Assembly: GCA_947459205.1 (NCBI GenBank)
Contig: CANHCR010000020.1
Span: forward strand, 1 to 43,534
From: Caryophanales bacterium
Lineage (GTDB): Bacteria; Bacillota; Bacilli; Paenibacillales; CANHCR01
Direction: 5' to 3'
DNA length: 43,534 nt
In this document: one piece after another, positions 1-43,534 of the stretch
How positions within the stretch are numbered: position 1 is the stretch's first letter
Layout of the letters: each line of letters opens with the position of its first letter
The notes under the pieces: generated by a model
What the model was told of the DNA's origin: nothing
Database searches by the model: none
What the model saw: only the letters and a program-made list of their open reading frames with translations
Made by a program: the position numbers and the translations under genes

Positions 1-711
1 GATGTTATCCGATCCGATTGTTTCTCCGTCGATTTCGAGCACGATATCGTTCACTTTCATTCCAGCAGTCGCAGCGGGCAACCCTGGTTCAACATGAGAC
101 AACTTCACATTTTTGGCTTGACCAAGCAATAAAACAACGCACATGAACAAGAGAAAGGCAAGGATAAAGTTCATGAACGGTCCCGCAAAAATGGAGAGTG
201 CTCGTTGCCCAACCGTTTTCGATGCGAATTGGCGGTCGCGCGGTGCAATTTGCACAGTCTTCTTCGCCCTAGTAATCATTGCATCTCGTGCCACGGCAAA
301 TCTTCGCTCTTCATCCGTAGCAGTTTTAATCCGAATGATGAGCGCGTCGTTCAAATCAACATATGCTAATTCACCCGAGACAACATCATTTGCAATGTTA
401 CGTTCAACGGTATAAATCTGCGTAACTTGATCATCAACAAGACGCAGCCACACTTTTTGACCGAGCGACAAATCTTGCGCATCGTCATTCTCACCGGCCA
501 TTTGTACGAAACCACCGATTGGTAGCAGTCGAAACGTATACGTTGTTTCCCCTTTTCGGAGCGAGAACAATTTAGGTCCAAAACCGATTGCAAATTCACG
601 TACAAGAATCCCAGCACGACGCGCAAAATAAAAATGTCCCCATTCGTGAATGCCGACCAACACAAAGAATACAAGCACGGTAAGGACAACAATGAGCGGC
701 AAAGAATCCAA
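1..711 (-). CDS. rseP: RIP site-2 metalloprotease RseP, N-terminal part (runs off the left edge)
   Basis: This is the first 237 codons of an intramembrane zinc metalloprotease of the S2P/RseP (B. subtilis RasP) family, which cleaves anti-sigma factors and remnant signal peptides in the membrane. The start is a TTG at 711, chosen because GGAGG lies 8 nt upstream and a hydrophobic helix follows directly. The zinc-binding HEWGH is at residues 22-26 inside the first membrane segment. A second hydrophobic segment begins near residue 185 (FMNFILAFLLFMCVVLLLG) and leads into the start of a PDZ domain. The second catalytic motif and the C-terminus lie outside the window. It closes the uppS-cdsA-dxr-rseP order seen in Bacilli. 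Confidence 0.93.
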   Translation of the reverse strand, partial: MDSLPLIVVLTVLVFFVLVGIHEWGHFYFARRAGILVREFAIGFGPKLFSLRKGETTYTFRLLPIGGFVQMAGENDDAQDLSLGQKVWLRLVDDQVTQIYTVERNIANDVVSGELAYVDLNDALIIRIKTATDEERRFAVARDAMITRAKKTVQIAPRDRQFASKTVGQRALSIFAGPFMNFILAFLLFMCVVLLLGQAKNVKLSHVEPGLPAATAGMKVNDIVLEIDGETIGSDNI

Positions 712-728
712 ACGTTTTCCTCCTTTGT

Positions 729-769
729 AAAGAAAAAGTTAAGCTGCGGAAATTCCACGTCTTAACTTT
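729..769 (-). terminator. Intrinsic terminator or attenuator between dxr and rseP
   Basis: On the minus strand a 9-bp stem (AAAGTTAAG pairing with CTTAACTTT) encloses a loop with an inner GGAA/TTCC pairing and is followed by a T-rich tail (TTTTTCTTT). It lies between the dxr stop and the rseP ribosome binding site, so it probably reduces rather than abolishes transcription into rseP. Readthrough has not been tested. Confidence 0.65.
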
Positions 770-776
770 AACATAT

Positions 777-1928
777 CTAAGCAGTGTATTGTTGTGCGGT
801 CAAACGCGCCCAGGCATCCCAATGCAAAATTTCTTGCAGGTCAGGGTTGTGAACGGCTTGATGCTGACTGATTGTATCGTAAATGATATCTTCTATCTGC
901 AAAAACCGAATCTCACCCGCCAAGAAACGTGAAACAGCCACTTCATTTGCAGCATTGAAAACCGTTGGTGCAGAACCACCAAGCTTTCCGCATTCATAAG
1001 CATATTGTACGCAAGGATAGCGCTTCATATCAAGTTCACGGAAATGCAAAGCACCCAATTTAGCAAGTTCAAGACGTTCACAATGACTTTCGATCCTGTC
1101 TGGCCAAGTGAGCGCGTACTGAATCGGAATTCGCATGTCATGATGACCGATTTGTGCGATGATACTGCGATCGACAAACTCAACCAATGAATGCACGATG
1201 CTTTCAGGGTGTATGACAACTTCAATTTGTTCATATGGCATTGAGAACAACCAGTGTGCCTCAATAATTTCCAACCCTTTATTCACCATCGTCGCCGAAT
1301 CTATCGTAATTTTCGCGCCCATCGACCAATTTGGATGATTGAGCGCTTGTTCGACAGTTACATTTTGCAACTGATCCCTTTCCAAATGCCGAAACGAGCC
1401 GCCAGATGCCGTCAAAATAAGTCGTGACACTTCTTTGTGTTGTTCACCATTCAAACACTGAAAGAGTGCGGAATGTTCACTGTCAATCGGCAACAACTTA
1501 ACGCCATGCTTTTTCAAACTTTCATTGACCAAATGTCCCGCGGAGATGAGTGTCTCTTTATTCGCTAATCCAATCGTTTTCCCTGCACCAATCGCAGCCA
1601 ATGTAGGTTCGAGCCCCATGCTCCCGACTAGAGCATTGACAACGTAGTTTGCCTCGAAATGCGATGCTACATCCAACAATCCCTCGCTGCCGTACGTGAT
1701 TTTTATCGAAGCAGGCAAATCTGAGCGCAATTGTTCTGCAAGCTCCTTCGTAGCAACTGAAACAATTTGCGGGTGAAAATGTAATGCTTGCTGTCGAGCC
1801 ATGTCAATGTTCTGTCCTGCAGCAAGTGCAACCACTTGAAAATGTTGCGGATGATGGGCGACGATATCGAGCGTTTGCCGACCGATTGATCCCGTCGAGC
1901 CGAGGATTGCGAGTTTTTTTGTCATCAT
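777..1928 (-). CDS. dxr: 1-deoxy-D-xylulose 5-phosphate reductoisomerase
   Basis: This enzyme (383 aa) converts DXP to 2-C-methyl-D-erythritol 4-phosphate with NADPH, the committed step of the MEP isoprenoid pathway. The N-terminal GSTGSIG (residues 10-16) is the NADPH-binding loop. The divalent-metal ligands are visible as D149 and E151 in [11 protein letters not shown] and E220 in the block after [18 protein letters not shown]. The start ATG overlaps the last base of the cdsA stop codon (TAATG), indicating translational coupling. The frame stays open upstream, but that extension lies within cdsA and does not resemble the family. The neighbours uppS and cdsA use isoprenoid and lipid intermediates. 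Confidence 0.96.
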
Positions 1929-2734
1929 TACGCCCCCAACCAACCGGAGTAAAAAAAGATAAGATGCATAAACGGAAACACGATAATCCAACTATCCGTA
2001 CGATCTAAAATACCACCATGACCTGGCAGGAACGTACCGGAATCTTTAATGTTTCGAAAACGCTTATAAGCAGATTGAATCAGATCACCGAGTTGAGCTA
2101 AGACAGCGATTGCAATCGATAGAAAGACTGAATCAAGATAACTCAATAAATCGGGCTTAACTGTCGCATACACCATCCCTACGCCAACCGCCAAGACGAT
2201 GCCGCCTATCGAACCTTCGATCGTTTTTTTCGGACTAATTCGTGGCATCAACGGCGTCTTGCCCATTGCAACACCAGCAAAGTATGCACCGCTATCCGAG
2301 GCCCAAATCATCGAAAAGATAAGCAACGCCCAGAATTGACCGTTCTCCATCCAAATCGTTTCGGCCATATATTGAAAGCCGAACGTAATGTATAAAAAGG
2401 ATAAAAAATAAATGGCGGCCGTTTCAATATGTATGCGATTATGTGTAAATACAGTGCAAAGCAAGAGAAACAACAAGTATAACCAAGACACAATCGAGTA
2501 TTCAGGTTCAAGTGAAGGCCACAGTTTCCCCCACGGGAACACGAGATAAAGCAAAACAGCATAACCGACGATGGCCAGCACATTCATAGTAGGAAGTTGG
2601 TTCAGTCGAATAAATTCACGATAGCCCATGATCGCCATCATGGCAATCAATGTAGTAAACCAATAACCTCCAGCCAACAATGCACCGATAAACAGCGTGC
2701 CGGCAAGCATGCCATATAATATTCTTTGTTTCAA
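1928..2734 (-). CDS. cdsA: Phosphatidate cytidylyltransferase (CDP-diglyceride synthase)
   Basis: This integral membrane enzyme (268 aa) makes CDP-diacylglycerol from CTP and phosphatidic acid, the branch point of phospholipid synthesis. Most of its length is hydrophobic, with about seven or eight predicted membrane helices. The family signature lies at residues 215-248 and contains [15 protein letters not shown] and [12 protein letters not shown]. The start is a TTG preceded by GAGG about 10 nt upstream; no in-frame ATG is better placed, since the nearby upstream ATG runs into a stop. It follows uppS by 13 nt and is coupled to dxr. Confidence 0.95.
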
Positions 2735-2747
2735 ATCATATCATCCT

Positions 2748-3512
2748 CTACAAAGCACCGTAACGCCGAACTCGTCGCTGATATTCGGCAATCGCGTCAC
2801 AAAAATGTTGCTCGGAAAAATCCGGCCAGTATACATCCGTGAACCACAATTCAGTGTAAGCAAGTTGCCACATCATAAAATTACTGATGCGCAATTCTCC
2901 ACTCGTACGAATAAGTAAATCAGGGTCTGGCATCGAACGCGTGAGCAAATAAGACGAATAGAGTTCGTCTGTAATTTCCGTTTTTGCGAGATTTCCAGCC
3001 TGAAAGTCCGCGAACATCGCTTGCATAGCAAGCGTCATCTCCTTGCGACTTCCATAGTTAAAAGCAAAACTTAAAATTAAGCCGTCATTATTAGCCGTCT
3101 TTCGTTCCGCTTCCTCAACGGCATCTAGCGTATCCTTTGGCAGGCCTTCACGAAAACCGATCATCTGAATTTTGACATTTTTCTCAATGAGTTCATCAAG
3201 TTCTTTGATTAAAAACTCTCGCGGCAAACTCATTAAATAGTCAACTTCAGGCTTTGGTCGCTTCCAATTTTCGGTCGAAAACGAATAGAGTGTCAAATAT
3301 TTGACTCCCAGCGAATCAGCAAGAATCGCCATCTTTTTGACAACGCTAACACCTCGTCGATGACCAAGCACACGAGGCATTCCATGAGCCTTTGCCCATC
3401 TGCCATTACCGTCCATGATGACCGCAACATGTCGGGGAATGTCTCCGGTTGACGACACGAGATTCGCATCAATTTTCGCGCCACGAAACCATTTTTTTAT
3501 GAGAGCAAGCAT
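2748..3512 (-). CDS. uppS: Undecaprenyl diphosphate synthase (isoprenyl transferase)
   Basis: This cis-prenyltransferase (254 aa) builds C55 undecaprenyl diphosphate, the lipid carrier for peptidoglycan and wall polymers. The N-terminal block HVAVIMDGNGRWA carries the catalytic aspartate D34. The C-terminal family motif is present as DPDLLIRTSGELRISNF followed by WQLAYTELWF. The length is normal for the family. It sits between frr and cdsA, the conserved Bacilli order, and is likely transcribed with them. Confidence 0.96.
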   Translation of the reverse strand: MLALIKKWFRGAKIDANLVSSTGDIPRHVAVIMDGNGRWAKAHGMPRVLGHRRGVSVVKKMAILADSLGVKYLTLYSFSTENWKRPKPEVDYLMSLPREFLIKELDELIEKNVKIQMIGFREGLPKDTLDAVEEAERKTANNDGLILSFAFNYGSRKEMTLAMQAMFADFQAGNLAKTEITDELYSSYLLTRSMPDPDLLIRTSGELRISNFMMWQLAYTELWFTDVYWPDFSEQHFCDAIAEYQRRVRRYGAL

Positions 3513-3533
3513 GAGAGATTCCCCCGCAAATTG

Positions 3534-4090
3534 CTAGACATCCATGATTTCCTTCTCTTTACTAGCTAAAATTTTATCTGCTTCAGCTACAAACCGATCC
3601 GTCATCTTTTGCACATCATCTTGATGACGGCGCGATTCATCTTCAGACAAGCCCGTTTTCTCTAGCTTTTTCAATTCGTCATTCGCGTCGCGACGTACAT
3701 TGCGAATGGCTACTTTCGCCTCTTCAGCGTATTTTTTAGACAGTTTCACCAGTTCTGCGCGGCGTTCTTCTGTGAGTGCAGGAATGACGATCCGAATGAC
3801 GTCACCATCATTGTTCGGCGAGAGACCTAAATCTGACTTCATAATCGAACGTTCAATGGCTGCAATTACTGATTTATCCCAAGGCTGAATAAGCAACGTA
3901 CGTGCATCTGGTGTCGATATTCCTGCGACTTGATTCACTGGCATCATCGAGCCGTAATATTCGATTTGAATTTTGTCCAATAACGATGCATTTGCCCGCC
4001 CTGCTCGCAAAGTAGCTAATTCACGTTTCAACGAAGCGATTGCCTTATCCATCCGCTCTTCCGCATTTTTCTTGATTGTATCCGGCATCA

Positions 4091-4091
<1 letters not shown>
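3534..4091 (-). CDS. frr: Ribosome recycling factor
   Basis: This is full-length RRF (185 aa), which with EF-G splits post-termination ribosomes. The alpha-helical sequence carries the family features [24 protein letters not shown] and a C-terminal helix ending in [13 protein letters not shown]. Two adjacent ATGs (4091 and 4088) are possible starts. The first overlaps the pyrH TAA stop by one base (TAATG), so frr is translationally coupled to pyrH. The pyrH-frr pair is nearly universal in Firmicutes. Confidence 0.97.
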
Positions 4092-4822
<731 letters not shown>

Positions 4823-4839
4823 TTATCCTCCCTATGCTT

Positions 4840-4865
4840 AAAAAAGAAGGAACACAGAGTGTTCC
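4840..4865 (-). terminator. Intrinsic terminator downstream of tsf
   Basis: On the minus strand GGAACAC-TCT-GTGTTCC forms a 7-bp stem followed by TTCTTTTTT. It lies between the tsf stop and the pyrH start, about 24 nt upstream of the latter, and should lower pyrH expression relative to the abundant translation factors. Confidence 0.85.
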
Positions 4866-4889
4866 TTTCCAAGGTTTATTCTTAAATGA

Positions 4890-5819
4890 TTAAAGTTTTG
4901 TTTGTGCCATTACTTCAGCAACGAAATCATCTTGTTTCTTCTCGAGACCTTCACCAAGTTGGAAACGAGAGAAACGAGTAATCGCAAGCGTATCGCCAAT
5001 TTTGGCGCCACGATCTTTGACCAACTGTGAAATCGTAACATCTTGGTTTCTGAAGTAGGTTTGCTCAAGCAAGCATACTTCTTCGTAGTACTTAGACATA
5101 CGGCCTTCGACCATTTTATCAACGATTTTTTCTGGTTTGCCTTCGTTTAACGCCTGGTTACGCAAAATTTCTTTTTCTTTGTCCAACTCTTCCGTTGGCA
5201 CTTCAGAACGCTCGATGTATTTCGCGCTTTCTGCAGCGATTTGCATCGCAACTTCACGTGCTAGTTCACGAATCGCATCTTGGTTTGCAGCGGCATTTTG
5301 CGCGCTGATTTCGACAAGCACACCAATTTTTCCGCCACCGTGGATGTAGGATTCAATCACGCCACCCTCTGCAGCATAGCGAACGAAACGACGAATACTG
5401 ATGTTTTCACCGATTTTTGCAATTTTTTCATTCAACAGTTGTTGAATCGTCAACTGAGAATCATTGAAGTATGGTTGTTGCAAGAGCGCTTCAACGTCTG
5501 ACACGTCATTTTTCGCAATTTGTGCAGCAACATCTGCAGCAAACTCACGGAACAAGTCGTTTTTCGCAACGAAGTCAGTCTCTGAGTTAATTTCGACAAG
5601 TACACCAGTTGTGCCAGCTTCAACAAAAGCTTGAACCATACCTTCTGTCGCGACACGACCAGCCTTTTTCGCAGCAGCAGCCAGACCTTTTTCACGCAAA
5701 ATGACTTTTGCTTTTTCCATATCTCCGTCCGCTTCTTCCAACGCTTTTTTGCAGTCGAGCATGCCAGCGCCAGTGATTTCACGGATTTCTTTAACCATTG
5801 CAGGTGTTACAGTTGCCAT
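4890..5819 (-). CDS. tsf: Translation elongation factor Ts
   Basis: This is the EF-Tu guanine nucleotide exchange factor (309 aa, slightly longer than the roughly 293 aa of B. subtilis). The N-terminal UBA-like domain ([19 protein letters not shown]) and the EF-Tu-contacting TDFVAKN motif at residues 81-87 are intact, followed by the dimerisation core. The start is an ATG with AGGAGGG upstream. It is cotranscribed with rpsB across a hairpin-containing spacer. Confidence 0.98.
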
Positions 5820-5860
5820 TGTGACTTTCCCTCCTTGATTTCATGCAATGAAATAATTGT

Positions 5861-5925
5861 ATAAAAAGGCAGAGTTAGATTCATGCTGAAACGATTTGTT
5901 CAGCTGGACCGTCCGCCTGCCTTTT
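5861..5925 (-). terminator. rpsB-tsf intergenic hairpin (partial terminator)
   Basis: On the minus strand AAAAGGCAG pairs with CTGCCTTTTT across a loop of about 44 nt that contains a second hairpin (GCTGAAC with GTTTCAGC). The distal arm ends in a short T-run, giving an intrinsic-terminator shape. Located 7 nt after the rpsB stop codon, it probably tunes the S2:EF-Ts ratio. The degree of termination is an inference. Confidence 0.7.
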
Positions 5926-5931
5926 GTCTTA

Positions 5932-6627
5932 CTACTCGAGTTGCTCGCCTTGTTTTGATTCAATCAAAGCGTCAGCAATTTTTGCAGTCAACAACTTCAC
6001 GGCGCGAATCGCATCATCGTTCGCCGGAATGACATAATCAATTTCGTCTGGATCGCAGTTGGTATCTACAATACCGACAATCGGAATACCAAGTTTTTTT
6101 GCTTCAGCGACCGCAATACGCTCTTTGCGTGGATCGATGATAAACAACGCATCCGGCAATTTTTTCATTGTCTTAATACCGCCAAGAAACTTCTCCAAAC
6201 GATCCATTTCTTTTTTGAGTAAAATGACTTCTTTTTTCGGCAACGCGTCAAACGTGCCATCCGATTCCCACTTCACCAATTCTTCAAGACGTTTAATACG
6301 CTTTTGAATGGTTTCGAAGTTTGTCAGTGTACCGCCCAACCAACGTTGGTTGACGAAGTACATACCTGAGCGTTCTGCTTCTTCTTTTACAGAATCTTGC
6401 GCTTGTTTCTTTGTACCGACGAACAAAATCGTACCGCCGGACTCTCCGAGTTGACGCACATAGTTGTACGCTTCCTCGAATTTTTTGACCGTTTTTTGTA
6501 GGTCAATAATGTAAATCCCGTTTCTTTCGGTGAAGATGTAACGTTCCATTTTTGGATTCCAGCGACGAGTCTGATGACCGAAATGTACACCGGCTTCCAA
6601 TAGTTGTTTCATGGAAATTACTGCCAT
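5932..6627 (-). CDS. rpsB: 30S ribosomal protein S2
   Basis: This is ribosomal protein S2 (231 aa). The start ATG at 6627 is chosen because AGGAGGTG lies just upstream and the product begins with the family's [20 protein letters not shown]; the open frame extends upstream through the leader but that part is not S2-like. Recognisable blocks are [32 protein letters not shown] and GIVDTNCDP. It is the first gene of the rpsB-tsf operon, with a sigma-A promoter and a hairpin leader upstream. Confidence 0.98.
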
Positions 6628-6675
6628 CTTCACACACCTCCTCTTTGTTTTTGATTTTCCTCCGCAAGCTTCATC

Positions 6676-6713
6676 TTCATTCAAAACTTCGATGCGAAGC
6701 AACCTTGAATGAA
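6676..6713 (-). promoter_or_regulatory. Hairpin in the rpsB mRNA leader, candidate S2 autoregulatory element
   Basis: The leader contains an outer 9-bp stem (TTCATTCAA with TTGAATGAA) and an inner 5-bp stem (CTTCG-CAT-CGAAG) separated by an asymmetric 5/2-nt internal loop. It sits between the promoter and the ribosome binding site and has no T-run, so it is not a terminator. Ribosomal protein leaders often bind their own product; whether this one does is inference. Confidence 0.45.
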
Positions 6714-6745
6714 TCGACCCGCGTGTGTATTCACACCAAGTAGAA

Positions 6746-6774
6746 ATATAACACATTTAGCGTACAAAATGCAA
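6746..6774 (-). promoter_or_regulatory. Sigma-A promoter of rpsB-tsf
   Basis: On the minus strand TTGCAT (-35, 6769-6774) and TTATAT (-10, 6746-6751) are separated by exactly 17 nt. This implies a leader of roughly 110 nt before the rpsB start codon. Confidence 0.7.
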
Positions 6775-6779
6775 TTCAT

Positions 6780-7538
6780 TTATCGATTTTCATGAAGATA
6801 AATCTTTCGAAGCGCATATACCAATACGAACGACACAGAAAAGAACAAGATAACAAAATAAATCATGAATGTGTGATTCATTTTAAAGTCTTCGACATGT
6901 AAAAAAACAGTCTGTTGACTGTCTGAAAGTTCACTGCTAAGCAATTCCAAACCCTTTAGCATCGCATCTACATCATCACGAGAACGAATGTGTGTGAACA
7001 TGGAATCAATTTTACTGACGAATGTTGTTTTGTTTGAAATAATCATCGCGGAACGAATGATTTTCCATCGATCATAATGCAATTCAACAGCAGATTTCAG
7101 CAGTTCTATATGATGCAATTGTTTGTTATTTATCGAAGTCAACAAATCATCACGCAGCACATTCACTGATGAGAGATAAACTGGATGTTTGCTGTTATGG
7201 ATTGCATCAACGACTAATGACATCCGTTTCAATTGAAACTGTAATTGTCGTTCATCAGTTTGCAAAGCACGAAGCGTGATTCCGAGATCAATCATGCATT
7301 CTGTAAACTCATGATAACCTTCCGTCGTTAATTCGATTGTTTTTAACATTTTAGGAAAATCGTTATTCATCCGTTGAAAATGATAAGTTGCTGTTTCATA
7401 TTTGGACTGCTCAACTGCTATTTTAAGTTGTTGAAATTGACCTACAAATGCATTCCATTCCAATGACAATGGCGAAGCAAAAACATTACTACACACTGCA
7501 AAGAAAAGAATGAGTGCAACCGAAATTTTTTTATACAT
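6780..7538 (-). CDS. ypjB: Sporulation protein YpjB-like, membrane-anchored
   Basis: The product (252 aa) has an N-terminal signal peptide (ISVALILFFAVCSNVFA, residues 5-21), an alpha-helical extracytoplasmic region, and one C-terminal membrane helix (about residues 222-245) followed by a short basic tail. It probably faces the cell exterior or intermembrane space and is held by its C-terminus. The start at 7538 is supported by GGAG 9 nt upstream. The name rests on topology and on position: B. subtilis has ypiF-qcrABC-ypjA-ypjB, and here ypjA is absent. Its molecular function is not known from the sequence. A terminator separates it from qcrC. Confidence 0.65.
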   Translation of the reverse strand: MYKKISVALILFFAVCSNVFASPLSLEWNAFVGQFQQLKIAVEQSKYETATYHFQRMNNDFPKMLKTIELTTEGYHEFTECMIDLGITLRALQTDERQLQFQLKRMSLVVDAIHNSKHPVYLSSVNVLRDDLLTSINNKQLHHIELLKSAVELHYDRWKIIRSAMIISNKTTFVSKIDSMFTHIRSRDDVDAMLKGLELLSSELSDSQQTVFLHVEDFKMNHTFMIYFVILFFSVSFVLVYALRKIYLHENR

Positions 7539-7585
7539 TACATCACGCTCCTCGTCCATTTTATTCGAACGAGAATGACGATTAG

Positions 7586-7618
7586 AACAAAAAAACTCGA
7601 TCGAATTGACCGAGTTTT
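7586..7618 (-). terminator. Intrinsic terminator of the qcrABC operon
   Basis: On the minus strand AAAACTCG and CGAGTTTT form an 8-bp stem around an 11-nt loop, continuing into a run of seven T. It lies 12 nt beyond the qcrC stop. The plus-strand reading ends in TTTTCA and is a weaker terminator. Confidence 0.85.
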
Positions 7619-7630
7619 CACTACATAATA

Positions 7631-8488
7631 TTATTCTGATTTCTGTTTCGAAAGCCATTCAGCGAGCGAGTCAAGGTCTTGATCTGTCAAGCCTTTTGCA
7701 ATGTTGGCATCGTATTGTGCTGTCATCGTGCCGATACCTTCTTTAATAATTTTGGTAATTTCTTCTTTAGAATATTTATCACCGATTCCAAGTAAAGTCG
7801 GAACCCCTGGAGGCATTCCTTTAAGATCGGTACCATGACACATCAAACATGTGGATTTCTGATAAACATTCTTATTTGCAGGATCATCTTCAGCAACGAG
7901 CGCAACGGCTTTTGCTTTTTTCTTCTCTGGTTTCTTCTTTTCTTCTTGAACCGCTTTACCGCCAGGATTTTTCTTATCAAGTTCGTGTTGGTAATGCGTC
8001 CACGAAACATAAGTTAAATAGACAACAGCAACCAAGGAAAGAATCATTAATGACGATGCAATTGGGCGTTTGTAAAAGCGACGCTCTTCACCGCTATCGA
8101 GAAACGGTGCAAGCGTTAAAGCACCAAACAACAACCCGGGTAAAATGACTGTTCCGAACACTGTATATGCATCAGCTGTATAGGCATATTTAAGCAACTG
8201 ATAAAGGAACAGGAAATACCAGTCTGGCATTGGAATGAAATCGGTATTCATTGGATTGGCAGGTGTCTCACCCAAAGGTGCTGGTTTGGAAATAATGAGC
8301 AACATAAAACCAACCATAAATACTGTCGCAACAATCCACTCTTTCAAGAGGAAGTTCGGGATAAATGTTTCTGATTTTCCAGGATAAGCAGTATAATCAC
8401 GCGGCGTCGTTTCACTGTTTTTGTGCTGTCTAACACGTGAGTCGCCTACGTAAAGCACTTTCTCATCGGAATGTTTTCCCTGAGCCAT
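7631..8488 (-). CDS. qcrC: Menaquinol:cytochrome c reductase cytochrome b/c subunit QcrC
   Basis: This is a fusion of a subunit IV-like cytochrome b C-terminal half with a cytochrome c domain (285 aa), as in the bc complex of Bacillus. Three hydrophobic segments lie near residues 50-68, 92-130 and 145-163, with the PDWYF motif at 88-92. A charged linker (about residues 171-205, rich in K, E and P) joins the c-type heme site C214-L-M-C217-H218. M255 in GIGTM is a candidate axial ligand. The B. subtilis protein is about 30 residues shorter, the difference being mainly this linker. It transfers electrons from menaquinol towards cytochrome c in the respiratory chain. Confidence 0.95.
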   Translation of the reverse strand: MAQGKHSDEKVLYVGDSRVRQHKNSETTPRDYTAYPGKSETFIPNFLLKEWIVATVFMVGFMLLIISKPAPLGETPANPMNTDFIPMPDWYFLFLYQLLKYAYTADAYTVFGTVILPGLLFGALTLAPFLDSGEERRFYKRPIASSLMILSLVAVVYLTYVSWTHYQHELDKKNPGGKAVQEEKKKPEKKKAKAVALVAEDDPANKNVYQKSTCLMCHGTDLKGMPPGVPTLLGIGDKYSKEEITKIIKEGIGTMTAQYDANIAKGLTDQDLDSLAEWLSKQKSE

Positions 8489-8510
8489 GATTCAGCTTCC
8501 TTTCGTAAAA

Positions 8511-9182
8511 TTATAGTGGTCCGGATATACCTTGTTTGCGAATCATGAAGAAGTGAGCTCCTAGCAATCCAAGGAGTGCACCCGGCAGGAAAAACACGTG
8601 AATCGCAAAAAATCTAGAAATCGTTTGTGCACCGACAATGTCGCCGCCTTGTAACAATTCTTTAATCTGATCGCCAATTAACGGAACTGAAGCAGCGATT
8701 TGAATCCCTACTTTTGTTGCGAAATACGCTTTGTCATCCCAAGGAAGAAGGTAACCCGTAAATCCGAGACCAAGCATGACCATGAAGATCAACATACCAA
8801 TGACCCAGTTCATTTCACGTGGCGCCTTATAGGATCCGGTGAAGAATACTCGCAAAGTATGGAGGAACATCATGACGATAACCAAACTCGCACCAAAGTG
8901 ATGCATGCCGCGCACGATGTTACCGAAAGCGACTTCATTTTGCAAATAGTTGACACTCGCATGTGCGTTCATAATGTCAGGAACATAATACATAGTTAAA
9001 AACATACCTGATAAAATCTGAATTACGGTGACGAAAAACGTTAAACCACCAAAACAATAAACAAACGCTGAGAAATGATGTGCAGGATTGACATGTTCCG
9101 GCACTTCATGGTCGGCGACATCACGCCATAACGGTGTAATATCGAGACGTTCGTCAATCCAATTATAAATTGACTTTAACAT
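8511..9182 (-). CDS. qcrB: Menaquinol:cytochrome c reductase cytochrome b subunit QcrB
   Basis: This b6-type cytochrome b (223 aa) has four membrane helices. Paired histidine heme ligands are seen in GMHHFGAS with FLHTLRVF, and in FAIHVFF with GAHFFM. C43 in AFVYCFGG matches the cysteine that covalently holds an extra heme c in B. subtilis QcrB. The C-terminus RKQGISGPL is typical of the family. It is the quinol-oxidising core, between qcrA and qcrC. Confidence 0.97.
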   Translation of the reverse strand: MLKSIYNWIDERLDITPLWRDVADHEVPEHVNPAHHFSAFVYCFGGLTFFVTVIQILSGMFLTMYYVPDIMNAHASVNYLQNEVAFGNIVRGMHHFGASLVIVMMFLHTLRVFFTGSYKAPREMNWVIGMLIFMVMLGLGFTGYLLPWDDKAYFATKVGIQIAASVPLIGDQIKELLQGGDIVGAQTISRFFAIHVFFLPGALLGLLGAHFFMIRKQGISGPL

Positions 9183-9198
9183 CTGTGTTGGCGCCCCC

Positions 9199-9720
9199 TT
9201 AAGTAGTCACTTTCGTGTTCGGGCCAAGTTTGCCCAAGTACACATAGTTGTCTTGAATTTTTACTTCGTATTCGTCAAGCGGTGCTGTTGCGATCGCGAG
9301 GTTTTTCCCATTCTTTTCGTAATGTGCACCGTGACAAGGACAAAAGTACTGGTTCGGGTATTTCTTTTCGGTATTCCAGTTGACCGTGCACCCAAGGTGT
9401 TTGCAAATCGGCGAAAGTGCTTGCACTTGACCGCTTGCATTCTTCGTAATCCAAGCTGTTAAATCAACTTCTTCCTCAACCCAGCCATCTTTCTGTAGCA
9501 TTTTAAACGGTACAGAAACAGGCTCATCGGAAAGTTTGTCGAGCGCAATGACTTTTACAAATTCGGACTCGCCTTTATCTTGCAAAAGTGGATCAACAGC
9601 GAAACGCACCATTGGAACAATCATGGAAGCCGCGAGAAATCCTCCCGTACCGCCAAGCGTGTAGGCAAGAAACTGACGACGTGTAACTTCTTTTTTCTGC
9701 TTTTTCGGTTCGTTGCTCAA
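9199..9720 (-). CDS. qcrA: Menaquinol:cytochrome c reductase Rieske iron-sulfur subunit QcrA
   Basis: This is a Rieske [2Fe-2S] protein (173 aa). The cluster motif is C106-K-H108-L-G-C111 and C127-P-C129-H130; by family knowledge C106, H108, C127 and H130 bind the cluster and C111-C129 form the disulfide. The N-terminus carries a twin-arginine element (TRRQFLAY) ahead of a single hydrophobic helix, consistent with Tat-dependent export of the folded cluster domain. The start is a TTG at 9720 with AAAGGGGG upstream. It is first in its own operon, driven by a strong promoter. Confidence 0.96.
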   Translation of the reverse strand: MSNEPKKQKKEVTRRQFLAYTLGGTGGFLAASMIVPMVRFAVDPLLQDKGESEFVKVIALDKLSDEPVSVPFKMLQKDGWVEEEVDLTAWITKNASGQVQALSPICKHLGCTVNWNTEKKYPNQYFCPCHGAHYEKNGKNLAIATAPLDEYEVKIQDNYVYLGKLGPNTKVTT

Positions 9721-9740
9721 TCTGTTCTACCCCCTTTGCT

Positions 9741-9768
9741 ATGTAGAATGTGAAAAAGTTCACTACAT
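9741..9768 (-). promoter_or_regulatory. 5'-UTR hairpin of the qcrABC mRNA
   Basis: The minus strand reads ATGTA-GTGAA-CTTT-TTCAC-ATTC-TACAT, two 5-bp stems stacked with a 4-nt bulge. It begins within about 10 nt of the predicted transcription start and precedes the ribosome binding site. It may protect the 5' end or be an operator; nothing in the sequence decides which. Confidence 0.5.
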
Positions 9769-9783
9769 AATCATGACATTTTT

Positions 9784-9812
9784 ATAATAAACTAATGATA
9801 GGTTAACGTCAA
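9784..9812 (-). promoter_or_regulatory. Sigma-A promoter of qcrABC
   Basis: On the minus strand TTGACG (9807-9812) and TATTAT (9784-9789) are separated by 17 nt. It lies just after the ypiF stop codon, so the respiratory genes have a promoter independent of the upstream trmD-ypiF transcript. Confidence 0.8.
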
Positions 9813-9825
9813 GGAAACACGGGAT

Positions 9826-10233
9826 TTAATCTTGTTTTTGCCACAGTTCGCCGACCAATTTGAGCGAGGTTGATTTATCGGGGTTAACAAGCAGCAAATC
9901 TACATTCGGAATCGATAGATTTAGAAGTTCATTAGCAGCGCTGATGGCGATCACATACTTGAATCCTGATGCCTTACAGTTGCTAGCAATTCCAGCGATT
10001 TGTTGGACAAACAGATGTTCATCAGCAATCCGATACTGTACTGCAGGCATTGTGACAGTGCGCCCTTTAAATGGGACTTCAACGGTGTCCAGCGCATCGC
10101 GCAATCGTTCCAAGGCATGTTTCATTTGCCACGGCGCTTCAAGCCCGCTCAGCGCGGTAATCGGTAAAATACACGTATCGAAATACAGTTGCAGAGATAA
10201 CCAATCCGCTTCATTCCATTCACTGAACTTCAT
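9826..10233 (-). CDS. ypiF: DUF2487 family protein YpiF
   Basis: This is a small soluble protein (135 aa) of unknown function with no signal peptide or membrane segment. It is called YpiF from its position directly upstream of qcrABC, as in B. subtilis, and its similar length. It opens with MKFSEWNEADWLSLQLYFDT and has a mixed alpha/beta pattern. The start at 10233 is supported by GAGGG 7 nt upstream and overlaps the preceding gene by 14 nt, so the two are probably coupled. A role linked to the bc complex is suggested only by gene order. Confidence 0.7.
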   Translation of the reverse strand: MKFSEWNEADWLSLQLYFDTCILPITALSGLEAPWQMKHALERLRDALDTVEVPFKGRTVTMPAVQYRIADEHLFVQQIAGIASNCKASGFKYVIAISAANELLNLSIPNVDLLLVNPDKSTSLKLVGELWQKQD

Positions 10234-10759
10234 CGTTGACCCTCTTCTCCTGCTCCGATTTATATTTTTTTGCTGCTTTGACATAATTCGTTGCAGTCAC
10301 AGACATGCGCTGTAAGTCATGTTCTGTTAATTGCCGAATGACTCGTGCCGGGCTACCGACAGCGAGCGAATAAGGAGGAATCTTCTGGTTTTCAGTCACC
10401 AATGAGCCGGCACCAATCAATGCACATTCACCGATTTCTGCACCGTTCAAAAGGATCGCACCCATACCAATCAGCGCTCCGTTAGCGATCACACATCCAT
10501 GGACGATGGCACCATGACCGATCGACACATCGTTGCCGATGATTAAAGGTTGTCCAGTATTCAAATGAGCAATCGCTCCGTCTTGCAAATTCGTCCGAGC
10601 ACCGATTCGAATCTCCGCCAAATCGGCACGCACAACAGCATTGAACCAAACGGAACTATCTTGTTCGATTTTGACATCACCAATCAACTGCACACCGTCC
10701 GCAATGTATACCGACGGATCAATTTTAGGTGATTTGCCGTGATATGGAATGTGATTCAT
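10220..10759 (-). CDS. Gamma-carbonic-anhydrase-like hexapeptide-repeat protein (YrdA/PaaY type)
   Basis: This left-handed beta-helix protein (179 aa) has repeated hexapeptides such as IGDVKI, IGNDVS and IGMGAI. The three zinc-ligand histidines of the gamma-carbonic anhydrase family are present: H65 in DGAIAHLN, and H82 and H87 in IGHGAIVHGC. Many family members have no proven hydratase activity, so the reaction is uncertain. The start at 10759 follows GAGGTGACC; longer starts would overlap trmD. It lies between trmD and ypiF, where B. subtilis has rplS after trmD. Confidence 0.88.
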   Translation of the reverse strand: MNHIPYHGKSPKIDPSVYIADGVQLIGDVKIEQDSSVWFNAVVRADLAEIRIGARTNLQDGAIAHLNTGQPLIIGNDVSIGHGAIVHGCVIANGALIGMGAILLNGAEIGECALIGAGSLVTENQKIPPYSLAVGSPARVIRQLTEHDLQRMSVTATNYVKAAKKYKSEQEKRVNDEVQ

Positions 10760-10773
10760 GACGGTCACCTCGT

Positions 10774-11514
10774 TTACTGATTCCTTGTTTGTATGACTTG
10801 TTCGAGCCACTTCTTTTCCTCATCGGTTAATGCGATGTTGACTAGCAGTTCCGGTCTTCGCTCGAGGGTACGCAATAATGACTGTTGTCTGCGCCATCGA
10901 TTCACGTGTTCATGATGACCAGATAAAAGGATGTCTGGTACAGGCCATCCGCGGTATTGCTGTGGTCGCGTGTACTGTGGATATTCAAGCAATCCATCGC
11001 TAAACGAATCGCTGTGAGCTGACATTTGATTGCCTAGCACACCAGGCAAAAGCCGTACTACGCTATCAATCACGACCATCGCCGGCAATTCGCCGCCAGT
11101 GAGGACGTAATCGCCAATCGAGCATTCATCAGTAACTAGGTGTTCACGAATGCGTTCATCGTAACCCTCATAGTGACCGCAGATGAAAATCAAATGTTGC
11201 TCTTCCGTCCACTCCAACGCTTTTTGTTGCGTGAACGGCGCTCCTTGTGGACACATTAGCACGACACGCGGCTTATGACTTGAGCGCGCAGTCAAATCGT
11301 CCACTGCAGCAAATATCGGTTCCGGTTTCAGCACCATCCCACCGCCACCGCCATACGGGGTATCATCGACAGTCTGATGCTTCGACGTTGCGTAGGCGCG
11401 AAAGTTAATCGCTTCGAGACGAACAAGTTGCTTCTGCTGTGCTTTGCCGAGTATGCTCGACTCGAACACGCCAGTGAACATTTCGGGAAACAAAGTGAGT
11501 ACCTGTATCAGCAT
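10774..11514 (-). CDS. trmD: tRNA (guanine-N1)-methyltransferase
   Basis: This SPOUT methyltransferase (246 aa) makes m1G37 in tRNAs, preventing +1 frameshifting. It shows the knotted SAM-binding region with [11 protein letters not shown] and [13 protein letters not shown], and the family segments [12 protein letters not shown] and YPQYTRP. The stop of rimM lies one nucleotide before its start. The usual partner rplS is not found downstream in this window. Confidence 0.97.
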
Positions 11515-11515
11515 C

Positions 11516-12028
11516 TTAAATCAAACCTTCCATCAAGCGAACCGTAACTTGTTTGGCAATAACATCGACGTTTAAAATCACATCGTCAATTACAGGCAGT
11601 AAGATTTCCTTCTTATTCTGCATTTGCACGACCCAAACATGATTCGCACCAGGCGTCAGCACCGTGATGATTTCGCCTAGCGATTCGTTGTCTTCTGTAA
11701 CAACCTTACAGCCGATGATTTCATGAAAATAGTATTCGCCTTCTGGCAAACGATGCAGCTGACTGCGCTCGATTTTCACCGTCCACTGTTTCAAACGCTC
11801 CGCATCATTCATGTTCTCAATGCCTTTAATTGTAAGAAGAAACATGTTTTTGTGGATACGCACGCTATCAATTTCGAGTGTTCGACGCTCCGTACCATCA
11901 GGTGAAAATGCAGTGACAATCGCTCCTTTTTTCAGGCGCATGTCTGCGAAATCAGAAGTCACGAGCACTTTCAATTCCCCTTTGATGCCGTGCGTGTTGA
12001 CGATTTTACCGACATTAAAAAATTCCAT
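11516..12028 (-). CDS. rimM: 16S rRNA maturation factor RimM
   Basis: This 30S assembly factor (170 aa) binds S19 and assists maturation of the 16S 3' domain. The N-terminal RimM domain opens with [19 protein letters not shown], and a C-terminal PRC-barrel follows from about residue 95 ([12 protein letters not shown]) to LPVIDDVIL. It pairs with trmD as in most bacteria. A strong terminator lies just upstream, so rimM needs either readthrough or its own weak promoter; none was clear. Confidence 0.95.
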
Positions 12029-12069
12029 CGGATGACACCTCGAGATACTTAAAATTAAGCGTTGACACT

Positions 12070-12101
12070 ACAAAAGGGCTAGGACGGATCCTAACCCTTT
12101 G
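12070..12101 (-). terminator. Strong hairpin terminator between khpA and rimM
   Basis: On the minus strand a 12-bp stem (AAAGGGTTAGGA with TCCTAGCCCTTT, one T-G pair) closes a TCCG loop and runs into TTTTG. It sits where B. subtilis has ylqD between ylqC and rimM, and splits the rpsP operon in two. Confidence 0.8.
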
Positions 12102-12116
12102 TGCTTCGGAATGAAT

Positions 12117-12347
12117 TCAACCCGAAATTTCCAACTTTACCGGTTTCGATTCTTTGACCGAAGCGGAAGTAATGACGGTTCGCAAGTTGCGAACGATTTT
12201 ACCGTTTTTACCGATAATTTTGCCTGTGTCGTCGGGATGTACAGTTAACTTGTAAACGATGCGATTGGCTTGTTCTTCACGAACGACCTCAACATCGTCA
12301 GGGTAATCGACCAACGCTTTGGCCAACACCAAAATCAATTGTTCCAT
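12117..12347 (-). CDS. khpA: KH-domain RNA-binding protein KhpA (YlqC)
   Basis: This is a single KH domain (76 aa) with the GXXG loop in IIGKNGKIVRNLRT. Family members bind RNA as a partner of KhpB/Jag and affect cell division and elongation. It lies directly after rpsP, the conserved position in Firmicutes, with AGGAGGGG upstream of its ATG. Confidence 0.93.
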   Translation of the reverse strand: MEQLILVLAKALVDYPDDVEVVREEQANRIVYKLTVHPDDTGKIIGKNGKIVRNLRTVITSASVKESKPVKLEISG

Positions 12348-12375
12348 TAGCTGCCCCTCCTTAACAAATCAGTCA

Positions 12376-12657
12376 TTACTTCTTTTGCTTTGATTCATGA
12401 ATCTGTTGCAAAACGCCTTCCTTACGGAACAAACTGCGGACTGTGTCCGACAATTGCGCGCCTTTGCCAATCCATTCGATTGCTTTGTCTTTGTCGATGT
12501 TGACAATCGCTGGCGAAGCAACCGGATTGTAAAACCCGATTTCTTCGATGAAGCGACCGTCACGCGGTGAACGTGAGTCAGCGACTACGACACGGTAAAA
12601 CGGGTTCTTGTGTGCACCCATGCGTTTCAAACGAATACGAACTGCCATCTTTTTCAC
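12376..12657 (-). CDS. rpsP: 30S ribosomal protein S16
   Basis: This is ribosomal protein S16 (93 aa), needed for early 30S assembly. It has the usual [28 protein letters not shown]-type N-terminal block, seen here from residue 6, and FYNPVA. The start codon follows an AGGGAGGTG site. It is transcribed after ffh, as in B. subtilis. Confidence 0.97.
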
Positions 12658-12689
12658 CTCCCTAATCTGCCTGCCAATGTTCGGCGCCG

Positions 12690-14057
12690 TTAGAACGGAA
12701 ATTTCATGCCTTTGCCGAACATATTTTTTATATTCTTTAAACCTTTGCCCGGTTTACCCGAGGAGCCCATCAGTTGTTTCATCATTTTGCGCATGTCATC
12801 AAACTGCTTGATGAAACGATTTACTTCTTGCAAAGTCGTGCCGCTACCCGCAGCGATTCGTTTGCGACGGCTCAGGTTTAAAAGTTCCGGATTGCCTTTT
12901 TCTTGTTTGGTCATCGATTTGACGATGGCTTCCGTGCGCGCCATTTGTTTTTCGTTGACACGCATGTCTTTCATGCCTTTCATTTGCCCCATTCCCGGGA
13001 GCATATCAAGAATTTGATCAAGTGGTCCGAGTTTTTTCATCTGTTCCATCTGATCAAGAAAATCATCAAAAGTAAATTCGGCCTTGCGCAGTTTGCGCTC
13101 CATCTCCGCCGCTTTATCTGCATCAATGCCAGCTTGCGCCTTTTCAATGAGCGATAGCATATCGCCCATGCCGAGAATTCGCGACGCCATCCGTTCTGGG
13201 TGAAACGGTTCAAGGGCATCGATTTTCTCGCCCGTTGCAGCGAATTTAATCGGACAATCGGTGACTGCTTTGACCGATAACGCAGCACCGCCGCGCGTAT
13301 CACCATCTAACTTCGTGAGCACAACGCCACTCAATGCTAGTTGCTGATGAAAACTTTCAGCAACGTTGACTGCATCCTGTCCTGTCATCGCATCTACGAC
13401 AAGTAATGTTTCATCGGGTTGGACCGCTTCGCGCACCTGTTGCAATTCATCCATCAGTTGCTCGTCGATGTGTAAGCGCCCCGCTGTATCGATAATCAAA
13501 TAATCATGACCGTGCTGTTTCGCGTGTTGCAACGCTTGACGCGCAATTTCGATCGGACTTATCTGATCACCAAGCGAAAACACCGGCACTTTGATTTGTT
13601 CGCCCAAAATTTGCAACTGTTTGATGGCAGCAGGACGATAAATATCTCCAGCTGCGAGCAACGGACGATGATTTTGTTTTTGCAACCATTTGGCGAGTTT
13701 GCCACTCGTCGTCGTTTTCCCCGCACCTTGCAAACCGACCATCATGATGACCGTCGGCGGTTTATTGTTGCGTACAAGTTTGCTCTGGGTACCGCCCATT
13801 AGATCGGTCAATTCTTTGTTGACGATATCAATCACGACCATGCCTGGCGTGAAACTTTTTTGTACTTCTTGACCGATCGCGCGCTCTTTCACTTTGGCGA
13901 CGAACTGTTTGACGACTTTGAAGTTAACGTCTGCTTCGAGAAGCGCAAGTCTGACTTCGCGCAACGCTTCATTCACATCGTCTTCTGTGAGTTTACCTTT
14001 GCCACGCAATTTGCCGAACACCTGTTGCAATCGACTTGTTAAGCCTTCAAATGCCAT
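12690..14057 (-). CDS. ffh: Signal recognition particle protein Ffh
   Basis: This SRP GTPase (455 aa) binds signal sequences and SRP RNA for cotranslational targeting. It has the N domain, then the G domain with P-loop [10 protein letters not shown] (about residues 108-117), DTAGRL and [10 protein letters not shown], then a methionine-rich M domain ([14 protein letters not shown], and [19 protein letters not shown] at the end). The start [12 protein letters not shown] at 14057 matches B. subtilis Ffh; a GTG three codons upstream is also possible. It follows ylxM with a 5-nt gap. Confidence 0.97.
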
Positions 14058-14062
14058 CATCC

Positions 14063-14437
14063 TCACCCCTCGTCCAAACGTTTCAAATGTTGCACATAAT
14101 CAGCAATTTGAGCGCTACTTTCGACGGTAGTATTGTTGCTCATTTGCAACTGCGATACCGTAACTAGTAGTTGTTGATACAGATGGCTGCGTCGCAAATG
14201 TTTATCAGCCAACATCAATTTTCGTTCATACTCTTCAAGTAACTCGCAAGCACGCCGCGTATGATCGTTCACAGCCTGCCTAGAAACTTCATATTGTTCG
14301 GCAATTTCACTCAGTGAAAAGTCTTCCGCATACTGCAAGCGGAGAAATGTTACCTGCTTCTCCGTCAGTAAAGGTGCGTAAAAATCAAGCAACAAGTTGA
14401 TGCGCGTTGCTTTGCTTAACAATTGATCGTCACGCAT
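14063..14437 (-). CDS. ylxM: YlxM family HTH protein (SRP-associated)
   Basis: This helix-turn-helix protein (124 aa) is of the YlxM/p13 family, which is coupled to ffh in Firmicutes and binds the SRP in streptococci. The HTH is visible in the segment FSLSEIAEQYEVSRQAVNDH, and KATRINLLLDFYAPLLTEKQ is the family N-terminus. The ATG is preceded by GGAGGTG at 7 nt. A consensus promoter lies just upstream, so it begins the ylxM-ffh-rpsP-khpA transcript. Confidence 0.93.
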   Translation of the reverse strand: MRDDQLLSKATRINLLLDFYAPLLTEKQVTFLRLQYAEDFSLSEIAEQYEVSRQAVNDHTRRACELLEEYERKLMLADKHLRRSHLYQQLLVTVSQLQMSNNTTVESSAQIADYVQHLKRLDEG

Positions 14438-14468
14438 AAAAGCACCTCCAGTGAACTGTGCCTATAAC

Positions 14469-14497
14469 AATATAACGCATCGTCAGGAAGGTGTCAA
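14469..14497 (-). promoter_or_regulatory. Sigma-A promoter of ylxM-ffh
   Basis: On the minus strand a perfect TTGACA (14492-14497) is 17 nt from TATATT (14469-14474), directly after the ftsY stop codon. It should drive ylxM, ffh, rpsP and khpA up to the terminator at 12070-12101. Confidence 0.85.
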
Positions 14498-14503
14498 GGT
14501 GAA

Positions 14504-15496
14504 TTACTTGTCAGCAACTTCATCTTCGTCATTCATTTGTGAAAACAGAGCATGTACGAATTGTTCAGCGTCAAACGGTTGCAAATCGTCCATTTTTTCT
14601 CCTAATCCGACGAACTTGACCGGTAACTTCAATTCATTGCGGATCGCGATGACGATACCACCTTTGGCGGTGCCGTCCAGTTTCGTCAATACAAGCCCGC
14701 TGACGCCCGATTTTTCGCCAAATAGTTTGGCTTGCGAAAGCGCATTTTGCCCAGTCGTTGCATCAAGCACGAGCAACACTTCATGAGGTGCATCTGGCAC
14801 CTCACGTTGAATGACGCGGAACACTTTGTTCAACTCGTCCATCAGATTCGATTTGTTTTGCAAACGACCGGCCGTATCACAAAGCAACACGTCGACGTTG
14901 CGATTCTTTGCAGCATGGACAGCATCATACATGACGGCCGCCGGGTCAGCGCCAGACTGCTGCTTGATCACTTCAACACCGACACGCTCGCCCCACACTT
15001 CCAATTGCTCGATAGCGCCAGCTCGAAACGTATCACCAGCAGCCATCATCACCGATTTTCCTTGCGATTTCAAATAGTGGGCCAACTTGCCGATGGTCGT
15101 TGTTTTGCCGACGCCATTGACGCCGACGAACAAGTAGATGGTCAAGCCGCTATCGGATTGCTTCAGCGAAAGCGATTGCTCGTTGCGCATCAGTTTCATA
15201 ATTAATTCAGATAGCACAGGTTGCAACTTGGCAGGTTCCTCAATCCTCTGCACTCTTACTTCCTTGCGCAAATCCTCGATCAGCTGCAAAACCGTATGCA
15301 CACCAACGTCGGCCGATATCAAAATTTCTTCCAATTCCTCATAAAAATCTTCGTCGATTTTTTTACGGCGCGAAAACAGGTCGCTCACCTGACTAACGAA
15401 CGCTGAACTTGTTTTGCTTAATCCAGCGACAAATTTGCCAGTGATCGCTTCTGTTTTTTGTTTAATGCTATCTTTTAACCGTTGAAAAAAACTCAT
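14504..15496 (-). CDS. ftsY: Signal recognition particle receptor FtsY
   Basis: This SRP receptor GTPase (330 aa) docks Ffh-ribosome complexes at the membrane. The short basic amphipathic N-terminus (SFFQRLKDSIKQKTE) is of the Gram-positive type without a long acidic A domain. The G domain has P-loop GVNGVGKTTT (about residues 125-134), DTAGRLQNK and TKLDGTAKGG. Its start overlaps the smc stop by 4 nt. Confidence 0.97.
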   Translation of the reverse strand: MSFFQRLKDSIKQKTEAITGKFVAGLSKTSSAFVSQVSDLFSRRKKIDEDFYEELEEILISADVGVHTVLQLIEDLRKEVRVQRIEEPAKLQPVLSELIMKLMRNEQSLSLKQSDSGLTIYLFVGVNGVGKTTTIGKLAHYLKSQGKSVMMAAGDTFRAGAIEQLEVWGERVGVEVIKQQSGADPAAVMYDAVHAAKNRNVDVLLCDTAGRLQNKSNLMDELNKVFRVIQREVPDAPHEVLLVLDATTGQNALSQAKLFGEKSGVSGLVLTKLDGTAKGGIVIAIRNELKLPVKFVGLGEKMDDLQPFDAEQFVHALFSQMNDEDEVADK

Positions 15497-18400
15497 ATGA
15501 CACCCCGTTCTTCTTCAAGTTTGACCGAGACTAATTTTGAAACGCCGCTGTCCTGCATCGTTACGCCGTACAGCACATCTGCTTCTTCCATCGTGCCTTT
15601 ACGGTGTGTAACGACAATAAACTGTGTTTGCTGAGCGAATTCACGCAAGTAACCGGCAAAGCGGGAGACGTTCGCTTCATCGAGCGCCGCCTCGACTTCA
15701 TCCAACACGCAAAACGGCACCGGTTTGATGTGGAGAATCGAGAACAACAAAGCAATCGCAGTCAATGCGCGCTCGCCACCGGAAAGCAACTGCAAATTTT
15801 TCAAACTTTTTCCCGGCGGCTGCGCAACAATCTCGATGCCAGTTGTCAAAATGCGCTCTGGCTCCGATAAAATCAAGTCCGCCCGACCTCCGCCGAACAA
15901 ACTGGTAAACACGCCAGAAAAGCGCGAACGGATCTGCTCAAAAGCCGTCAAAAATCGTTTGCCCATCTCGCCGTTAATTTCTTTGATGACCTCGTACAAT
16001 GTCTGCTTAGCCGCATCGAGATCATCACGTTGTGACGTCAAAAATGCGAAACGTTCCGAGACGCGCGCAAATTCTTCGATGGCACCAAGATTCACGTCGC
16101 CAAGCGCGCTAATTTGCCGCTTCAAGTCACGGACGTGTTGCTGCGTGACCGGCACATCCTCTGGAATCGGATATTTTTTTTGCGCGAGTTCAAAACTCAA
16201 CTCATAATCTTCGCTCAATTTTTTCAACAAGTAGTCAAGTTCAACCTCACAGCGATTGAGCGTGATGTCCGCCTGATGTAATTGTTCATCGACTTGACGC
16301 AGCTCGAGCCGTTGTTCGCGTGTTAGGCTTTCATCCGCTTCCAACTGCGAGGAACCTTGCGCTTTTTCGGCGCGGGCAAACGCCAACGTCTCCGACAACT
16401 GCTGTTTCTGCGTCTTCAAACGATCGAGCATCGTCTGCTTGTTTTCGATTTCCGTATCGTTGTGCGTTTTCTGTTCTTGCCAGTCTTGCGAGGCTTCCTC
16501 GTTTTGCGTCCACTCAAATTCAAGGCCTGACAGTTCGCTGCGCATTCGTTGCAACAAATCATTGAGTGACTGATGTTCTTGGCGCAACTGGGCGAGTTTA
16601 ATCTTCAACTCTACTAATTGCTCCTGCATCTGCTCCTTCACACCTTCTTGCTCTTTACGCGACACATCGGCATGTTCAATGGCTGCTTGCAAATTCCGTT
16701 CTTTCGTCGCCAACACATCACGGCGTTCAGTCTCAAGTGCAATCTGCTCTTCGGATAGCCGTTCTGACTGCACCTGTTCGGTCAAATCGTCGGAAAGAAG
16801 TGCTAATCGCTCCTGCAAATCGCGAATATCTACGTGCGTTTGCTCCATTTGCGCATGCGCTGCCTGACGCGATAAGCGCTTTTCTTCAAGTTCCACTCGC
16901 TTTAGTGCAATCGAAGAGTCTGCATCTTGAATTTGCTGACCGAGGCGCAACAATTCATCGTCGCAACTGACCACTTCCGCGTGCTTGACACGAATTTGTT
17001 CAGCAAGTTCTTCAAGCAATCGCTGTCTGCCGAGCAAATTGCCAGTTTTCTTCTGCAAACTCCCACCAGTCATCGAACCACCAGCATTCACCACGTCACC
17101 GTCCAACGTGACGATGCGATATCGGTACCCACTCGCAGCTGCCAGCGTGTTGGCCGACTCCAAATGCTCGGCAATCAGCACCGCACCCAGCAAATTTCGC
17201 ACGATTGCCATATATTGCGCATCCGCCTTCAATAAATCAGCAGCTACCCCGATAAATCCGTTCATCGCTTGCAGTTTCGCCAAATCATCTTGGGCAATGT
17301 GACGCGCGCGAATGACATCCATCGGTAAAAAGGTAGCTCGCCCCAATTGTCTCTGTTTCAAATATTGAATGGCTGTACGCGCCGCACGCTCATCCGTCAC
17401 GACTACATGCTGCAACGCACCGCCTAGCGCCACTTCAACCGCCACTTCGTATTGCTTCGGCACTTGCACGAGTTCGGCGACGGCCCCGTGAATGCCGTTT
17501 AAACCACTGTTCTTGCCCTTGTTCTTGAGCACCTCTTTGACGCCGTAAGAGTATCCTTCGTAATCATTTTGCATTTCACCCATCGTTTCTGAGCGCGAAC
17601 GAAGGGCAGCCTCTTCTTGCTTCAACCGCGTAAGCGTCGCTTGCAGCTCTTGCATCTGTTCCTGAAACGAACTGCGGTCACGTACCGCGCCCACTGCAGT
17701 TTGCTCACATTCCGCAATCTGCGCATCGATTTGTTGCTGTTTGCGATGCCAGTCTGCCAGCGCTAATTCATACTGTTGCAATTGTTCGCGCAGTGAACGC
17801 TCAATTTCTACCATTTTCAACTGTTGCTTATGGGCTGCATCGCGTTGTTGTTCAGCGTAGCGAATCTCATTGCGGACACGCGCCAACTCATTCAACGTCT
17901 CTAGTAACTCTGACTTTAACTGGTCGTCGGAAAAATGTAGCACCAAATCACTAACGCCGGTGAGTTGTTGCTCCTCCTCACGCAATTTTCGCTGCACTTC
18001 CTGTAACACTCGGAGGACCTGATCTGCTTTCGCTTGTTCGTTGCTTATCTCTAGTTGTTTATGTTCAATTCGCTCTTTCAGCTGAGTACGTACTAGAGAT
18101 GCATGCGAAAGATGCTGCTCAGCATGCGAGCGCCGTTCATGAAGCACGTGCAGTGCACCTTCCGTCTTCTCGGCGTTTTCACTCACTTCCATAAATTGCT
18201 GTTGCAGCAACTCCAATTGTTCTTCCAACCTGCGCAAGTCCAAACGTTGCTTCTCCAACGTAGCATCATGCTGATTAACGACCGTAGAAAGTTCGAGTTG
18301 CCGCTGCTCCAACACTTTTTTCAACGATTCAGACGACTGCCATGTCTTGTGGGTCTCTTGGATTTGATAGACATAAAGCGATAATTCGTGTTGCTTCAAT

Positions 18401-19062
18401 TTTTCGCGCAACGCTTTGAACGCAGTCGCTTTTTCCGACTGATCGCGCAACGGCTCGACTTGTCCTTCCAATTCAGCGATCAAGTCATAAATGCGGAGCA
18501 AATTCGCCTCCGTATCGTCCAACTTCTTTTCTGCCTCACGCTTACGCTGCTTATATTTGCTTATGCCTGCCGCTTCCTCAAAAATGACGCGCCGATCTTC
18601 TGATTTCGAACTCAAAATCTCTTCGATGCGTCCTTGTCCGATAATTGAATATGCTTCCTTGCCGATCCCCGTATCGAGAAACAGTTCCGTAATGTCCTTC
18701 AACCTGCAGTTTTGCTTGTTGATTAAATACTCACTATCACCACTGCGGTGAACACGGCGAGTCACAGTCACTTCGTCAAAATCGAGTGATAGCGCGCGGT
18801 CAGTGTTGTCGAGCGTCAACGAAACTTCGGCAAAATTCACTTTTTTGCGCGTATCGCTGCCGGCGAAGATGACATCTTCCATTTTCCCGCCACGCAAAGA
18901 CTTGGCGCTTTGCTCACCAAGCACCCAGCGGATCCCGTCAGAAATGTTGCTTTTTCCGCTACCATTCGGACCTACCACGGCAGTGATACCGTTCACGAAT
19001 TGCAGTTCTGTATGATTGGCAAATGATTTAAAACCATTGATGGTGATGCTTTTGAGAAACAT
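15493..19062 (-). CDS. smc: Chromosome segregation ATPase SMC
   Basis: This is full-length SMC (1189 aa; B. subtilis 1186), the condensin ATPase that aligns chromosome arms from ParB/parS. The N-terminal Walker A is GPNGSGKSNI (residues 31-40), followed by a long coiled coil, a hinge near residues 510-650 (with NGIHGAVAELVQVP and GGSMTGGSLQKKTG), a return coil, and the C-terminal head with signature LSGGERALTA (from about 1093) and Walker B VLDEVEAALDEAN. The start MFLKSITINGFKSF at 19062 has GAGGTGG upstream. It is followed by ftsY with a 4-nt overlap. Confidence 0.98.
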   Translation of the reverse strand: MFLKSITINGFKSFANHTELQFVNGITAVVGPNGSGKSNISDGIRWVLGEQSAKSLRGGKMEDVIFAGSDTRKKVNFAEVSLTLDNTDRALSLDFDEVTVTRRVHRSGDSEYLINKQNCRLKDITELFLDTGIGKEAYSIIGQGRIEEILSSKSEDRRVIFEEAAGISKYKQRKREAEKKLDDTEANLLRIYDLIAELEGQVEPLRDQSEKATAFKALREKLKQHELSLYVYQIQETHKTWQSSESLKKVLEQRQLELSTVVNQHDATLEKQRLDLRRLEEQLELLQQQFMEVSENAEKTEGALHVLHERRSHAEQHLSHASLVRTQLKERIEHKQLEISNEQAKADQVLRVLQEVQRKLREEEQQLTGVSDLVLHFSDDQLKSELLETLNELARVRNEIRYAEQQRDAAHKQQLKMVEIERSLREQLQQYELALADWHRKQQQIDAQIAECEQTAVGAVRDRSSFQEQMQELQATLTRLKQEEAALRSRSETMGEMQNDYEGYSYGVKEVLKNKGKNSGLNGIHGAVAELVQVPKQYEVAVEVALGGALQHVVVTDERAARTAIQYLKQRQLGRATFLPMDVIRARHIAQDDLAKLQAMNGFIGVAADLLKADAQYMAIVRNLLGAVLIAEHLESANTLAAASGYRYRIVTLDGDVVNAGGSMTGGSLQKKTGNLLGRQRLLEELAEQIRVKHAEVVSCDDELLRLGQQIQDADSSIALKRVELEEKRLSRQAAHAQMEQTHVDIRDLQERLALLSDDLTEQVQSERLSEEQIALETERRDVLATKERNLQAAIEHADVSRKEQEGVKEQMQEQLVELKIKLAQLRQEHQSLNDLLQRMRSELSGLEFEWTQNEEASQDWQEQKTHNDTEIENKQTMLDRLKTQKQQLSETLAFARAEKAQGSSQLEADESLTREQRLELRQVDEQLHQADITLNRCEVELDYLLKKLSEDYELSFELAQKKYPIPEDVPVTQQHVRDLKRQISALGDVNLGAIEEFARVSERFAFLTSQRDDLDAAKQTLYEVIKEINGEMGKRFLTAFEQIRSRFSGVFTSLFGGGRADLILSEPERILTTGIEIVAQPPGKSLKNLQLLSGGERALTAIALLFSILHIKPVPFCVLDEVEAALDEANVSRFAGYLREFAQQTQFIVVTHRKGTMEEADVLYGVTMQDSGVSKLVSVKLEEERGVI

Positions 19063-19091
19063 TCGTTCCACCTCAAAGACTTTGTCATATG

Positions 19092-19122
19092 TAAAAATCA
19101 TCGTTTAAATAAACGATGATTT
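19092..19122 (-). terminator. Intrinsic terminator between rnc and smc
   Basis: This is a nearly perfect AT-rich palindrome: AAATCATCGTTTA and TAAACGATGATTT are exact complements separated by 2 nt. On the minus strand a run of five T follows. It lies 5 nt after the rnc stop. Stem pairing is symmetrical, but only the minus strand has the full T-run. Confidence 0.75.
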
Positions 19123-19127
19123 CAAAC

Positions 19128-19832
19128 TCACTTTTTTAATTCTACGTTCATCGCCTGCAAAGCGTCACACGCCGCCGCCTGTTCGGCCTCGCGTTTGCTG
19201 CGACCACTGCCGCGCCCGACGATGCGTGCATCAATCATTGCGTGCGCTTCAAATTCCATTTGGTGTGACGGACCGCGCGCATCTACAATTTGATATTGCA
19301 ACTGACCAAGCATTTTCTGTTGCACATACTCCTGCAGTGCGCTTTTGTAATTGAATACAACCGGCCATTGTTCGCTGAGCACAACCGGGAAAAAATGCGC
19401 ATTCAAGAAATCACGCACCGCCTCGATCCCGCGATCCGAGTAAATCGCACCAATCAACGCTTCAAACAAATCAGCGAGCAACGACGGACGTTGGCGCCCG
19501 CCTGTCATGTGTTCACTACGACTTAAAATGACGAGTTTGCCGATTTGTAACGAAATCGCGATTTTGGCAAGTGAAGACTCGCAAACCAAATTGGCACGCA
19601 TCTCCGTCAAATTGCCTTCCGTCGCGTTCGGATAGAGCGTAAACAAATGGTCGGCAACCACGAATCCAAGCACAGCATCGCCAAGAAACTCTAGACGCTG
19701 ATTGTCTGCAAGACCGCCCTTCGGAGCCTCGTTCAGAAATGAACGATGCGTGAACGCTTCTTCGTACCATTTGAGATCGCTCACTTGGATGCCGGTCAGT
19801 TTGCACAACTCGTCTACATTCAATGTTTTCAT
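19128..19832 (-). CDS. rnc: Ribonuclease III
   Basis: This double-strand-specific endoribonuclease (234 aa) processes rRNA and structured mRNAs. The catalytic domain carries the signature NQRLEFLGDAVLG with E48 and D52, and a second acidic block in DLFEALIGAIYSDRG. A C-terminal dsRNA-binding domain runs from about residue 163 (NYKSALQEYVQQK) to SKREAEQAAACDAL. It sits between fabF and smc, the acp-rnc-smc order common to Firmicutes. Confidence 0.97.
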   Translation of the reverse strand: MKTLNVDELCKLTGIQVSDLKWYEEAFTHRSFLNEAPKGGLADNQRLEFLGDAVLGFVVADHLFTLYPNATEGNLTEMRANLVCESSLAKIAISLQIGKLVILSRSEHMTGGRQRPSLLADLFEALIGAIYSDRGIEAVRDFLNAHFFPVVLSEQWPVVFNYKSALQEYVQQKMLGQLQYQIVDARGPSHQMEFEAHAMIDARIVGRGSGRSKREAEQAAACDALQAMNVELKK

Positions 19833-19846
19833 ACAATCACCGCATT

Positions 19847-21094
19847 CTAGTTGAAACGTTTAATAATTACCGTCGCATTATGTCCGCCAAAACCGAACGA
19901 GTTGGACATCGCAATATCGATATGATGCTTGCGTCCGACATTTGCGACATAATCAAGATCGCATTCTGGATCTTGGTTTTCGATGTTGATGGTCGGCGGA
20001 ATTTCGCCGTTTTGCATCGCCAACACGGAAATGATTGCTTCAATCCCGCCAGCCGCACCCAGCAAGTGACCTGTCATCGATTTCGTCGAGTTAACAGGTA
20101 CCTTGTATGCATAATCGCCAAGCACGGTCTTTATCGCAGCCGTCTCATACTTGTCGCCGACCGGCGTCGATGTGCCGTGAGCGTTGATGTAATCAATCGC
20201 TGTCGGCTCAATGCCAGCATCTTTGATTGCCCGCTCCATACAGCGCGCTGCTCCTTCACCTTCAGGGGCAGGCTCCGTCATATGATGCGCATCACCGCTC
20301 ATTCCGTAGCCGACAACTTCCGCATAAATTCTCGCGCCACGTTTCTGTGCATTTTCGAGCGACTCCAAAATAAGCACGCCCGATCCTTCACCCATGACGA
20401 ATCCATCGCGGTCCTTGTCGAACGGACGGCTCGCTTTTTCTGGTTCATCATTACGCGTCGACATCGCACGCAATGCGCAAAATCCAGCCATGCCCGTCGG
20501 ACGAATCGTCGCCTCTGCACCGCCGCAAATCATCACGTCGGCATCGCCGCGTTGAATCAACTTATAAGCATCGCCGATCGAATTCGTGCCCGTCGCACAA
20601 GCAGTAACCACTGTACTATTCGGTCCTTTGGCGCCGAACGTCATCGATATTTGTCCGGATCCCATGTTTGCAATCATCATCGGAATGAAAAACGGACTGA
20701 CGCGCTTTGGTCCTTTTTCGAGCAAAATATTATGTTGGTCTTCCCATGTGCCTAAACCGCCGATACCAGAGCCAACATAAACACCGACTCGTTCCGCATT
20801 CGGCTTAATGTCACGCTCGACATCTAAATTCGCATCGGACAACGCTTCCTTGGCAGCCGCAATCGCAAACTGGACGAAACGGTCCATTCTGCGCGCCTCT
20901 CTCGCATCTATGTATTGCTCAACTTGAAAGTCTTTCACTTCTGCGGCGATCTTTGTTGGATATTCGGAAACGTCGAATGAATCAATCAAACTGACGCCCG
21001 ATTTGCCTGCCATCAAATTCGACCAAAACGTCGGCAAGTCTTTGCCGAGTGAAGTGATGACGCCCATGCCGGTAATGACTACTCTATTTTTCAT
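19847..21094 (-). CDS. fabF: Beta-ketoacyl-ACP synthase II
   Basis: This elongating condensing enzyme of type II fatty-acid synthesis (415 aa) has catalytic C166 in [10 protein letters not shown], with H306 in [11 protein letters not shown] and H343 in [11 protein letters not shown], and the C-terminal GFGGHNA loop. The start [11 protein letters not shown] at 21094 is placed 8 nt after AGAGGTG. It follows acpP; in B. subtilis fabF is elsewhere with fabHA, so this cluster is of the more complete Clostridia-like type. Confidence 0.97.
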
Positions 21095-21124
21095 CTTCTG
21101 CACCTCTATAAGTGTATAAATGTG

Positions 21125-21156
21125 GAGAAGTCCCGCTACAATGAACGGGACTCTTC
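21125..21156 (-). promoter_or_regulatory. Hairpin between acpP and fabF
   Basis: On the minus strand AGTCCCG and CGGGACT form a 7-bp GC-rich stem, extended by a G-T pair and two further pairs past a mismatch, with a 10-nt loop. No T-run follows, so it is more likely an mRNA 3'-end stabiliser or processing site than a terminator. It could help keep acpP mRNA more abundant than fabF. Confidence 0.5.
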
Positions 21157-21173
21157 ATGATTTGCATTCATGA

Positions 21174-21416
21174 TTAAGCAGTGTGTTTGATTATGTAATC
21201 GACTGCCTCTCCAACTTTAGTGATTGATTTTGCGTCCTCGTCCGGAATTTCAATATTGAATTCGTCTTCGAGTTTCATCACCAATTCTACGACATCCAAC
21301 GAATCAGCGTCCAAATCATCCTTAAATGTTGTATCCGCAGTAATACTCGATGGATCGCTCACTTTCAAATTTTCTGCTACGATTGTTTTTACTTTTTCAA
21401 AAATCTCGACCGACAT
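21174..21416 (-). CDS. acpP: Acyl carrier protein
   Basis: This is an acidic four-helix acyl carrier protein (80 aa) with the phosphopantetheine attachment serine S39 in [12 protein letters not shown]. The start at 21416 is chosen because AGGAGGTG lies at normal spacing; the GTG three codons earlier would overlap that site. It carries the growing acyl chain for the flanking Fab enzymes and supplies PlsX. A promoter immediately upstream suggests extra expression over its neighbours. Confidence 0.97.
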
Positions 21417-21436
21417 CCTGCTCACCTCCTTTGAGT

Positions 21437-21465
21437 ATTATAATAGAATTCGATTCACTTTTCCA
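21437..21465 (-). promoter_or_regulatory. Probable internal promoter for acpP
   Basis: On the minus strand TGGAAA (21460-21465, four of six consensus bases) is 17 nt from a perfect TATAAT (21437-21442) in the fabG-acpP spacer. It fits the need for a high dose of acyl carrier protein. Confidence 0.55.
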
Positions 21466-21488
21466 CTATCTATCCAATTGCGAGAAAA

Positions 21489-22232
21489 TTACATGTACAT
21501 GCCGCCATCAACATGCAATGTTTGACCTGTAATGTATGAACTTTCTTCCGATGCAAGGAACAAAACCAGTTTCGCAATGTCTTGCGGTTGTCCGAAGCGC
21601 GCCAACGGAATTTGTTTGAGCAAACTTTCTTTGATGTCATCCGTCAGTTTTCCCGTCATATCAGTTTCGATAAACCCAGGGGCGACCGCATTGACATTAA
21701 TGCCGCGCGAGGCAAGTTCGCGAGCCGTCGTCTTCGTAAGACCGATGACACCTGCTTTGGCTGCTACATAGTTCGCTTGTCCGGCGTTACCGAGCGAAGC
21801 GACAACCGATGAAATGTTGATGATTTTGCCTGAACGTTGCTTCATCATCGGGCGCGTGACCGCTTTGATGCAGTTGAACACGCCCTTAAGATTAATGGCG
21901 ATGACTTCATCGAAATCTTCCTCTTTCATGCGCATTAACAGTTGATCGCGCGTGATGCCGGCATTGTTCACAAGAATATCCAACTTACCGAATGTATCGA
22001 GCACACCTTGCACCATTGCGTCCACTTCAGCGGCGACGCTGACGTTCGCCTTCACCGTATAGGATTGACGGCCGAGCGCCACGATTTGCGCACTTGTTTC
22101 GAGCGCCAATTGCTCGGAACCGGCATAATTGACGACGACATCTGCACCTGCCTCAGCCAACGCGAGCGCGATAGCTTTACCGATGCCGCGCGAAGCCCCC
22201 GTTACGAGTGCGGTTTTCCCTTGCAAATTCAT
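21489..22232 (-). CDS. fabG: 3-oxoacyl-ACP reductase
   Basis: This short-chain dehydrogenase (247 aa) reduces beta-ketoacyl-ACP with NADPH. The cofactor loop TGASRGIG is at residues 11-18, NNAG at 89-92, and the catalytic set S142, Y155 and K159 lies in [20 protein letters not shown]. The C-terminal [12 protein letters not shown] is typical. Its start overlaps the fabD stop by 4 nt. Confidence 0.97.
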
Positions 22233-23170
22233 ACTGCCACCTCATTTACAAAAGATTCGATGGCCGCCACTGAGTTCAACGTGTGGATGCGCACCGTTCC
22301 ATCGATTTTCTTAATTAACCCAGATAGCACGTTGCCCGAGCCGATTTCGATAAACGTATCGACGCCTTGTGCAAGCAGCCAACGTACAGAGTCATCCCAC
22401 AGCACAGATGAACAAACCTGTTCAACGAGCAGTTCACGAATTTGATCCGCATTTTGTGCGACTTGCGCGGTCACATTGGCGACCACCGGGATTGTCGCGT
22501 CGTTGATTTGTATCCCTTCAAGCGTTTGTTTTAATTGTGCAGCCGCCGGCGCCATGAGTGCCGAGTGAAACGGTCCGCTCACTTCCAATTTCAGTACGCG
22601 TTTGGCGCCGATTTCTTTGCCACGCTCAACAACCGCTTGCACGCCTTGTTCCGTGCCGGATATGACGATTTGTCCCGGGCAGTTGATGTTCGCAGGCTGC
22701 ACCAAACTGCCGGCAGACGTAATTTCATCGCATAACGATTGCAATGCGTCGCGCTCGCCCCCTAATACGGCAGCCATCGCACCAAGTCCGCTCGGCACTG
22801 CCTGCTCCATATATTGACCGCGCGCACGAACCGTTTTGACTGCATCAGCAAACGAAATCGCGCCAGCAGCGACTAACGCGCTATACTCGCCGAGACTGTG
22901 ACCGGCGACAAAGTCGGCGCGAACGTCGGACTTTTCTTGCAACACAGCAAGCAACGCAATCGAGGCCGTCAAAAGCGCAGGTTGCGTGTTGTATGTTTTC
23001 TTAAGTTCAGTATCTGGTCCATCGAAAATAATTTCAGTCAAAGAACATCCGAGCGACTCATCAGCCAGCTCGAACACTTTACGCGCAGACGCATACTGTT
23101 CGTAAGCATCCTTCGCCATCCCAACGGTTTGCGCTCCCTGTCCCGGAAACACAAAAGCGATTTTTCCCAC
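22229..23170 (-). CDS. fabD: Malonyl-CoA:ACP transacylase
   Basis: This enzyme (313 aa) loads malonate on ACP. The catalytic serine is S92 in [10 protein letters not shown] and the histidine H202 in GPFHSALM; the N-terminal FVFPGQGAQ is intact. The start is placed at a GTG (23170, giving [12 protein letters not shown]) because AGGGGG lies 8 nt before it; the ATG two codons upstream is almost on top of that site. It lies between fabH and fabG. Confidence 0.95.
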
Positions 23171-23193
23171 GTTCATTCCCCCTGTTCCATCGT

Positions 23194-24177
23194 TTACCAA
23201 ATGAGCACGGTCGCTCCCCATGTTAATCCGCCACCGAATCCGACGAATACCAAGCAATCCCCGTCTTTGGCACGTCCTGCTTCGACCGCTTCATGGAGCG
23301 CAACCGGTATCGATGCAGCTGACATATTGCCATACTTCGACAAATTAATCATGCATTTCTCAGCAGGCAATTCGAGCCGGTCGAGTGCCGATTGAATGAT
23401 GCGCATATTCGCTTGATGCGGTACGAGCAAATCGATGTCCGACTTTTGCAAACCCGCTTTTTCTAAAGCCGCCTCAGCCGCTGAACCCATGATGCGGACC
23501 GCAAATTTGAAAACATCATTGCCTGCCATATAAATAAACTGTTTGCGCTCATCAAGCAACTGCTGATTAAATGGATTGCGTGAACCGCCACATACTTTCA
23601 ACAATTCAGCACCAGAACCATCTGCACCTAGTTCGAACGAGCGGAAACCACGTCCCGTCGGTACTTCGCCAAGCACAGCTGCTCCCGCTCCATCACCGAA
23701 CAAAATGCACGTCGCGCGATCTGTATAATCGGTAATTCGCGATAAGATCTCAACGCCAATCACAAGCACATATTTGCCCATGCCAGACGCCACATAATTG
23801 CTGCCGTTTGCCAGCGCGTAGATAAACCCAGAACAAGCTGCTGACAAATCAAACGCCGCCGCCTTTTTTGCTCCGATTTTTTCCTGCACGACACAAGCTG
23901 TTGAAGGAAACGCCATGTCCGGTGTAACAGTGGCGACGATAATCAAATCAAGTTGATCGGCGGTAATGCCGGCCGCTTGCAGCGCATTTTGCGAGGCGAT
24001 GACTGCTAAATCCGAGGCCGCTTGATGCTCTGCGGCAATTCTCCGTTCGCTAATGCCGGTACGCGTGACGATCCACTCGTCATTCGTATCCACCAGCTGT
24101 TCCAAATCTTTATTTGTCAATATTTTTTCGGGCACGTACTTCCCTGTGCCGATTATGCCTACTGCTTTGTTGAACAT
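23194..24177 (-). CDS. fabH: Beta-ketoacyl-ACP synthase III
   Basis: This initiating condensing enzyme (327 aa) joins an acyl-CoA primer to malonyl-ACP; in Bacilli it usually accepts branched-chain primers. The triad is C115 (DLSAACSGFIYAL), H254 (VPHQANMRI) and N284 (NLSKYGNMSAAS). The start MFNKAVGIIG at 24177 matches the family N-terminus; a GTG at 24189 overlapping the plsX stop (GTGA) is an alternative. Only one fabH copy is present here. Confidence 0.96.
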   Translation of the reverse strand: MFNKAVGIIGTGKYVPEKILTNKDLEQLVDTNDEWIVTRTGISERRIAAEHQAASDLAVIASQNALQAAGITADQLDLIIVATVTPDMAFPSTACVVQEKIGAKKAAAFDLSAACSGFIYALANGSNYVASGMGKYVLVIGVEILSRITDYTDRATCILFGDGAGAAVLGEVPTGRGFRSFELGADGSGAELLKVCGGSRNPFNQQLLDERKQFIYMAGNDVFKFAVRIMGSAAEAALEKAGLQKSDIDLLVPHQANMRIIQSALDRLELPAEKCMINLSKYGNMSAASIPVALHEAVEAGRAKDGDCLVFVGFGGGLTWGATVLIW

Positions 24178-24185
24178 ACAGGTAA

Positions 24186-25190
24186 TCACTTCCCGTCTGA
24201 TTTCACATCGAATTTCTTAATCTCACTACGAATGACGTTCAATAGATCATTTTTGATCGCATAGCGCGCCTGCGAGATCGCATTTTTGATGGCTAACGCA
24301 TCAGATGAACCGTGTGCCTTAAAGCACAATCCATTTACACCGAGCAAAATGCCGCCGCCTGTCGACTTGTAATTGTACTTGTCTTTGATGCCTCGAAGTC
24401 GCTTGCGAAGCGGCAGAGCGAGCAATTTTGTCCAAAATGAAGCAGATAGTTCGTCGCGAATGATGCTGAACATCGTGTTCGCCGTACCTTCCATCGCCTT
24501 AAGCAAAATGTTGCCGGAAAAACCGTCGCACACGAGCACGTCACAGTTTCGCTGTAGCACATCTCGCGCTTCGACATTACCGATGAAGTTGATCGGCGCC
24601 GTCTTGAGCAATTCAAACGCTTGTTTGGACAGGAAGTTTCCTTTCCCGTCTTCCGTTCCGACGTTGAGCAAGCCTACGCGCGGCCGCTCCATCCCATGAA
24701 ACATTTTACGGTAAGCACTTCCCATAATGGCGTATTGGACAAGTTGGAGTGGTTCGGAGTCCATATCTGCACCCAAATCAAGTGCTAGAACGCCGACGTT
24801 ATCAACCGTAGGAATCATGGGTGCAAGGGCCGCACGCTTTATATCATCAAGCCGTTTAATATATAAGAATCCTGCGCTCACCAACGCCCCCGTATTGCCA
24901 GCAGAAATCATTGCGTCCGCTTCACCGTTATAAACTAATGTTGCGGCGACAACGACAGATGCCTGTTTGTTTCGCCGAACTGCATGAGCACCGTCCATAT
25001 CAGGACGAATAAAATCTGCTGCATGTTGAATTTTCAGTTTCGAATCGGAGCCTATGTATTGCGAAAGAATCGCTTCATCGCCAACCGCGATTAACTGAAC
25101 ATCGGGCCACTCTTCAGCGGCCATACTGAGCCCTTGTATTAATTCGGCTGGTTGATGATCCGCTCCCATAACATCTACTGCAATGCGCAA
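24186..25190 (-). CDS. plsX: Phosphate acyltransferase PlsX
   Basis: This enzyme (334 aa) converts acyl-ACP to acyl-phosphate, linking fatty-acid to phospholipid synthesis. The N-terminus RIAVDVMGADHQP and later CDGFSGNILLKAMEG and GGILLGVNG are family blocks. The start is a TTG at 25190 with GGAGG 8 nt upstream. In B. subtilis fapR precedes plsX; here rpmF does, and no fapR is seen. Confidence 0.96.
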   Translation of the reverse strand: MRIAVDVMGADHQPAELIQGLSMAAEEWPDVQLIAVGDEAILSQYIGSDSKLKIQHAADFIRPDMDGAHAVRRNKQASVVVAATLVYNGEADAMISAGNTGALVSAGFLYIKRLDDIKRAALAPMIPTVDNVGVLALDLGADMDSEPLQLVQYAIMGSAYRKMFHGMERPRVGLLNVGTEDGKGNFLSKQAFELLKTAPINFIGNVEARDVLQRNCDVLVCDGFSGNILLKAMEGTANTMFSIIRDELSASFWTKLLALPLRKRLRGIKDKYNYKSTGGGILLGVNGLCFKAHGSSDALAIKNAISQARYAIKNDLLNVIRSEIKKFDVKSDGK

Positions 25191-25223
25191 CAAGAAAACC
25201 TCCAAAATGGCTTTGAGTCAATA

Positions 25224-25257
25224 CAAAAAGTACTTCATCGATTCGATGAAGTACTCA
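25224..25257 (-). terminator. Intrinsic terminator downstream of rpmF
   Basis: This is a near-perfect palindrome: AGTACTTCATCGA and TCGATGAAGTACT are exact complements separated by one base, and on the minus strand a run of five T follows. It starts about 5 nt after the rpmF stop, separating it from plsX. Confidence 0.8.
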
Positions 25258-25261
25258 TTTG

Positions 25262-25438
25262 CTATTGCTGTTTTACAATCTCTCTACCTTTGTAGTGTCC
25301 GCATACTGCGCAAACATGATGCGCAATCTTCAGTTCACCACAATTATCACATGCAACCATGCCCGGCACATGCAATTTGAAGTGCGTGCGACGCTTGTCG
25401 CGGCGAGTTTTCGATGTTCTTCTTTGCGGTACTGCCAT
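25262..25438 (-). CDS. rpmF: 50S ribosomal protein L32
   Basis: This is ribosomal protein L32 (58 aa), beginning [19 protein letters not shown]. It is the zinc-ribbon form, with CDNC and CAVC pairs at about residues 30-33 and 43-46. AGGAGGTG lies upstream of its ATG. It is paired with yceD upstream, as in most bacteria. Confidence 0.97.
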
Positions 25439-25489
25439 TTCGTAACACCTCCTTCAATTCCTAAAACGAACAACTTACATTCGTAACCT

Positions 25490-26014
25490 TCAATGTGTGG
25501 AATCCGATTGCAGCAGTTTTGCTAGCGCCGCAAACTTAGGATTCAATCGTTCTGACGTGCATGTACATTCTGTTTCATTGCGATTCACACCGCATTCCGG
25601 ACATAAACCTTTGCACTGATTCGAGCACAACGGCACATTCGGAATGGCAATCGAAACATTTTCGGCAAAGTACGGATCAAGCACGACAAGATCATCTCGA
25701 ATGGCGTGTATGTTCTCATCTTCCTCAATCTGCATTACGTCAGACGGTTCGAAAAACAATTCCATGACATTCACATTCATGTTATGTTCGAAGTCACTAA
25801 GGCATCTCGCACAACGCAATGTCGGCCTAGCCTTTAAAGTACCTTTAACCGTAACCATTTCACCGATATGCTGGGCTTCCACTTGACAATGGATCTCACT
25901 GCCAGTAATGACGTCCGTGCGATCTTCCCACACGCTATGCAGCGTTAATTGTTGGTCGAACACAAGCACTGGGTTTCCCTTGGCTTTCATCGTGCGAAAA
26001 TGAAACTGTATCAT
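25490..26014 (-). CDS. yceD: DUF177/YceD family protein (YlbN)
   Basis: This member of the YceD/YlbN family (174 aa) is linked to 23S rRNA metabolism in bacteria and plastids and almost always precedes rpmF. Cysteine pairs CARC (near residue 70) and the C-terminal CSNQCKGLCPECG block suggest zinc binding. The start at 26014 has GGAGTG 7 nt upstream. It is driven by a consensus promoter in the spacer shared with ylbJ. Confidence 0.92.
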   Translation of the reverse strand: MIQFHFRTMKAKGNPVLVFDQQLTLHSVWEDRTDVITGSEIHCQVEAQHIGEMVTVKGTLKARPTLRCARCLSDFEHNMNVNVMELFFEPSDVMQIEEDENIHAIRDDLVVLDPYFAENVSIAIPNVPLCSNQCKGLCPECGVNRNETECTCTSERLNPKFAALAKLLQSDSTH

Positions 26015-26040
26015 CGGAATCACTCCAAACAACAATGATT

Positions 26041-26070
26041 ATTATAGCGATTTTTAAAAGTAGTTGTCAA
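26041..26070 (-). promoter_or_regulatory. Consensus sigma-A promoter of yceD-rpmF
   Basis: On the minus strand a perfect TTGACA (26065-26070) and a perfect TATAAT (26041-26046) are separated by 18 nt, 26 nt before the yceD start codon. Confidence 0.85.
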
Positions 26071-26076
26071 CAAATG

Positions 26077-26107
26077 AGCATAAAAAAGTTGTATGATTTC
26101 ATATAAG
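26077..26107 (+). promoter_or_regulatory. Possible sigma-E-like promoter of ylbJ
   Basis: AGCATAAA (26077-26084) and CATATAAG (26100-26107) are 15 nt apart and resemble the sporulation sigma-E pattern GKCATATT / CATACAAT. B. subtilis ylbJ belongs to the mother-cell sporulation programme, which makes this plausible. No good sigma-A promoter faces this way. Confidence 0.4.
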
Positions 26108-26135
26108 TGAGACAGATGGAGGCGGAAATGAAGCG

Positions 26136-27050
26136 ATGCGAATCATCTTTCTCGCGCAATATCGTACGTTTTGGTTGGCTAGCAGTTGTGTAGTATTCGT
26201 CATCACATGGATGATTACTCATCCGCAGTCGTCATTTTCAGCTGCTTTACATGCGGTCGCGCTTTGGTGGCAATGGATCGCGCCGTTGCTTTTTCCGGCG
26301 ATGTTCTTTAGTGCATTGTTACAATACACGTTGCATCCAATTTTGCGCGATAAAAAAGCAGTCATAGGTTCTATGTTTATACTCGGCTTCCCTGCTAGCT
26401 ACCTTTTTCTGCGTGATTGCTATGAAAAGAGTTACATATCCAAAGAACAACTCGAGCGATATGCCAGTACAATTTTCATACAAAATCCGCTTTGGCTGAG
26501 CGCGATACTCATTCTCTATGCGCGGTTCACCAGTTTCAAACATGCATTAGCCATCACAATCTGTTACGTATGTGCGATCAGTGTTACGTTGCTGTTCAAC
26601 TGGCAAAAAGCCGGCGTCTTGCAATCTAAGGCGGATCAGCGAACGTCAATTGGCACCCTGCTCAGTTCAAGTTCGAGACTTGCAGGTTCGATGACGATGA
26701 CTATAGGTAGTGTCACCCTTTTTATGTCGGTGATCACGGCGATTTTTGTCGATGTCGTAGCGCAAATCAGCAACCACTTTACGCTCCCGTTCATCTACAG
26801 CCTGATTGATATGCAACCGGCACTCATTGCCTGGATGCAACTGGCTGCCGAAGAATCCGACAACACGTTTTTGTTAGTCTATGGTCCAACAGCGCTAATG
26901 CTTTGGGGCGGTTTTGCTGCCCACCTTGTCGTCAAAATCTTACTCTATCAATTCCGGATATCGTACCAACGTTTTCTCGTCTGGCGACTAACAGAGATGG
27001 TAGTCGCATTGCCGATTTCCATCATCAGCGTCACTTTACTGCGTATTTGA
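26136..27050 (+). CDS. ylbJ: YlbJ-like sporulation integral membrane protein, shortened
   Basis: This hydrophobic protein (304 aa) has about seven membrane helices. It is called YlbJ from its place between coaD and yceD and from local resemblance to the nucleoside-recognition (Gate) fold: [15 protein letters not shown], then [28 protein letters not shown] and NPLWL. It is about 100 residues shorter than B. subtilis YlbJ, and the usual GYPxG motif reads GFPAS. GGAGG is 13 nt before this ATG; a closer, out-of-frame ATG at 26128 opens a frame of only 21 codons. Its 3' end overlaps coaD by 20 bp tail to tail. Confidence 0.7.
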
Positions 27051-27513
27051 TGCGCAATGCATCTTCTATAACCTTCGGCACCAAATCGCTGACGGGTGCT
27101 TGGTATTTGGCGATTTCTTTGACGATACTAGAACTCAAATAAGAATACTGCGGATTGGTCATCATGAAAAATGTTTCGATATTCTCGGACAGTTTATGGT
27201 TGATCGAAGCCATCTGCAACTCGTATTCAAAGTCAGAGATCGCACGAAGTCCACGAATGATGACCCGTGCTTGTTTCGCCTGAATGTAGTCGACGAGCAA
27301 GTTGTTGAAACTATCGACCTCAACATTGCCGATGTTGCGCGTCACTTCGATGAGGTGTTGCTTACGCTCCTCAACAGTGAACATCGGGTTTTTGCCGCTA
27401 TTGTTGAGCACGGCTACAATTAACAAGTCAAACACTTTGGCGCCGCGCATAATGATATCTAAATGTCCGTTCGTGACCGGGTCGAAACTTCCTGGATATA
27501 CAGCAATGTTCAT
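27031..27513 (-). CDS. coaD: Phosphopantetheine adenylyltransferase
   Basis: This nucleotidyltransferase (160 aa) makes dephospho-CoA. It has the [15 protein letters not shown] motif at the N-terminus and [13 protein letters not shown], and the C-terminal [13 protein letters not shown] carrying the ISSS-like motif. The start ATG overlaps the rsmD stop (TGATG), so the two are coupled. CoA made here feeds the nearby fatty-acid genes. Confidence 0.97.
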
Positions 27514-28073
27514 CACGAATCTCCACCTTTCCGAAATAGGGTAATCGCAGTGTCTCCATAAACAGTATGCCTTATGAGTTGAATATCGTCTATATCAAGT
27601 GCGATTTGCAACTCGGCATCATGCTCGCAGACGATGATTGCCTGATCATTGAGTGCACCGCCTGCATCGAGTAGTTGGATGAGCGAGTCGTAAACATGAA
27701 GTTTGTATGGCGGGTCGAGGAATACAATATCAACAGTGATACCACGTTTGAGCAACGCCTTAACCGCACGCACCGCATCGTTGCGATACAGTTCCGTTTG
27801 CTCCGTGAAGCCGGTGATCGACAAGTTGTGCCTAATGATACGAATGCTGTCTGGATTGGCATCAACCATAATCGCCCGCTCGACACCGCGGCTGAGCGCC
27901 TCAATCGAAAGTCCGCCTGTTCCAGCAAACAAATCCAATGCGATACCACCAGTAAAATATGGACCAATCATGCTGAATAGCGCTTCTTTCACTTTATCGC
28001 TCGTCGGACGCGTAGACTGTCCAGGAACCGCTTTGAGCGGTCTGCCTTTCGCCGACCCCGAAATGACTCTCAT
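27513..28073 (-). CDS. rsmD: 16S rRNA (guanine966-N2)-methyltransferase
   Basis: This SAM-dependent methyltransferase (186 aa) has the SAM-binding [19 protein letters not shown] and the catalytic DPPY in [10 protein letters not shown]; the N-terminus [13 protein letters not shown] is typical. AGGG lies about 10 nt upstream of the ATG. It is followed by coaD with a one-base overlap, the usual Firmicutes pair. Confidence 0.96.
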
Positions 28074-28210
28074 TTTTTTCGCATCCCTTGTATAAAATGT
28101 AGCAAGTCAGGCAATATTATGATTGTCGACATCCTGAATGAATGTCGCACGAACCGCGAAGAATCCTTACATTCCCCATAAGGTCCTCTTCCGGTCTCCT
28201 CTCCCATGTT

Positions 28211-28238
28211 GGCGTCCGCTTCGGCGGGCGTCTTTTTT
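28211..28238 (+). terminator. Plus-strand intrinsic terminator with no plus-strand gene before it
   Basis: GGCGTCCGC-TTCG-GCGGGCGTC forms a 9-bp stem (two G-U pairs) closed by a UUCG tetraloop and followed by six T. The T-run exists only on the plus strand, whereas all genes for over 1 kb to the left are on the minus strand. The spacer 28074-28301 otherwise contains no recognisable RNA gene; a minus-strand frame of 20 codons (28117-28179) has an AGAGG site but no recognisable product. Confidence 0.8.
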
Positions 28239-28301
28239 ATAAAAGTTTAGCCCTTGGTCGGCCGTCAAACGGGCAAGCATGCCCGTTATTTATGATGAAC
28301 T

Positions 28302-29696
28302 TTACTCCCTGTACGTATCGGCAATCGCAAACGCTGCTTGACGCGCATGAAGCACACAGTCCGGCAAACCGACGGCGTCATAGGACGCACCAATCAGTCG
28401 GAAGTTTGGATGTTTCTGCCCGACAAAGTCACGCATCGCTTGCAATCGCTGACGATGACCAGGCGCATACTGCGGCATCGCCAGCGGCCAGCGGTTTACA
28501 TCTATGAACGTAGGTTCGCCGGGAATATCCATCCAGTCACGCAATTCTGCGAGCACTTCACTCGTCAACTGTTCGTCCGTGAATCGTTGCCAGTTCTGTT
28601 GTCCGTCGCGGCCCACATAGGCTCGAAGCAACACACTTCCATCTGGCGCAGTATGCGTCCATTTATTCGAGGTCCACGTGCAGGCGGTCGTTAATTTGTT
28701 CAAGCGGCGCGGCACAAGGAAACCAGAACCTTCAGGTAAGCGAATGCCCGATTGCTTATCAAAAGCGAAAATCACGTTCGCCACGGATACGTGTTCGATA
28801 TGTTGGAAAAATGGGATGTCTGCAAGCGGTGCAAACAATTTACGAGCGCTGAACGACGGCACAGTCACAATCAATTCGTCGGCTTGCCATTCGTTGCCTG
28901 CTGCGTCTCGAACGAGGTATGGTCCTTCGCCGCTGATTCGCTCCACCGCACAGCCACAATGCAGTTCGACATCCGTCAATTGATTCAGCAATTCACTAGT
29001 GAGCTGACTGAATCCGCCGCGAAAAGCGAGAAACATGCTTTGAATGCGCGCCTCTTGCTGTTCTGCGCGAAGTTGCTTGCGCATCGCTCGTATCAAACTG
29101 CCGCTGCAACGCTCCATCTCAGCAAACTGCGGAAATGTCGCCTGCACGCTTATTTTATCAAGGTCACCAGCGTAGATACCCGCCAAAATCGGTTCAGCGA
29201 TTTGTTCGGCAAATGCCTGACCGAAACGTCGCGTCAACAATTGTCCGAGCGACTCGTCCTCGATGGAGGGATTGTGTTTTGCGCCCGGCAACAATAAATC
29301 AGCAAGCACGCGAAGTTTGGCGAACGGTGTCAAAGTAGGTGTGCGTAAAATGGCGCCAATGTCAGAAGGTATGGCAAGCCGCAAACCTTTGGGAAACGGG
29401 TGCAGTTTGTGCTCCCCAGCGATATAGACATGCTTCGCTGACGGTGAAGTGCCGACCAGCTGGTCACTCAACCCAAGGTCAGCAGCCAAATCGAGCATCG
29501 CCTGCTTTTTCGCAAGAAACGAATCGGCGCCACGTTCGATAATTAGACCCTCGTGATGCAAGGTCGCAATCTTGCCGCCAGGTACGGCCGCTTTTTCAAG
29601 AATCGTGATATTCGTGAAGTTTCGACGTTTGAGATATAAAGCTGCACTCAAACCACTTATTCCTGCACCGATAATAACGATGCGCGGTGTACTCAC
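28302..29696 (-). CDS. hemY: Coproporphyrinogen III oxidase, HemY/CgoX type
   Basis: This FAD-dependent oxidase (464 aa) in Gram-positive bacteria converts coproporphyrinogen III to coproporphyrin III. The dinucleotide motif IVIIGAGISGLSAALYLKRR opens the protein, with PGGKIATLHHEGLIIERGADSF after it, and the C-terminal FRLIGASYDAVGLPDCVLHA is the FAD-domain end. The start is a GTG at 29696 overlapping the hemH stop (GTGA), with GGGAG 8 nt upstream; an ATG at 29711 is the alternative. It is the last gene of hemE-hemH-hemY. Confidence 0.93.
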   Translation of the reverse strand: MSTPRIVIIGAGISGLSAALYLKRRNFTNITILEKAAVPGGKIATLHHEGLIIERGADSFLAKKQAMLDLAADLGLSDQLVGTSPSAKHVYIAGEHKLHPFPKGLRLAIPSDIGAILRTPTLTPFAKLRVLADLLLPGAKHNPSIEDESLGQLLTRRFGQAFAEQIAEPILAGIYAGDLDKISVQATFPQFAEMERCSGSLIRAMRKQLRAEQQEARIQSMFLAFRGGFSQLTSELLNQLTDVELHCGCAVERISGEGPYLVRDAAGNEWQADELIVTVPSFSARKLFAPLADIPFFQHIEHVSVANVIFAFDKQSGIRLPEGSGFLVPRRLNKLTTACTWTSNKWTHTAPDGSVLLRAYVGRDGQQNWQRFTDEQLTSEVLAELRDWMDIPGEPTFIDVNRWPLAMPQYAPGHRQRLQAMRDFVGQKHPNFRLIGASYDAVGLPDCVLHARQAAFAIADTYRE

Positions 29697-30646
29697 ACGC
29701 GTTGCTCCCATTGTGCGAGACGTGTCACGACACTAGTCGCAAGTGTTTCAATGTAAAGTGGATCCGTGTTGAGCGAACGAGTGCGTACCAGTTTCATACC
29801 GAGTTCAGACGCCACATCTTGCGCTTCGATGTCGATGTCACATAGCACTTCGAGGTGATCGGAAACGAAACCAATCGGGCTGGCGATGACGTTGCGCACA
29901 CCTTCTTCTTCGTAAATCGTACGCATCACATCTTTAATGTCTGGACCGAGCCAAGGAATCGCCGTTTGGCCAGCGCTTTGCCAAGCGAATTGCCATTCTT
30001 TGACGCCGGCCGCAGCGACGATTGCGCGCGATGTTTCGAGCAATTGTTCCGGATACGGATCGTTGCTTTCCAAAATTTTGACAGGCAAACTGTGCGCCGA
30101 AAAAATCGTGCGCACGGTTGGTTTCTCGCTATCGCTGAACTGTGCGAACGCTTCTTGCCAACGGATGACGAGCGCCTCAATCAACTTCGGATGCAAATGA
30201 TAGCTGTCGATGCAGGTCAACTGCAACGAATGTTTTGCGGCCGTCTCCATCGCACGACGCACATAACCGGCGACACTCATGGTCGAGTAATGCGGCGCCA
30301 GCACAATACCGACAGCCTTTGTAATGCCGGCTGCGACGATTGCCTCAACGCCATCCTCAACGAACGGCACCACATGTTTCATCCCGTGGAAACAACGAAA
30401 AGTCCGTTGCTCGTCAGCAAAATGTTCATTTAGGTATTTCTCCAGTTCCCGCAACTGATTGTCAGTATTTTCTTTTAACGGAAACAAACCGCCGATTGCC
30501 TCATAACGATCACAAAGTTCTTGCAGTTGTTCCGGCGACGGCGGATTGCCGCGGCGGATGTGCGTAAAAAACGGTTCGACCATCTCCATATTTTCTGGCG
30601 TGCCATAGGACATCACCAAAACGCCAATCACTTCTTTGTTGCTCAT
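29693..30646 (-). CDS. hemH: Ferrochelatase (coproporphyrin III type, CpfC)
   Basis: This cytosolic ferrochelatase (317 aa) inserts Fe2+ into coproporphyrin III in the Gram-positive heme route. H185 in FSAHSLP and E266 in GFVSDHLEVLCD match the catalytic pair of B. subtilis HemH. The start overlaps the hemE stop (ATGA). Heme made here is needed by the qcrB and qcrC products encoded in the same window. Confidence 0.96.
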   Translation of the reverse strand: MSNKEVIGVLVMSYGTPENMEMVEPFFTHIRRGNPPSPEQLQELCDRYEAIGGLFPLKENTDNQLRELEKYLNEHFADEQRTFRCFHGMKHVVPFVEDGVEAIVAAGITKAVGIVLAPHYSTMSVAGYVRRAMETAAKHSLQLTCIDSYHLHPKLIEALVIRWQEAFAQFSDSEKPTVRTIFSAHSLPVKILESNDPYPEQLLETSRAIVAAAGVKEWQFAWQSAGQTAIPWLGPDIKDVMRTIYEEEGVRNVIASPIGFVSDHLEVLCDIDIEAQDVASELGMKLVRTRSLNTDPLYIETLATSVVTRLAQWEQRV

Positions 30647-31707
30647 CTCGATTCCTCCAATGCGGATTGTTTGTAGACTTGCGTCGAATACTCTTGGATG
30701 TATTGTGTCAATTGTTGCAATTTCTCAAGCGAAGCCTCTGGATACAAGCCGTGTCCGAGGTTGAAAATGTGCCCAGGTTGTTGTGCGCCTTGCTCGATGA
30801 TTTGTCGTACGGTTGCCTGCAACACATCGTCTGGTGCTTGCAACATGTACGGATCGAGATTGCCTTGGACGGCAAACGCATGGTTGAGGCGAGCCCGCGC
30901 TTCGGTTAGCGATATGCGCCAATCGACGCCAATCACGTCAGCAGGAAGTGTGCGCAATACAGGCAACAATTCGCCCGATGCTACACCAGGAAAATATATT
31001 TTCGGTTGATCGAAATCAGACAGCGCACGGAATATTTTGTCGACGGCTGGATAGACATATTTTTTATAGTCCTCCGCCGTCAGCGAACCGACCCAGCTAT
31101 CAAATAACTGGATGGCCTGCGCCCCGGCCGCGAAATGAGCCTGCAAATACGTAATCGCCATGTCAGCAAGTTTATCCATCAACGAAAACCATGTTTTCGG
31201 ATCACTATACATGAGCGTCTTTGTCAATCGATAGCCCTTAGATGGTCTACCTTCGACCAAATAGCTGGCCAAAGTGAACGGCGCCCCCGCAAAAGTGATG
31301 AGCGGAACTTTGAGTTGGCCGCGCAAAATGCGAATCGTCTGCAAAATATGACCAAGGTCGCCCTCCACATCGATTGGTTTCAGCCGCGCCACATCAACTG
31401 CTGAGCGAATCGGATTGTCAATCACCGGTCCGATGTTTTTGACGATGTCGAACTGAATGCCGAGTGAAGCCACAGGATTCATGATATCGGAATACAAAAT
31501 CGCCGCATCGACGCCCAATTTACGAATCGGCATCAACGTTACTTCCGCCGCCAACTCCGGCAGTTTGCATATTTCTAACAGACTATATTTCTCTTTGATT
31601 TGTCTGTATTCGGGGTCGTAGCGTCCCGCTTGACGCATGTACCATACTGGCACGCGCTCTACCGCTTGTCTTTTGCATGCTCGTAAAAATAAATCGTTTT
31701 GTTGCAT
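30643..31707 (-). CDS. hemE: Uroporphyrinogen decarboxylase
   Basis: This enzyme (354 aa) removes four carboxyl groups from uroporphyrinogen III. The family block VPVWYMRQAGRYDPEYR (from residue 19) and the catalytic aspartate D74 in LYSDIMNP are present, with FAGAPFTLASYLVEG further on. AGGAG lies 8 nt before the ATG. It begins the heme part of a longer cotranscribed run that starts at purT. Confidence 0.97.
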   Translation of the reverse strand: MQQNDLFLRACKRQAVERVPVWYMRQAGRYDPEYRQIKEKYSLLEICKLPELAAEVTLMPIRKLGVDAAILYSDIMNPVASLGIQFDIVKNIGPVIDNPIRSAVDVARLKPIDVEGDLGHILQTIRILRGQLKVPLITFAGAPFTLASYLVEGRPSKGYRLTKTLMYSDPKTWFSLMDKLADMAITYLQAHFAAGAQAIQLFDSWVGSLTAEDYKKYVYPAVDKIFRALSDFDQPKIYFPGVASGELLPVLRTLPADVIGVDWRISLTEARARLNHAFAVQGNLDPYMLQAPDDVLQATVRQIIEQGAQQPGHIFNLGHGLYPEASLEKLQQLTQYIQEYSTQVYKQSALEESR

Positions 31708-31724
31708 TCTCTCATCTCCTGTTG

Positions 31725-32195
31725 TTAGATCTGGTGTTGCCGTCTGATGTGATGCAGCAAGGCTTTACAACTTTTTTCGACAAGTTCGAACGTTTGTTCA
31801 AAATTGCCGGTGAAATACGGGTCAGGCACGTTTCGCAGCGGTTCGTCCGCGACATAATCGAGCAACCTTACGAGTTCTGCGTTGTGTGCGCGCTTGGCAA
31901 ACGATTTCGCATCTCGCACGTTGTCTTCGTCCATGCAGACAATATAGTGAAACTGTTCAAAATCACTGGCTTGCACTTGGCGCGCTCGCAAATCATCGTG
32001 GCGGATTTGGTGCACGTCCAGGATCCGTTGCGTACCATGGTGCGGTGAGTTGCCAATGTGCCAATCGCCGGTTCCTGCAGAATCGACTTTGATGTGGTCA
32101 GTCAAGTTTTGCTCCGCCACCATGTGACGAAATACCGCTTCCGCCATCGGAGAGCGGCAAATATTGCCCAAACAAACAAATAACACACCAATCAT
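31725..32195 (-). CDS. Low-molecular-weight protein-tyrosine phosphatase family protein
   Basis: This small phosphatase (156 aa) has the P-loop C8-LGNI-C-R14-S at the N-terminus and the general acid D125 in VPDPYFTG. Family members act on phosphotyrosine or phosphoarginine proteins; which applies is unclear. Its start overlaps the stop of the metallophosphoesterase gene (ATGA) and it precedes hemE by 17 nt. Confidence 0.93.
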   Translation of the reverse strand: MIGVLFVCLGNICRSPMAEAVFRHMVAEQNLTDHIKVDSAGTGDWHIGNSPHHGTQRILDVHQIRHDDLRARQVQASDFEQFHYIVCMDEDNVRDAKSFAKRAHNAELVRLLDYVADEPLRNVPDPYFTGNFEQTFELVEKSCKALLHHIRRQHQI

Positions 32196-33073
32196 GATGT
32201 CGCCTCCCTATTGTTAGCTTTGCGCACTACGATTAAGTTGATTTCTGGCGGGCAGAAGGTGCGGAGCGGCACGCGCGACGTACCGAGTCCGCGGTTGGTA
32301 AACAATTTCATGTTGGAGTCAGGCCATGTATAGACGCCATCCACATATTTGCGACCATGCGCAGGACCAAATATCGGGCCTATGCCGGGAATACGGAGTT
32401 GGCCCCCGTGACTGTGTCCAGATAATTGCAAATGGATCGGGTGAAAGCGAGCGATGTCAGCAAAATCAGGCGTGTGGCTGAGCAGTATCGTGAAAAGTGA
32501 TGGCTCGCTTGTGTCCAATGTTTGCTGCAAATTGGGCTGACCATACGTTTGGTCGTCGATGCCAGCCAGTTGGAATGCGACTCCGTTGCGTGACAGTATA
32601 CGATGCTCATTTTTCAACAAATCGAAATGAGCATTCTTCAAGTATGTCGATATCAAATCGATGCCAAAAAAATAGTCGTGATTGCCGAGCACCGCGTACT
32701 GGCCGAGTGGTGCTTTTAATTTAGCGAACATGTTTACGACGCTACGTTTGTCTCTACATTCGGGATGAAACCAATCGCCAGTGAACACAATGAGATCGGC
32801 CTTGTATTCGTCGATTTTGCGCATCACCTCTGCGAAATGATGCTGGTCGTAATGATAGCCGAAGTGCGTGTCACTGAAATGAGCAATTTTTAACCCATCT
32901 AATTCGTCCGGCAATTCCGGCCACGAAAGTTCGATGATGCGCGACTGCCAGTTAAACGGTTCGTGGGCAAACGCATAATATCCGCCGAAACTCATGGCGC
33001 CTGCGAACCCAAATGCGGTGAATAAGCCGGCTTTTAAGAACGAGCGCCGAGTGATTTTGCGGTTGTTCAACAT
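32192..33073 (-). CDS. Tat-exported metallophosphoesterase (YkuE/YaeI-like)
   Basis: This calcineurin-like phosphoesterase (293 aa) has a twin-arginine signal (KITRRSFLKAG, then a hydrophobic stretch to about residue 35), so it probably acts outside the cytoplasm. The metal-binding motifs are in order: D68-T-H70, GD100, GN131-H132-D, H200 and GH220-S-H222-GGQ. The family includes YkuE, a wall-associated enzyme, and YaeI, active on phosphodiesters; the substrate is unknown. The start at 33073 has GAGGTG upstream. Confidence 0.9.
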   Translation of the reverse strand: MLNNRKITRRSFLKAGLFTAFGFAGAMSFGGYYAFAHEPFNWQSRIIELSWPELPDELDGLKIAHFSDTHFGYHYDQHHFAEVMRKIDEYKADLIVFTGDWFHPECRDKRSVVNMFAKLKAPLGQYAVLGNHDYFFGIDLISTYLKNAHFDLLKNEHRILSRNGVAFQLAGIDDQTYGQPNLQQTLDTSEPSLFTILLSHTPDFADIARFHPIHLQLSGHSHGGQLRIPGIGPIFGPAHGRKYVDGVYTWPDSNMKLFTNRGLGTSRVPLRTFCPPEINLIVVRKANNREATS

Positions 33074-33080
33074 CTGAAGA

Positions 33081-33401
33081 TCACACCTCATGCAACCAAG
33101 GAGTCAGTATCTCGATGAGTGCGGGAATGGAATGAAACGCGTAAACGTTCGGTTGGCGTTCGCCGTTGTTGTATCGCACGAGACAAGGAACGCTGCTGAT
33201 TTGCCATCGTTCGCGTAATGCGGGCAAAAATTGAATGTTAGCGCAATGGACAGTCAGGTGCGGATACGTTGTTTCGATGATCTCGAGCATTTGCCGAGCG
33301 AGTTTGCATGTCCCGCACATTGGCGTATAGACGAAAATAGCAAAGTGCGCGGTTTCGTCCGGCAACATCGAGAGCAACTGAGATTCTGTTCGTTCAATCA
33401 T
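33081..33401 (-). CDS. Thioredoxin-like protein
   Basis: This thioredoxin-fold protein (106 aa) has the redox pair C29-G-T-C32 in YTPMCGTCK and the cis-proline in SVPCLVRY. The active site differs from classic WCGPC, as in YtpP-type proteins. Its ATG lies inside the end of purT with an 8-nt overlap, indicating coupling. The partner is unknown. Confidence 0.88.
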
Positions 33402-34575
33402 GATAGCGGATGTGCATGCTTGCTTGTGCTTCGGAAGCGACGGCGCGTGCCTGATCAACCGTGTCTGCGGCGCTCAGCACGACGGCCATCCGTCTGCCTG
33501 GTTTCGTAACTGGTTTACCAAACACTCGCACTTGCGTACGCGGGCGGGACAACGCATCGCCAACGCCGTCGATGGTGAACGACTCGCTATCGCGTTCGGC
33601 CTTAAGTGTCCTCGTCGCACCCGGTGTTAGCAGTTCAATCGACGGAATCGGAAAGCCGAGAATCGCCCGGACATGGAGTGCAAATTCCGACAAATCTTGC
33701 GTCACAAGCGTGACGAGTCCGGTGTCATGCGGGCGCGGCGATACTTCGCTGAAATAGATGCGCTCCGGCGTAATGAACAATTCGACGCCGTACAAGCCAT
33801 AGCCGCCCAAAGCGTCGGTTACTGTTTTGGCAATGTGCTGCGCTTCTGCAATTTGCGCATCGCTCATCGCATGCGGTTGCCATGATTCGATATAGTCGCC
33901 ATCTTTTTGAACATGGCCGATCGGCTGGCAATACGTCGTGCCGCTGACGGAGCGTACGGTTAGGAGCGTAATTTCCGACTCGAAGCGGATGAATTGCTCG
34001 ACAATTACTTTCGTAGTATGTGCGCGTCCGCCGTCCAACGCGTACTGCCAGCAAGCCTCGATGTCAGCCTCGCTGCGGCATACGGACTGTCCTTTGCCCG
34101 ATGAACTCATGATCGGCTTGATGACACAAGGTAGACCAATGACGGCAACTGCTGCTCGCAACTCTTCCAGCGTCGTTGCAAACTCATAAGCCGCAGTCGG
34201 CAGTGCAAGCGTTTCGGCGGCCAATCTACGGATTCCCTCTCGGTCCATTGTCAGTCGCGTCGCAAGTGCAGTCGGCACGACATGAAAGCCAGCCTGCTCA
34301 TATTCGGCGAGCACATGTGTTGCGATTGCCTCAATTTCAGGGACGATTACATCTGGTTTTTCGGCGTCGATGACGCTTCGCAGTTGCGTCTCGTCAAGCA
34401 TGTCAATCACGTGCGCGCGGTGCGCAACCTGCATAGCGGGTGCATTCGCATAACGGTCGACGGCAATCGTCTCCACCCCAAGCCTTTGCGCTTCGATGAT
34501 GACTTCTTTGCCTAATTCGCCTGCGCCGAGCAACATTACTTTTTTTGCATGATTCGTCAATGGTGAGCCGTACAT
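33394..34575 (-). CDS. purT: Formate-dependent phosphoribosylglycinamide formyltransferase
   Basis: This ATP-grasp enzyme (393 aa; E. coli PurT is about the same) makes formyl-GAR from GAR, formate and ATP. The N-terminal [14 protein letters not shown], the ATP-grasp block [18 protein letters not shown], and [14 protein letters not shown] are diagnostic. The start at 34575 has GGAGG 8 nt upstream. It heads a seven-gene run ending with hemY, and no purine riboswitch or PUR box is visible ahead of it. Confidence 0.95.
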
Positions 34576-34593
34576 CTGTTTTTCCTCCAGTAG

Positions 34594-34621
34594 AATATAT
34601 GTTATAATTTGCATGTTTCAA
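34594..34621 (-). promoter_or_regulatory. Promoter of the purT-hemY gene run
   Basis: On the minus strand TTGAAA (34616-34621) and TATATT (34594-34599) are 16 nt apart. It overlaps the oppositely directed yisL promoter. Confidence 0.55.
34600..34608 (+). promoter_or_regulatory. Extended -10 promoter of yisL
   Basis: TG-T-TATAAT is a perfect extended -10; no good -35 is present, which this class can do without. The predicted transcription start near 34615 is about 35 nt before the yisL start codon. Confidence 0.65.
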
Positions 34622-34649
34622 AAATACATTGATGAAAGGTTGGATTACA

Positions 34650-35006
34650 TTGGCTGCGATGCTGCCCCACATTCACACGTTGTTCTGGTTTATCATGATC
34701 ATCTTGTACGTCGTAACACTGCTTCGTTTCCGTAGTACAGGAAACCCGCCGAAAGTGCTTCACAACCTGCTTCGCGCATCATTTTTGTTGACCGCATTCT
34801 TTGGCATTTACTCGATTATTCTCAGTGGTCTTGGCGGGTTCTACCACATCAAAGGAACGATCGCACTTGTGATGTTCGGCTTGATGGAAGTCTCTTTATC
34901 ACGCTTGTACAAAAAGAAAAGTGCAACGCTCTTCATCGGTTTGGTTGCAGCTCTTCTTGTTGTCATCATTCTCATGGGCTATAAAATCATTTGGTTCACG
35001 TTTTAA
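34650..35006 (+). CDS. yisL: DUF1516 membrane protein YisL
   Basis: This small integral membrane protein (118 aa, the same length as B. subtilis YisL) has four hydrophobic helices (approximately residues 10-26, 42-60, 69-85 and 94-114). The first helix follows the histidines of MLPHIHTLFW. The start is a TTG at 34650, preceded by AAAGG at 10 nt; an ATG three codons later is possible. Function is unknown. It is a single-gene transcript between the divergent purT promoter and a bidirectional terminator. Confidence 0.75.
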   Translation: MAAMLPHIHTLFWFIMIILYVVTLLRFRSTGNPPKVLHNLLRASFLLTAFFGIYSIILSGLGGFYHIKGTIALVMFGLMEVSLSRLYKKKSATLFIGLVAALLVVIILMGYKIIWFTF

Positions 35007-35052
35007 ATCTTAACAGTAACATTTTACTACAATCTAGCCCATAATAAAAACG

Positions 35053-35084
35053 AACACCATTCCCGTTTAGCCGAGAATGGTGTT
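35053..35084. terminator. Bidirectional terminator between yisL and the M42 peptidase gene
   Basis: AACACCATTC and GAATGGTGTT form a 10-bp stem with a 12-nt loop. The minus-strand side continues CGTTTTTATTATG and serves the peptidase gene, whose last codons form one arm. The plus-strand side continues TATTGTTG and serves yisL less efficiently. Confidence 0.75.
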
Positions 35085-36128
35085 TATTGTTGATTGGTCC
35101 GTATTGCGAATGAGTGTAATGAGCAAATGTTTAGCCGCCGCATAATCGTCAGTATGAATGATCGAGGATGGCGTATGAATGTAGCGCGCACAAATGCCGA
35201 TGACCGCCGACGGAACACCGATGCCGCTCGTATGCACTGCCCCTGCGTCTGTGCCGCCTGGCGAGACAAAATATTGGTATGGGATCCGCTCGCTCTCCGC
35301 CGTGTCACGAATGAATTCGACAAGCCGTGGGTTCGTAATCATCGTGCGGTCGAGGATGCGTAGCAACACTCCCTTGCCCAGAACGCCAAATGCGTTACGG
35401 TCACCGCTCATGTCATTAGCCGGACTCGCATCTAGCGCATAAAATAGATCCGGTTGAATCAAATTCGCCGCTACCGAAGCGCCGCGCAATCCGACTTCTT
35501 CTTGGACGGTGGCTCCGACATACAATTGATTCGGTAACGACTCGCCGTGAATGGCTTGTAGCAACTCGATGGCTAGACCGACACCGTATCGGTTGTCCCA
35601 TGCTTTGGCCATTATTTTTTTACCGTCTGGAAGTGGTGTAAATGGACAGACAGGCACCGTTTGTTGCCCTAGCTGAACGCCCCAACTCACCGCTTCCTCT
35701 GCTGACGAGGCACCAATATCGATATACATTTGTGAGACTTCAACCGCCTTGTTTCGTTGCGCGTCGTCAAGCAAATGCGGCGGTGTCGACCCGATTATTC
35801 CCTCTAGCAAACCATTTTTCGTTTCGATTTGCACACGTTGCGCAAGCAGAACTTGCGCCGTCCAGCCACCCAACGTGTGGAATTTCAACATGCCATTCGC
35901 CGTAATCGCAGTAATCATCAGAGCGACCTCATCCATATGTGCCGCTACCATGACGCGCGGTCCCGAGCCATGCTTTACGGCGAATAACCCGCCCAATCGA
36001 TCCTGAATGACTTCATCCGCAAAAGGTTCGATTTGTGCTTTCAAAAAAGCACGTATGTTGTGTTCGAATCCAGGCGCGCCCGGCATTTCCGTAAGCGTCT
36101 TAAACAATGACAACGTCTCTTGATTCAT
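35067..36128 (-). CDS. M42 family metallopeptidase (YsdC/FrvX-type aminopeptidase)
   Basis: This cytosolic dinuclear-metal aminopeptidase (353 aa) usually forms tetrahedral dodecamers. Metal and catalytic residues are H64 and D66 (AAHMDEVAL), D178 (KAWDNRYG), E210 and E211 (VQEEVGLRG), D233 (ALDASPA) and H318 (RYIHTPSSI). The start lies 29 nt after the PilX-like gene with no terminator between, so it may be cotranscribed with the pilus genes. No signal peptide suggests involvement in pilin processing; the linkage may be accidental. Confidence 0.93.
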
Positions 36129-36157
36129 TCACTTCGCTCTCCCTCTGACAAATCGGC

Positions 36158-38011
36158 TTATTTACCATTTTTCGATTCCGTCACATACAGTCTAACATCA
36201 TTCATCCACGGAATCCCATATGGCGGATTGGAAAACAAGCGCGGATCGTATAAAATTTGCAAACGCGGGTCTTCGTTGCGCAAAAATCGCGGTTGTTTTT
36301 GATCTTCGAAATAATAACCAAGTGAAGCTTGCTGCAAACCAGGTTGCGGCACGGATGCAAAATCGCCACGCAACGCATTCAGTGTTACCGTCTTGCCAAA
36401 CAGTCCACCGATAATCCGATAACTCGAGACAATACCGAATAACTCGACGTCGTCATTGGAATACAAATACGCACGAATGTTGATCGGTTTTGAGGCTAGT
36501 GATTTGCCGGCCGTTGCTGCTAATGAATCGTCACGGTAAGAATTGAGCGAGATTTTACCGTTCGCAACAATGACTAGCGGTTCACCGAGCGAATCATCCG
36601 ATTCAGTCTGCGGCGGATTAATACTGCGCATGTCTTTCAAATCAACACTACCAGCGACGTACAACACGCCCTGCATGTTTAAGTTGCCGATAATTTTCAC
36701 ATCGCCTTGCACATACATCGAACCGTTGTATTTGAAGTCTGACAAGGTCGCGTTGCCGTTAATGACAATTTCGGCATTGCGTGCAGGGCGGTCATCATCA
36801 TCCAACATGACAATTTCGCCACTTAAATCTGCAGCAGAAATGTTTTCGTCTTTTTGACGAACGTAAAGCGATCCCTCGCGAATCACGAGTCGTGCATTGT
36901 TTTCCATACGAAACGCCGCACCGTCACTCAATTCATCATTGACTAGCAAATGTCCGCTAATGGTCAGATCATCATCCGTTGCTAAATTGTTGCCGATGAC
37001 AGTCACCCAATCGCGAAATTGGACATCTGTATTGAAAGAGTCGAGCCCACATTTGACAGAACAGCCCTCGCGCACCGTCACTCCCCGCCCGAGTTCCGTC
37101 CCCGCCTCGTCATCCGAAATTGGTTGAATGACACCGCTTAACAAACTTGCAGATTGCACTTTGGCAGCTACAATCGCGTTTGGCGAAAAACCAGGTGGAG
37201 GCACATCCTCAACGTTCACTTTTTCAACAAATGGAGCTGGCCAAGCAATTTGTTTCTGTACTTCATCGGTCGATACAGCTGAACCGCTCGATTTCAAAAA
37301 ACCGCGCCAAAATGGTGCCACCGCTGATATCGTCTGGCGATTACCGTTTTCATCAAAATAGCTGACTGCATCATTGACGACCAAGTTGTTATAGATTAAG
37401 CCATCGCCAATTACGGAAGGAGAACCATTCAGTGTAACGGCACCATCCTCCGATGTCGAGACGGCATAACGAAATACCGGCAAAATGTCACTGACATAAA
37501 CGACCAATTGTTTTTTTACATTCATTTGAATCGGTACTTTAACGCTTCCGGTGGATACGATTTCTAGACGATAAGAATAGGGCGCATCGGGGGCGTTTGC
37601 ATTCGGTTGACTAGCAATCGACTTTTTAATTTCGATGTTATATTCGCCTGACTCCGACCCGTCACTCGCGGATTTAATGACATCACGATATTCTTCTAGC
37701 GTCGCTAAATTCATATTGATTTGTTGTGCTCGTGCGATTCTCACATTCGTTTCAGCGGACTCCGCAGCCTGTTCACCGCGAACGAGCGCTTCGCGAATGA
37801 GTGTCAGTGCTTCATCAAGACCCATTTGTGCCATCGCTTCAGCACGAGCGCCCGCCACAACAGAAGCCGTACCTTTGTTATCCACGCGCAGTACATTCAA
37901 AAGTACGCCGCCTAGAATACTGAGTACGACGATGACGATTAAAACGACGAGCAGCGCAGAACCTTGCTCGTTACGCACTATGTTCATGGCTGTTCGTGCA
38001 ACTCCTCTCAT
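36158..38011 (-). CDS. PilX/GspK-like minor pilin with a large beta-rich domain
   Basis: This product (617 aa) begins with a type III signal-like N-terminus: RNEQG17 followed by S18-ALLVVLIVIVVLSILGG and the DxxG-type helix. The residue at mature position +5 is V, not the E conserved in major pilins; PilX- and GspK-type tip pilins share this. The bulk is a beta-rich region with short repeated turns (ISGHLLVND, INGNATLSDF, VQGDVKIIGNLNMQGVL, VAGSVDL; about residues 340-470) suggestive of a beta-helix. The ATG overlaps the preceding gene by 4 nt (ATGA). It likely completes a tip complex with the next two genes upstream. Confidence 0.8.
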   Translation of the reverse strand: MRGVARTAMNIVRNEQGSALLVVLIVIVVLSILGGVLLNVLRVDNKGTASVVAGARAEAMAQMGLDEALTLIREALVRGEQAAESAETNVRIARAQQINMNLATLEEYRDVIKSASDGSESGEYNIEIKKSIASQPNANAPDAPYSYRLEIVSTGSVKVPIQMNVKKQLVVYVSDILPVFRYAVSTSEDGAVTLNGSPSVIGDGLIYNNLVVNDAVSYFDENGNRQTISAVAPFWRGFLKSSGSAVSTDEVQKQIAWPAPFVEKVNVEDVPPPGFSPNAIVAAKVQSASLLSGVIQPISDDEAGTELGRGVTVREGCSVKCGLDSFNTDVQFRDWVTVIGNNLATDDDLTISGHLLVNDELSDGAAFRMENNARLVIREGSLYVRQKDENISAADLSGEIVMLDDDDRPARNAEIVINGNATLSDFKYNGSMYVQGDVKIIGNLNMQGVLYVAGSVDLKDMRSINPPQTESDDSLGEPLVIVANGKISLNSYRDDSLAATAGKSLASKPINIRAYLYSNDDVELFGIVSSYRIIGGLFGKTVTLNALRGDFASVPQPGLQQASLGYYFEDQKQPRFLRNEDPRLQILYDPRLFSNPPYGIPWMNDVRLYVTESKNGK

Positions 38012-38598
38012 TGAGCAATCGGGATTTCCGTTTTGATGCGAATGGTAGGCTGTTCTTTTACGGCATTTCCACGCTTTTTCGAAGTAAATACAAGATCGAC
38101 CGACACCAACTGACTGTCTGCAATCGAACGAACGGCGAGTTTTGACGTGTCTTGTATATCAAACTGCGATTTGTCAAGCGTACGAACGATCGAATTTTCC
38201 GAATCTTTGTCCATGATACCGCTACCCGTTACTGGGGTGAGACGAATGCTTTCCTCATCTGGACTGAGTAAGATCGAATAATAGCGAATGTAGTTTGAGT
38301 CCGTCTTTTGGCCTGCGTCTACCGTTTCTTTTTTGATGACGATAATTTCATTTTCACGCGAACCCTGATAAGCATAAACCGATTGTTCGAATAAATCGAG
38401 CAACTGGCTATAGAACACGTTTACTTGCGAGCGAAGCTGCGCCTCCGCTGCCACACGCTTATACATCGACATCCCCATAAAAAGAAAGGAATATAAGATC
38501 GTGGTAATCATCCCGAACAGTACGAGCGCAGTCATTACTTCGATGAGCGTCAGACCCTTTTGGTTATGCAACGGTTTAAAAAGTTTCATGGTCCTCAT
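38008..38598 (-). CDS. Type IV prepilin-like protein (PilW/GspJ-like)
   Basis: This protein (196 aa) has the prepilin cleavage motif QKG followed by LTLIEVMTALVLFGM, with the conserved glutamate at mature position +5 and a hydrophobic helix that ends near residue 45. The globular part (LRSQVNVFYSQLLDLFEQSVYAYQG) resembles PilW/GspJ/ComGF-type minor pilins. Two starts are possible (38598 or 38589); GGGAGG precedes both at unusual spacing. It directly abuts the upstream gene and overlaps the downstream one, implying coupled synthesis. Confidence 0.85.
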   Translation of the reverse strand: MRTMKLFKPLHNQKGLTLIEVMTALVLFGMITTILYSFLFMGMSMYKRVAAEAQLRSQVNVFYSQLLDLFEQSVYAYQGSRENEIIVIKKETVDAGQKTDSNYIRYYSILLSPDEESIRLTPVTGSGIMDKDSENSIVRTLDKSQFDIQDTSKLAVRSIADSQLVSVDLVFTSKKRGNAVKEQPTIRIKTEIPIAQ

Positions 38599-39204
38599 CT
38601 ACCTCCCGAATACAAGATACGAATCGAGATAGGTGGACATTTTTTTAGTGGGTTCAGCAATCGTATCTTCACTACCCCAGTAAACAGTTAAACGAAACTT
38701 AAGCAAAAAATCCATCGGTTTATTGCTAGAAGTACCTTGCGTAAACCCTTTAAATGCATCGGCATAGCCAGTTTGTTCATTCGCTTGGAGTTCGAAAATG
38801 TAGTGATAATTTACACCGTTGACCGATTTTTCCGGACGTAACAACGTATTTATGCTGAGCGGCTCTAACAATTGCAAATCAGCGTTGAGAACGGGCGAAT
38901 TGAAACGGTTCTCCGTCAATCGAAGCGTTCGTTCGCCAGAGAACAAAGGTGTCATCATCGACAATTTGCTAAATGTAGAGCCGTCATCCGCTAACGCTTC
39001 GCGAAGTTGTTCCACTTTCATATTGGCTAGCTTGATTGCCACGATTCGTCGACTGTCTTCCGCCGATGATTCAACGGACTGGATGAAATAGCCCATGATG
39101 GTCAATGAGACAAATGACATAATGGACACGCTAAGCAAGACTTCGACCAAAGAAAGCCCCGCTTGATTTGTGATGAACGTGTTCCATTTGCGCCACCTGC
39201 TCAT
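38599..39204 (-). CDS. Type IV prepilin-like protein (PilV/GspI-like)
   Basis: This protein (201 aa) has cleavage motif NQAG followed by LSLVEVLLSVSIMSFVSLTIM, with glutamate at mature +5. The short basic leader (MSRWRKWNTFITNQAG) is 16 residues, normal for class IVa. SVSIMSF and the KLANMKVEQLRE segment after the helix are typical of PilV/GspI minor pilins. The start has GAGGGG upstream and lies 13 nt after the stop of the giant protein. Confidence 0.85.
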   Translation of the reverse strand: MSRWRKWNTFITNQAGLSLVEVLLSVSIMSFVSLTIMGYFIQSVESSAEDSRRIVAIKLANMKVEQLREALADDGSTFSKLSMMTPLFSGERTLRLTENRFNSPVLNADLQLLEPLSINTLLRPEKSVNGVNYHYIFELQANEQTGYADAFKGFTQGTSSNKPMDFLLKFRLTVYWGSEDTIAEPTKKMSTYLDSYLVFGR

Positions 39205-39217
39205 GCCATTTCCCCTC

Positions 39218-42200
39218 TTAATGAATATTGATATTATAGTTGATTCGTACCCGTACTGGTGCTCGCTTGTGAATGGATGAATATCCGTTTTCCATAGAGC
39301 TCAAATTTTTGCTGTCGCGCAAACGGACGTAAACAAAATTCACTCCAGATGATGAGACGGTTAGCGAACGAGAGCCCAACTTCTTCCACCCTGTTGCAGA
39401 AGGTTCGGGCGGTGTACCAGTAAACGAGATGGGTCTGTTGATGATCTGATATTCAGGCGCCGTCAGTTTCATTCCTGAGACCATAGACCTCCAGTCGAAA
39501 CGCAACGGGACGGGACGATTGTGAACTCTCGATGTGACGGTCGATGCATTGACAAGCGACACATACGGTCCAACGTTTAGCCCCACGGTTCGCTCCTCAG
39601 CATCCGTTAAACCACCTTCATCCCGATAACTGACATTTATTTTTTTGTCGCCTTGTCTGACTTTTTCGTCAGCAAACAATGTGCTCCATTGCAGTGTGAT
39701 TTTTTTCGCAAAACCACTATCCAAACTTTCAATCGACAACAATTTTTTATCAATCGGATTGCCATCAATCGTAACACGAAAATCATCAGACACTGGCGTA
39801 TCGTCGGCAATTTGATAAGTCAGGCTCATATCGTTCGTTCGATTGGCGAACCTTACACCATTCAATGTCAACTCGTTTTGAACCGGAGGTTCGCTTGTCA
39901 CTTTAGGCGGTTCATTCGGCAAACGGTATTTAAAAGATGTTGAAAATTCGTCTCCAGTTTTCGCTACACCAGAGACAGCATCAGTAAATGCACGGAACAT
40001 ATGCGTTTGAAGGGCAAAATTGCTTGGCACTACCACTCGCTCTTCGGCATTCCAGTTGCTCCACGACTTACCGCCATCAAGCGAATACTCGTAGCCTTTT
40101 ATATATGAACTGAGAAAACCATTGTAGAGCAACATGTTTTCTGGATTGAGCGGAGTTGAGCCTAATAACGGTGATTTCAACGCTGAACCAGATACGCTCG
40201 TTATGCGTGTAGAAGGTAAAATGTTGGCGATAAATCGATTGCTTAAATTGGCGGACAAAAATTTATTGTCATTTGTCATATAGCTAACCGCAGTCGGTGT
40301 GGAAGGCAATAAATCCCATGATGTAACACTCATAGTGTTATGATGATTCGCTCGAACGGTCGTGTCATCATTTGCAAATTGGATGGAACGAATCGGATAT
40401 TTTGCGCCATCGCCAGCAAACGGGTCAATCGTCCATTGTAACACTCCACCATTCACACTATATCGAGAAAGCGTGCCATCGATTTTACCGACATACTTAT
40501 TACCGTACATATCATACCTTACCGCTGCTAATCGCATCTCATAAGATTCTTTTGCGCTTACAGAGCAGTTCATGTCCGTGTAAGGAAACTCAAGTTTAGC
40601 GGCGTTTAGTTTGAATACACCACCATCATTCGAAAGCACATTCACCTTTATTTTGAACGCCGAATTGCTGCTTAACGGTATCTCATTCAGCGCAATTTTC
40701 AAGATCCCGTTATTAAGTGTCACTGAGTTGGGATACACTTGGTCGTTAACAATTGCGTCAGCAACGTTTGTCCCGCCAGGCAAAGTGAACCCAGATGGAA
40801 CAGATTGTACCAAACTAACTTCTGATAATTTTTCGGTTGATAGTTGTGAGACGATCCCTTCCAAATTCAATCGGAATTGTTCTGCATCCTCCGCGCGGAA
40901 GAAACTTCCCCGGCCGACTTTTGCAATGTACTCAAGAAACGTTAAATCAATCGCTGCAGAATCAATGTTAATCGCATTATCTGAACCGATGGCAATGACA
41001 TGAACTTCAGATCCAGTAGAAACAAGATGTTGTAATTGCTCTCGGGCATGTGTATAACCGAGTCTACGCGCAAACGGGTTTTCGCGAGATTGACCGAAGA
41101 TAAGCGTGCTATTGCCATTGCCCTCTAACTTCCCTGTATTCGGATCCACATTGGGCAAACCGTCACTTAAGAAAATGACGATTTTCCGCCGGTCTTCTGG
41201 TTCATAAAATTCAGGTTTCGAGGCGATAATTTTTCCGTTCGTACTCGACACAGATGAGTATGTGCTCGTACCGGATGAAAACAATACAGGATTGCCATTC
41301 AGTTTTTGCCATAACGATTGCTTTTCATCAGTGAAGACTGCTCGAAAACTATCCAAATTCGTCAACGGCACCGTGAATTTGTGATACCCTTTCAATTCGG
41401 AAGGGTACATTTTTTCACCAGGCGCTTTCGTCCAAACGCCGTTCAATTCATAGTGAATATAAGGTTCATCAATCCCGTTTACCGCACCACTATGGTAATA
41501 TACGGTAGCCATCTTTGTTTCGCCGCGAACCATTTGCGAGTGGTTGATTTTTCTACCCACTACCTCACGTGGCGAGCCACTCACAAGTGTGCTTGAGACC
41601 GGATAATAAACCGAATAATCTCTTGGTAACGGGAAATTCCTACCGCCATTATTTTGCCAATTGCCATTGCCATCCGTGAAAGCAGCTTGGTTAATACTCG
41701 TAAAACTTCCGAGCGGAATGAGCGTAGTATGATATCCAGTGACCGTCGAAGGAACCATAGGTATGCCTGGCAGCGTCGTCCACCTACTGCCATCCATTGA
41801 ATAATGAATATGCGGATTTTCCAAAGCGCTCATCCCACTTAACGTATACAACTCATCACTCTTATAGTAAACTCGCGCAACATTTTGATTTTGAATAAAT
41901 TGGAACGGCGACTTATCGACGATTGTGTTGGTCTCAGGATCATAAAGTTTTATCCCGGGTTTGATTTTGTTGAAAAAGCGCCGATCCCCTTGTGAGTCGT
42001 TGAATGTTCCGTCAGAAAAAGCGAATCGCTCAATATCCTCGTTTGCGCCTAAATCAATCGAAAGGTAATGGTATCCCGCAATCATCGACGGACTCATTTT
42101 AAGACCGTTAGTACCGGTCCATTGAGTACCATCTAATGTGTAGTGGATGTGTGGTGACTGATAAAAATGTTTCTGAGCAGTGTTCGTATACCGATTGCTT

Positions 42201-43534
42201 TTATAGTAAATCACGGCGATGTTATGATCATTCGGATTGTCTGCATACAACTTTTGCGTGACGGGGTCGTAAACCATCACTTTATCATTAATCTTATTAA
42301 AAAAATTGTTCCCGTTATCATTTTGCCATTTACGCAAAGCGGCATTTGCATTTCCGTCATTGAATGCCATTTTTGATAACTTCGAAGTTTCCCCGAGATC
42401 AATCGTGATATAGTGATATCCAGCAATCTTTGATGGTGTCATTTTTAATCCTGGATCGTTCGTCCAGTTCACTCCATCAATCGAAAAATGAATAAACGGA
42501 TTGCGAAATGGCTGTCTCTTTGTTTCATTGGTGTTCACGGTCATCGGTCCACCACTTTTGTAATAAATTGTTACGGTGTTCGAAATGACCGTTTTGTTCG
42601 TCACAGGATTGACAATCGTTTTGACAACTTCATCTGTGTGTTCGTCGAGTTTCTCCGTAAATACTGAGTTTACGCCTGCATAGAACGTTCCCGAACCTTC
42701 CGCACGATTCGTAAACAGATGAGACGCATGCGGAAATGGCGTCGCATAAAACGGTGCATTATCATCCGAAACGAGCAATGGTTTTGGGTTCGATCCGATT
42801 GTTTTGATTAGATTTCCGAACAGGTCGAATTTCTTTCTTCGCGGTTGGTATGCTTCAAAAAAGTTTGGATAAAAATTAGCACGGTTATCAATGTAGCGAA
42901 AATGAGCATAAAGCGGTCGATTCGCATCGATTTCTAGATCTTTTTTATATAAACCAAATGCTTCTGAAATGTCCATCGTTTTTGTCGTCCACTCATCTGC
43001 AGGGTTGTGACGATGCCTGATTTCTGGAATCGAAAAACCATTATAACGGTAAAAAAACGTGAATTTTTTCTTGTTCGGCGTTCGGAACGTTACGACATTG
43101 CTGGCAGAAGATACTAAGCCTTTTAAATCAACCGCACGCACAGCAACCGAGTATACATTATCAGCAGTCAAGTTATGAAAGGCATACGACAAACTTGTGG
43201 TGGTACCTTCTAAATTTCCGTTCAAAAACACTTGATAGTGACGTACGCCGCTATTATCAAGAGCTGCTGACCAATTAAACTCTGCAGATGTACTGTCAGA
43301 TTTAGATAATTGTAGTTTAACTGGCGCGGTCGGTGGAGTAACGTCGACTTTCGTCGTAATTCTAAGGACCTGACTTCGCTTTGATTGCACGCCATTTTTA
43401 TCTACTGCAAGCACGTAATAATCATATGTACTAGACGGGACAATGTTTGTATCTGTATAGCTCGTCGCTATCGTTTCGAGAATTTTCGTGTAGTTAAACA
43501 TCGAATCTTTACTTCGATACAATTCATAGCGCAA
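39218..43534 (-). CDS. Giant extracellular FN3 / CBM25-like / vWA protein, probable pilus-tip adhesin (5' end outside window)
   Basis: At least 1438 residues; the N-terminus lies beyond the right edge, so no signal peptide can be seen. In visible order: part of one FN3 module (to about residue 60), a second FN3 (about 66-152), a degenerate CBM-like segment (157-250), a segment with EGSGTFYAGVNSVF (279-292) like a vWA metal-loop region, four CBM25-like modules (319-757), then the C-terminal half of a vWA domain: KIVIFLSDGLPN (784-795), VHVIAIG (844-850) and a final helix to about 898. Beta-sandwich-like sequence follows to the end. There is no LPXTG motif or C-terminal membrane anchor, unlike sortase-linked adhesins. 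It lies immediately upstream of three prepilin genes, like PilY1 in Gram-negative loci. PilY1-like is inferred from context, not from sequence identity. Confidence 0.75.
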   Translation of the reverse strand: MRYELYRSKDSMFNYTKILETIATSYTDTNIVPSSTYDYYVLAVDKNGVQSKRSQVLRITTKVDVTPPTAPVKLQLSKSDSTSAEFNWSAALDNSGVRHYQVFLNGNLEGTTTSLSYAFHNLTADNVYSVAVRAVDLKGLVSSASNVVTFRTPNKKKFTFFYRYNGFSIPEIRHRHNPADEWTTKTMDISEAFGLYKKDLEIDANRPLYAHFRYIDNRANFYPNFFEAYQPRRKKFDLFGNLIKTIGSNPKPLLVSDDNAPFYATPFPHASHLFTNRAEGSGTFYAGVNSVFTEKLDEHTDEVVKTIVNPVTNKTVISNTVTIYYKSGGPMTVNTNETKRQPFRNPFIHFSIDGVNWTNDPGLKMTPSKIAGYHYITIDLGETSKLSKMAFNDGNANAALRKWQNDNGNNFFNKINDKVMVYDPVTQKLYADNPNDHNIAVIYYKSNRYTNTAQKHFYQSPHIHYTLDGTQWTGTNGLKMSPSMIAGYHYLSIDLGANEDIERFAFSDGTFNDSQGDRRFFNKIKPGIKLYDPETNTIVDKSPFQFIQNQNVARVYYKSDELYTLSGMSALENPHIHYSMDGSRWTTLPGIPMVPSTVTGYHTTLIPLGSFTSINQAAFTDGNGNWQNNGGRNFPLPRDYSVYYPVSSTLVSGSPREVVGRKINHSQMVRGETKMATVYYHSGAVNGIDEPYIHYELNGVWTKAPGEKMYPSELKGYHKFTVPLTNLDSFRAVFTDEKQSLWQKLNGNPVLFSSGTSTYSSVSSTNGKIIASKPEFYEPEDRRKIVIFLSDGLPNVDPNTGKLEGNGNSTLIFGQSRENPFARRLGYTHAREQLQHLVSTGSEVHVIAIGSDNAINIDSAAIDLTFLEYIAKVGRGSFFRAEDAEQFRLNLEGIVSQLSTEKLSEVSLVQSVPSGFTLPGGTNVADAIVNDQVYPNSVTLNNGILKIALNEIPLSSNSAFKIKVNVLSNDGGVFKLNAAKLEFPYTDMNCSVSAKESYEMRLAAVRYDMYGNKYVGKIDGTLSRYSVNGGVLQWTIDPFAGDGAKYPIRSIQFANDDTTVRANHHNTMSVTSWDLLPSTPTAVSYMTNDNKFLSANLSNRFIANILPSTRITSVSGSALKSPLLGSTPLNPENMLLYNGFLSSYIKGYEYSLDGGKSWSNWNAEERVVVPSNFALQTHMFRAFTDAVSGVAKTGDEFSTSFKYRLPNEPPKVTSEPPVQNELTLNGVRFANRTNDMSLTYQIADDTPVSDDFRVTIDGNPIDKKLLSIESLDSGFAKKITLQWSTLFADEKVRQGDKKINVSYRDEGGLTDAEERTVGLNVGPYVSLVNASTVTSRVHNRPVPLRFDWRSMVSGMKLTAPEYQIINRPISFTGTPPEPSATGWKKLGSRSLTVSSSGVNFVYVRLRDSKNLSSMENGYSSIHKRAPVRVRINYNINIH
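41264..42580 (-). repeat. Four tandem CBM25-like modules within the giant protein
   Basis: Modules lie at about 42580-42245, 42220-41915, 41884-41579 and 41515-41264. Each starts with a [IV]YY[KH]S strand, then an aromatic core P-[FHY]-IH-[FY]-x3-G-x-WT, a P-x-x-[KL]-M segment, GYHxxxI-L, and [AV]F-x-DG or FTD. The first and third end with W-x-N and F-N/NF, as in starch-binding family 25. The copies differ widely in sequence, so they are old duplications. A fifth, degenerate copy may lie at about 43066-42785 (FFYRYNG, EWTTKTMDI). Confidence 0.75.

Follow-up and report, generated by a model that had tools for sequence, protein, structure and literature searches.

A CBM25 cassette interrupts the vWA domain of a candidate type IV pilus tip protein in a Paenibacillus relative

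The type IV pilus (T4P) operon of a Paenibacillus relative encodes a very large protein, here called the giant, whose vWA domain is interrupted by FN3 and starch-binding CBM25 modules and has lost its MIDAS. We are moderately confident that the giant is a pilus tip effector re-targeted from MIDAS-type ligands to alpha-glucans, and that a complete T4P displays it through a tip complex of the minor prepilins V, W and X.

Results

Gene layout and contig joining

The window (the whole stretch of 43,534 nucleotides that was analysed) is contig C20. The source organism is a small-genome Paenibacillus relative (2.5 Mb) and is rich in starch-digesting proteins. The first-pass annotation had placed four contiguous minus-strand genes at the end of the window, and their coordinates, strand and spacings were correct on recheck. 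A 13-nt gap separates the giant from V, V and W are 0 nt apart, and W and X share a 4-nt ATGA overlap. These genes are the 3' half of a complete monoderm T4P operon. An Rfam scan of the window gave zero matches. The genes, with two features on other contigs, are as follows.

39218..43534, minus strand: giant, tip-effector candidate, residues 237-1674 of 1674 (149-bp overlap, open frame, Pfam)
38599..39204, minus strand: V, minor prepilin (N_methyl 9.7e-4, sub-threshold; orthologues in syntenic operons)
38008..38598, minus strand: W, minor prepilin (N_methyl 1.6e-7; synteny)
36158..38011, minus strand: X, PilX/GspK-like minor prepilin without Glu5 (16-row alignment, AF2, Foldseek)
Contig C13, L003:17158-18012: N-terminal remainder of the giant (end overlap, frame open across it)
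Contig C35, L090:3663-4742: PilT, 359 aa, beside PilD (T2SSE 5e-56)

C20 stops within the giant gene, which runs on into C13. The ends of these two contigs share an exact 149-bp overlap that was seen at no other contig ends, and the complete gene is visible only after they are joined. The TTG start earlier assigned at 43534 is an edge artefact, since the gene continues on C13. The frame is open through 1674 codons from the first ATG (1666 aa from an ATG with a better ribosome-binding site), and G+C is even over the parts of the gene (0.41-0.44). The N-terminus encoded on C13, MSQIKSTIAVVLICVLLFPVMTGQASVASS, was read by eye as a Sec-type signal. Pfam found no N_methyl in the giant and its N-terminus is Sec-like, so it carries no class III prepilin signal.

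The type IV pilus gene set

Besides the missing N-terminus of the giant, C13 supplies six pilus genes. The order of the source operon is PilB, PilC, PilA, PilM, PilN, PilO, vWA giant, V, W, X. PilB matched T2SSE (2.6e-136) with MshEN, PilC matched T2SSF, PilA matched N_methyl (1.3e-8) and PilM matched PilM_2. The Pfam match of PilN was weak (E 0.14) and that of PilO was under the cut-off; both align with the same-position copies in the operons of relatives. PilT and PilD are adjacent on C35, outside the source operon. PilT was assigned because of its length, the absence of a MshEN domain and its position.

A monoderm type IVa pilus consists of an extension ATPase, a platform protein, a class III major pilin, PilM/N/O and a prepilin peptidase, and a secretin is not needed. 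All of these were found in the source gene set, together with the retraction ATPase PilT, which separates a type IVa pilus from a T2SS. Thus pilB, pilC, pilM-N-O, pilD and a major pilin, which had been predicted to lie beyond the contig, are all present, and pilT in addition. The reading of the locus as the minor-pilin operon of a T4P holds, given the complete gene set and a V/W/X-vWA arrangement that is kept in relatives.

Minor prepilins V, W and X

The leaders of V (G^LSLVE) and W (G^LTLIE) both contain Glu5; the N_methyl match is below the Pfam cut-off for V and above it for W. X has a prepilin-like leader ending G^SALLV, without Glu5, and a Pfam scan of X gave no match. Glu at this position is also absent in all 15 X homologues (16-row alignment). 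N_methyl and the leader alignment therefore bear out the proposal of two prepilins with E at +5 and a third without it.

The AF2 model of X (mean pLDDT 74) shows a long N-terminal helix (residues 5-83) and a predicted beta-solenoid, in place of the alpha-domain that GspK has inserted in the pilin sheet. X shares a pilin N-terminal helix and the lack of Glu5 (AF2, alignment) with the GspK/PilX minor pilins. The best Foldseek match of X was ComZ (6qvi, E 1e-3). Kinship with ice-binding proteins (Z about 15) was rejected and read as shared beta-solenoid shape only.

A split vWA domain without its MIDAS

A cassette of about 810 aa (FN3x2-CBM25x4) interrupts the vWA domain of the giant. The parts that lie in the window are listed below.

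43079..43534, minus strand: FN3-1 (part) and FN3-2, residues 237-388, N-terminal part of the cassette (Pfam fn3 6e-11 in the window, 1.5e-7 on C13)
42833..43078, minus strand: degenerate CBM25-like segment, residues 389-470 (no Pfam match; by alignment, W34 position kept, H26 and W74 lost)
42257..42580, minus strand: CBM25 module 1, residues 555-662 (H26, W34 and W74 equivalents all kept)
41909..42235, minus strand: CBM25 module 2, residues 670-778 (W74 equivalent absent, the other two kept)
41555..41887, minus strand: CBM25 module 3, residues 786-896 (all three kept; matches 2C3V)
41207..41521, minus strand: CBM25 module 4, residues 908-1012 (all three kept; matches 2LAB/2LAA)
40835..41197, minus strand: vWA C-terminal half, residues 1016-1136 (in silico excision, MIDAS table)
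39221..40834, minus strand: C-terminal beta-rich region, residues 1137-1674, common to orthologues (alignments, BLAST)

The window holds only the C-terminal half of the vWA domain, which is invisible to Pfam when taken alone; the N-terminal half is on C13. When the cassette was excised in silico, the two fragments became one vWA domain. The Pfam VWA score rose from 22.3 to 40 bits (cut-off 23.8), which places the giant in the vWA fold, and the VWA_2 score rose from 38.6 to 49.6 bits (cut-off 27). The excised giant and an orthologue gave one BLAST alignment that spans the junction (E 3e-45). The vWA-N/FN3 joint lies inside C13 and the CBM25/vWA-C joint inside C20, both in frame and at the same fold position.

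At the MIDAS (DxSxS, Thr, Asp), the giant has E/A/T/K/D compared with D/S/S/T/D in 15/15 orthologues. Four of the five residues are changed and only the Asp of LSDG is left, so the giant is not a MIDAS-bearing adhesive vWA protein. Of its earlier description as a vWA/CBM/FN3 protein, the CBM_25 and FN3 parts agree with Pfam, but the vWA is not a normal adhesive domain, being interrupted and without its MIDAS. Pfam found no catalytic domain in the giant. The possibility of an unrelated secreted enzyme was ruled out on this ground and because the flanks are orthologous to vWA proteins of pil operons.

Orthologues and operons in relatives

Fifteen true vWA orthologues were found in 395 genomes of the order, including named Paenibacillus species. 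They are about 790-1120 aa long, and all five MIDAS residues are invariant. None of the 15 has the CBM25 insert, nor has any other genome searched (n=1, source only). The longer orthologues (L061, L063) have their extra length outside the vWA. Named genomes searched directly for the giant gave no match, and in both its N-half and its C-half the identity to the orthologues is only about 23-32%. By fold, the orthologue vWA most resembles S. sanguinis PilB, a T4P adhesin (Z 26.9, 2.1 A, 211 residues).

The gene order B-C-A-M-N-O-T-Y-vWA-V-W-X was seen at 17 related loci, barring genes lost at contig ends and one divergent locus. Compared with these, the source operon is missing the SLH gene (Y) beside the vWA gene, and its PilT is outside the operon. 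A constant pairing of the vWA gene with V-W-X was rejected: other Paenibacillaceae-order genomes and two other Bacilli genomes have V-W-X without vWA.

CBM25 modules and the CBM25 expansion

CBM25 is a starch-binding family that binds alpha-glucans in general. Four stretches of the giant match CBM_25 (Pfam 5.5e-55). The ligand residues of 2C3V are H26, W34 and W74 (PMC4625611), and the full set of these key starch-contact residues is kept in three of the four modules (1, 3 and 4). By profile match and ligand residues the modules belong to CBM25. They had been called CBM25-like and alpha-glucan-binding; they are true CBM25 by Pfam, and their sequence suggests that they bind alpha-glucans.

The 2.5-Mb source genome contains 38 CBM25 domains, compared with four or fewer in any other of 300 genomes of the class. 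Among their carriers are GH13 amylases as well as CBM26- and SLH-bearing proteins. Many FN3/CBM25 proteins of this genome lack a catalytic domain, and one of these is anchored by SLH. By eye, the hydrophobic N-termini of several CBM25 proteins resemble Sec signals.

Discussion

We propose that V, W and X most likely act as filament primers and assemble into a tip complex, and that the Sec-secreted giant would be a non-pilin effector displayed by this complex. In relatives the effector would be the vWA protein with intact MIDAS. The cassette would have entered a vWA loop predicted on the face opposite the MIDAS and, with decay of the MIDAS, binding would now be to alpha-glucans. With PilT, the pilus could extend and take hold of starch or glycogen by its multivalent CBM25, and retraction would then bring the substrate to a cell secreting many CBM25 amylases. 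A broader claim is tentative, and we give it a little less than an even chance. In monoderm Bacillota, T4P may carry a widespread and largely unstudied non-pilin vWA tip effector, PilY1-like without the propeller, and the CBM25 insertion would here have made from it a retractable starch-grappling pilus.

Alternatively, the giant may merely lie in the pil operon and bind starch as a secreted or surface protein, scavenging at the cell wall without pilus display. The many non-catalytic FN3/CBM25 proteins of this genome, with one anchored by SLH, would fit such a role, as would a Sec-type signal without a prepilin motif. However, both flanking halves are conserved with a T4P-operon-encoded protein in the relatives examined, Pfam found no wall anchor domain in the giant, and the nearest fold to that of the orthologue vWA belongs to a T4P tip adhesin. 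We consider this explanation unlikely. If the giant is displayed at the tip, its cassette might still bind another glycan, such as bacterial glycogen, exopolysaccharide or the cell's own wall polymer, for self-aggregation or biofilm. T4P often mediate aggregation and CBM25 is not confined to starch, but the CBM25 expansion on GH13 enzymes indicates a starch-like food, which leaves this use of the cassette improbable.

A type II-like pseudopilus could instead serve to secrete the amylases, and the vWA protein would then be its substrate or adaptor. Such a system would account for the many large CBM25 enzymes that require export and for the likeness of V/W/X to GspI/J/K in number and in the missing Glu5 of X; it is very improbable given the presence of PilT, PilM/N/O of T4P type and the Sec-like N-termini (by eye) of several CBM25 proteins. 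It is hardly credible that the vWA/CBM25 fusion arose by misassembly or that the gene is decaying: the gene spans two contigs and its MIDAS residues are lost, but the contig overlap is exact and exclusive to these ends, the frame is open with even G+C, and two matching assembly errors are unlikely because both joints, one in each contig, are in frame at the same fold position.

The proposed re-targeting suggests that Gram-positive T4P have a tip effector that serves as a swappable platform. The intact-MIDAS orthologue and the CBM25-inserted form make a natural before/after pair for the evolution of pilus specificity. In Paenibacillus and other Bacillota, T4P operons contain a gene for a Sec-secreted vWA protein that perhaps does the job of PilC/PilY1, and this bears on the published absence of large PilC/PilY1-type tip proteins in monoderms. 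If the cassette binds starch, T4P would be linked directly to the capture of insoluble polysaccharide as food.

Comparison with known systems

The PilC/PilY1 proteins of diderm T4aP, including ComC of A. baumannii (PMC10374093), are like the giant large Sec-type non-pilins with an N-terminal vWA, encoded beside minor pilins. Insertions into the vWA scaffold of ComC have been described (PMC10374093). The insert of ComC is a finger, whereas that of the giant is a whole multi-domain starch-binding cassette. When Pfam sequence profiles were run on the portion of the giant inside the window and on the orthologues that were scanned, none matched a PilY1/PilC beta-propeller (IPR008707); this negative is a Pfam result, the VIA and Foldseek lists of the orthologue being filled by the vWA domain. 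Because Pfam found no such domain, the giant falls outside the PilY1 family at the sequence level. The proposed PilY1-like tip equivalent stands as far as the non-pilin character, the Sec signal and the minor-pilin neighbours go, but not for the PilY1/PilC domain or the MIDAS. PilC/PilY1 has been stated to be absent in monoderms (PMC9934059).

S. sanguinis PilB/PilC (PMC8179133, PMC9934059) also belong to a monoderm T4P, and their vWA and glycan-binding modules are proposed to be at the tip with minor pilins. Those modules are on pilins with class III signals, whereas the giant is one Sec-secreted non-pilin with both; it does not join a class III signal and an adhesive module in the same chain, as a modular pilin does. 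The MIDAS of PilB works and that of the giant is lost. The combination of a PilY1-like role with starch-binding modules had been considered new. Carbohydrate-binding T4P tip proteins are already known in principle from S. sanguinis PilC (PMC9934059), but no CBM25 array inserted into a vWA protein of this candidate role turned up in the literature that was searched, which also gave nothing useful on tapirin or on starch together with T4P. For X, Thermus ComZ (6qvi) is a similar pilin carrying a beta-solenoid module, though over the whole chain it matches X weakly (E 1e-3; VIA Z 13.6 at 11 A); a DNA-binding role has been proposed for ComZ (PMC8179133).

The closest relatives are the T4P-operon vWA proteins of Paenibacillus species such as P. 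koleovorans, P. pectinilyticus and P. cremeus (L092-L102), which are orthologous to the giant, are encoded directly before V-W-X and have the same N-terminal vWA and beta-rich C-terminal part. Unlike the giant, they lack the FN3/CBM25 cassette and keep the MIDAS at about 790-1120 aa, and their operons contain the SLH gene and pilT side by side. The CBM25 of Bacillus halodurans and Paenibacillus amylases (2C3V, 2LAA, 2LAB) are of the same family and share the key residues of modules 1, 3 and 4. They are attached to amylases, whereas the CBM25 of the giant are on a candidate pilus protein.

Gene content of the locus

As the first-pass annotation had it, the window (contig C20 of the Caryophanales genome G000) carries four minus-strand genes: the giant vWA/FN3/CBM25 protein and, directly 3′ of it, the three minor prepilins V, W and X. 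The giant gene is truncated at the right end of the window by the contig end. This end and the end of contig C13 have exactly 149 bp in common, a sequence unique to these ends within the genome. After joining, the giant gene is an open frame of 1674 codons. A strong AAGGAGG site precedes an alternative ATG a few codons further on; a start there would give 1666-1667 aa, and the N-terminus from this ATG, MSQIKSTIAVVLICVLLFPVMTGQASVASS, reads by eye as a Sec signal with no prepilin leader. G+C is even along the whole gene and thus does not point to recently acquired foreign DNA.

Closely packed upstream of the giant gene on C13 are, in order, PilB, PilC, PilA, PilM, PilN and PilO:

C13: PilB, domains MshEN and T2SSE
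C13: PilA, major pilin, GLTLIE

On contig C35, PilT and the prepilin peptidase PilD adjoin each other. The main check proposed in the annotation, for type IV pilus (T4P) assembly genes beyond the contig, was therefore positive. Upstream of the T4P operon, at a distance of over 20 kb, C13 also holds a putative tad-type pilus locus (L004:264-7037; C13:20263-27036), with CpaE-like, CpaF/TadA-like, TadB- and TadC-like proteins and two more membrane or secreted proteins; the profile check of this locus covers its ATPase only.

The operon in relatives

The order B-C-A-M-N-O-T-Y-vWA-V-W-X was found at 17 loci, a count in which at least one locus appears twice; 11 of these are in named Paenibacillus genomes. 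The exceptions are genes lost at contig ends and the divergent locus L028. A response regulator often follows X. Unlike in these relatives, PilT of G000 lies outside the T4P operon. Y is a short, conserved SLH protein of ∼400 aa, whose gene immediately precedes that of the vWA protein in the T4P operons of most relatives:

L027:6220-7419: Y, SLH protein; equivalents in L024-L026, L029 and L092-L102

Y may connect the S-layer with the pilus or with the pilus tip protein. A search of G000 for the N-terminal part of Y found no match. Other genomes of the order, plus two other Bacilli genomes, have V-W-X without a vWA gene; thus, for this minor-pilin set, a vWA partner is optional.

A CBM25 cassette splits the vWA domain

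The orthologous vWA proteins have about 790-1120 aa, and none of the 15 (395 genomes of the order searched) has an insert in the vWA domain. In the giant, ∼810 residues (206-1015) comprising two FN3 domains, a degenerate segment resembling CBM25 and four CBM25 modules separate a helix from the strand that directly follows it in the orthologues. One orthologue's AF2 model has the two elements as helix 171-183 and strand 190-197, which places the insertion in loop 184-189 (orthologue numbering), at the start of the strand bearing the MIDAS Asp at its other end. From vWA topology, this loop would lie on the face opposite the MIDAS. With the cassette excised in silico, the Pfam score was 40 bits for VWA (22.3 with the cassette in place) and 49.6 for VWA_2 (38.6 with it), and the remaining giant aligned with an orthologue in a single continuous BLAST alignment (E 3e-45). 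The cassette shares about 25-40% identity with FN3-CBM25 parts of other G000 proteins, which are a plausible source.

At the five MIDAS positions, 15 of 15 orthologues have D/S/S/T/D, whereas the giant has E/A/T/K/D. The closest fold to the orthologue vWA domain is that of the T4P adhesin PilB of S. sanguinis (Z 26.9, rmsd 2.1 Å, 211 residues); the type V pilus tip protein Mfa5 comes next. Since S. sanguinis PilB binds metal at its MIDAS and the site matters for T4P function (PMC8179133), its loss in the giant suggests that the MIDAS is no longer used in the G000 lineage.

CBM25 modules

The giant's modules align with 2C3V and 2LAA/2LAB. The ligand site of 2C3V is H26, W34, W74, N76 and D81 (PMC4625611). 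Modules 1, 3 and 4 each have equivalents of H26, W34 and W74, whereas the W74 equivalent is missing from module 2. Judged from these residues, the modules look functional and the giant would bind starch.

G000 has 38 CBM25 domains in 2.5 Mb, carried by GH13 amylases, proteins with CBM26, large FN3 proteins (one with SLH) and a CotH-kinase protein (L079-L089). In a class sample of 300 genomes, only 18 had a CBM25 match and G000 alone exceeded four domains, an extreme expansion. At L087:2751-6503, a single protein unusually combines a CotH kinase domain with four CBM25 modules.

The minor pilin X

Homologues of X were found within the same order, and Glu5 is absent from X and from all 15 homologues. 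The X model (mean pLDDT 74) is a long helix plus a beta-solenoid. The best Foldseek match was the Thermus pilin ComZ (E 1e-3). In VIA, ComZ gave Z 13.6 at 11 Å and unrelated solenoids scored higher, so the predicted solenoid shape is the sole secure structural inference.

Proposed function and comparison with known systems

Beyond the observed gene content, domain insertion and MIDAS loss, it follows by analogy with GspI/J/K and PilV/W/X/PilY1 systems that V, W and X would form a tip complex presenting the giant. The presence of PilT suggests that retraction could capture starch. We lean modestly towards this explanation as a whole, a T4P tip effector whose CBM25 cassette binds starch for capture by retraction.

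Many modular T4P architectures have been described (PMC8179133), pilins bearing lectin modules are known (PMC9934059), and the diderm tip protein ComC has insertions into its vWA scaffold (PMC10374093). In the literature searched, no T4P tip protein was described as bearing starch-binding modules. A study of the P. thiaminolyticus T4P (PMC9765702) contains none of the terms vWA, von Willebrand and pilX.

Profiles of the vWA proteins also matched Sec-type vWA proteins in other Bacillota families, with intact MIDAS and with minor pilins and PilM-like genes as neighbours:

L194, L195 and L196 (genomes G595, G691 and G400): vWA proteins in T4P operons, after large minor pilins

These suggest that the Sec-type vWA protein is a widespread monoderm tip effector. 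PilC/PilY1 is stated to be absent in monoderms (PMC9934059). The vWA family is not PilC/PilY1 by Pfam, but its genes are similarly placed and it could serve the same function.
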